Part shown: positions 1-36,286 of the stretch, piece by piece
Position numbering within the stretch: the first letter of the stretch is position 1
How the letters are laid out: each line of letters starts with the position of its first letter
Virus record (IMG/VR): IMGVR_UViG_3300042555_000104
Coordinates: 1 to 36,286 of that record
Source of the DNA: a virus
Length of the DNA stretch: 36,286 nucleotides
Reading direction: 5' to 3' (one strand)
Program-made: the position numbers and the translations under genes
Notes under the pieces: model-generated
The model's database searches: none
The model's input: the letters and a program-made list of their open reading frames with translations, nothing else
Told to the model about the DNA's origin: nothing

Positions 1-43
1 CCCAATGTCCGAAGACTGGGTCGTTTCGGCCATCACGTTTGTA
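1..43. repeat. Terminal overlap, left copy (circular join)
   Basis: These 43 bases recur at 36244-36286. The copies differ at two positions: 20 is G here and A at 36263, and 43 is A here and G at 36286. The reading frame of the scaffolding gene continues across the two copies, so the window is the linear form of a circular or circularly permuted assembly. The position-20 difference changes Thr to Ile in the scaffold; the position-43 difference is silent (Ile ATT/ATC). Confidence 0.93.
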
Positions 44-495
44 ATCGGTAGCTTGGGGTTGTAGGCGACTTGTTCAAAGTCATCATACTTGTCCCGCGCT
101 GCTTCTTCACGCTCTTGATAGCTTTCGAGAACGGCTGATTGCTGCTTGGCTGCTTCACGTTTGGCCAATAGTTCTTCAGCTTTCTGATACGCCATTGCTT
201 CCGCATAGGCTTCAGGGCTTTCAAACTGGTCAACGGACGCAGTTGGTGCAGCTTTCACGATTTGCGTTTCCGCAGACCGATTTGCTTGCTCTCTTTCCCA
301 CTTACGTTGCTCTCTTGCAAGGCGTTTGCCGATCATCGCATCAATTTCAGCCTGGGAGTACTTCTTTTCCTCTGTGGCCTGATCAACTTGGTTCTCAGCG
401 ACTTCCGGCGTACTTTCAGCAACTTCAGGTGTGGCCGTCACATCCGTGGTTGGCGCGGAGTCTACTTCCGCTAGGGCTTGGACTTCTTCAGTCAT
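1..495 (-). CDS. Scaffolding protein, N-terminal 165 residues (continues at 36243-35947)
   Basis: The ATG is at 495-493, and the frame is open to the window edge. It resumes at the right end after the 43-base overlap, giving a 263-residue protein. The N-terminus is acidic and low in complexity (repeated TPEVAE-like blocks). A charged helical stretch around residues 45-70 contains YSQAEIDAMIGKRLAREQRK, which resembles the 'EVDAIIGKRLARERRKWE' helix common in phage scaffolding proteins. A long Lys/Glu/Ala-rich coiled coil follows. The position directly before the coat gene fits internal scaffolding for procapsid assembly. The family is inferred from composition, this helix and synteny. The start is preceded by AGGA about 10 bases upstream. 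Confidence 0.8.
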   Translation of the reverse strand, partial: MTEEVQALAEVDSAPTTDVTATPEVAESTPEVAENQVDQATEEKKYSQAEIDAMIGKRLAREQRKWEREQANRSAETQIVKAAPTASVDQFESPEAYAEAMAYQKAEELLAKREAAKQQSAVLESYQEREEAARDKYDDFEQVAYNPKLPITNVMAETTQSSDIG

Positions 496-572
496 GTTTT
501 CTGAATCCTAAGATTCCTCGGTGAACCTCGCCGATACGGTTGTTTTCAGCATTATGCTGGAATTCTTTTCAG

Positions 573-821
573 TTAGCAATCAACAGCATCTGTGTAGCCT
601 TCAAGAGATTTTAAATTCTCGTAGGCTTGCTGGATAAAGTTTGCGCCGTTCATGCTAGGCGTGAACGAAAATGATTCGTGGCGCAATGCGTTGTGGTCTG
701 CTGACGTTTGAAACGCCACAACATAAGCTACTCTATTTTTTGTGCCTTCCACATTGGTAACACGCAAATAACCATCGGTGACTGTTAAGCCAGAAATCTC
801 AAATGTTTTTTTCAATGCCAT
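573..821 (-). CDS. Small conserved-looking structural-region protein, 82 aa
   Basis: The product is a compact 82-residue protein of unknown function. It starts MALKKTFEISG and reads as alternating beta strands (FEISGLTV, YLRVTNVEG, RVAYVVAFQ) followed by a C-terminal helix (FIQQAYENLKSL). A good ribosome site (GGAG) lies about 10 bases upstream of the ATG. It sits between the tailspike and the scaffold in the late minus-strand unit, so a virion or assembly role is likely but not shown. No signal peptide or membrane segment is seen. I do not recognise a named domain. Confidence 0.7.
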   Translation of the reverse strand: MALKKTFEISGLTVTDGYLRVTNVEGTKNRVAYVVAFQTSADHNALRHESFSFTPSMNGANFIQQAYENLKSLEGYTDAVDC

Positions 822-838
822 GATGTTTTCTCCAAAAA

Positions 839-2692
839 TTAAAGTGTGATAGAAGTGCCGGAATCATTTGTATAAAAAATCACATTTGTTCCATTGTATT
901 GAAATGTATAGCGCAAGTCTGAATTTCCTGTTCCATCACTCAAACTGTTATCCAACGCTGTTCCACCCCAAGTTCGATCAAGAAAATAAAATCCAACATT
1001 TTTACTAAATGCGTTGTAAATTGCAAAACCTTTTATATCAGCAGTTTTGATGTATTGGATATAGTTTAATTTGTTACCTGTCATTCCCCAAGGCACATCA
1101 ACAGTTCCCGCACCGCCACCACCATTTTGTGTGGAGAAAAGATATTTCGCACCCCAAACCATATTGTTGTCAAAACGCATTTCTCGGAATGATGTTAATG
1201 ATTCGCCCGAGCCTGATTGTTCTGTTACCAAAACCGCTTCTGTGTTCATCGTTGTGCTAGTTGTAAATGCAGTCGATGTAAAAGGTTTTGCAAAAAACGA
1301 ATTGCCAGTAACAACAATGTTTTTCGTTTGGCTGGAAATTACATAAATTCCATATTTGTAATTTGAAAACGAATTTCCTGAAATGGTCAAACCTTGGATT
1401 TGTCCATTTGGATAATTTGTGCCATCAAAAAAATCACTGTAAACCCGAACCCCAATGTTCGAAAACGCTGCGGTTGTTGCATCTTCAAACAACACGGTAT
1501 TACCCGTAATTGCAATGTTTGACATTGGGTAGTATTTGGTCATGTAACTTGAACGGGCAGTAATGTAAGCCGCCAATCCATCACTGTTTACATCAATTGC
1601 ACCACCAGCAGAAGCGGCGCCTAAAATTGCAATGCTGTTGCCTGAAACGGTCACATTGAACGATGGATCATTGACTGAAATGCCTTGACCATAACCAGCA
1701 ATTGTGTTGCCTGTGACTGTGGCATTTCGTGAACGAATTTTTATTACATCGGTGTTTCGAGTAAGAGTAGTTGCATCCGAATAAAAAGTATTGTTTGAAA
1801 TTACAACATCAACGGCAGCTGGGTAAACAGCGTGTTCGGTGCTGTTGTAACAGTTGTTGTTAGAAAACGTCCAATCACGTCCTGTTCTTTGAACAGCGCC
1901 CAATGTCCAACCTGAAACTGTAGGTGTGTAAGTATCATTTTGATTTGATAGAGGGCCATCGTATGTCGTTTCACCGCTTAAACAATCATCACACCAACTG
2001 AAATAATTGTCTAAAATTCGACAGTTATCAACACCTTGCGCGTTAATGGCGTGGACTAATGCACGGCCAGCCACGGCATGAGGCGTTACATAAAATTCAC
2101 AGGCTTGAATCAAACTGATATAATTTTTGGTGGTGTTGTAATACACATTATTGGTGTAATCGTACTCAGCAGGGGATTGATACCAAAGTGCGCCAGAATC
2201 AAGTTCAAAAAACTTACAGTTTTGAACGTATGTGTGGCTTGTGTTTTTAAGCACAATTGCATAACGATTGTCATTTAACGAGCTTCCATCTACACCATGA
2301 TTTGTGTTATTTCCATTAAAGAAAATACCTTCAACATTGATATTTGAAACAGGCGTTGAGTTGCTGTCTGGTGCGCCCAAAAACAATAATGGATAAGCCA
2401 AAGCATAAGTGCTAATGTCAGGATTAAAGCGTTGGAAATAAGTGTCTTGTCCAACCAAATTGACATTGCTAAAAGGCACTTTGATGCCCCAATGATCATT
2501 GGTTCCAATGTTTCTAGCAATCATGTATGTGCCAGAAGGAAAGAAAACTGTTCCACCAGAAACGCCAGCGGCATTAATAGCCGCCTGAATTGCTACTGTG
2601 TCGTTTGTTACACCGTCACCAGTTGCACCATAGTCTTTCACATTGAAAGGTGCGCCTTGGATCATTGAATAAGAAACTTTAGTGAGTGCCAT
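839..2692 (-). CDS. Tailspike with pectate-lyase-type right-handed beta-helix
   Basis: The 617-residue protein opens with a short head-binding segment. Near residues 16-42 comes the classic entry motif of phage beta-helix tailspikes, [17 protein letters not shown] then AIQAAINAA, typical of the Pectate_lyase_3 family. The rest is a long run of short turns with repeated N-x-F / I-x-G-N-x-F patterns ([35 protein letters not shown]), which are rungs of a parallel beta-helix. Tailspikes of this kind bind and often cleave surface polysaccharide. I cannot assign catalytic residues by eye. The C-terminus looks like a compact beta cap. It lies downstream of a fibre gene and a head-binding-like gene, so the host-recognition genes are clustered. 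Confidence 0.88.
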
Positions 2693-2726
2693 GTTGATCT
2701 TTCAATCTTTTAATTTGTTACTTTGG

Positions 2727-3659
2727 TCAATATCCAAAAGCCAAAACGTACACACTATATGTTCCTGATGCCATTGCCAATTGCAAAGCACTACCACTTC
2801 TAGTGTAAGTTCTTGCGGCAGGCGCTCCAACGGCTGTAAATGAAGAAACAACAGACGGGCTTACGCTTGTTGAACAAAACACCAAATCGCAAAACCTGTT
2901 TGCCCCAGATTCCCCATTTACAACAACAAGCCGACCAAGAGCGCCAGCATCATCAAGAATTGTTGTTGCGCCAGTTACGCTAATCGCAGTTACTCGGTTT
3001 TCAATTTTAGTTCCAACTTGACTACCAGTAAATCTTTGGTTGCCTGCAACCTCTAACTTTTGACCTGGAGTGTTTGTGCCAATTCCAACATTGTTTGTTG
3101 TTGGATCAATCAAAAATGCAGGGGTTGAAAATGTGCTTCCACCTGTTGCCGTAGAGGGCGTAATAGAAAATGAGCCAGATACTGCTCTATTTGATGCAAT
3201 ACGCCAATTGATTTGATTGTTAGAAGTTACAAACTGAATGTCGCCTTCCCAGTTTGCAGAAGGTGAGCCGCCAAGAGTCAAAATAGTTGAGTTTGATGCA
3301 CGATTGATTCGTGCGTTACCGCCTTCAACATGAAGGGTAACAGATGGTGAAGCAGTACCTAGTCCAAAACGATTGTTAGTATTGTCCCAAAAAATTGACG
3401 CATTGTTTTGAGAATAAACACCCGATGCGCCAGCAAATACAACGGATCCAGATGTAAATGCTGTAGTTGTTCCTGTACCACCACTGGTCACAGGCAAAGC
3501 TGTTGTCAAAGCCAATGATGCCGCGCTTACTGCTCTACCAGCGGTCAAATTAGCAACAGATACTTGTTCTGTTATTCCACCTTGAACAACTGGTAAAACT
3601 TCCGTACCCGCCAGCGGGGTGCTGGCTGCTGGTAGTGCGGATATTTTTGTGTTAGCCAT
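2727..3659 (-). CDS. Tail fibre / receptor-binding-like structural protein, 310 aa
   Basis: The start chosen is ATG 3659-3657 (MANTKISALPAAS), preceded by AAGGA six bases upstream; an in-frame TTG two codons earlier has no better site. The N-terminus, with ISALPAASTPLAGTEVLPVV, is a motif common to phage tail-fibre proteins. Gly/Thr/Ser-rich repeats follow, including GLGTASPSVTLHVEGG and VGIGTNTPGQKLEVAGN, typical of trimeric fibre shafts (compare 'GIGTxSPxxxLxV' repeats). The C-terminal 80 residues are beta-rich and probably form a knob. The gene lies between the tailspike and a head-binding-like protein. Its assembly partner is unknown. Confidence 0.78.
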   Translation of the reverse strand: MANTKISALPAASTPLAGTEVLPVVQGGITEQVSVANLTAGRAVSAASLALTTALPVTSGGTGTTTAFTSGSVVFAGASGVYSQNNASIFWDNTNNRFGLGTASPSVTLHVEGGNARINRASNSTILTLGGSPSANWEGDIQFVTSNNQINWRIASNRAVSGSFSITPSTATGGSTFSTPAFLIDPTTNNVGIGTNTPGQKLEVAGNQRFTGSQVGTKIENRVTAISVTGATTILDDAGALGRLVVVNGESGANRFCDLVFCSTSVSPSVVSSFTAVGAPAARTYTRSGSALQLAMASGTYSVYVLAFGY

Positions 3660-3671
3660 AACCAATCCTTA

Positions 3672-4151
3672 TCAGTTGTACAAAATCTCAATGAGAGAAG
3701 TAAAAGGGGGTGCTTCGCTAAATGTCAACGTGTTGTTGGCAGTAGAGTATGTGTTTTTATTTTGATACACACCATTGATGTACACATTTACAACATTTCC
3801 TGCGACAGCGTAGTCAACAGTAGTCCCGTTTCCAGTGTAGTTTTGAACCGCAAAAGCGCCAATACCAGAGATATTGTCGTAGGTTGCAATCAATACATCA
3901 TTTGAATCTTTTAAAACAAATTTATAAACTGCTGCTGTAATCCAAATTTCACCGCCATCAGGCACTCGGCCTGCTGCGTCTAAAACAATCGGGTTTGTAC
4001 GAGCGACAGTCCCCGCGCTAGTTGTATAGCTGGTTAAAGGGGTTGTAGTCCCCGCCGCATAGGTAAACAGCTTACCGCCAGTCAGAACCGCGCCAGTGTT
4101 GGTAAAGAACTGGGCCGCAACGCCGCCCACAGGGGAGAGAAAGACGGCCAT
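3672..4151 (-). CDS. Tail protein with tailspike-type head-binding domain, 159 aa
   Basis: The sequence carries the signature of N-terminal attachment domains of phage tail proteins: GGKLFTYAAGTTTPLTSYT near residues 26-44, then NPIVLDAAGRVP, IWI and YKFVLKDS..I..YDNI (about 53-93). In other phages this domain joins a spike or fibre to the tail. Here it stands alone with a 60-residue beta-rich C-terminus (VYINGVYQNKNTY), so it may be a separate adaptor for the fibre or tailspike encoded just downstream. AAGGA precedes the ATG by six bases. The family is fairly certain; the adaptor role is inferred from gene order. Confidence 0.78.
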   Translation of the reverse strand: MAVFLSPVGGVAAQFFTNTGAVLTGGKLFTYAAGTTTPLTSYTTSAGTVARTNPIVLDAAGRVPDGGEIWITAAVYKFVLKDSNDVLIATYDNISGIGAFAVQNYTGNGTTVDYAVAGNVVNVYINGVYQNKNTYSTANNTLTFSEAPPFTSLIEILYN

Positions 4152-4160
4152 TTCGAGTCC

Positions 4161-4427
4161 TTATTCGTAGACGACAGTGTATTCGATGGTGTTGGCAATG
4201 TCGATGTATAGACCGTTGCTGAACCAGATGCCAGCAGGGAAACTCAAGTACTGACCGCCTGCTGCGGGGGTCACAGTCGCCGCAATCTTGGGATCGCTGG
4301 TGCTGGCTGTTGCGCTGTCGTACAGGGCAAAAGTACCGCTTGACGTGCTAGAGACAAACACGCCGTATAGCTTGCCGCCGCCGACTTTGATTTGCGCGTC
4401 AGCCGCGCCTTGATATTTGTTAGCCAT
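4161..4427 (-). CDS. Small beta-rich putative virion protein, 88 aa
   Basis: The 88-residue product starts MANKYQGAADAQ and is nearly all predicted beta strand (GKLYGVFVSS, GTFALYDSA, QYLSFPAGIWFSNGLYIDI, IEYTVVYE). Such small all-beta proteins next to spike genes are often minor virion or fibre-associated proteins. I recognise the general type but no named family. It is separated from the neighbouring late genes by about 10 bases on each side, each gap carrying a ribosome site. Confidence 0.68.
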   Translation of the reverse strand: MANKYQGAADAQIKVGGGKLYGVFVSSTSSGTFALYDSATASTSDPKIAATVTPAAGGQYLSFPAGIWFSNGLYIDIANTIEYTVVYE

Positions 4428-4436
4428 GATATGTCC

Positions 4437-4799
4437 TTACGCCAAGAATTTCAATTTGTACAAAGTGCGAAGATAAATCTCAACGATATTATCTATCAAT
4501 TGCTGAAGCGATGAGTCAGATTTATCACACACATCGTATCTTGCGGCCTCAATTTCAGCAAGTGAGTCTTGCAAAAATTCAATCACATTGGCCGTTTTCT
4601 TGGCCGAATGCAAGGTGATAGGGCCAATCAGACCGTACCGGCCTTGGTAGGCTTCAGCAAAGTCGTCAGCCGCGCCGATGATGCGGTCATAAAAGATGTT
4701 GAGCGCCACATGCTTGCTGTAGCTGCGGGTGTTTAGGTGAACACTGTGCGTTACGTCACGGGCTAGGAATAAGATTCCGATAAAGTCTGCGGCTTTCAT
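4437..4799 (-). CDS. Dps/ferritin-like four-helix protein, 120 aa
   Basis: The protein is all-helical and follows portal with a 4-base ATGA overlap. Near the N-terminus, H18, H30, D45 and E49 occur with spacings 12, 15 and 4. These are the same spacings as the ferroxidase ligands of Dps proteins (for example H51, H63, D78, E82 in E. coli Dps). Y37 and the DFAEAY segment add to the likeness. The length is shorter than a normal Dps (about 160-170). Similar short proteins of unknown function occur beside phage portal genes. What is seen is the ligand spacing and helical character; iron binding or DNA protection is inference. Alternatives are a structural helper or a host-interaction protein. Confidence 0.65.
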   Translation of the reverse strand: MKAADFIGILFLARDVTHSVHLNTRSYSKHVALNIFYDRIIGAADDFAEAYQGRYGLIGPITLHSAKKTANVIEFLQDSLAEIEAARYDVCDKSDSSLQQLIDNIVEIYLRTLYKLKFLA

Positions 4800-6997
4800 T
4801 GTGGCATTCCCATTTGTTGTTGTGGGGGAGGCATCATCTGTTGTTCTGGTGGCATCTCCATAGGCATGGGTTCCTCGCGCATCTCAGGCATCTGGTTCAT
4901 CATGCTCTGCGACTCCATGGCCGCAGCGACAACACCCATGGCAATGTCTTGAATCTGTTCTTCAGTCATACCGGCCTGCACAGCGGCAATTCGCTTGGTT
5001 TCGGCATCGTATGCCTTGATCTGAGCCTCAAAGTCCTTGCGCTCCAAGTCTTGCATCTCAATTGATTTGCCGACATTTTGGATCATCTGGTACATCTGCT
5101 CCATCTCAGCGCCCATGGCCTGAATCTGTTGCTGCGCCGCCTGCAATGCTGGATCGTCCTCGCCGTCCGACAAGAACTTGGGATCAATGGTCTTGGCAAA
5201 ACGCTTGGACATTTCCTGCGCGCCAGGCCAGTCCATGTTCTTGACAAACAAGTCGCCAGCCACAGACCACAGTTGGGGATTACCCTGTAACAACTGAGCC
5301 ATGGCTTCCAGTGCCTCTTGGCGCTTGGTTGCGTAGCCTGGGCCAGTGGTGGCCACCACATCGTACTTGCCAACGCCTGGGTTGTAGATCTTTTCGATCA
5401 CAATACCCTGCTCGTTGACAATCTTGTTGACGGGTTGCGGCTGGTCAGGGTTGATCTTGACCATCTTAGTCTCGCCGTCTTCACCAATGATGCGAGCAAT
5501 ACGCTGTGTATCGTAAATCTTGGGGATCAAGTCCACCAACTGACGGGCCACATGGCGCACGGCACGGGTTAGGTTGTCACCATAGTGGAAAGTGCCTACA
5601 TCACCCTCGCGCTGACGAGCCAGAATGGCTTTGCCAGAGCGTTCGTTGCTTCCCATGCCCAAAGAGGCGTTGTATTGGCCGGTTGTGGACTTAATGTCCT
5701 CAGATGCGCCTGCCTTGGCCTGCAATAGCCCGCTAGAAGCCATTGGCGGCTGTGCCCGCTGGGGTAGTGGCAGAACTGCACCTTGGCCGTCTGTAACGTC
5801 AGGATTTACTTCCAAATAGGGCCAGTTGTTTGTGTTGGCTGTCTTCCACTTGTCCTCGTAACCCTCGAACTGGCCACCATAGCCAATGAACGGAGCCTTA
5901 GGAGCCAGCGCCAGCATCTCAGCTTCTTGGCTGACCCAGTAGTTGTACATGCGCTGGGCATCTTTGGCGTTTCGCACTAAGCCAGAGATGTAAATACGGC
6001 CATCAACCTCGAACTCGTTGCCAATCACACGGATCACAGGAATCCATTTGCCAGCCCACTCTTTTTGTTCAAGGATTTCGTAGCCGTTGATCTTGCAATA
6101 CATCACTCGTGGGCGCTCAGATATGCGGCTTTTGATTGGCTTGCCAAACATGTCCTTGAGCATCTTATCTTCAGGCGTGCCTTCAAAGGCCGACTGGTTG
6201 CCAGGGTACAAATTCAGCTTGGTTTTGTCGTAGTCAATGTAGTAGTAACTGGCAATACGCACTGTGTCTTCATTGAGCCAGTTGCTAATCGACTGATCGC
6301 CTACACCAAGGGACTGCAATGTAGAGATAGGCGCAGCATCGGGGTACTGGCGCTCATATTCTGCTTTTGTAAGGTCTTCGGTGATAAAGCAATACTTGGC
6401 ATCTGCACCAGTGGGGTCTTGGATCAGCGGATCCATGTAGACCGAGAAGGAATTGCGAATACGGCCAATTTTGATGTCCTGATCGAATGTGTTCTCGTCA
6501 CAGTACTCGGTCATCAGGGTGATGTAGCCTTCGCCGTAAGACACCTGATTCTCGCAGGCTGTGTCGTATGCCACGTCAGCGTCAGAGATGTACTCAATGT
6601 GGCGAATCATGCCGTTAAAAATCTCGGCCACTTCCACGTCAGCGTTGTCATCGACTGGAATGACCTTGGCGCCTGGGCGGTTCTGACGCATATCATTCGT
6701 TACTTGACGAACGTGCTGCGGCAGTTTGTTGATTGTAAGCGTTGGGCGTGCGTTGATCGTTTGACCCTGCACCGCACCGCGAGTGGCCAACACGTCAGCA
6801 GGCCACTGCCAATGGTTGTCAGGTGATCCGGCATAAAAGCGCAGATCGTCTATCTCATCTTCACGGCTCTCGGCCAGTGCAGAGACTGCCATGTCCAGCC
6901 GCGCACGGGCGACTGTCAGAATGTCTGAGTCAGACTTTGGTGGTTTGCCGCCAGCGGCTACATTAGCCGCCGCGACCATTCCGGTTGGATCAGCCAT
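4796..6997 (-). CDS. Portal protein, P22 gp1-like, 733 aa
   Basis: The length matches P22 portal (725 aa) closely. Features typical of the family are the N-terminal helical part with FYAGSPDNHW and LTINKLPQHVRQVTNDMRQN (about 53-110), the stretch with YGEGYITLMTEY, the segment FSVYMDPLIQDPTGADAKYC and the long C-terminal helical barrel/tail. The dodecamer would form the DNA channel at one capsid vertex and dock the tail adaptors. The last 40 residues are exceptionally rich in Met, Gln and Pro. The ATG overlaps the stop of the preceding small gene (TAATG). The next gene in the unit is the Dps-like protein rather than the scaffold, unlike P22. Confidence 0.93.
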   Translation of the reverse strand: MADPTGMVAAANVAAGGKPPKSDSDILTVARARLDMAVSALAESREDEIDDLRFYAGSPDNHWQWPADVLATRGAVQGQTINARPTLTINKLPQHVRQVTNDMRQNRPGAKVIPVDDNADVEVAEIFNGMIRHIEYISDADVAYDTACENQVSYGEGYITLMTEYCDENTFDQDIKIGRIRNSFSVYMDPLIQDPTGADAKYCFITEDLTKAEYERQYPDAAPISTLQSLGVGDQSISNWLNEDTVRIASYYYIDYDKTKLNLYPGNQSAFEGTPEDKMLKDMFGKPIKSRISERPRVMYCKINGYEILEQKEWAGKWIPVIRVIGNEFEVDGRIYISGLVRNAKDAQRMYNYWVSQEAEMLALAPKAPFIGYGGQFEGYEDKWKTANTNNWPYLEVNPDVTDGQGAVLPLPQRAQPPMASSGLLQAKAGASEDIKSTTGQYNASLGMGSNERSGKAILARQREGDVGTFHYGDNLTRAVRHVARQLVDLIPKIYDTQRIARIIGEDGETKMVKINPDQPQPVNKIVNEQGIVIEKIYNPGVGKYDVVATTGPGYATKRQEALEAMAQLLQGNPQLWSVAGDLFVKNMDWPGAQEMSKRFAKTIDPKFLSDGEDDPALQAAQQQIQAMGAEMEQMYQMIQNVGKSIEMQDLERKDFEAQIKAYDAETKRIAAVQAGMTEEQIQDIAMGVVAAAMESQSMMNQMPEMREEPMPMEMPPEQQMMPPPQQQMGMPQ

Positions 6998-7137
6998 TAT
7001 TTTTTCTTCTTTTCTGCAACACTTCTTTTGACCGAGTACGCGATGGCAACGGCCTGCTTGACGGGCTTGCCAGCTTTGACTTCAGCTTTGACGTTCTTGC
7101 GAAAGGCTTCGGGTGATTTTGATTTAACCAGTGGCAT
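6997..7137 (-). CDS. Tiny basic protein, 46 aa
   Basis: The reading frame starts [17 protein letters not shown], carries 13 Lys and 2 Arg in 46 residues and ends AEKKKK. The pattern PEAFRKN[19 protein letters not shown] resembles a tiny basic protein seen in many phages. Its stop overlaps the portal ATG (TAATG), indicating coupled translation. It probably binds DNA or another acidic surface; the function is unknown. The good coding pattern and tight packing between neighbours argue that it is real. Confidence 0.72.
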
Positions 7138-7139
7138 GA

Positions 7140-7292
7140 TTATTTCTTCTTTGCTGTTTTGGCAGATTCTTTAAACGCTTTGGCAGTTGGCGCGCCCTTG
7201 TCGCCTGGCTGGCGCATCTTCTCTTTGCTGCCAGCGGCTATGCGCTCACGTTTTGCATGGATATTGGCATATAAGCCGGGTTTGGTAGCCAT
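7140..7292 (-). CDS. Tiny basic protein, 50 aa
   Basis: The start chosen is the ATG at 7292-7290 ([18 protein letters not shown]), one base after the stop of the upstream gene. An earlier in-frame start would overlap that gene more deeply. The motif [13 protein letters not shown][19 protein letters not shown] is one I associate with small phage proteins of unknown role. It is strongly basic, with a Lys-rich C-terminus. It is the second of three consecutive basic mini-genes between large terminase and portal. Confidence 0.75.
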
Positions 7293-7293
7293 A

Positions 7294-7551
7294 TCAACAC
7301 TTCCATCGTTTAAGAGCTGCTTTAGCGCGTTCGCCATCCTTGGCGTTGGCCGCTACTGCGCCCATTCTTGCACAAAATGAATCCTTGCGCCCCTGATCTG
7401 CCTTGGTCTTGGGGTTAGGCGCTGGCGCCTTCAAGTTAGAACCCGTTGCGGCATTGTACTTAGCGCGGCCCTTCTCGGTCAAGCCAGCACCTTTGCTGAC
7501 CGGCAACTTTTCACCGCGACCAACGCTTAGAGACACACTCTTTTTAGCCAT
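7294..7551 (-). CDS. Small basic protein, 85 aa
   Basis: The start chosen is ATG 7551-7549 (MAKKSVSLSVGRGEKLP), which overlaps the stop of large terminase in a TAATG arrangement. The product is basic, with SKGAGLTEKGRAKYNAATGSN followed by PNPKTKADQGRKDSFCARM (one Cys) and a C-terminal helix ending KRWKC. Small proteins with the 'GLTEKGRAKYNAATGSNLK' pattern recur in phage packaging regions. A role in packaging or in DNA binding is possible but unproven. Confidence 0.75.
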   Translation of the reverse strand: MAKKSVSLSVGRGEKLPVSKGAGLTEKGRAKYNAATGSNLKAPAPNPKTKADQGRKDSFCARMGAVAANAKDGERAKAALKRWKC

Positions 7552-9077
7552 TACGATCCCATCCAAGAAGTTGCAACCACGCCTCTGCCATTGTACGCTC
7601 GGCGCTGCGTGGATTCACGCGCCTCACGGTGGGCTACTGGGAAGGCAAACGTGACGCAAATAGCGTCAGCCGCGTCAGGCGAGGCCAATCCGCGTGCCTT
7701 CATGTCCTTTTTCGACTCCAAAAAGATAGTCCCTTTGGAGTCGGGCTTCATCATAGGCGAAATTAAATCAGTTTTAAGAAACCTGTCAAGCGGGATTGAA
7801 GCAGTTTTCAGCCAATCCTTCATTTTGCCCCACATTTCGGCCCTTTTATTGCCATACATGATGGGGTTCATGGACTTATTACCAAAGTTAATGCCCTTGA
7901 CCTTGTAGCGCTGCTCTTTCAAGCGATCCACAATACCTGCCCCTAGCCCGCCTTCGTCAATCACAACCAGCGCGGGCTTATATTCTTCAATCGCTTCGAT
8001 CACATGGCCCACGACAGTCATGGTGTCGTCGCCTCTGTGGCGCTGTATAGCAATAATGTCCCGCCCTTGGCGCACGGCAATAACTGTTGCATCCGCGCCA
8101 AAGCGTGCTGGGTCTACGCCGATCACGATGGGTGCTGACTGGTCTTGGTACTTAGGACGTTTCATCGCCTCGTCTACCAGACTTGCCGAAATGAACTGAT
8201 CGTCGCCTTCCGAGGGAAACTGACCGTACACCTCAACGTGCGCCTGTGATGAGTCAGCGCCGTATTCGTCGATAATCTGCTGGTAGACCTGTTTGTCCGT
8301 CCCTTCGACCGTGCGCGCGTCCACCACCTTGGTCGTCCAGAACTCGCGTTTGCTGTTAAACGCTTCGTAGAAGTACCCAGTGTTGCGCCGTGGGTTGGAA
8401 AACGCCATCCAGAAGCGGTTAGGCGTGTTCTCTGTAAAGAATCCGGACGTCACCGCCCAGATGCTGTCGTCAATACCTGACGCTTCGTCAAACACGACCA
8501 GCACACCGTCAAAGTTGTGGACACCCGCGTAAGCGTCGGGATTCTCCGCTGACCAGAGCCTGCCTTCCACACCCCAGTAGCGTGTGCCTTTCTTAAGATC
8601 ACGCTCGACTAATTCCGTGAGCCACTTGGCGGGCATCAGCCGTGTGGCTGACACTTCAAACCAATGGCTGTTGAGCGCCATCGCCAGCCACTTGGTAATC
8701 TCGGCCCATGTGACTGACCGGAGCTGCGACTCACTGTTGGCTGAAATGATGGTCGTCGAACCAATGCGTGTGGTCAGCATCCAGATCGTGATCCAACTGA
8801 CCAGTGCCGACTTACCAATACCACGGCCAGATGACACGGCGTGGCGTAAGGTGTTGAAATCTAGCTGGCCTTTGTTCTGGGTGATGTGGTCGGCGATGGT
8901 TTGGAGGACTTCACGCTGCCATTTGCGTGGGCCTTTGAAATGCTCCAGCGGTGTGCCAGGCTGACCCCAAGGAAAGGCGAACATCACAAACGCCAAGGGG
9001 TTGTCCTTGATCGCTGGCGCCCACAATCTGGCCATCAACTCCTGTTCGTCTTCAGCGCTGTATATGGTCGATTGCAT
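7551..9077 (-). CDS. terL: Terminase large subunit
   Basis: This is the packaging ATPase/nuclease motor, 508 residues. A Walker A-type loop SSGRGIGKS lies at 82-90 and Walker B VLVVFDEAS at 192-200. The C-terminal RNase H-like nuclease shows IGVDPARFGAD (D322), VVIDEGG (D374) and SPDAADA (D468/D471) as the expected acidic triad. It would pump the genome through the portal and cut DNA at the end of packaging. The start (MQSTIYSAEDE) overlaps the end of the small-terminase gene by 26 bases, so the two are translationally linked. Confidence 0.95.
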   Translation of the reverse strand: MQSTIYSAEDEQELMARLWAPAIKDNPLAFVMFAFPWGQPGTPLEHFKGPRKWQREVLQTIADHITQNKGQLDFNTLRHAVSSGRGIGKSALVSWITIWMLTTRIGSTTIISANSESQLRSVTWAEITKWLAMALNSHWFEVSATRLMPAKWLTELVERDLKKGTRYWGVEGRLWSAENPDAYAGVHNFDGVLVVFDEASGIDDSIWAVTSGFFTENTPNRFWMAFSNPRRNTGYFYEAFNSKREFWTTKVVDARTVEGTDKQVYQQIIDEYGADSSQAHVEVYGQFPSEGDDQFISASLVDEAMKRPKYQDQSAPIVIGVDPARFGADATVIAVRQGRDIIAIQRHRGDDTMTVVGHVIEAIEEYKPALVVIDEGGLGAGIVDRLKEQRYKVKGINFGNKSMNPIMYGNKRAEMWGKMKDWLKTASIPLDRFLKTDLISPMMKPDSKGTIFLESKKDMKARGLASPDAADAICVTFAFPVAHREARESTQRRAYNGRGVVATSWMGS

Positions 9078-9489
9078 GGATTTGTGGTTCTATGATGTTG
9101 GCGTCTTCAACTGTCAGCGCTCGTTTGGTTGCCTCGGCCAGTGCGCCAGTGATTGAGATGCGCTGATCAACTTCGACAGATATGGCCTGCTTGGCCACCC
9201 AGCCGTGTTGATGTTTGAGGATTTCTAACGCTGCCTTAGCGTCGCCGTTGAGGGCGGCTTGGTGCATGACTTTGGACAATTCAATCTCGCCATCCGCTTT
9301 GCCCTTCTGCGCGGCGAGTTCCACCACGGGGTCAAGTTGCGTGAGTTGTCTATATTCAATAGGCAGCATGCCCGCTGCTAAGGCTAAGGCGTCGCCCTTG
9401 AGGCCCAGTTTGGCCGCGTCATATACCGCCTTCAAGCGCGATTCTGTCGCTTCGACCTTGCGCGGTGTAAATGGAATCGAATGGAACAT
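9052..9489 (-). CDS. terS: Terminase small subunit
   Basis: The 145-residue protein is encoded directly upstream of large terminase. The N-terminal third contains a helix-turn-helix-like stretch (GLKGDALALAAGMLPIEYRQ, about 29-48), followed by helices for oligomerisation (GEIELSKVMHQAALNGDAKA) and the segment LEILKHQHGW. This pattern is common in small terminases that recognise the packaging site. GGAG lies five bases before the ATG. It is the first gene of the late unit, next to the iteron-rich region, which could also hold the pac site. Confidence 0.85.
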   Translation of the reverse strand: MFHSIPFTPRKVEATESRLKAVYDAAKLGLKGDALALAAGMLPIEYRQLTQLDPVVELAAQKGKADGEIELSKVMHQAALNGDAKAALEILKHQHGWVAKQAISVEVDQRISITGALAEATKRALTVEDANIIEPQIHAIDHIQR

Positions 9490-9519
9490 GTGTTCTCCAT
9501 GCTTTTTGCACGTGGTGCG

Positions 9520-9549
9520 AGTTTACAACAAAAAATAAAAATTCTGTAA
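9520..9549 (-). promoter_or_regulatory. Candidate late promoter before small terminase
   Basis: On the minus strand TTACAG (9549-9544) is followed after 18 bases by TAAACT (9525-9520), in a T-rich spacer. Initiation would fall about 25 bases before the small-terminase ATG. The match to sigma-70 is fair, not strong. Confidence 0.4.
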
Positions 9550-9746
9550 GAAAAAAAATTGTTTGCGAACGCTACGTTTTTGCTGGCCCTATGCGCTCGG
9601 CCCTACCCCCTCCCCCCTCAATGCACCTGGTCATTTTGGCCGGTTATGTGTGCCAATGTGAGTCATGGCCACAAAGCCGCGCGGCATTTTGCAGCGTGCG
9701 TGTGAGTCATTGTGAGTCATGGTTTTGCAAGTCGCATGGCACATGT

Positions 9747-9793
9747 GTGAGTCATTGTGAGTCATGACTTTTTAATGACTCACAATGACTCAC
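9747..9793. repeat. Perfect 19-bp inverted repeat, 9-base loop
   Basis: The left arm GTGAGTCATTGTGAGTCAT (9747-9765) is the exact reverse complement of 9775-9793. The loop is GACTTTTTA. Both arms consist of two iterons. It could form a cruciform, or a strong RNA hairpin in either direction. No T-tract follows it, so a simple intrinsic terminator is unlikely. Confidence 0.93.
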
Positions 9794-9824
9794 GCGGAAA
9801 AGTAGCAAACTTTGTGTTTTCAGT

Positions 9825-9950
9825 TTGTGGGTGCTTGTGGGTGCTTGTGAGCCGCTTTTCAGTCGCGGCCAAAACGGTGAACTTACACCTACCTTACAAC
9901 ATACATATTTTTTTTGAGTAGTTAGAAAATACAACCCACATTAACCCACA
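9825..9950. repeat. TTGTGGGTGC tandem and inverted AACCCACA pair
   Basis: TTGTGGGTGC occurs at 9825-9834 and 9835-9844, followed by the degenerate TTGTGAGCCG. AACCCACA occurs at 9933-9940 and 9943-9950. Both pairs repeat every 10 bases, and the two pairs are in opposite orientation (TGTGGGT core). They flank an A/T-rich stretch at 9900-9930. Confidence 0.75.
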
Positions 9951-10029
9951 AATAGCCGCAAGGCTTATTGCATAAGGCTTTGCGCGTGAGTCATTGAGGC
10001 ACGTTTTCGCTACACACACGCGACACACT

Positions 10030-10098
10030 TTGACACACACTTTATGCAATTTGTGCATAACGTCAAAAAAGTATTGTGTAGCGTATATACACTATGCT
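10030..10098 (+). promoter_or_regulatory. Early promoter region with TTATGCA dyad
   Basis: A perfect -35 hexamer TTGACA lies at 10030-10035, but only a poor -10 lies at standard distance. Downstream are TATATA (10084-10089) and TATGCT (10093-10098), which could serve as -10 elements with weak -35 partners. The dyad TTATGCA-5-TGCATAA (10042-10060) is a likely operator. The exact promoter is uncertain, but one is required here for the plus-strand genes from 10163. Confidence 0.45.
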
Positions 10099-10162
10099 AA
10101 CATGCGTTACCGCATTGAAAAACGACGCGGTAAAACCTAACCTACAGTAAAGGGCAAACATC

Positions 10163-10357
10163 ATGCAAATTGTTAACACTAAAACCGGCGTTACATATAC
10201 GACGCGCACGCATTTTGAACGCGGCATTTTTGTGAGCATTGTCACACGTCGCGAAAACAATACTGAACGACTAACAAGCCGCGAGAAACACGCGACACGC
10301 GCCGCCGCGTACCGTTACGCCGTGACCATGGCCAAGTCTCAAGCCGCAAGGGGTTAA
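10163..10357 (+). CDS. Small basic early protein, 64 aa
   Basis: This is the first gene of the early plus-strand cluster. AAAGGG lies eight bases before the ATG. The product begins MQIVNTKTGVTYTTRT, a beta-rich start, and has an Arg/Ala-rich helix at the C-terminus (EKHATRAAAYRYAVTMAK). It is basic, unlike most of its neighbours, so nucleic-acid contact is possible. I do not recognise a family. Confidence 0.7.
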   Translation: MQIVNTKTGVTYTTRTHFERGIFVSIVTRRENNTERLTSREKHATRAAAYRYAVTMAKSQAARG

Positions 10358-10359
10358 TT

Positions 10360-10587
10360 ATGAAAAGTACACGCGCCGAGTATTTAAACTTTTTTGCTAA
10401 TTGGTTGCATTACCAATTTCCGCGCAACGCCGATATTGTGCGCAACACGCTAATTATTCGCGAAGTGCAAAAGATTGTTGACAGCGATAGCGAAGCGGCT
10501 TATTGGGGAGACCGTGATTGTTGGACAATGCACGACCTTGCCAACAAGCAAATTCAATCACGCGCTATTGAAGGGGTGACGGCATGA
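10360..10587 (+). CDS. Unrecognised early protein, 75 aa
   Basis: AAGGGG seven bases upstream precedes ATG 10360, two bases after the previous stop. The product starts MKSTRAEYLNFFANWLHY and looks all-helical with several Trp/Tyr residues. No motif or membrane segment is evident. Its stop overlaps the next ATG (ATGA at 10584), so it is co-translated. Confidence 0.7.
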   Translation: MKSTRAEYLNFFANWLHYQFPRNADIVRNTLIIREVQKIVDSDSEAAYWGDRDCWTMHDLANKQIQSRAIEGVTA

Positions 10588-10721
10588 ACTACTACAACGC
10601 CGGCCACTCTAAAGGCACTATTTGCGTGTTGCGTCAATGCGGCGGCACTTGGCACGCCTTGGCCTTACCCGTTACCGCATGGCGCGAATACAACGGCGCC
10701 TTTTCAATCTGGAGACCATAA
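10584..10721 (+). CDS. Very small early protein, 45 aa
   Basis: The frame starts at the ATG inside the previous stop (ATGA) and gives MNYYNAGHSKGTICVLRQCG..., ending FSIWRP. It has two Cys (14, 19) and many aromatic residues. No hydrophobic segment is long enough to span a membrane. Tight coupling and packing support it; the function is unknown. Confidence 0.6.
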   Translation: MNYYNAGHSKGTICVLRQCGGTWHALALPVTAWREYNGAFSIWRP

Positions 10722-10724
10722 GCC

Positions 10725-10859
10725 ATGACTTATTCACTCACTTTTTGGTCTGCTCAATGGTGCTGGGTTATCTGGTGCAATGGCGTCATGGTTGAACGCT
10801 TTAAAGCTAAAAAACTGTCAACGGCTCAAAAACGCCTCAATAAATACTTGGAGAACTGA
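10725..10859 (+). CDS. Trp-rich mini-protein, 44 aa
   Basis: The frame MTYSLTFWSAQWCWVIWCNG has four Trp within ten residues, then a basic helix (ERFKAKKLSTAQKRLNK). It reads like an amphipathic, possibly membrane-surface peptide. It starts three bases after the upstream stop, with a GGAGA site. No family is recognised. Confidence 0.58.
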   Translation: MTYSLTFWSAQWCWVIWCNGVMVERFKAKKLSTAQKRLNKYLEN

Positions 10860-10860
10860 A

Positions 10861-10953
10861 ATGCAAAAACTTTACGACATTGCAGCCGCCGTGGCCATTG
10901 GCTTACTTTTAACCGTGGGCGCCTTGGCCTACTTTGACATTCTTTGGAGTTAA
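10861..10953 (+). CDS. Single-TM micropeptide, 30 aa
   Basis: The product is one predicted transmembrane helix (about residues 7-24, DIAAAVAIGLLLTVGALAYF) with short polar ends. TTGGAGAAC just upstream gives a good ribosome site, and the start is one base after the previous stop. Its location among early genes suggests membrane targeting of the host, for example superinfection exclusion, but nothing in the sequence proves it. Confidence 0.62.
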   Translation: MQKLYDIAAAVAIGLLLTVGALAYFDILWS

Positions 10954-10955
10954 TC

Positions 10956-11288
10956 ATGTATCAAACAATCAACACCGTTTCTAATTTCCGCGACGAATTC
11001 CGTGCATGCGGCCGCGTTGACCAATTCTCTTATGAAGGGCTTGGCATTCTGTACGCCTATTTTGAAGAATATGAAAACGACACGGGCGAATCAGTTGAAC
11101 TTGACGTTATCGCTATTTGTTGCGACTTTAGCGAAGACTCTTACGAAAACATTGCAGATCAATACGGCATTGAGTTAGACCTTGAAATGGACGAAGACTA
11201 TCAAAAACAACAAGTAATTGAGCATTTAGAGGGTGAGGGCGCCTATGTAGGCGACTCAATCAACGGCATTATTTATAGGAATTTTTAA
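10956..11288 (+). CDS. Highly acidic early protein, 110 aa
   Basis: The start chosen is ATG 10956 (MYQTINTVSNFRDEF), with GGAG six bases upstream; a TTG four codons earlier lies inside that site. About 26 Asp/Glu face 5 Lys/Arg. The middle segment IAICCDFSEDSYENIADQYG and the end GIIYRNF recall a widespread phage/plasmid protein type of unknown function whose C-terminus ends in 'xVIxxNF'. The charge would suit a DNA mimic (as in T7 Ocr), but that is inference. Confidence 0.75.
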   Translation: MYQTINTVSNFRDEFRACGRVDQFSYEGLGILYAYFEEYENDTGESVELDVIAICCDFSEDSYENIADQYGIELDLEMDEDYQKQQVIEHLEGEGAYVGDSINGIIYRNF

Positions 11289-11290
11289 CC

Positions 11291-11485
11291 ATGAAAAAAT
11301 ATCAAGTTCAATACGTGCGTATTGAGCATCAAGTTTATTTTCTTGAGGTAGAGGCCGAAGACGAAGAACACGCCGAAAGTGTCGCGGCCATTGAGTTCAC
11401 GGGCAGCGAAGACTACGAAGTAGTTCACGCCGAAGAATTCATTAACCAAGTTGACGAAGTAGAGGCCGCACATGAAAACGTCTGA
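11291..11485 (+). CDS. Extremely acidic small protein, 64 aa
   Basis: MKKYQVQYVRIEHQVYFLEV is followed by a run of Glu/Asp (18 acidic against 3 basic residues overall). The pattern suggests a beta hairpin, an acidic helix (EDEEHAESVAAIEF) and a second strand, like small ferredoxin-like folds. A DNA-mimic or host-inhibitor role is possible. It starts three bases after the previous stop and overlaps the next gene by 14 bases. Confidence 0.7.
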   Translation: MKKYQVQYVRIEHQVYFLEVEAEDEEHAESVAAIEFTGSEDYEVVHAEEFINQVDEVEAAHENV

Positions 11486-11678
11486 ACGATTCGCCCTTGA
11501 CGAATGGCTTTTTCAATACCCTAAAGAGGCCAAGTTTGACGACGTGCTTTACTTGTTGTTAGACGATAACGACGAAACGGTAGTGCCTTGGCACTTGCCG
11601 GCCATGCCACGGCGCGAAGTCGCGCAAAGCATTTCAAACACTCAAGTTCACTTTGCAACCGTAACGGGAGAGAGATAA
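11472..11678 (+). CDS. Unrecognised early protein, 68 aa
   Basis: The start ATG lies inside the end of the preceding gene, with GAGG upstream. The sequence begins MKTSERFALDEWLFQYPKEA, and FDDVLYLLLDDNDE forms an acidic segment in the middle. It resembles small regulatory or inhibitor proteins only in size. No motif is recognised. Confidence 0.65.
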   Translation: MKTSERFALDEWLFQYPKEAKFDDVLYLLLDDNDETVVPWHLPAMPRREVAQSISNTQVHFATVTGER

Positions 11679-11681
11679 ACC

Positions 11682-11864
11682 ATGAAAACATTAACTTTTC
11701 TTTTTGAATACTACGAAAACACTAACGACGAATGGCATGCTGAGTTTGCGGAATATGCGGCGCAAACCATGCCGCAAGCTGAAAATGATCTATTTGCCGA
11801 TTATCCAGAGGCGCGAATTATTAACCGATACGTGGCCGCGCGTGACGTAGAGGTGCCCGCATGA
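11682..11864 (+). CDS. Acidic early protein, 60 aa
   Basis: MKTLTFLFEYYENTNDEWHA leads into an Ala/Glu-rich helix and ends in a mixed strand. There are 12 acidic against 4 basic residues. GGGAGA precedes the ATG by about eight bases, and the stop overlaps the next start (ATGA). The function is unknown. Confidence 0.66.
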   Translation: MKTLTFLFEYYENTNDEWHAEFAEYAAQTMPQAENDLFADYPEARIINRYVAARDVEVPA

Positions 11865-12067
11865 CTTACGAAGTGCAAACCCTTACTTATCCCGACACAT
11901 GGGAGAACACATGGTCAGACTCATTAGACGACACGCCCGTAACGTTTGCCACTTATGAGGCAGCAAAGGCAGAACTAGAAGACCATTTGCGCGCCATGGC
12001 CTACGCCGTAAAGCAAGGCCATTTAGAAGACTACAACGCCGCCGACTATAGGATTAAAAAACTATGA
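11861..12067 (+). CDS. Unrecognised early protein, 68 aa
   Basis: The product begins MTYEVQTLTYPDTWENTWSD and contains a likely helix (ATYEAAKAELEDHLRAMAYA). The composition is acidic-neutral with several Trp/Tyr. Both ends overlap their neighbours by ATGA, so it is translated in a chain. No family is recognised. Confidence 0.66.
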   Translation: MTYEVQTLTYPDTWENTWSDSLDDTPVTFATYEAAKAELEDHLRAMAYAVKQGHLEDYNAADYRIKKL

Positions 12068-12279
12068 CTCATTACGACCGCACAAAAATAACCTTTCACC
12101 GTGGCAATGCGTTCACGCCTGAGGGCATTGAGGCCGAGCCGTTCGCTACGGTGACCATTAATGACATTGTAGGCCGCGAGTTAATCGAGTCTATTTGCGC
12201 GCTCATGCGCGACCACGTACACGCGGCACATGCCGATTTTTGCAACATCAAAATTTCAACCGAAGACTGGGATGTATAA
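12064..12279 (+). CDS. Unrecognised early protein, 71 aa
   Basis: MTHYDRTKITFHRGNAF leads to a strand-helix-strand arrangement (FATVTINDIVGRELIESICA, then MRDHVHAAHADFCNI). Six His residues are scattered through it; no metal motif is clear. It is coupled to the upstream gene by ATGA and ends one base before the next ATG. Confidence 0.66.
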   Translation: MTHYDRTKITFHRGNAFTPEGIEAEPFATVTINDIVGRELIESICALMRDHVHAAHADFCNIKISTEDWDV

Positions 12280-12280
12280 C

Positions 12281-12694
12281 ATGATTACTTTTGAACACCA
12301 CGGCATAACCGTAAAATGCAAACCTGAGCGCGCCATGCAATACCGCGCGGCCATTGACAAACCGGCCAAAGCCAAAACAGTTGGCGAAAAGCGCGACTAC
12401 CCGAAGTGGAATCCCACAATGTCAACCGGCGACTATCTGCGCGCCTACATCAAACTGAATGAGCGCCGCCGCATGATTGAATGCGGCCACGCATGCGCCA
12501 ACTACGACGCCGTGCCCACAATGTACGACGGCAGCACGCCTGAAGTGTTAGAGGAACTTGACGCCGATTATGTAGCGCCGCCGCCCAAGGCGCGCAAAAT
12601 CACGCCCAAGCAAGCCATTGTGCAAGCCCTTGACGCCCTCAAAGCCGGCGACGTAGACACGGCTCAATGTATTCTGACGGAGGCGCTGAAATGA
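12281..12694 (+). CDS. Unrecognised early protein, 137 aa
   Basis: The start chosen is ATG 12281 (MITFEHHGITVKCKPERA), directly after the previous stop; an earlier in-frame ATG would overlap 50 bases of the upstream gene. This is the largest early protein. It has a central basic part (EKRDYPKWNPT, NERRRMIECGH), a Pro-rich linker (YVAPPPKARK) and a C-terminal helical hairpin (AIVQALDALKAGDVDTAQCI). The architecture suggests two domains joined by a linker. The function is unknown. Confidence 0.68.
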   Translation: MITFEHHGITVKCKPERAMQYRAAIDKPAKAKTVGEKRDYPKWNPTMSTGDYLRAYIKLNERRRMIECGHACANYDAVPTMYDGSTPEVLEELDADYVAPPPKARKITPKQAIVQALDALKAGDVDTAQCILTEALK

Positions 12695-12891
12695 TCTTAA
12701 TTCACGCGGAAAATAGGGCGTTGACATTTAACGGCGACTCACAATCGGCGTTAGCTTTGGTTAACTCTATCAGAGACGCCTACGGCCATGACGAAATGCC
12801 CAAGTTATTAAATGACTTTATTTTTAACATTGAGGCGGCCTTGCAAGACGCGGGCGTCTTAGACGAATGGTTTTCGGAGGTAACACTATGA
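12691..12891 (+). CDS. Unrecognised early protein, 66 aa
   Basis: The ATG overlaps the upstream stop (ATGA), with GGAGG nine bases before it. The product begins MILIHAENRALTFNGDSQSA and is mainly helical and acidic in its second half. No motif is seen. Its own stop overlaps the next start. Confidence 0.65.
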   Translation: MILIHAENRALTFNGDSQSALALVNSIRDAYGHDEMPKLLNDFIFNIEAALQDAGVLDEWFSEVTL

Positions 12892-13091
12892 CTCACCCAG
12901 TAATAGCCGAAGCATTGGCACCGTTTAGGCCGTTGACCTATACCGAGCATTATTACATTGACTTAGGCTACCGGCATGAGTTAGGCAAGGCCGAAGAATA
13001 CGAATACAAGGCGGCCATGGCCGAAGGACAAGAGGCGCGTCGCCTTATGAATCGGGGTGCTTTGGAGGCCATGTCACGATGGTGCTACTAA
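12888..13091 (+). CDS. Unrecognised early protein, 67 aa
   Basis: MTHPVIAEALAPFRPLTYTE is followed by a helical segment rich in Glu, Arg and Ala, ending AMSRWCY. GGAGG nine bases upstream supports ATG 12888. It is the last sizeable gene of the early unit; a 19-codon hydrophobic frame overlaps its 3' end. Confidence 0.65.
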   Translation: MTHPVIAEALAPFRPLTYTEHYYIDLGYRHELGKAEEYEYKAAMAEGQEARRLMNRGALEAMSRWCY

Positions 13092-13138
13092 TCGCGGTTA
13101 TACTGGCCGCGCTACTGGCCATTCTCCTTGATCTGTAG
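13079..13138 (+). CDS. Possible 19-aa hydrophobic micropeptide
   Basis: The frame MVLLIAVILAALLAILLDL consists of hydrophobic residues except for one Asp near the end. It overlaps the preceding gene by 13 bases, and GGAGG lies about 11 bases upstream. The stop is 18 bases before the terminator hairpin. The length is close to the minimum membrane span. Chance is possible for so short a frame, but composition and placement are suggestive. Confidence 0.42.
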   Translation: MVLLIAVILAALLAILLDL

Positions 13139-13155
13139 CGTTGCCACACCTCACA

Positions 13156-13182
13156 AGCCCCTAGCAATAGGGGCTTTTTTTT
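13156..13182 (+). terminator. Strong intrinsic terminator of the early unit
   Basis: The stem AGCCCCTA (13156-13163), loop GCAA and arm TAGGGGCT (13168-13175) are followed by an eight-base T run, a textbook rho-independent terminator for plus-strand transcription. On the minus strand no T run follows the hairpin, so its effect on the converging replication unit, whose last codon abuts it at 13182, is uncertain. Confidence 0.93.
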
Positions 13183-15497
13183 CACTTAACAAGTCTGACA
13201 AGTGAGGCTATTTTTGAGTCAGGCGGCGTTTGCACCATATCGCGCAGTTCTGACTTGCCACGATTAACCATGTCAGGCGCGGCGTAAATGTGCTTTTTAG
13301 TCGTATGAGCGCGCGACTTGAGTAAGCCCATGTCAACCCAGCCCGCCTCACGGAACGCATGCAGCAAGGCCGCAACGGGCAACTTCATACCCGTTGGGGC
13401 TTGGCCAGTCAGGCGGTCACAGACCGATTGCCACGGCGCGCACATAACGCCCGACGCAAACTCACCCAAGCGGTTGCGCATCATCTCAACAAGGAACGAC
13501 TCAGCGCCACTCATACCCGTTTCAACCATGATGGCCTTGGCCTCAGTCATGGGAGGGATAGCGCCGGCGTTGAACGCGGAGACGTCACGGGCGGCAAGCC
13601 ATGCCGTTACGGCAGCAAACCCGCCTGACTTGTACCATGCCCACAAACGCGCAGACGCGTCAGCATCCATGCAAGGGGCGTCAGACCACAAAACAAACCA
13701 ACGGCGGTCATTAGAGGGGATAGTGATGGCCATGCGCTCGTTAGAAAATGCAACCACTTGCAAACGGTTGACGGCCTCATACGGCGCTAAACCCTTACGT
13801 TGAATAGACAAAAACTCAGGGGGCGCGGCGATCACGGGCTTGAGACTATTCTCAAGAGCGCGGCGGTCGGCGGCCTCTGGTTGCCGCAGCTCATTGATAA
13901 TCAGCACCTCACACTCTAGGTGATAACCCCAAGGCGTTGACAAGTCCTTGTTGTCCAGCTTTTTGACGTTGGCAAGTGAGTCACCGCCGACTGCCCAGAA
14001 GAACGGCGCCCACATCGTGTCCTTGCCTGAGCCTGGGTGACCGCCATGCAGCACGGCGTGGTTAATTTTCATGTTAGGGCGTTGCACCTTGAACGCCATA
14101 ACGTCTAAAACGTGGTTGCGTTCCATGGCGTCGGGAATCATATGCTCAACATGATCAAGCCAAGGCGACGCGTCAGCACCGGCGGCCACGGCAGGGCGGG
14201 CGTCACGCCAACGGTTGCCGTAGACCAAACCCTCACGGGCACAAAGGATAGTCTCGCCGGGGGCGTAGGTCACGCCGACAAGGGTTTTTGCGCCCTTGGC
14301 TTGGCGGTTCTCATCAAAGCAGACAGAGGCTTCGATCTTGCGCTTGGCGTTGTTGATTGACTTGCAATCTAGGTGACGGAACAAGGCGTTGAACGTGCCA
14401 CGGCCAATTTCTCGGCGGTCTTGCATGTCAAAGTAAGCGTCGTCATCTTGAATGTAAGCGAAGCGCTCCCACCAGCCATCCTTTTCAATGCGACCTAGTT
14501 CTTTGCGCTCAACCTCAGCGACGATGGCCGCAGCCGCGTCAGGGTACGCTTCATTAGGCGTAAGTTTGGAGAGTGCTTGATCCATTGCAAACGTCAGCAA
14601 TTCCTCGCGTAAACCTGGGGCATGTTTCGGGCCACCTTGGTCTGACACCCATTGGAGGAACGCATTAGAGTCAAAATCAATGCAATGGCTATGCAGGCAA
14701 CGGTAAGCACGGTTTGCCGGCATGTAGCGGCCTTCAGGGTTGCCGTCTGTATGCTCCGCATTGTTAGGGCAGATCACGCCAGCCCAGCCCTCATGGTTAG
14801 GCTTGGACAGTAGCGCACCGTGGCCAGACAGCCATGCCATCACATCGTCTGCGCCGTCATCTGACAGACGGATAGGGCGCACGCCAACTGAGTCAGCGGG
14901 GGCAGGGGTTACATTAAACGCCGTGCAGATTTCCTCAAGCGTAAATTCACGCTTAGGCTCAAACTCGACCAGCTTCGCAGCAAAGCTGTTGCGGCCAGGC
15001 TTTAGGTTGATCGAGCCGGGCAAGCGAAAGTTACGCACAGCGTTGACCGCGCCCTTGTCGGTGTAGCCCGCCTCAGCAATGGACTTGATAGCGGCGGCAA
15101 AATCGGCCTTTGTGGGTTGTTCTGAGAAAGCATAACCCCATTGAAATGAACCAGGCGAAGTCTCGATCTTCCACGTTGGCTCTAGCGGCGGTATGTTAGG
15201 GGCTTTGTCAGGGTCGCCCACGTCATCAAGCACCATCACAAGCACATATTCACAATGCGCTACGCTGGCACTTGGATAGCCGTCTTTGAAACGGTCAACA
15301 ATAAAGCTGGCCGTGTTGCCATAGATTGCCCAGTCGGGCTTAGTGCGTGCGGTAGGCAACATAGCAGGCCATGTGCATTTGATTGCGCCGTCAGGGAAAA
15401 ACTGCATTTGCCCGTCTTTGAGTTGGGGCTTCTGACGCACAATCAGCGCAGTCTCACCCTTTGGGGCTAAAGAAATTAAAAATTCAAGAAAGTTCAT
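13182..15497 (-). CDS. Primase-helicase (RepB/AEP-like primase + zinc motif + D5/VapE-like ATPase), 771 aa
   Basis: The N-terminal part resembles RepB-type archaeo-eukaryotic primases: VLVMVLDD with acidic pair 91-92, ETSPGSFQWGY (112-122) and FRLPGSINLKPG (157-168). A zinc-finger-like cluster follows (C243, H249, C267, H269, C272). The C-terminal half is a superfamily 3/D5-like ATPase with Walker A GHPGSGKD (486-493), Walker B-like VLIINE (531-536) and a sensor-like VVAFSNE. Together these would prime and unwind DNA at the fork. It overlaps the polymerase stop by ATGA. Domain types are confident; the exact family split is by eye. Confidence 0.86.
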   Translation of the reverse strand: MNFLEFLISLAPKGETALIVRQKPQLKDGQMQFFPDGAIKCTWPAMLPTARTKPDWAIYGNTASFIVDRFKDGYPSASVAHCEYVLVMVLDDVGDPDKAPNIPPLEPTWKIETSPGSFQWGYAFSEQPTKADFAAAIKSIAEAGYTDKGAVNAVRNFRLPGSINLKPGRNSFAAKLVEFEPKREFTLEEICTAFNVTPAPADSVGVRPIRLSDDGADDVMAWLSGHGALLSKPNHEGWAGVICPNNAEHTDGNPEGRYMPANRAYRCLHSHCIDFDSNAFLQWVSDQGGPKHAPGLREELLTFAMDQALSKLTPNEAYPDAAAAIVAEVERKELGRIEKDGWWERFAYIQDDDAYFDMQDRREIGRGTFNALFRHLDCKSINNAKRKIEASVCFDENRQAKGAKTLVGVTYAPGETILCAREGLVYGNRWRDARPAVAAGADASPWLDHVEHMIPDAMERNHVLDVMAFKVQRPNMKINHAVLHGGHPGSGKDTMWAPFFWAVGGDSLANVKKLDNKDLSTPWGYHLECEVLIINELRQPEAADRRALENSLKPVIAAPPEFLSIQRKGLAPYEAVNRLQVVAFSNERMAITIPSNDRRWFVLWSDAPCMDADASARLWAWYKSGGFAAVTAWLAARDVSAFNAGAIPPMTEAKAIMVETGMSGAESFLVEMMRNRLGEFASGVMCAPWQSVCDRLTGQAPTGMKLPVAALLHAFREAGWVDMGLLKSRAHTTKKHIYAAPDMVNRGKSELRDMVQTPPDSKIASLVRLVK

Positions 15498-17395
15498 TTG
15501 CCATACCTTTTCATAGTTTCAACTTCAGCGGCCAAGGGCAAGCCATCTGCCCACTCTGGCGCTGTACACATCACACGTTTTAAATTCTCTGCCGCTTCTG
15601 GGTCGGCTGTTTCGACAACGATTTCGTCATGCACATGAAGCACAACGTCATCGAGTTGTCTAAGGGAATGTCGAAGTAGATCATTGGCGACCGCCTGCGT
15701 CACATTTTCACATGCCAAGCCTTTCCAAAGACGAGCGCGTGGCCATTCTTTTGCATCTTGCGCGGGCTTCCATGCCGCCTTGGCATAACTGACGCCCTCC
15801 GATTCCAATTTGGCATAGGGGTAGCACAAGATGCGGCCAGAGGGTAGGGCATACCATAGGTGTTGACCGTCAAACAAATATGTGATACGGCCAGCCTTAA
15901 ACTCACGCCCCTTGTTTCTCATTGCACGGGTATAGGATTCCTCAAGCGCCGCCCAATAAGGTACGCTCCAAGGATTAGCACGCCGCCAGCCATCCACCAT
16001 GCGTTTGGCAACTGGCTCAGGAAGACTGATCCCATAAGCCCGACCCATAGCAGCAAAAGCGCCCACGCCACCAGCAAATCCGCAGGCAAGCTCTTGAACC
16101 TTTCCAATCTGGCGTTGGTCTTTGGTGACGTCTGCCACGCGAACATTAAATGTTGCGGCAGCGTTGACTTTATAGACGTCTTCCCCAGTTCGGAATAGTT
16201 CCAATTTATCGGCACCTCGCCCTGAGAGCCACGGGTTGACACGCGCTTCGATGGCCGCCCAGTCTGCAACCACAAAGTGCTTGCCTGTTGCAGGGATGAG
16301 CGCTGGTCTAAGCATTCCCTTAAGTACATCGGTAACGCGCTTTCCATACCGAGGCACGATTGCGTGTCCTCTAACCATGGCTTGCCTGACGTCTTCTGGT
16401 TCATCAGCGCACTTGCGTGTGAAGTTATGAACTTGGGCGCCGTAGGATGATGCGCGGCCTGTTGCTGAACCGCCAGCAAATACGAACGCTCCGCGTACCC
16501 TCTGATCCTCCTCATCCGCCAGACAGCTAAGTCGGTTGAACTTTGCCACCGAAGACGCCCAGAGGTCGTCGGCGCATTGGATAACTTCTTGGACATCGGC
16601 AGGGACTTCATCGGGGTTCTCCATGAGTAAAAGGTTGGCTCGTACAGTTTTGTCAATGGAGTACTTGCCATCCTTCTCCATCAACTTCTTGGCTTCATCA
16701 CCCACGCGCTCAAGCACCCACTCACGCATGCGTGGCGACCTGACGCTGGTGATTGCGCCGCCGGTGACTTCTTTGACGATCTGCTCGATCTCAACGAGTT
16801 CATCGGAGGCAAATTTGACCGCTGCTTGGCACAGCGGCACATCGACCAACACGCCGCGATCATTGATGCGCTCGTTGACGTGGTAATCCTCTAATTCTTC
16901 GGCTGACAAGTCACGCATGGCCTTGCTGATTGCACGCATGGCGCGCACGTCTTGCTCACAGTACTGGATCATCTCGGCCATGAGTTCAGGCGAGTCTTTG
17001 AATGGCGGCACGCACATCAAGCGAATTAATTGCGCGCCCCTGTGATCTTTTTTCATAGACGCGCCAGCAAAGCGGCCAACGTCCTCAAGACTACCAGGCG
17101 CACAGTTGGCGCGGGCTTGTGTTGCAGTGCAGTAAAACTGCTCCAACTTAAAATTTATTTGTAAGACGTACCAAAAGATCAAGCGCTCGAACGCGGCGTT
17201 ATGCGCCCTGATCTGGCCGGTGTAGTTGCGAACGCGCTCGGGGAATGGTTGGTCTGGCGTCCACGTCACCACTTCCTCATCGTCAAAAGCGTAGGACATG
17301 CACAGCACATCGGTGCTGGCATCCTGCGCGTAGTTGTACACGCCCTTAGAGCGTAGGTCGCATGTACTGCGTGTCTCGAAATCTAACCAAAGCAT
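15494..17395 (-). CDS. Family A DNA polymerase with 3'-5' exonuclease, 633 aa
   Basis: The start chosen is ATG 17395-17393 (MLWLDFETRS), with AAAGGAGA seven bases upstream; a GTG ten codons earlier lies in a hairpin with no ribosome site. Exonuclease motifs are DFET (D5, E7), AHNAAFER (about 65-72) and YCEQD (Y145, D149). Polymerase motifs are A, VADWAAIEAR (D378); B, R428-x3-K432 in QRQIGKVQELACGFAGG; and C, HVHDE (H589-E591). The size is like T7 polymerase and phage PolA proteins linked to VapE-type primases. No 5' nuclease domain is present. It is the main replicative polymerase of this phage. Confidence 0.95.
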   Translation of the reverse strand: MLWLDFETRSTCDLRSKGVYNYAQDASTDVLCMSYAFDDEEVVTWTPDQPFPERVRNYTGQIRAHNAAFERLIFWYVLQINFKLEQFYCTATQARANCAPGSLEDVGRFAGASMKKDHRGAQLIRLMCVPPFKDSPELMAEMIQYCEQDVRAMRAISKAMRDLSAEELEDYHVNERINDRGVLVDVPLCQAAVKFASDELVEIEQIVKEVTGGAITSVRSPRMREWVLERVGDEAKKLMEKDGKYSIDKTVRANLLLMENPDEVPADVQEVIQCADDLWASSVAKFNRLSCLADEEDQRVRGAFVFAGGSATGRASSYGAQVHNFTRKCADEPEDVRQAMVRGHAIVPRYGKRVTDVLKGMLRPALIPATGKHFVVADWAAIEARVNPWLSGRGADKLELFRTGEDVYKVNAAATFNVRVADVTKDQRQIGKVQELACGFAGGVGAFAAMGRAYGISLPEPVAKRMVDGWRRANPWSVPYWAALEESYTRAMRNKGREFKAGRITYLFDGQHLWYALPSGRILCYPYAKLESEGVSYAKAAWKPAQDAKEWPRARLWKGLACENVTQAVANDLLRHSLRQLDDVVLHVHDEIVVETADPEAAENLKRVMCTAPEWADGLPLAAEVETMKRYGK

Positions 17396-17411
17396 TGGCG
17401 TCTCCTTTCCA

Positions 17412-17432
17412 AAGCCCCCTGTCACGGGGCTT
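17412..17432 (-). promoter_or_regulatory. Intergenic hairpin before the polymerase gene
   Basis: The arms AAGCCCC and GGGGCTT (7 bp, 7-base loop) lie in the 44-base gap between the SSB-like gene and the polymerase. No T run follows on the coding strand, so it may limit or process the message rather than end it. The same AAGCCCC/GGGGCTT core appears in the terminator at 13156. Confidence 0.6.
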
Positions 17433-17439
17433 CAGAAAG

Positions 17440-18072
17440 TTAAGCGCTACGGCGGCGGCGTGCAGGCGCTGCTTCTGGCTCTGGTTTAACTTCTGGAGTC
17501 TCACCGTCCATGCTGACCCACTCGACAATCTCAAAGACTGGCGTGTAAATCTTGCCGTAAGACTTGTGAGCGTAGTGGTCTTTCTTCAGACGCACGACTG
17601 GCACTGGCTTAGTTTGGTCTTTCTCGACTTGCTCGGCCAGAGCAACAGCCAAGGTTTGAACTGCGCGCTTGCCGCCCACTGACGTGGTGGTGAAGCGCGC
17701 TTCCATACCCTTGTCTTCGCCGCTGATGCACTTCAGAGACATACCAACTTGGCTCTCCCAGCCCTTCTTGGCTTGAGGGGGTGCCTCATCCAAAGCAGGC
17801 AACGGATTGCTGACGCTGGTCATTTTCTCGCCCAACACTTCGCCATCGCCCCAAGCAATAAAGCCGTGGACAAAGGAGAAAGGATTGACAGCCCAAACAG
17901 CGTCGTCTTCAACTTCGGTTTGATCTGCACCAAAGACCCAGTGACCAGTTTTGTCCATCTTGAGGATGACAACACCGGCTGGGCCGACTTCGGCTTGGAT
18001 CGAACGCAAAGCGCTAGACAAGGTTGAAACGGCGGGGAGGTTTGCTTGAGAGAAGGTTACTAAACTAGACAT
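17440..18072 (-). CDS. Putative single-stranded DNA-binding protein, 210 aa
   Basis: The protein lies between a RecB-like nuclease and the DNA polymerase, the slot that holds an SSB-like protein (DUF2815) in similar replication modules. It is beta-rich (PAGVVILKMDKTGHWVFGAD, HGFIAWGDGEVLGEKM, WESQVGMSLKCISGED, YTPVFEIVEWVSMDG) with a flexible Pro/Glu tail ending in RRRR-SA, a basic rather than the usual acidic tip. No classical OB motif can be pinned down by eye. The role is therefore inferred from context and fold impression. AAAGGA eight bases before the ATG supports the start. Confidence 0.6.
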   Translation of the reverse strand: MSSLVTFSQANLPAVSTLSSALRSIQAEVGPAGVVILKMDKTGHWVFGADQTEVEDDAVWAVNPFSFVHGFIAWGDGEVLGEKMTSVSNPLPALDEAPPQAKKGWESQVGMSLKCISGEDKGMEARFTTTSVGGKRAVQTLAVALAEQVEKDQTKPVPVVRLKKDHYAHKSYGKIYTPVFEIVEWVSMDGETPEVKPEPEAAPARRRRSA

Positions 18073-18081
18073 GATTTTCCT

Positions 18082-19209
18082 TTACTGGATTTTAGAAAGG
18101 GCAGCAGATAACTGTTTGCCCAAGAGCATCACTTCGGGTCGTGGATCATCCACGCTTGCCAAAGTGTTACCTGACGAGATGGCGACCACGAGGTCTTCTG
18201 GTAGGCCGATCTTGCGTTTCTTCAACGCCTTCTCGGCCTTCGCAGGGGAGACGACAGCAGTCTCCATCACTTCAGATTCTGTGAGGCCGTATGCGAACAA
18301 AGCGACTTTGGCTTTCTCCTCATCCGACCATGATCTGATGGCGCGCTTGGCCACCAGTTTGTATTCGGGCAACTTAGCGCCAGACTCAAGCATCTGCAAT
18401 GCAAGGGCGCGTAGGTCTTTGATCCACTCCTCAAGCATGTCAGCGTTCTTAAGGTAGTTGCTAATCTGCGCGGCGGGCAACGCCTCGATCTGCACCTTCA
18501 ATGCGCGATCAACAGCGCCAGTCATCTTGGGGCAGATAGGCTTGGCCGCGCACCAACGGCAGTGGTCACCCACAGTCAGCTTTGCGTCAGGCTTTTCTGC
18601 TTGCTTGACTGCTTGCACCAATTCAAGTTCAAACTTAGCGATGCGCTCTGGCGTTGTCACCCAGCGGCGCACTTCGGGCGGTTGCACGATGACGCATTCA
18701 ATCTCAGTCACGCCTTCAAATGCCCACTGCGCTTCAGGTGTACGCATGGCCGCAGCAGCGTAGAACATCAACTGTGGGTTTTCTTCCACCTCGACCATGA
18801 CACCATCACCAAATTTCCAATCCAAAACGACGGCGCGATTACCAAGGCGGCCAATGAGATCAGTAGAACCAAACACGCCAGGAAGCAGATCACCAAAACC
18901 AACTCTAGTCTCTGCTTCAATCTCCATCTTATGCTCGGGGTCGATGACGTCAAGGGCGCGCAGGGCGGGCAGGATCTTTTCTTCCACCAGTTCAAACGTG
19001 AGAATTTGATCTTCATAGCGTGTGCCAATGTAATATTCTGGCGGCTCCTCACTCATGATGAGTTCGGCCATGACGTTGTGTAGAAGCGTGCCTTCGTCAG
19101 CGTATTTGCTTGAGGGTTTGGGTGGCATCTTTTGCACCAACGCCACACTGCCTGGGCAGTTGATGACGCGCTTGGCTGTTGAGCCGCCTACGATGTTTGA
19201 GTGTTGCAC
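18082..19209 (-). CDS. RecB/Cas4-like PD-(D/E)XK nuclease (DUF2800 type) with four-Cys cluster, 375 aa
   Basis: The start is GTG 19209-19207, with AAAGGA eight bases upstream. The order CPGS (C18), ADEGTLLH (H44), D117 in GSTDLIG, and the core VLDWKFG (D130, K132) fits RecB-family exonucleases. C217-x2-C220-x5-C226 together with C18 matches the four-cysteine iron-sulphur arrangement of Cas4 and AddB nucleases. Similar proteins sit next to PolA and VapE-type genes in other phages and probably process DNA ends in recombination or replication. It is the first gene of the minus-strand replication unit. Confidence 0.83.
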   Translation of the reverse strand: MQHSNIVGGSTAKRVINCPGSVALVQKMPPKPSSKYADEGTLLHNVMAELIMSEEPPEYYIGTRYEDQILTFELVEEKILPALRALDVIDPEHKMEIEAETRVGFGDLLPGVFGSTDLIGRLGNRAVVLDWKFGDGVMVEVEENPQLMFYAAAAMRTPEAQWAFEGVTEIECVIVQPPEVRRWVTTPERIAKFELELVQAVKQAEKPDAKLTVGDHCRWCAAKPICPKMTGAVDRALKVQIEALPAAQISNYLKNADMLEEWIKDLRALALQMLESGAKLPEYKLVAKRAIRSWSDEEKAKVALFAYGLTESEVMETAVVSPAKAEKALKKRKIGLPEDLVVAISSGNTLASVDDPRPEVMLLGKQLSAALSKIQ

Positions 19210-19237
19210 TTTACTGTCCTTTAGTTAATGAGCTTTG

Positions 19238-19266
19238 AATGTAGCACAAAAATAATTGTTGTGCAA
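19238..19266 (-). promoter_or_regulatory. Promoter of the minus-strand replication unit
   Basis: On the minus strand TTGCAC (19266-19261), a 17-base spacer and TACATT (19243-19238) form a sigma-70-like promoter. The TGC just before the -10 makes it an extended -10 type. Transcription would begin about 22 bases before the GTG at 19209. Confidence 0.65.
19244..19264. promoter_or_regulatory. Dyad GCACAA-9-TTGTGC between divergent promoters
   Basis: A perfect 6-bp inverted repeat covers the spacer of the minus promoter and coincides with the -35 of the plus promoter. A protein bound here could switch both replication units together. No obvious regulator is identified; the RHH-like protein at 21817 is one candidate. 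Confidence 0.55.
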
Positions 19267-19286
19267 ATCTTTTTTACATGTATACT
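19259..19286 (+). promoter_or_regulatory. Promoter of the plus-strand helicase unit
   Basis: TTGTGC (19259-19264), a 16-base spacer and TATACT (19281-19286) form a good promoter. The nuclease ATG is at 19294, only seven bases past the -10, so the message would be leaderless or nearly so, which fits the absence of a ribosome site there. Confidence 0.65.
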
Positions 19287-19293
19287 TTGCGGC

Positions 19294-19581
19294 ATGCGTG
19301 AAAAAGAAATTGAAATTTATTTTGACTGGGCGGTGCAAAGCATTGGCGGCAGGACTTGGAAGTTTACTTCGCCTGGACGCAAAGGTGTAGCAGATCGCAT
19401 TGCGTGTTTACCCGATGGTCAAACATGGTTTGTGGAAGTCAAAACCAAGGGCGGCAGACTGTCTGCGCTCCAGAAATTATTTGAAACCGACATGATGCTG
19501 TTGCGTCAAAACTACGCATGTCTTTGGACTAAGGAACAAGTTGATGCTTTCATTGCGTCCGTATCAAGAGACAGCCGCTGA
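19294..19581 (+). CDS. VRR-NUC family nuclease, 95 aa
   Basis: The start chosen is ATG 19294 (MREKEIEIYFDWAVQ); upstream in-frame codons lie within the promoter. The PD-(D/E)XK core is GVADRIAC (D34), then WFVEVKTKGG (E48, K50) and Q60, the standard VRR-NUC pattern. The length is normal for the stand-alone viral form, thought to act as a junction or flap nuclease in recombination. In other phages it is often encoded next to the SNF2-like helicase, as here, where the two overlap by 38 bases. Confidence 0.9.
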   Translation: MREKEIEIYFDWAVQSIGGRTWKFTSPGRKGVADRIACLPDGQTWFVEVKTKGGRLSALQKLFETDMMLLRQNYACLWTKEQVDAFIASVSRDSR

Positions 19582-20869
19582 CTTTCTCTACGAGCATGAC
19601 CGCGCCATGATCTTGGCGCCAGTCGGTGCTGGTAAGACTGCCATCACGCTGACGGCCATGTCCGCCATGTTGGCTGACGGGCACGTCAAACGCTGGCTGG
19701 TGCTGGCGCCCAAGCGCGTCTGCACGGACGTGTGGCCAATTGAAGGTGACAAATGGGCGCCGCAGTGGGGTGTCTCGGTTGCAATAGGCTCGGCCGCGCA
19801 CCGTGAAGACGTGTTGCGCAGTACTGAACCAATGGTTGTGACGAACTACGACAATTTGCAGTGGCTGGCCGAACAAGACCTATCTAGTTTTGACGGCATT
19901 GTGTTTGACGAACTGACAAAACTGAAGAACCCAAGCGGCGCGCGGTTTAAAGCCCTTGACAAAGTCATCGGCGGTATTGGCATACGCTGGGGCTTGACTG
20001 GCTCGTTCACCAGCAACGGCCTTGAAGACGTTTTTGGTCAGTGCAAGATCGTTGACCAGTCCCTGCTTGGCCGTTCCAAGGGCGCGTTCATGCAGCAGTA
20101 CTTTGTGCTGATCAATAAAGACTTTGGCGAATGGTCGCCCCGCGTTGGCTCGCTTGAGAAGGTTATGAACGTGATCAAGCCTGCCACATTTGTCTTGGAG
20201 GCAGGTGAGTATAAGGACAAGTTGCCGCCTTTGCATACTGTCGAGGTCAAGTGCGACATGGATCTGACGCCGTACAACAAGATGAAAAAGGACTTCGTGC
20301 TAGACGGCATCACGGCAGTCAACGCGGCTGTTGTCACGGGCAAGTTGCAACAACTGGCGTCAGGTTTTGTGTACGACACGATCACCACGCCATCGCATGT
20401 GCCAGGCAAATTTAACTCTACCCAGCGCCCGATCTGGTATGGCCTGCACAAGTTTGAGCGCCTTGAAGAATTACTAGACGAGAACCAGCATGCCAACACC
20501 ATCATTGTGTACAACTACCAAGAAGAACTTGCCGAACTCACAAGGCGCTTCGGACGTTTGCAAACCCTTGACAGCCCAGACGCCATCGAGCGATGGAATA
20601 AAGGCGGAATACAACTGCTCGCTGTACATCCAAAGTCAGCAGGCCACGGCCTCAACCTCCAACACGGCGGCTGTCACATGGTGTTTCTGTCACTGCCGTG
20701 GAGTCTGGAACTATACGAGCAGACCATTGGCCGTCTGCATCGCAGCGGGCAAAAACACCCTGTGTGGTGCTATGTGATGCTGACCAACAAAACGGTTGAC
20801 GAGAAAATCTGGGCGGCGCTTCACGACAAGCGCGCTATATCTGACATTGCTATGGAGGAACTTAAATGA
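19544..20869 (+). CDS. SNF2-like superfamily 2 helicase, 441 aa
   Basis: The start chosen is ATG 19544 (MLSLRPYQ), with AAGGA eight bases upstream, inside the nuclease gene. Motifs seen are the Q-like RPYQ, Walker A APVGAGKT (25-32), Ia-region LVLAPKRV, DExx as VFDELTKL (122-125), III LTGSFTSN, V SAGHGLNL and VI QTIGRLHRSGQ (393-403). The RLHRSGQ form is typical of SNF2 proteins. It would move on DNA during replication or recombination. The size is typical of phage members. Confidence 0.92.
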   Translation: MLSLRPYQETAADFLYEHDRAMILAPVGAGKTAITLTAMSAMLADGHVKRWLVLAPKRVCTDVWPIEGDKWAPQWGVSVAIGSAAHREDVLRSTEPMVVTNYDNLQWLAEQDLSSFDGIVFDELTKLKNPSGARFKALDKVIGGIGIRWGLTGSFTSNGLEDVFGQCKIVDQSLLGRSKGAFMQQYFVLINKDFGEWSPRVGSLEKVMNVIKPATFVLEAGEYKDKLPPLHTVEVKCDMDLTPYNKMKKDFVLDGITAVNAAVVTGKLQQLASGFVYDTITTPSHVPGKFNSTQRPIWYGLHKFERLEELLDENQHANTIIVYNYQEELAELTRRFGRLQTLDSPDAIERWNKGGIQLLAVHPKSAGHGLNLQHGGCHMVFLSLPWSLELYEQTIGRLHRSGQKHPVWCYVMLTNKTVDEKIWAALHDKRAISDIAMEELK

Positions 20870-20961
20870 ACTGGCCATTCCCACCATTCCCAAACCCCAA
20901 GGACAAGGGCACTAAACAGCCCAAGTTTAACCCTGACAACTACGAGGACGCACCGCGATGA
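20866..20961 (+). CDS. Pro-rich 31-aa mini-protein
   Basis: The frame begins at the ATG overlapping the helicase stop (AAATGA), with GGAGG nine bases upstream, and ends with a TGA that overlaps the next ATG. The product MNWPFPPFPNPKDKGTKQPK then FNPDNYEDAPR is Pro/Asn-rich and lacks secondary structure. Coupling at both ends and the strong ribosome site argue that it is translated. The function is unknown. Confidence 0.62.
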   Translation: MNWPFPPFPNPKDKGTKQPKFNPDNYEDAPR

Positions 20962-21206
20962 CTGATTGGACACAAGAGGAAGACGAAGCCTTCAACGAAG
21001 TCGAGAAGCACAGCAACCTTGGCAAGCAAATCTTGCGTGAGATTGGCCAGCCGTACCATTTTGAAAAGCGTGAGTGGGTCGGCCTGACGGACGATGAAAT
21101 GAAAAAGACTTGGTACGAGATGCAAAACATTATGGGCTGGTATTCATTTGAAGAAATTGCCAAAGCCATTGAAGCCAAACTGAGAGAGAAAAATGAAAAG
21201 ACTTGA
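20958..21206 (+). CDS. Unrecognised acidic helical protein, 82 aa
   Basis: MTDWTQEEDEAFNEVEKHSN starts a helical, Glu/Lys-rich protein, with WVGLTDDEMKKTWYEM and YSFEEIAKAIEAKLREKN following. The second half resembles generic 'LTDEE...' phage small proteins, but no function is known. The ATG overlaps the upstream stop and its end overlaps the next gene by 14 bases. Confidence 0.72.
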   Translation: MTDWTQEEDEAFNEVEKHSNLGKQILREIGQPYHFEKREWVGLTDDEMKKTWYEMQNIMGWYSFEEIAKAIEAKLREKNEKT

Positions 21207-21357
21207 CTTATGGAAGGCCAAACTTAAGACGGCCAAGGCTGAATTGCGTATCAGGGAGCGCAACCTTAACGCCAGCACCCGCGCCTACGCTAACTGCAAA
21301 AAAGAAATCTACGAACTGGAGAGAAAAATTGAACGACACCTGGCGCAGCCTGAATAA
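21193..21357 (+). CDS. Small basic coiled-coil protein, 54 aa
   Basis: The frame MKRLDLWKAKLKTAKAELRI continues as an Arg/Lys/Glu helix, ending KIERHLAQPE. GAGAGAGAAAA upstream provides the ribosome site. It is almost certainly one long basic helix. It overlaps the upstream gene by 14 bases and the next by 29. The function is unknown. Confidence 0.62.
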   Translation: MKRLDLWKAKLKTAKAELRIRERNLNASTRAYANCKKEIYELERKIERHLAQPE

Positions 21358-21520
21358 CAAATTAAGCAGTCTGACAGAGGAAGAAGTCCTCAGACTGCTA
21401 AACGAAGAACGTGAAGGCGCCAAGCGCGTCTCCATGCTTCAGCGCCTTCACCAGCGCTACAACACCCTGCGCGTTGCGCGGGAGAGACTAGAACTACTCA
21501 AAGGAGCAATACAACCATGA
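21329..21520 (+). CDS. Small helical protein with TTG start, 63 aa
   Basis: The start chosen is TTG 21329, with GGAGAG five bases upstream. An alternative long frame back to 21203 mostly shadows the 21193 gene. The sequence (NDTWRSLNNKLSSL, then TEEEVLRLLNEEREGAKR, LQRLHQRYNTLRVARER) forms two helices; the 'EEEVLRLLxEEREGAKRxxxLxRLHQRYNxLR' pattern recurs in small phage proteins as I recall. The role is unknown. Confidence 0.66.
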   Translation: MNDTWRSLNNKLSSLTEEEVLRLLNEEREGAKRVSMLQRLHQRYNTLRVARERLELLKGAIQP

Positions 21521-21681
21521 CACTGCCACCCCACTCTAAAATCAGTTACCCTTCTGTCCCCTTGAAAGACTTCAAGTGGACAACAGGTTCTGACGTGCAA
21601 GCCATCTGGCGCAAGTACGGCTGGACACCGCCGTCTGAGTTGTTGCCACCACTGCCCCCAGAGAAGCCCCGTGTTTTTTAA
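21517..21681 (+). CDS. Unrecognised small Pro-rich protein, 54 aa
   Basis: The ATG overlaps the previous stop (ATGA), with AAAGGAG about 10 bases upstream. The product begins MTLPPHSKISYPSVPLKDFK, contains WRKYGWTPPSE and ends LLPPLPPEKPRVF. The middle looks like a short helix between two extended Pro-rich arms. No family is recognised. Confidence 0.62.
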   Translation: MTLPPHSKISYPSVPLKDFKWTTGSDVQAIWRKYGWTPPSELLPPLPPEKPRVF

Positions 21682-21817
21682 CTACCTCAAGTGCGCGCCC
21701 GTGCAGCCTTGTGCCAAGTGCATGAACTGCAAACGGCGCGCGCCAGCCGCCCCTCTTGTTGTGCAGAACAGCAAGTCCAAGGCGTGTATATACATGCCCA
21801 TATCACTTCAGAAATAA
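21671..21817 (+). CDS. Possible Cys-rich zinc-ribbon-like mini-protein, 48 aa (GTG start)
   Basis: The frame opens at GTG 21671, inside the end of the previous gene, and ends with TAA overlapping the next ATG (TAATG). Cys 8, 14, 17 and 20 form C-x5-C-x2-C-x2-C, followed by KRR, a plausible metal-binding knuckle. Position, phase and coupling support it, but the start codon is weak and chance is possible. Confidence 0.5.
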   Translation: MFFNYLKCAPVQPCAKCMNCKRRAPAAPLVVQNSKSKACIYMPISLQK

Positions 21818-22008
21818 TGCCACGCCCAAAACCACCCGAACCCCTTAAAGGCCGCCAGATCAGGCTCACAGATCGTCACATGATGATCTTCAAAGAACTT
21901 GGAGGCATTGACTGGCTACGCAAACAGCTGGACAAGAATGCCAAGATGCCCGTTAAGTATTACCGCCTTGAACTAGACGCACCCTCAAAGAAAGAAATCA
22001 ATGACTAA
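21817..22008 (+). CDS. Small ribbon-helix-helix-like protein, 63 aa
   Basis: The start chosen is ATG 21817, overlapping the preceding stop; longer versions shadow the upstream gene. After a Pro-rich lead (MPRPKPPEPLKG) comes strand RQIRLTD, helix MMIFKELGG and helix IDWLRKQLDKNA. This strand-helix-G-helix order resembles the RHH fold (compare 'RxIRLTDEEWxxfkxLGGxxWLRxxI'). Such proteins bind DNA as dimers. It is a candidate regulator for the dyads near 19244 or 10042; this is inference. Confidence 0.62.
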   Translation: MPRPKPPEPLKGRQIRLTDRHMMIFKELGGIDWLRKQLDKNAKMPVKYYRLELDAPSKKEIND

Positions 22009-22017
22009 GGAAAACAC

Positions 22018-22647
22018 ATGAGTTACATCGTGGCATCACTGCCGCCTATGAAGTGCTTTGTCAAGCGCGAGTTCTTGTACAACGATCACAAAGGCCATGG
22101 CGAACTGGAGCCTGCCATCTGGGTCAGTCTTAAAGCCCTGCGTGGCCAAGTGTTTCGCATTGAGTCGCTGTTGCCCAACTACGGCGCCCTGTACGACAAG
22201 CTGCCGATCCATGCCTACGTCTGGCACAAGGACGCTGGCGATCTGCCGATTGACACGCTACAGCTGTGGGACTGCATGGGCTACCGCTTTACGATTATTG
22301 AAAAGATCGGCCTGCGTAACCTAGGCGTCAAGTTCCTCGGCAAAGATAAAGAGTGGCACTTCGGGCGCTACTTGTTCACGGTGGACTTCTGCGCCGAGGG
22401 CATGGACTTAGACACGGGGTTCACAGAGCAGGCCGAGGAACACAAGTCGTTCAATTGGATTGCGCTAGACAACGGCCAGTTTGCTTGCCAGCCCAACAAC
22501 CGGTGCCTGTGGTACGACCAGAGCCTGATCCCTAGCGAGACAAAGTTCCCTGACTTCCAAGCGGCGCAACGTCTGTGGACAGTTGACGGTACACGCAAAT
22601 GGTCAGCCGGTGACGATTGGTTTTACGACATCAAGGAGAGAGCATGA
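22018..22647 (+). CDS. Conserved-looking protein of unknown function, 209 aa
   Basis: AAGGA six bases before the ATG gives a sound start (MSYIVASLPPMKCFVKREFL). The protein is rich in aromatic residues with a mixed alpha/beta pattern: AIWVSLKALRGQVFRIESLL, HAYVWHKDAGDLPIDTLQLW, FGRYLFTVDFC, NRCLWYDQSLIP. Similar proteins in phages carry no known function. No catalytic motif or membrane segment is evident. It follows the RHH-like gene and is coupled to the 53-aa gene downstream by ATGA. Confidence 0.72.
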   Translation: MSYIVASLPPMKCFVKREFLYNDHKGHGELEPAIWVSLKALRGQVFRIESLLPNYGALYDKLPIHAYVWHKDAGDLPIDTLQLWDCMGYRFTIIEKIGLRNLGVKFLGKDKEWHFGRYLFTVDFCAEGMDLDTGFTEQAEEHKSFNWIALDNGQFACQPNNRCLWYDQSLIPSETKFPDFQAAQRLWTVDGTRKWSAGDDWFYDIKERA

Positions 22648-22805
22648 CCAACAGACCAGACTTTTCTACATGGAGCCAGGCTAACTTGGCCAAGTTTGCC
22701 GAAGAAGCCTACGCCAAACTGTGCGAACAGGACGACCGCATACAGCAGTTGCAATGCGATTTAAAGACCGCTATTGAGGCGTACCGCGCCTTAACTAAGG
22801 AATAG
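22644..22805 (+). CDS. Small coiled-coil protein, 53 aa
   Basis: The start chosen is ATG 22644 (MTNRPDFSTWSQANLAKFAE), overlapping the upstream stop, with AAGGAG nine bases before it. The rest is one helix (YAKLCEQDDRIQQLQCDLKT). Its last 15 bases overlap the end of the lysozyme gene on the other strand. The function is unknown. Confidence 0.66.
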   Translation: MTNRPDFSTWSQANLAKFAEEAYAKLCEQDDRIQQLQCDLKTAIEAYRALTKE

Positions 22806-23267
22806 TGCCCGTTCGTCAATACGGCGCGTCTGGAGGCCTCTTAAGACTTTGCCGCCAGCCATGCAGTACTTCAGCAGCTCCTCGGCAGCGCCCTCCATGT
22901 CACCACGCAGTACTTTTTGCCGCATGGTTGACCTCTGAAGTGTGCCAAGCCCTACATTGAATGAAAATGAAACCAGCGCGTCAAACTGTCCTTGAGTAAG
23001 AGGCACAGGACAATAAGTAGCCACGCCTTTCTCAAAGCGAGCAAGATCGGCCCTAAGTATTGCATCGACTTCCTCCATTGAGTGCTTACGCATGGCCTCT
23101 GGCGGGGGCACAAAGGCATCGCGTTGGTCTATCTTGAGTTTACCCTGCTCTGGGAACATGACGTGCCCCACGCCCACAGTCCACAGCTTTGCAGGGCATT
23201 TGTAGGGATTCTGCCTCACGCCCTCGTGATGGCGAATCATGTGCAGGCACTTGGCTGAGATTTTCAT
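22791..23267 (-). CDS. Endolysin, GH24 lysozyme, 158 aa
   Basis: This is a muramidase of the T4/P1/P22 lysozyme family that cuts host peptidoglycan. The catalytic pattern E15-8-C24-5-T30 is visible (HHEGVRQNP, YKCP, LWTVGVGH), the Cys version of the E/D/T triad known from P1 Lyz. FDALVSFSFNVGLGTLQ and the C-terminal GLQTRRIDERALF are conserved family regions. No signal peptide or SAR helix is present, so release should depend on the holin. It is the last gene of the late unit and overlaps the holin by ATGA. Confidence 0.93.
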   Translation of the reverse strand: MKISAKCLHMIRHHEGVRQNPYKCPAKLWTVGVGHVMFPEQGKLKIDQRDAFVPPPEAMRKHSMEEVDAILRADLARFEKGVATYCPVPLTQGQFDALVSFSFNVGLGTLQRSTMRQKVLRGDMEGAAEELLKYCMAGGKVLRGLQTRRIDERALFLS

Positions 23268-23779
23268 TTGCCAAACGCTCTGCCGCCGAAGTGGAACGCG
23301 ATGATGCTGGCAAACAACGCCTGGGTGTCAGAGTCCCACAGCATCTCGGCCAACTCAGTGAACGACACGCCGCTATTCCAGCCGTAGGCAAACAGACCAA
23401 CGTCAACAAAGACTAGCAAGAAAAAGAAACCGTAAGTGATCACGGGGCGCACGCTGGCGCGCAGATTCTTCATCCATTCGCTAGTGCCTTCGTTAAGCGC
23501 GGTGTCGTGGGCGTAGGCGGCTTGCATCTCAGCCTGCTGCGCGCCGATCAACGCCTGCTTGGTGCTGGCCGCGCTCTCTGTTTCCAACTGCTCTGACTTG
23601 ATGTGTTCGATACGCTCTTGCGCCTCGAAGCCAGCTTTGCGAAGTTCTAGTTCGCGGGTGATCTGCATTTGCGCTAGCGCCAACTCGTGCTTCTTATCCG
23701 AACGATCTTGAAAGAAATCCAAGAGTTTGGGCAAGCCGCCCATCAAAAAACTGACAAGGGTAGAAAGTAAGGTTAGCAT
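23264..23779 (-). CDS. Holin, 3-TM/GTA-holin-like, 171 aa
   Basis: The protein has a short N-terminal hydrophobic part (LTLLSTLVSFLMGGL), a long charged helix, then two membrane segments (VITYGFFFLLVFVDVGLFAY and ALFASIIAFHFGGRAF). The order with WMKNLRASVRPV between helix and membrane segments, ending FGGRAFGK, is typical of the three-TM holin family first named in gene transfer agents. It would permeabilise the inner membrane for the lysozyme encoded next. The ATG follows the previous stop directly (TAAATG). Confidence 0.8.
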   Translation of the reverse strand: MLTLLSTLVSFLMGGLPKLLDFFQDRSDKKHELALAQMQITRELELRKAGFEAQERIEHIKSEQLETESAASTKQALIGAQQAEMQAAYAHDTALNEGTSEWMKNLRASVRPVITYGFFFLLVFVDVGLFAYGWNSGVSFTELAEMLWDSDTQALFASIIAFHFGGRAFGK

Positions 23780-23929
23780 TTAAAGTCCAATCATTCCAAG
23801 AAGTTTATTTACGATTTTTCCTGCCAGCTCGTCAGGCAGATACTGGAGCAGGCCAAGCACCCACCACGCCACGCACAGCCTGACAAAGACTTTAAGGAAT
23901 AGGTCAAACTGTTTCTGGTACTCATTCAC
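23780..23929 (-). CDS. Small membrane protein, 49 aa
   Basis: The frame starts at GTG 23929, overlapping the upstream stop (GTGA), with AAGGT about eight bases before it, and ends directly before the holin ATG. One membrane helix is clear (VRLCVAWWVLGLLQYL), preceded by a Lys/Phe-rich start. The context suggests a lysis accessory such as an antiholin. The start codon is not ATG, but the frame fills the gap exactly. Confidence 0.6.
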   Translation of the reverse strand: MNEYQKQFDLFLKVFVRLCVAWWVLGLLQYLPDELAGKIVNKLLGMIGL

Positions 23930-24423
23930 CGACCACACCTTGTCTTGGCACAGAAATCCTGAATCTCAGCAATGCCATAACCTACTGCGCCTAAGAGCAT
24001 CACAATGATTACGACACCAAACGCCCATGCCAATTGCTCTTGTTCTTCTTCTTTGCGCTTCTTTTCTTCGGCCTTGGCTTGACGCGCCAGATGCGCGTCT
24101 TCAATGTCCATTTGCTGCTGGCGCTTTTTAATCTTGTCCCATACATCAGCGCGGCCAGTGGCTTGGAACAGCATCATTAACTCTTGCTCAAAGCGTTTGG
24201 CCTCATCAAGCGCTATCTCGATTTGAAGCGCAGCACCTAAGTTTGATTTGTTGCCAGAGCGTTTGGCTTCCACCATGGCCTTGGTGGCCACGCTTTTAGC
24301 GTCAAACATCTTGGCAATAGACGGGGCCAAGCCAGCTAGGTCATTAGCAACCTTGCTTGCCTTTTTGACTACACTAATCGCGCTTTGTAGTCCTTCGAGC
24401 GCGGTGATGGGGTCGATGATCAT
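23926..24423 (-). CDS. Coiled-coil protein with C-terminal membrane helix, 165 aa
   Basis: The N-terminal half is helical and Ala/Lys-rich. A charged region (AKAEEKKRKEEEQEQ) leads into one membrane segment (WAFGVVIIVMLLGAVGYG, about 132-150), then a short tail with two Cys (CAKTRC). The arrangement could suit a spanin or lysis helper, but the orientation (helix at the C-terminus) is unlike classic i-spanins. It overlaps the small TM gene upstream by ATGA. Confidence 0.66.
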   Translation of the reverse strand: MIIDPITALEGLQSAISVVKKASKVANDLAGLAPSIAKMFDAKSVATKAMVEAKRSGNKSNLGAALQIEIALDEAKRFEQELMMLFQATGRADVWDKIKKRQQQMDIEDAHLARQAKAEEKKRKEEEQEQLAWAFGVVIIVMLLGAVGYGIAEIQDFCAKTRCGR

Positions 24424-24641
24424 TTGTCAACTTTAGAATCCAGTTTGTCAAATATCTTACCGAGCATGTCTTTTACATCGCGCATGTCCGCGCGGTAGTC
24501 ATCACGTGTGACATAGTTCAAAGGCATGGCCCGCACGTCCGTGTCGAGGCGCTCCAAAGAACGGTAGATGTTGTTTAACACCCAACCACCTAAGAACCCC
24601 GCCAGACTAACCGCGATGTTGAATAAAACTTGGGTGTCCAT
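24420..24641 (-). CDS. Small N-terminal-TM protein, 73 aa
   Basis: A membrane helix at the N-terminus (FNIAVSLAGFLGGWVLNNIY) is followed by a charged helix (LERLDTDVRAMPLNYVTRDD, then a Lys/Asp coiled coil ending DSKVDK). This layout resembles XhlA-type and other small holin-associated proteins. It begins at TAATG after the large ejection protein and opens the lysis block. The exact role is uncertain. Confidence 0.68.
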   Translation of the reverse strand: MDTQVLFNIAVSLAGFLGGWVLNNIYRSLERLDTDVRAMPLNYVTRDDYRADMRDVKDMLGKIFDKLDSKVDK

Positions 24642-26758
24642 TATCGAGCCAATGCGTTTTGGTTTTCAGATTGGGGTGCAAGCGCATTTATGGGCGCGGC
24701 GGGTATTGCAGCCGCACGGGTAACGGCAGCGCCTTTAAGCCCCAACACAGAAGGATTGTTAAGCAACTGAATAATTTTATTTCGTTCAGATGCGGGTATT
24801 GACTCCAACAAGTTTGCAGCAGTTTGGGGGTCTTGCATAGCGTCCGACAATGTTTTTGTTGTCTTAACTCCTATGCGTTTTTCCAACTCGCTGATTGTCT
24901 TGTTACCTGCCGCAGCCCATGCGTTTATAAGGTTTGGAAAACGAAGCATTGATGTATTTTGAGACACCAAAGTAGCTAATGCTTTTTGACCTTCAGTAGC
25001 TTGCTTGCTGGCCGCAACGCGGTCTAAATGACCAGTTGCTTGTTTTCGCAACACATCCATTGTGCTATCTGCAAGTTCTAATGCAATGTTGTAATTGCCA
25101 GGGCCAAGGAACTTTTCTACAGTTTCAGGCGATTCGTTTTGCACCAATCGTACAAATTCATTTTTGTTGTTTTTAAACAAAGCAAGGGCTTCGCCTGTTA
25201 ATTTCTTTTCCGCAATTTTTTGCATTCCTTTGGCGTGCGTCGTCAGATACTCGCGCCAGCCAGCGCCGCCTGCGTCTTCAATTGCTTTGTCAATCAGCGG
25301 TTTGATGTTTGACATAACTCCCGCCGCCAAATTGCGTTGGGCGGTAGCATCAGCGCCTGGTCGCAATTTAGCAATTGCAGCGTTGACTGCATTTTTACGA
25401 ATGGCTTCTAAAGCATTGGCGTCAATAACGCCGTTGCTAGAAGTCCATCTAGCAATGTCTTCTGCTACACGCTGAACCGAGCCTTCCACCAAATCATTTC
25501 CAGCAAAAGATGGATTTTTTGAAATAGCGGCAATTTGATTGGCAAGCGGAGCGCCTTCCAATGGTTTGATGCCAACAGATCGAAGCGCTTTTTCAGCGCC
25601 AGTTGCTTGCAATACAAAGCGGGCAGGGTCAATTTCAGAACCAGAACCCATTAAAACAGCCAAGTCATTTGCTTCTCTCGATGCCGCTTCGTCTGCGACA
25701 AACTTGCCAAGGTTGACGCGGCCAAGGGACGCCTCACGCATTGGTGTAGTAATGACGTTGAGGTTGTTTTTGGCCAACTCAGCAGTCGCCCGCGTTTCAG
25801 CAGCAGACACACCGCCTGCAATTTTTGCAAGCTCGTTGACAGCTTGCTTCTCCGTCATAGTTCCTAGCTTGCTCAAATATTGAGCGCCTTCAGGCGTGGA
25901 CTCCAAAGAGTCTCTTACAAGGGCTTGAAGTGCTGGGTTCTCAAACCGTGCGAGCGTTTGAGCAACACCAACGCCGGGCGGCGCGTTACGCAATGCGTTG
26001 ACTACTTCTTTAAGATCAGCGCCAGCAGCTTGTTGAGCCAAACTAGCAGCACGATTTTGCGGCATGGTTCGCATGTTTGCAACTTTGCCGCCAACATAAC
26101 CGAGTGCTGGGCCAGCAAACGGTACTGCACCGCCAATAGTTGCGCCAAGCGCCGCATCTTCAGGATTAATTACTGCGGCAGACGCGCCGCCTAAAGTTGC
26201 ACCACCTGCTGCGCGTGTGGCTATGTTGCCTTTGGAAAACCCGCCAGTGCGAATGGCTTGAGCTAACGGTGCGGCTGCTGGAATTGCTCTTAAAGGCGCG
26301 GCAATTACGGCGCCAACAGGAAGCGTGCCAACAACCTCAGCGCCCAACTCACCCGCGCCAGTAGAAACTGGAAACTCTTGTTTGAAAGGCGCTACACGCC
26401 CTTGTGATTCTGCTAGACGGCGGGCGGCATCTTCTTGCAAAAATTGACCTGCTCGACCTAGAGAACTAGCATCAGCGCCGCCAACTTTTTCCAAACCCAT
26501 GCCAAGTAATCTTTGGCCGCCAAACATGACGTTACCGACGCCGCTGATAATACCTTCAGACGCGGCCTGAATTGGCGCGCCAATAGTGCCAAAAAAGCCG
26601 CGTTCTTTGCGCGGCGCTGGAATTCCGCTTGGTGCGGCGGCTTTTGCACCAAAAGTTTGAGCCGCAAACGCTTCTATTTGAGCAGGTGTTGCGTCATCAG
26701 GCCCTTCAAAGACATGAACCGCACCATCGGGGCCTTGAACACGGTATTTGGTAGCCAT
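24641..26758 (-). CDS. Large ejection (internal virion) protein, 705 aa
   Basis: The N-terminus carries YRVQGPDGAVHVFEGPDD then ATPAQIEAFAAQTFG, a motif found at the start of phage ejection and tail-length proteins. It is followed by Gly/Ala-rich amphipathic segments (GFFGTIGAPIQAASEGIISG, LGGASAAVI, GATIGGAVPFAGPALGYVGG) suited to membrane insertion, then a long helical body. By order it matches P22 gp16. It would leave the capsid with DNA and help form the channel across the envelope. No muramidase motif is seen. Confidence 0.78.
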   Translation of the reverse strand: MATKYRVQGPDGAVHVFEGPDDATPAQIEAFAAQTFGAKAAAPSGIPAPRKERGFFGTIGAPIQAASEGIISGVGNVMFGGQRLLGMGLEKVGGADASSLGRAGQFLQEDAARRLAESQGRVAPFKQEFPVSTGAGELGAEVVGTLPVGAVIAAPLRAIPAAAPLAQAIRTGGFSKGNIATRAAGGATLGGASAAVINPEDAALGATIGGAVPFAGPALGYVGGKVANMRTMPQNRAASLAQQAAGADLKEVVNALRNAPPGVGVAQTLARFENPALQALVRDSLESTPEGAQYLSKLGTMTEKQAVNELAKIAGGVSAAETRATAELAKNNLNVITTPMREASLGRVNLGKFVADEAASREANDLAVLMGSGSEIDPARFVLQATGAEKALRSVGIKPLEGAPLANQIAAISKNPSFAGNDLVEGSVQRVAEDIARWTSSNGVIDANALEAIRKNAVNAAIAKLRPGADATAQRNLAAGVMSNIKPLIDKAIEDAGGAGWREYLTTHAKGMQKIAEKKLTGEALALFKNNKNEFVRLVQNESPETVEKFLGPGNYNIALELADSTMDVLRKQATGHLDRVAASKQATEGQKALATLVSQNTSMLRFPNLINAWAAAGNKTISELEKRIGVKTTKTLSDAMQDPQTAANLLESIPASERNKIIQLLNNPSVLGLKGAAVTRAAAIPAAPINALAPQSENQNALAR

Positions 26759-28074
26759 TATTTGCTTTCTTTACCAAGGTATTTAAATCCACCAGTCCCT
26801 TGTGCTGCCGCATCTGGTTTATTGCGTTTAGGCAACACGCCATCGCCTTTAACATATGCATTTTCAATGTCGTCAATGATACGCAATGCAGCTTGGACAG
26901 ATTGGCCAGGGTCAGAGATTGACTTAAGCATAGTCTGCAATTCAACGTTTGAGTTAAGTTGCTGTGCAGACATGCCAGTAGCATTCTTGATCGAGTTAAC
27001 CAATCGACTGCGGGCGCTGTTAATGACATCGCGCTCAACTTGTGCCTCTGTACCAAACAATTGACCAGCTTTTTGGCCTACGCCAGTAGCAGCAATACCG
27101 GACGCAACATTAGATAGCACGTTGCGCTCTGTACTTGGAATAGACCGCATTTTGTCAAGTGCTTCAAAAGATGCGCGGAGATTATCCAGATCATCAGCAA
27201 GTTGTGCTTTGCCTGCTTCAGTTTTATTAATTCGCAAAGCCGCACTTGGCTCTTTACCTGCAACTCCAATAACGCCAGGCGAATTAGCGCCTCCACCTTG
27301 ATAGCGTCGAGCATCAATGGTAATCATTTGATTTGGGTTAGTGGGGTCAACAATAGTTGTAATTGTTGGTGCAACGGGTTGCGCTGGTGGGCGGCTTTGT
27401 TGTGCAATTTGAATCTTTTGCGCTTGCACATCAGCAGGCAAAGGTACATCTGCATAAGTGCTAACTGTAGCGGGCGCGCCGCTAAAGGCAGGCACCCGCA
27501 CAATGTCCGTAGCACCGGCGCGGTTGATTGTTTGCGTTGAGGGTTTCAATTCGCTTGCACTAGCGCCTTGCTGTGCCAAAAACATCTGGCGCTCTGCAAA
27601 CGGCATTGCTAAAAGGTCAAGCCCTCGTTTTGTAATGGACGCTTTTTCAGCATCGCTATACAACGTTGACTCTGCAACATCTTCCAAATGCGCGGTGATA
27701 TTAGCGTCTGAAGGGCGACCACTAATATCTCGGTATGCTTGGCCCATCATTTTTTGTTTTGCCGCTGCCGCTTCGGCTAGAGATTTAATTTTAACAGCTT
27801 CTTGCGCTTCAGTAGTGGCTCTTTCTTTGCGATAGCTGATGCCTAGCTGAGGGTTAACTTTAAAAAGTTGCGCCTCATAATCAGGCGCGGAAGGATTTAA
27901 TGCGCGTAATTTATTGCGCTCTTCTAGCCCTGCTTGCGCCTCTTGCATTTTAAGCGCGTTAAGTTGTTGCGCGTCTTGTGCGGCCATGATTTGTTGCATT
28001 TGACCGTACTGCGCCAACTGATTAGGAACCTCAAGTGGCCTAACGCCAAGAGCAATGTTTGGATTAAGCGCCAT
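26758..28074 (-). CDS. Ejection (internal virion) protein, 438 aa
   Basis: The sequence is Gln/Ala-rich and largely helical (QYGQMQQIMAAQDAQQLNAL, EERNKLRALN) with a Pro-rich middle. It lies between two other ejection genes at the position of P22 gp20. No enzymatic motif is visible; the helical C-terminal region (NATGMSAQQLNSNVELQTML) looks structural. It overlaps the next gene by TAATG. The assignment rests mainly on synteny and composition. Confidence 0.7.
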   Translation of the reverse strand: MALNPNIALGVRPLEVPNQLAQYGQMQQIMAAQDAQQLNALKMQEAQAGLEERNKLRALNPSAPDYEAQLFKVNPQLGISYRKERATTEAQEAVKIKSLAEAAAAKQKMMGQAYRDISGRPSDANITAHLEDVAESTLYSDAEKASITKRGLDLLAMPFAERQMFLAQQGASASELKPSTQTINRAGATDIVRVPAFSGAPATVSTYADVPLPADVQAQKIQIAQQSRPPAQPVAPTITTIVDPTNPNQMITIDARRYQGGGANSPGVIGVAGKEPSAALRINKTEAGKAQLADDLDNLRASFEALDKMRSIPSTERNVLSNVASGIAATGVGQKAGQLFGTEAQVERDVINSARSRLVNSIKNATGMSAQQLNSNVELQTMLKSISDPGQSVQAALRIIDDIENAYVKGDGVLPKRNKPDAAAQGTGGFKYLGKESK

Positions 28075-28076
28075 AG

Positions 28077-28811
28077 TTAATCTTCTCCATAAATTTGTCG
28101 TTCGAGGGCTGCATTTGACGGCCCACTATAAGTAGAACGACGATTTTTTAATGCTTCAAGCAACGCATTATTTTGGGTGTAATTTAAATATGTGCCCATG
28201 CCACCAGTCAAAGCATTAGCCATACCCACTTGGCCAGCCGCTTGAGCCGCTGCGCCGCCAGTCATTAAGTTGCCTGCGCCAGTTGCGTAATTCTGACCAG
28301 CTTGACCAACTAAATTAGTAGCAGTTTGGCCGATGCCAGCCAATGCGGCTTGACGGTTGTACAGCTGGTTTTCGCGCGCTACATCAGTGTTGTAGCCAGT
28401 TAAAGCGCGATTGTATGCGTTGCCAAACTCTTGCGATCCCATCTCTTGACCAAAGCGCTGTGCAGCTCTTAAAGCACCACCAGAGATCAACCCGCCACGA
28501 GCCGCTGCTTGACGGTCAAGCGCCTTCTGGCCTTCAGCCAAACGGAAAGCATAGCCTGGATCAGCTTGATAATCGCCTGCGCCAAATTTAAACGCGCCAG
28601 GTACATTGCCAGCCGTGCGCTGTAAAGTAGCTAGTGCGTTATAGCCAGCCTCACGGTAAGGCGCTTGATCTGCGCGAGTTTGTTCAAACATCTCACGCTG
28701 AAGTTCAGCAGCGCGGTCAGCCGCAGCTGCTTGTGTTTCACCAGCTTTTTTTGCTGTGCGCGCGCCTACTAAACTACTAACAACCGTGGCTCCTGCTACC
28801 CATCCAGACAT
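28077..28811 (-). CDS. DNA-transfer/ejection protein, P22 gp7-like, 244 aa
   Basis: The N-terminal hydrophobic stretch MSGWVAGATVVSSLVGARTA is followed by a charged helix (REMFEQTRADQAPYREAGYN) and the segment FRLAEGQKALDRQAAARGGL plus LRAAQRFGQEMGSQEFGNAY. This 'RxAEGxKALxRxAAARG..SGGALxAxxRFGQ' pattern is typical of small phage DNA-transfer proteins. Gly/Ala-rich repeats fill the second half. AAGGAG seven bases before the ATG, inside the SET gene, supports the start. Confidence 0.82.
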   Translation of the reverse strand: MSGWVAGATVVSSLVGARTAKKAGETQAAAADRAAELQREMFEQTRADQAPYREAGYNALATLQRTAGNVPGAFKFGAGDYQADPGYAFRLAEGQKALDRQAAARGGLISGGALRAAQRFGQEMGSQEFGNAYNRALTGYNTDVARENQLYNRQAALAGIGQTATNLVGQAGQNYATGAGNLMTGGAAAQAAGQVGMANALTGGMGTYLNYTQNNALLEALKNRRSTYSGPSNAALERQIYGED

Positions 28812-29644
28812 GGCAATTCTCCTTGTAACGTGAGTCCAAAATTGACTCGCATTGATGCTCTGTAATCTACCAGTAATTCATCGCCAGCGCATATTTTACG
28901 CGCAGCAATTGCATAAATGTCATCCCCTACTTTTTCGGGTCTGATATTGCAGTTAAATGAGTGGTTAATAAAACGCCCGCCTGGGGTTCTTTTACCATCC
29001 ACTCGGCCTGGGCAAACAACTTCCCCAGCCTCAAAATCACGGGTTGCAAACAACCCTTTGCCGTGGATCGGCGAATCGCGCAATTCCACAGCCACGCCTT
29101 CAGGCATCTCCATCAAATCCGACTCGTTATGGACAATCGTGTCCATTTCATTCTGAGTCATACCGATCTGATATAGAAACGCGCCGTAATCAATCTGCGC
29201 TCTTTGTACATCAGTCCGGCTGTCAGCAAGGCCACAAGCAGGGACGACATACAAACGGTCTTCTAGCACCGCCAAATCATTGCAGTCGTCTGGGTTGTCG
29301 TATACGTCCACCCAAACCACTTCTTCTTCAAACACGCGCCCTGCGCGTTGCATTCCAGCTTTTGCCGGAAAGTCGCATGGGCCAGTAAATACTTTAACGC
29401 CGTCATCCGTATTGACTGCAATGGTGCCTTTTTCCACTCGGACGTGGTAGGGCGTCTTATGTTCTGCGCCAGTCAAAACAGTCCAAGCTGGAATCGTAAT
29501 CTTGCGCTCGTAAACACCTGGTTTAAAAATATGCTCGGTAACAATGTTGGCCTGCGGCATTTTTAAGAGTTCATTCTGCAACGCCAAAACCTTGCCCGTC
29601 ATGGACAAAGCTGGTGCAAAACCCTTGCCGTAGGTTACACGCAT
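28796..29644 (-). CDS. Cupin-SET fusion, putative lysine methyltransferase, 282 aa
   Basis: The first 115 residues form a cupin-like beta barrel (FKPGVYERKITIPAWTVLTG, KTPYHVRVEKGTI, then the strand EEEVVWVDVYD). The last 95 hold a SET domain: SPIHGKGLFATRDFEAGEVV (191-210), the pseudoknot motif RFINHS (224-229) with NCN, and GDELLVDY (254-261). These are the SAM- and lysine-binding motifs of protein lysine methyltransferases. The pre-SET and post-SET zinc cysteines are absent, as in many bacterial SET proteins. It sits within the structural module between a small beta protein and the gp7-like gene, so the substrate may be a virion or host protein. Substrate and activity are unknown. Confidence 0.85.
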   Translation of the reverse strand: MRVTYGKGFAPALSMTGKVLALQNELLKMPQANIVTEHIFKPGVYERKITIPAWTVLTGAEHKTPYHVRVEKGTIAVNTDDGVKVFTGPCDFPAKAGMQRAGRVFEEEVVWVDVYDNPDDCNDLAVLEDRLYVVPACGLADSRTDVQRAQIDYGAFLYQIGMTQNEMDTIVHNESDLMEMPEGVAVELRDSPIHGKGLFATRDFEAGEVVCPGRVDGKRTPGGRFINHSFNCNIRPEKVGDDIYAIAARKICAGDELLVDYRASMRVNFGLTLQGELPCLDG

Positions 29645-29979
29645 TAGGTCACCTCACGCCCAGAAACGCGAATGTTGATTGCGCTGGCTGTGCCTGCAAT
29701 TGTACTGATAAAGTCGCCCACGCCAAGCACTTGGCCAACCAGTTCAGGGAAGGTATAGACCTCAGACGCTTGCAAGGTCTTGGTCTTGGTGATCAAGTTG
29801 GTGTTACCGGCAGAGCCAGCAGTCGTCACCAAGTTCACGCTGATCGTGGCGGCAGACGCGCTGATGTTAGTTGCGGTAAACTTGTCAATGATGGCCGTAA
29901 CACCAGTCGCTGTGTACTGGGTTGTTTGGGCGTTTTCGGCAAATTTAGCCGGTACGAGGACTTTGACGGTGACAGTCAT
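29644..29979 (-). CDS. Small beta-rich virion-like protein, 111 aa
   Basis: The sequence is almost all beta strand (MTVTVKVLVPAKFAENA, TAIIDKFTATNISASAATIS, VNLVTTAGSAGNTNLI, INIRVSGREV). Small proteins of this appearance often coat or join phage tails. It starts four bases after the fibre stop and overlaps the SET gene by TAATG. No family is recognised. Confidence 0.68.
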   Translation of the reverse strand: MTVTVKVLVPAKFAENAQTTQYTATGVTAIIDKFTATNISASAATISVNLVTTAGSAGNTNLITKTKTLQASEVYTFPELVGQVLGVGDFISTIAGTASAINIRVSGREVT

Positions 29980-29982
29980 GGT

Positions 29983-31317
29983 TTACTCCAAGAGAAGGAT
30001 GTTATTCGGGATGTATTGTGTCATCAACCAGTTTGTGCCATCAGACACAAGTGTCGCAGAATCTCCGCTACTTGCCAAGAGAATTGATGTGGCCGCCGCG
30101 CCGCCTGCCAATGGAACTACGTTGCTGGACGCCGACACAAGCGCCCGTACTTGGTAGTTCTGAAAGTACAAAACGCGCCCTGTATTGGTTGACGGTGCTG
30201 GCAAGGTAACTGTGCAAGTGGAGCCTGACTTATTGTTGATCAGCCAAACTTCAGTTGCCGCAACCGTAAAGTCAGCCGTTTTGGTGACTGGCGCAGAGAC
30301 AGGCTGCTTGCTGTTAAACGTAGACCAATCAGCCGAGCTTAACGCGCCACGGTTGGTTGCCGAGGCCGTGGGCACGTTTAGCGTGATAACTGGCGTGGTG
30401 GTGCTGTTGGCAACAGTCGAGGAAAGATCCGTGCCAGTCGTGCCCAAAGTCAGCGCGGCCACCGAGGTGACTGTGCCAGAGCCTTTGTTGTTGAAAGTTG
30501 TCCAGTCAGTACTGGATAAAAAACCATTAGTAGAACCACTAGCTTGCGTGATACTTAGTGTGCCTGCCGAGTAAGCCAGCGGCGCGCTGATTGTAGTAGC
30601 GGCGACTGCTGTGCCATTGCCGTACAAAATGCCAGAAATGCTTGTGGTCAATGTTATGGCTGGCGTGGTGGTAGGGTTTGCCACCGTACCGGCAAAGCCG
30701 TTGGCAGACACAACAGACACGCTGGTGACCGTACCTGTACCATAGGGCAGGGCAGGAATGTCAGCCACCACCAAAGCCCTGAACGTAGGTACTGCCGCCG
30801 CACCAGCCGTAGGGCCAGCCAACACAAAGTTAGCAGTTTTGGCCGCATAGGGGTTTTGCGTATCGCCATAACCAGCTGCAAGGCTAATGTCAGGCGCAAT
30901 GCCTCCAGACGATAATACGGGCGCTGTGGCTGTTACAGCAGTGACCGTGCCTTGCGTGGGTGGGGGCAACAGACTGAGCGCCTCTAATTGCTTTTGCATT
31001 TCGGCAATCTGAGACAGCAACGCAGACGATTGATCTGTTAAACCAGCTTCTTGGATCTGCTTGGCTAACTCAGCGCTCAGATCAACTGGCGGGGGCTGGG
31101 TTTCAACATTCTGCGCCAATGCCTGCAAGGCCGCATCGTAAGATGCAATCAAAGACACCGTGTCAGTGCCAAGGTTTCCTTCGTCCACAATTGTGGCCGC
31201 ATTAAGGAGCGACAAAAAGAACAAGTACCAAGCGCGGTCAATCAGACCCGTGCGAGGGTCAATCAGCGGCACTCGTGGTGGCGTGATCGGCGTTGGTGTA
31301 GCGTTAGGGCTAGGCAT
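29983..31317 (-). CDS. Tail needle / fibre-like protein with repeats, 444 aa
   Basis: The N-terminal 50 residues are of the kind found at the attachment end of short-tailed phage fibres (PRVPLIDPRTGLIDRAWYLF), followed by a predicted coiled coil (SAELAKQIQEAGL, SALLSQIAEMQKQLEALS). Then come Gly/Thr-rich shaft repeats: GTVTxV at 123, 195 and 281, and G-x-LSS-x-DW-x-TFN-x-K at 265-278 and 324-337. A beta knob (TVTLPAPSTNTGRVLYFQNY) ends the protein. It occupies the slot of P22 tail needle gp26, so it probably plugs the tail tube or acts as a fibre. It overlaps the hub gene by 8 bases. Confidence 0.8.
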   Translation of the reverse strand: MPSPNATPTPITPPRVPLIDPRTGLIDRAWYLFFLSLLNAATIVDEGNLGTDTVSLIASYDAALQALAQNVETQPPPVDLSAELAKQIQEAGLTDQSSALLSQIAEMQKQLEALSLLPPPTQGTVTAVTATAPVLSSGGIAPDISLAAGYGDTQNPYAAKTANFVLAGPTAGAAAVPTFRALVVADIPALPYGTGTVTSVSVVSANGFAGTVANPTTTPAITLTTSISGILYGNGTAVAATTISAPLAYSAGTLSITQASGSTNGFLSSTDWTTFNNKGSGTVTSVAALTLGTTGTDLSSTVANSTTTPVITLNVPTASATNRGALSSADWSTFNSKQPVSAPVTKTADFTVAATEVWLINNKSGSTCTVTLPAPSTNTGRVLYFQNYQVRALVSASSNVVPLAGGAAATSILLASSGDSATLVSDGTNWLMTQYIPNNILLLE

Positions 31318-32848
31318 TCGTTGGACTCAGAATAAGTTCTGCGCCCATGATGGCAATCTTCACAGGGTCAGTGCCAGACACCTCATAAACTCGGTCACGC
31401 AGTTTGACAGTCATGCCCAAACGCCGCCAGATTACACGTTTGTAATACTGGCCAATCTTGCCCATGGACGCCCAATGCTCGCTTGACCATGTGTGGCCAC
31501 CATCATCTGACCAACGCAACATGACTTGCGGATCCGCGCCTTGGGTTGCAACTGCTTCTTGATCGGCAATTAAAAAGTCATTACTTTCGGTGATTAAATA
31601 ATCGCCAAGTTCAGTCTCAAGATAGATTACTTCAGAAGTCACATAGCCATTTAAGCCCACGCCAGATTCGCAATCAAGTTGCATCATGTGCTGGGTTGTG
31701 CGCTTGAGGTTATTTTGACCAGTCGGCAGCGCGCGCCATGTGCGTAGCCATTTTTGAACGCCGTTGTTGTCTGAATAGTCGTCTAAGTCAAACGCATAGA
31801 CGTTACCGTTTTCAAAGTCGCCGATAAGAATATTGTTGTTAAACGCCATTTGGCAATTACCACGGTGACGAGTAAAGTTACCGTTGGAAAAGCCCGCACG
31901 CTCATGCCAGGCTTGTGTGGCGGCGTCATAGACCCAAGTGGTGTTAGCACTAGGAAAAACCAGTACATAAAAGCTGTGGCCGTCTTGTTGATAAGTGTAA
32001 GCAATAGCGTCCGACAGATCGGCATACTGCTGAATCTGCCACTCAACAGCGTGCGTGGAAATGCGAACGCCGGTGTAGCCGTTGGCGCGGTAGACAATAC
32101 CCTCACCACGGCGGTCACGGCCAAGCCAGAACAGGCCGTTGTCCATTTTGGCAACCGAATAAGGGGCAGCACAGCCCAACTCATTAAACGCGCCTTGGAT
32201 GCGCTGTAATGGGAAGTCTGTTGCGCCAGAGTCGTACCAGACTTCAATCGAGTTAGTGCCAAAGGCCCACACCTCGCGGAAGTTGGCTGCTACGGCCACC
32301 AAACCGTCAGGCGAGCCTTCAGTGCTAGCAAACTCAAGCGGGTCAATGGACGTGCCGTCTAGCAGTGCAGTAATCCACAGCTTTTGGCTATTTGGCTCGT
32401 TGAACACAAAATAGCCGTCCAGATAGCAAACAGTCACAGCACCTGGGAAGTCTGGGTCAGTAATCTGACCGAAGGCGTTTGTGGTGTTGTTGTAGATGTA
32501 ACTAGGGCCATTGGCCGCAATGAACAACTGCGTGCCGTTGTCAGCCAAACTGACAGGGCCAGTGCCGGCTACCGTGCCGATTAGCGTGGCCACATACGCA
32601 GTGGTGATCTTGTAAAGTTGCGTGCCAGAAACAACAAACGCTGTGCTGTCGCTAGATGAGAACGCCCACAGGCCACGGATCGGGCCGTTGCCAATGGTGT
32701 TAAGGAGTTTAAGGCCAGGGGCGCGGTTTAGGAACGCAGGCTCTTTACCGGCCTCGGGGACGATCTCTGGAAACAGATTGACCATCCGAGCGTCTGCCGC
32801 ATTGACAGACCGCGCTACATAAGTAGAGCCAAGAATCGGCGTCTTCAT
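31310..32848 (-). CDS. Tail hub / DNA stabilisation protein, P22 gp10-like, 512 aa
   Basis: The start MKTPILGSTYVARSVNAADA with RMVNLFPEI is the hallmark of P22 gp10-like proteins. The body is a beta-propeller-like series of short blades (WAFSSSDSTAFVVSGTQLYK, DGYFVFNEPNS, WAFGTNSIEVWYDSGATDFP, GRDRRGEGIVYRANGY, WVYDAATQAWHERAG). It forms the hub that closes the portal after packaging and carries spikes and needle. The ATG overlaps the stop of the adaptor gene (TAATG). Confidence 0.88.
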   Translation of the reverse strand: MKTPILGSTYVARSVNAADARMVNLFPEIVPEAGKEPAFLNRAPGLKLLNTIGNGPIRGLWAFSSSDSTAFVVSGTQLYKITTAYVATLIGTVAGTGPVSLADNGTQLFIAANGPSYIYNNTTNAFGQITDPDFPGAVTVCYLDGYFVFNEPNSQKLWITALLDGTSIDPLEFASTEGSPDGLVAVAANFREVWAFGTNSIEVWYDSGATDFPLQRIQGAFNELGCAAPYSVAKMDNGLFWLGRDRRGEGIVYRANGYTGVRISTHAVEWQIQQYADLSDAIAYTYQQDGHSFYVLVFPSANTTWVYDAATQAWHERAGFSNGNFTRHRGNCQMAFNNNILIGDFENGNVYAFDLDDYSDNNGVQKWLRTWRALPTGQNNLKRTTQHMMQLDCESGVGLNGYVTSEVIYLETELGDYLITESNDFLIADQEAVATQGADPQVMLRWSDDGGHTWSSEHWASMGKIGQYYKRVIWRRLGMTVKLRDRVYEVSGTDPVKIAIMGAELILSPTNA

Positions 32849-33561
32849 TAGTAGTTACCGGCATAGATGTTGAAACGCTGGCGGTTGGCCACCAATGCGT
32901 AAGGCAGTGCCATCACATCATCAGGGTTGTTGATGCGCTTCAAGTCACGCTTAGAAGTCATCGCAATGCGCTGCACTTGTGGGCTTGGCTCAACACCAAA
33001 CTCAGGGGCAAACTCCATGGCCAAGTTGTATGTAAACGCCCGCAAATAGCCAGGCGGGTAGTACAGCACCGTGGATAGTGTGGCGGGGCGATTTAGTTCT
33101 TCAACCGATACAAAGTGAAATTCCAAGTCTTGCGTTGGCCTTGGATAGAGATATATCTCAATATCGGGAAACGTCATGTTTACCCACATCACTTGTGGGT
33201 AGGTGGACGTTACGGTCTTAACAGCAATACCGTTGTACTGCTGTTGGTTAATCATCTTGATGCCGTAAGACACACCATTGTTTGCTTTAAAGTACGTAGC
33301 ATCATCAAGCAAAATGGGGCGAAGGCCAACAAAGTCACCAGTTGGGCCAAGGGTGCGGCTAATTAAGCCTGCTGGCCATGTAAAGACTTGATCTTGTGTG
33401 CAAAACACGGCTAAACGCTCTGTGTTCCACGAATCAATCATTTGATTGAACGCCATCAAGGCGTCTTGTGACGTAGCCGCAGAGGGCGTTTCACCTTCAG
33501 CAAGCACACCGAGAAGTCTAAGCGCCCGTTCGATTTGTTGGCCAGCGGTGTACGTTGTCAT
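32848..33561 (-). CDS. Head-tail adaptor, P22 gp4-like, 237 aa
   Basis: The sequence shows the pattern of gp4-type tail accessory factors: an N-terminal helical pair (QIERALRLLGVLAEGETPSA, DALMAFNQMIDSWNTERLAV), FTWPAGLISRTLGPTGDFVG, IYLYPRPTQDLEFHFVSVEE, then helices around YYPPGYLRAFTYNLAMEFAP and a C-terminal arm. Twelve copies would bind the portal after DNA packaging and receive the hub. Its length is above that of P22 gp4 (166 aa) but normal for related podoviruses. Confidence 0.85.
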   Translation of the reverse strand: MTTYTAGQQIERALRLLGVLAEGETPSAATSQDALMAFNQMIDSWNTERLAVFCTQDQVFTWPAGLISRTLGPTGDFVGLRPILLDDATYFKANNGVSYGIKMINQQQYNGIAVKTVTSTYPQVMWVNMTFPDIEIYLYPRPTQDLEFHFVSVEELNRPATLSTVLYYPPGYLRAFTYNLAMEFAPEFGVEPSPQVQRIAMTSKRDLKRINNPDDVMALPYALVANRQRFNIYAGNY

Positions 33562-33563
33562 TT

Positions 33564-33749
33564 TTAAACCTCTGCAGTGGTTTTTCTACGGCGTTTAACT
33601 TCCAGCACGTTCACGGGAGCCGCTTCTTCAGTTTCAGAAGGCGTGTCTGGATTATAACGAGTCCAGCCATTTCTTTCATCCATTTCAACCTCAGACTCCA
33701 TTGTTGCAATCTTTGCGCCGTGGATGGGGTGTGTCAATGTAATGTTCAT
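33564..33749 (-). CDS. Small protein of unknown function, 61 aa
   Basis: MNITLTHPIHGAKIATMESE leads to the acidic central segment RYNPDTPSETEEAAP and a basic end (VKRRRKTTAEV). No good ribosome site is seen; the ATG lies nine bases downstream of the hairpin at 33758-33780. The charged C-terminus might touch DNA or another head protein. No family is recognised. Confidence 0.6.
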   Translation of the reverse strand: MNITLTHPIHGAKIATMESEVEMDERNGWTRYNPDTPSETEEAAPVNVLEVKRRRKTTAEV

Positions 33750-33757
33750 AATTTAAG

Positions 33758-33780
33758 AATGGGGGTGATTAGCCCCCATT
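33758..33780 (-). terminator. Post-stop hairpin (partial terminator?)
   Basis: The arms AATGGGGG and CCCCCATT (8 bp, loop of 7) begin five bases after the stop of the decoration-like gene at 33785. On the minus strand the hairpin is followed by CTTAAATT, only weakly T-rich. It is better seen as an attenuator or 3' stabiliser than a full stop, because late genes continue beyond it. Confidence 0.6.
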
Positions 33781-33784
33781 TGGT

Positions 33785-34198
33785 TTACAGAACGTGGATA
33801 ACTGCAAAGTTGATTACAAAAGCTTCAGACAGCGAACCGCCCGAAAGGTTGCGAATTGTGATTACGCAACTTCCTGTGGTTTTGCTAGAAATCCAGCAGT
33901 TGTAAGCACCAGCGGTAGCGCCAGAAGACACGCTTAAAATAATAACGTCTTTTTCGCTGATTGTGCTGTTGTTCAAAGTGAACGAAACATTTGTGATGTT
34001 TGCCAAAGAGGCGCCGTTCAGTGTGATCTGACCAGCAGACTTGTTCAGCGTGACCGCTGTGGACTTGTCTGTCAATTGAGTCACTGTGCCGCTTGCTTCT
34101 GCGGTATAGCCCAACTCGCCACCAGCCAGTACAAAATTAGACCCAATGATGTCTTGGTCTTCAAAAGCAACGCCAATTGATTTGGTATTAGAGGTCAT
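33785..34198 (-). CDS. Decoration-like virion protein, 137 aa
   Basis: The start chosen is ATG 34198-34196 (MTSNTKSIGVAFEDQDIIGS), with AAAGGA seven bases upstream; earlier frame lies in the hairpin. The sequence is beta-rich with many Ser/Thr (KSAGQITLNGASLANITNVS, GSCVITIRNLSGGSLSEAFV). Small proteins placed after coat in such phages often decorate the capsid. The role is by position and composition. Confidence 0.68.
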   Translation of the reverse strand: MTSNTKSIGVAFEDQDIIGSNFVLAGGELGYTAEASGTVTQLTDKSTAVTLNKSAGQITLNGASLANITNVSFTLNNSTISEKDVIILSVSSGATAGAYNCWISSKTTGSCVITIRNLSGGSLSEAFVINFAVIHVL

Positions 34199-34212
34199 GA
34201 TTTTTCCTTTAA

Positions 34213-34236
34213 AAATGAGGGCCGAAGCCCCCATTT
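34213..34236 (-). terminator. Post-stop hairpin with TTCG loop
   Basis: AAATGGGGGC / GCCCTCATTT pair over 10 positions (one G-T), with a TTCG tetraloop on the coding strand, starting five bases after the stop of the 34241 gene. Including the stem's last bases, five T follow GCCCTCA. This is the most terminator-like of the three late hairpins. Confidence 0.68.
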
Positions 34237-34240
34237 AAGT

Positions 34241-34669
34241 TTAGGCAACGCGATAGATTGAGTACGCTGCGTCACCAGTTTTGCGGAAACGGAACGTGCC
34301 AGATGTGTTGCTGGTTTTGGTCAGCGAATCTTGGATCGTGTCGTTACCAACAAGGGTGTTGCCCGTGCCAGCAGTGAAAACTACGTCATTTGCTGCATTG
34401 TCACCAAGGTTGATGAAAGCGCAGTCAAATGTCGAGCCAACTTTAAGGCTAGGGAATGCAGCGTCAAGCAATGCGCCTGTGGGGAATACATAGGCTCCAG
34501 CGTCTGTGCCGCCTGAGTCCATGGTACACACACCGGAAGCCAAATCGGCTGCGGTGATAGTGACAGCCGCGCCAGTCAAAGCAACTGGAGTGCTGGTGTT
34601 GGAGAAACTGATTTCGCCAAGATTGCCGTCACCAACTTGGTAACCGCCTGCGCCATTAGGTAATGCCAT
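34241..34669 (-). CDS. Decoration-like virion protein, 142 aa
   Basis: The product begins MALPNGAGGYQVGDGNLGEI and is rich in Gly, Thr and Ala with beta segments (AAVTITAADLASGVCTMDSG, GSTFDCAFINLGDN, DVVFTAGTGN, GTFRFRKTGDAAYSIYRV). This is a common composition for proteins encoded directly after coat; a capsid-decorating role is inferred. AAAGGA eight bases before the ATG supports the start. Confidence 0.7.
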   Translation of the reverse strand: MALPNGAGGYQVGDGNLGEISFSNTSTPVALTGAAVTITAADLASGVCTMDSGGTDAGAYVFPTGALLDAAFPSLKVGSTFDCAFINLGDNAANDVVFTAGTGNTLVGNDTIQDSLTKTSNTSGTFRFRKTGDAAYSIYRVA

Positions 34670-34702
34670 GATAATTTCCTTTCAATGTTAATAACAGAGA
34701 TA

Positions 34703-34716
34703 GGGGCCGAAGCCCC
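34703..34716 (-). terminator. Post-coat hairpin, GGGGC-TTCG-GCCCC
   Basis: On the coding strand a 5-bp GC stem with a TTCG tetraloop sits seven bases after the coat stop. The following TATCTCTGTTATT is T-rich but interrupted. A partial terminator or RNA 3' protector is more likely than complete termination. Confidence 0.62.
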
Positions 34717-34722
34717 AATCAA

Positions 34723-35925
34723 TTAGCCCCAGATACGGCAGCCCATTTGTGGGCGGATCGTGTTGAAGCCGTACAGAACGTCAATACGGCAAGGCATACG
34801 GTCATTGTTGATGTCGTACTGACGCACGACACGCAAAGAGATACCGTTGTGAACTGCGCGAGCAGCCATGTCAACACCTTGTGGCAACAGCAAGTCAGCA
34901 GTTGCAAAAGTGATGGCGTCCTTGTGATAGACCAAGTTCTGTGCGTACTGGCTAGAAGCAGCGCCTACGAACACGACAGCCTTACCAGAGACAGGGAAGC
35001 TGTCAACGGTAGCCAAAGCATTGGCGGCGGTGTAGATAGGAGCAACAGACACGACAATTGCAGTGCCGCTGGCAGTGGCGTCAGCCAAAGCAACGAACTG
35101 GAACAACGAACCAGTAGATTCACGGGTCTGTGGGTTCACAGCGAAGCAATCAGCAACAGTGAACACGTCACCGGCTTTAACTGTCAGGCCAGAGCCGATA
35201 GTCAAAGCAATGCTAGAAGCACCTTGAGAAGTCACAGTGGTGGTCACAGAGTTGCCGGTGGCAACGCGAGAGCCAGTTGTGTGTTGCTTGATAGACTGAG
35301 ACATGTTGATCTCGTCAAAGCCCAACACGCCAGTGCCCATCATGCCGTTCTTGAATTGCTTGCTGATAGTGTCTGTAGGATTGAACAGACCTTTCATGCC
35401 TTCAACCAAGCCAGCGTTAGCAGCTGGGTTCACGGTAGCGTAACGTGGGGACATCACGGCTGCGTTCTCGTTCAGCTTCTGCTGGGCTTGCAACAAGACC
35501 AAAGAAGTAGAAGGAGTTGTGCCAGGTGTACCAACGGTGTTACCGATGGTTTTGTACGCATTGGCCACGTCTGCATCAATAGAAGATGCCAACTGGCTGA
35601 TACGAGGTTTCAGAACACGCTCTGCGAAATCATCCAATTGCATGGTCAATTCAGCAGATGTGAAGTTGACACCGATGTGCTTTTGGCTGGCAACGGTCAA
35701 AGTGGTGAACTGCTCGTTGTCGTCTTGCACTTGCAAGGCAGCGCCGTCAGTTACCAAAGCGCGATCGGGTAAGCGAATACGCAGTGTGGAACCGATCTTA
35801 GCACCTTCAACAGCAAAGCTGTCGTCATACTGGCGGTTCACGTTACGGGTAAGCACAAGGTTGTTCTCGAGGATTTCGAGAGCTTTTCTTGTGATCATAT
35901 CAATCGTCAGAATACTGTTTGACAT
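34723..35925 (-). CDS. Major capsid protein, P22 gp5-like coat, 400 aa
   Basis: The start MSNSILTIDMITRKALEILE is followed by NNLVLTRNVNRQYDD, IGSTLRIRLPDRALVTDGA and NFTSAELTMQLDDFAERVLK, the classic opening of P22-type coat proteins (HK97 fold with extra I-domain). The part from about 225 to 330 (GSGLTVKAGDVFTVADCFAV, TRESTGSLFQFVAL) corresponds to the inserted domain. The length is close to P22 gp5 (430 aa). AAAGGA eight bases upstream gives a strong ribosome site. It follows the scaffold by 21 bases. Confidence 0.94.
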   Translation of the reverse strand: MSNSILTIDMITRKALEILENNLVLTRNVNRQYDDSFAVEGAKIGSTLRIRLPDRALVTDGAALQVQDDNEQFTTLTVASQKHIGVNFTSAELTMQLDDFAERVLKPRISQLASSIDADVANAYKTIGNTVGTPGTTPSTSLVLLQAQQKLNENAAVMSPRYATVNPAANAGLVEGMKGLFNPTDTISKQFKNGMMGTGVLGFDEINMSQSIKQHTTGSRVATGNSVTTTVTSQGASSIALTIGSGLTVKAGDVFTVADCFAVNPQTRESTGSLFQFVALADATASGTAIVVSVAPIYTAANALATVDSFPVSGKAVVFVGAASSQYAQNLVYHKDAITFATADLLLPQGVDMAARAVHNGISLRVVRQYDINNDRMPCRIDVLYGFNTIRPQMGCRIWG

Positions 35926-35946
35926 TTCAAAAGTCCTTTAAAAAAA

Positions 35947-36286
35947 TTAGCGGTTCTGTGCTTGTAGCTTTTTAATCTGCCTTGCACGTTCAGCTTCGAT
36001 CCACTGCGAGGCCGTCATGCTCTTGATAGAGCGAGGGTCTGTAGTGTCCAAAGTTGCTGCTCCAGCGGAGCGTGCAGTAACAGGAGAAATCGGCGCGGGC
36101 GCAGATGTTGTTTTTTTGATCGGGGGCGCTGATGCCAATTTGGCTTCAATTTTCCCAATCTCTTTCGCCTGACCGAGTGGCGTCATTCGTGAGATGCGAT
36201 CTGCTTCTTTTGGATTTGAGCCAAGGTAGTACGCTAACTCAGGCCCAATGTCCGAAGACTGGATCGTTTCGGCCATCACGTTTGTG
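35947..36286 (-). CDS. Scaffolding protein, C-terminal part (starts at 495)
   Basis: The frame enters from the right edge and continues the protein begun at 495-1; residues T-N-V-MAET-x-QSSDIG are encoded in both edge copies. Beyond the overlap it adds 98 residues: PELAYYLGSNPKEADRISRM, TPLGQAKEIGKIEAKLASAP, a Pro/Ala linker and a C-terminal basic helix (ASQWIEAERARQIKKLQAQN). In P22-like scaffolds the coat-binding helix-turn-helix is at the C-terminus and is basic, which fits. An apparent GTG start at 36279 is an artefact of the window edge. Confidence 0.82.
   Translation of the reverse strand, partial: TNVMAETIQSSDIGPELAYYLGSNPKEADRISRMTPLGQAKEIGKIEAKLASAPPIKKTTSAPAPISPVTARSAGAATLDTTDPRSIKSMTASQWIEAERARQIKKLQAQNR
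36244..36286. repeat. Terminal overlap, right copy (circular join)
   Basis: This copy of positions 1-43 has A at 36263 (G at 20) and G at 36286 (A at 43). It marks the place where the circular or permuted genome was opened. Confidence 0.93.

Follow-up and report, generated by a model that had tools for sequence, protein, structure and literature searches.

A cupin-SET fusion, a putative protein methyltransferase, encoded beside the ejection genes of podophages

A 282-residue fusion of a cupin barrel with a compact SET domain is encoded on the minus strand, within the virion gene block, of a viral DNA stretch of 36,286 nucleotides (IMG/VR record IMGVR_UViG_3300042555_000104; the whole stretch analysed is called the window). 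It belongs to a real and widespread family of phage proteins that is catalogued computationally yet undescribed; the literature library searched had no paper on phage SET-cupin proteins, including those of PHROG 34170, a family of the same full-length fusion that bears no function label. SET enzymes are best known for methylating lysines in the proteins of complex cells and, to our knowledge, have been studied almost wholly as modifiers of eukaryotic chromatin and translation. New here are a SET domain about 35 residues shorter than that of MLL1 between the GxG and NHS motifs; the occurrence of the cupin alone at the same gene slot in many phages, with at least seven changes of SET state in the clade of the window and SET remnants in some SET-less genes; and, in two other phages, a cupin gene that neighbours a GNAT acetyltransferase gene. 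We propose, at roughly even odds (about 0.5), that in this fusion a conserved morphogenesis protein of podophages, the cupin, has tethered to it an accessory SAM-dependent methyltransferase that acts on late phage proteins.

The fusion gene, its neighbours and its occurrence

The open reading frame is intact and the opposite (plus) strand is stop-rich (Table 1). Residues 18–267 of the protein aligned with positions 19–283 of the 296-position PHROG 34170 model, spanning both domains; the N-terminal half matched PHROG 12032/24280 in the PHROG search, and the full-length AF2 model, built from an alignment of 87 sequences, showed two confident domains. A sequence-only reading of this DNA had proposed a cupin-SET fusion, and the matches to Pfam SET and PHROG 34170, with both folds recovered by AF2 and Foldseek, uphold that proposal.

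Table 1. Coordinates of the cupin-SET gene, its parts, its neighbours and the GNAT-cupin gene pairs (window coordinates unless a locus is named)
Feature	Position	Strand	Basis or remark
Cupin-SET fusion gene (282 aa)	28796..29644	-	Intact ORF; PHROG 34170, 1.2e-40; AF2 pLDDT 89.7
Cupin barrel, residues ~18-135	29240..29593	-	PHROG 12032/24280 match; AF2; Foldseek
Pre-SET helical linker, residues ~146-181	29102..29209	-	AF2 helices 145-159 and 164-171
Compact SET domain, residues ~183-263	28856..29098	-	Pfam SET, 3.8e-11; MLL1, SETD8 and vSET profile/fold matches
Catalytic Tyr261 codon	28862..28864	-	Homolog alignment
P22 gp7-like DNA-ejection protein (244 aa), downstream	28077..28811	-	phrog_598, E 6e-40
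111-aa gene, upstream, at about the P22 gene-14/26 position	29644..29979	-	Pfam/PHROG: no match
P22 gp10-like head-closure protein	31310..32848	-	Phage_stabilise, 5.6e-11; phrog_578, 1.5e-136
GNAT-cupin neighbour pairs	L377:8480-9399 (BPP-1 bbp24-bbp23); L380:2894-3842		Two unrelated podophages

The minus-strand genes run in the order major head protein, P22 gp4-like, gp10-like, a 444-aa gene, the 111-aa gene, cupin-SET, gp7-like and two large genes, the last two sitting at the gp20 and gp16 positions and being assigned by position only. The cupin-SET gene starts at a TAATG junction, overlapping the 111-aa gene by 1 nt, and its last 16 nt are shared with the beginning of the gp7-like gene, so that the AAGGAG ribosome site of the gp7-like gene lies within SET coding sequence. 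Because of these two overlaps and of the embedded ribosome site, the cupin-SET gene is taken as a member of a late virion operon. The sequence-only reading had placed it between a small structural-type gene and a gp7-like ejection gene, overlapping both; the overlaps and the gp7-like neighbour stand, whereas the “structural-type” label of the upstream gene does not, as no family matched. The gene directly downstream was homologous to the gp7-like gene of the window in 231 of 258 loci. On the strand opposite the virion cassette, window positions 22018-22647 (+ strand) encode an auxiliary-type protein of the ferredoxin family (phrog_3704, 1.9e-73).

Among 50,697 phage records the fusion was present in five distinct phages only: Rhodoferax phage P26218, Pseudoalteromonas phage PH1, zth2-2 and two Manatee Spring phages, in each of which it precedes ejection genes. 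Single scans of IMG/VR returned at least 568 and at least 514 related stretches; the fusion was found in hundreds of IMG/VR contigs, usually at the same gene slot, and the loci retrieved held 302 ORFs with both domains, 71 with the cupin alone and 4 with SET alone. The same fusion thus does occur in other phages, where the sequence-only reading had advised looking for it, and a chance or one-off fusion is rejected by its hundreds of homologs. One SET query against plasmids gave no match. The deposited annotation of one locus (MW202557.1, L055:4413-5231) is without the cupin-SET gene and lists a reverse-strand “contryphan” ORF just upstream.

Properties of the SET and cupin halves

The fusion protein carries S191-P-I-H-G-K-G-L-F, R224-F-I-N-H-S229 with N233, and G-D-E256-L-L-V-D260-Y261, which is the full set of SET motifs first recognised by eye (HGKGLF, RFINHS with NCN, GDELLVDY). 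A profile search of the PDB with the SET halves matched MLL1 (1.9e-13) and the PBCV-1 vSET (1.8e-8). The whole-protein AF2 model, compared with the PDB by Foldseek, matched the SET domains of MLL1 (1.1e-5) and SETD8 (1.8e-5); the SET half modelled alone (pLDDT 92.4) matched MLL1 at 1.6e-7, and its best 50 PDB matches were all SET-domain methyltransferases or complexes containing one. Structure prediction, which had been suggested as a check, therefore returned a SET fold, and the catalytic Tyr261, on whose presence the original suggestion leaned, is Tyr in all 198 of the aligned distinct homologs having a residue at that column.

Across 199 distinct fusions S191, G195, G197, N227 and E256 were invariant, and H228 and N233 were each kept in 198. 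In the near clade the median pairwise dN/dS was lowest in the cupin (0.05) and about twice as high in SET (0.10) and in the linker (0.11). Given the near-complete conservation of the GxG, NHS..N, Glu and Tyr positions and a dN/dS of about 0.1, we infer from sequence that the SET half is probably an active methyltransferase. A degenerate SET domain was rejected as the catalytic and SAM-pocket residues are kept across these fusions.

The domain is short. Of 190 matched sequences, 189 had a GxG-to-NHS span of 35 residues, and the corresponding interval is about 35 residues longer in MLL1 (42 versus 7 residues between two aligned blocks), so the SET-I region is largely absent; a full-length SET-I insert and substrate channel elements were looked for and not found in phage SET. 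The length of SET-I varies within the SET superfamily, and short forms, vSET among them, are recognised as belonging to it; the shortening accordingly marks a variant rather than excluding the protein from the family. Substrate binding may be unusual in consequence of the shortened SET. MLL1/KMT2A and SETD8/KMT5A have in common with the phage domain the GxG, RFxNHSxxPN and ExxxDY motifs and the fold (about 29–30% identity with MLL1 over aligned columns); unlike them, the phage SET is largely missing the SET-I region, has no post-SET cysteine cluster, is fused to a cupin and is phage-borne. The PBCV-1 vSET (A612L) is likewise small, viral and devoid of a post-SET, and its fold compares with that of the phage domain at TM 0.61 (by target length); vSET is a free histone methyltransferase of 119 aa from an algal virus, whereas the phage SET core has about 81 residues and lies within a phage virion-gene operon. 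The linker helices carry a DY..L...G....(.)D.i.MP motif that is also found upstream of unfused SETs (L261-L263), and because the same helices precede unfused SETs they are assigned to the SET module.

The N-terminal half of the AF2 model matched PDB cupins in Foldseek (2.2e-6, probability 1.0) as an RmlC-like double-stranded beta barrel, in agreement with the cupin-like barrel first proposed. Residues R47, G59, G73 and G97 were invariant and Q31, H38 and W111 near-invariant, in SET-plus and SET-minus forms alike. The HxH..E and H ligands of metal-binding cupins were not conserved, the classical His positions 62, 66 and 105 being variable; a metal-dependent cupin enzyme or ligand sensor is therefore unsupported, and the earlier idea that the cupin half senses a ligand was not borne out. 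With these positions variable and other residues invariant, a binding or structural role is more likely for the cupin half than an enzymatic one, judged from its sequence conservation. Proteins of PHROG 12032/24280 (BPP-1 Bbp23, Thalassomonas BA3, Shewanella X14) are homologous to the cupin half and occupy the same slot in P22-like and T7-like phages, but unlike the window fusion have no SET half. The names “short tail fiber” and “tail fiber adhesin” attached to these families (e.g., L057:8914-9474 and L377:8941-9399) look like propagated misannotation, because the fold is that of a cupin, the slot is that of an ejection or portal gene neighbour, and no fibre features were seen; one homolog bears the label “structural”. 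The alignment of divergent cupins was too variable to serve for a collection scan.

The SET half as an optional part

Thalassomonas BA3, Shewanella X14, DSL-LC05 and others have a cupin without SET at the slot of the fusion. T7-like phages (Variovorax VAC_51, Sphaerotilus R1) likewise have the cupin alone, between the gp12-like and gp14-like genes, a slot equivalent to that of T7 gp13 (Pfam “probable scaffold protein Gp13”), this resemblance being positional only. SET is missing from most cultured phages having the cupin. Within the clade of the window 14 of 99 distinct rows had no SET; the cupin DNA tree of this clade needs 10 changes of SET state, and its starred branches alone force 7. The cupin DNA of the SET-less L341 and the SET-bearing L359 is 98% identical. 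C-terminal remnants of SET scored 10.1 bits in L048 and 16.1 bits in L326, values that none of 200 shuffles reached, and in L048 an in-frame deletion of SET is directly visible; the remaining SET-less tails gave a weak score or none against shuffles. Several SET-less genes keep the pre-SET linker and continue into a different short tail, the C-termini of L346, L341, L355, L362 and L366 having a similar one (D-I/L-C-x-x-V-A-x-K/R-M/I-Q), which may be what decay has left of the final SET hairpin, or else a different allele. Where remnants exist, the sequences indicate that the direction of change is loss; for changes without remnants, allele exchange by recombination is equally possible. Its repeated loss implies that SET is dispensable for making virions.

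At L263:9632-11079 (Paraburkholderia ferrariae), in a phage-like region with an integrase nearby, cupin and SET are encoded by two separate genes that adjoin and overlap. In Bordetella phage BPP-1 and in Acinetobacter phage MD-2021a the cupin gene has a GNAT acetyltransferase gene (phrog_1249) directly beside it. Though few, these two examples suggest that this cupin is repeatedly accompanied by small protein-modifying enzymes.

Proposed function and candidate targets

As the cupin-SET gene is translationally coupled to the ejection gene, late phage proteins are the most likely targets. The cupin half would be the core part: it occurs alone, is strongly constrained and in most cases neighbours the gene for the first ejection protein (gp7- or T7 gp14-like). 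We infer that its probable place of action is the portal/tail vertex, in the course of assembly. To this the SET half would add an optional enzymatic part, with SAM probably bound in the GxG..NHS pocket and Tyr261 probably used in methylating an amine, either a lysine side chain or possibly an alpha-amine; it would most likely act on late phage proteins that the cupin holds, or accompany them, rather than act on random host proteins. It is plausible that the protein serves in assembly or within the virion. The link to gp7 is not universal, since the cupin genes of BPP-1 and Alteromonas phage R8W lie near the portal gene, away from ejection genes.

The fusion might instead be packaged and injected; at entry its SET half would then methylate proteins of the host, acting as an effector of host takeover or counter-defence and being of host-dependent value. 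The position of the cupin within the virion cassette beside ejection genes would suit such an effector, and the flip of SET between phages as nearly identical as L341 and L359 is typical of host-dependent accessory functions; however, a folded barrel would need to pass through the tail channel, and the absence of SET from most cultured cupin-bearing phages also argues against this account, which we consider unlikely.

Another candidate target of SET is the ejection protein, whose N-terminus might be the modified site. In the clade of the window, every one of the 83 SET-plus rows had Ser after the initiator Met of the gp7-like protein, whereas 12 of the 13 SET-minus rows had Ala there; this residue and the SET state changed together in 5–6 independent pairs and never oppositely (sign test, p 0.03–0.06). 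In the gp7-like gene of the window the second codon, within 28803-28811, is Ser; nearly all of the SET-less sisters, which include L341, L346, L355, L048, L362, L364, L366, L049, L375 and L376, have Ala. In this clade the loss of SET also abolishes the gene overlap, which confounds the association; among loci with no overlap, those with SET had 47 Ser and 2 Ala, and those without had 5 Ser, 12 Ala and 1 Thr. Against modification of the ejection protein, SET-less Vibrio-type phages keep Ser at this residue, and in P22 the gp7 N-terminus is cleaved after residue 20 by the host protease OpdA and is largely dispensable, its deletion having little effect (PMC8402733). Lysines near the gp7-like N-terminus were unconserved in SET-plus phages and had no pairwise association with SET on the tree, which argues against a conserved N-terminal lysine of gp7 as the substrate. 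The Ser2/Ala2 association is real and is confounded by gene overlap and clade; we treat it as a lead, providing no evidence of a target, and regard modification of the ejection protein as quite improbable.

That SET is retained for structure as a non-catalytic protein- or peptide-binding domain, as its shortening might hint, is very improbable, since a dead domain would be expected to lose the Tyr or NHS sometimes and the catalytic and SAM-pocket residues are invariant or nearly so in 199 divergent sequences.

To return to the proposed accessory methyltransferase, hundreds of environmental viruses join a compact and, from its sequence, very probably active SET domain to a morphogenesis protein of the phage. 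Tentatively, and on the doubtful side, a large group of podophages may possess in it a detachable methyltransferase domain, borne on a virion-assembly protein, that methylates the ejection apparatus or an injected host target, with GNATs in the same role in other phages, as a general host-dependent strategy. Two growable isolates, Rhodoferax phage P26218 and Pseudoalteromonas phage PH1, carry the fusion. Sister phages with and without SET occur naturally, some of them with cupin DNA that is 98% identical, and offer a ready comparison for finding the target, one that bears on the question of whether phages modify their own injection machinery or the proteins of their hosts.
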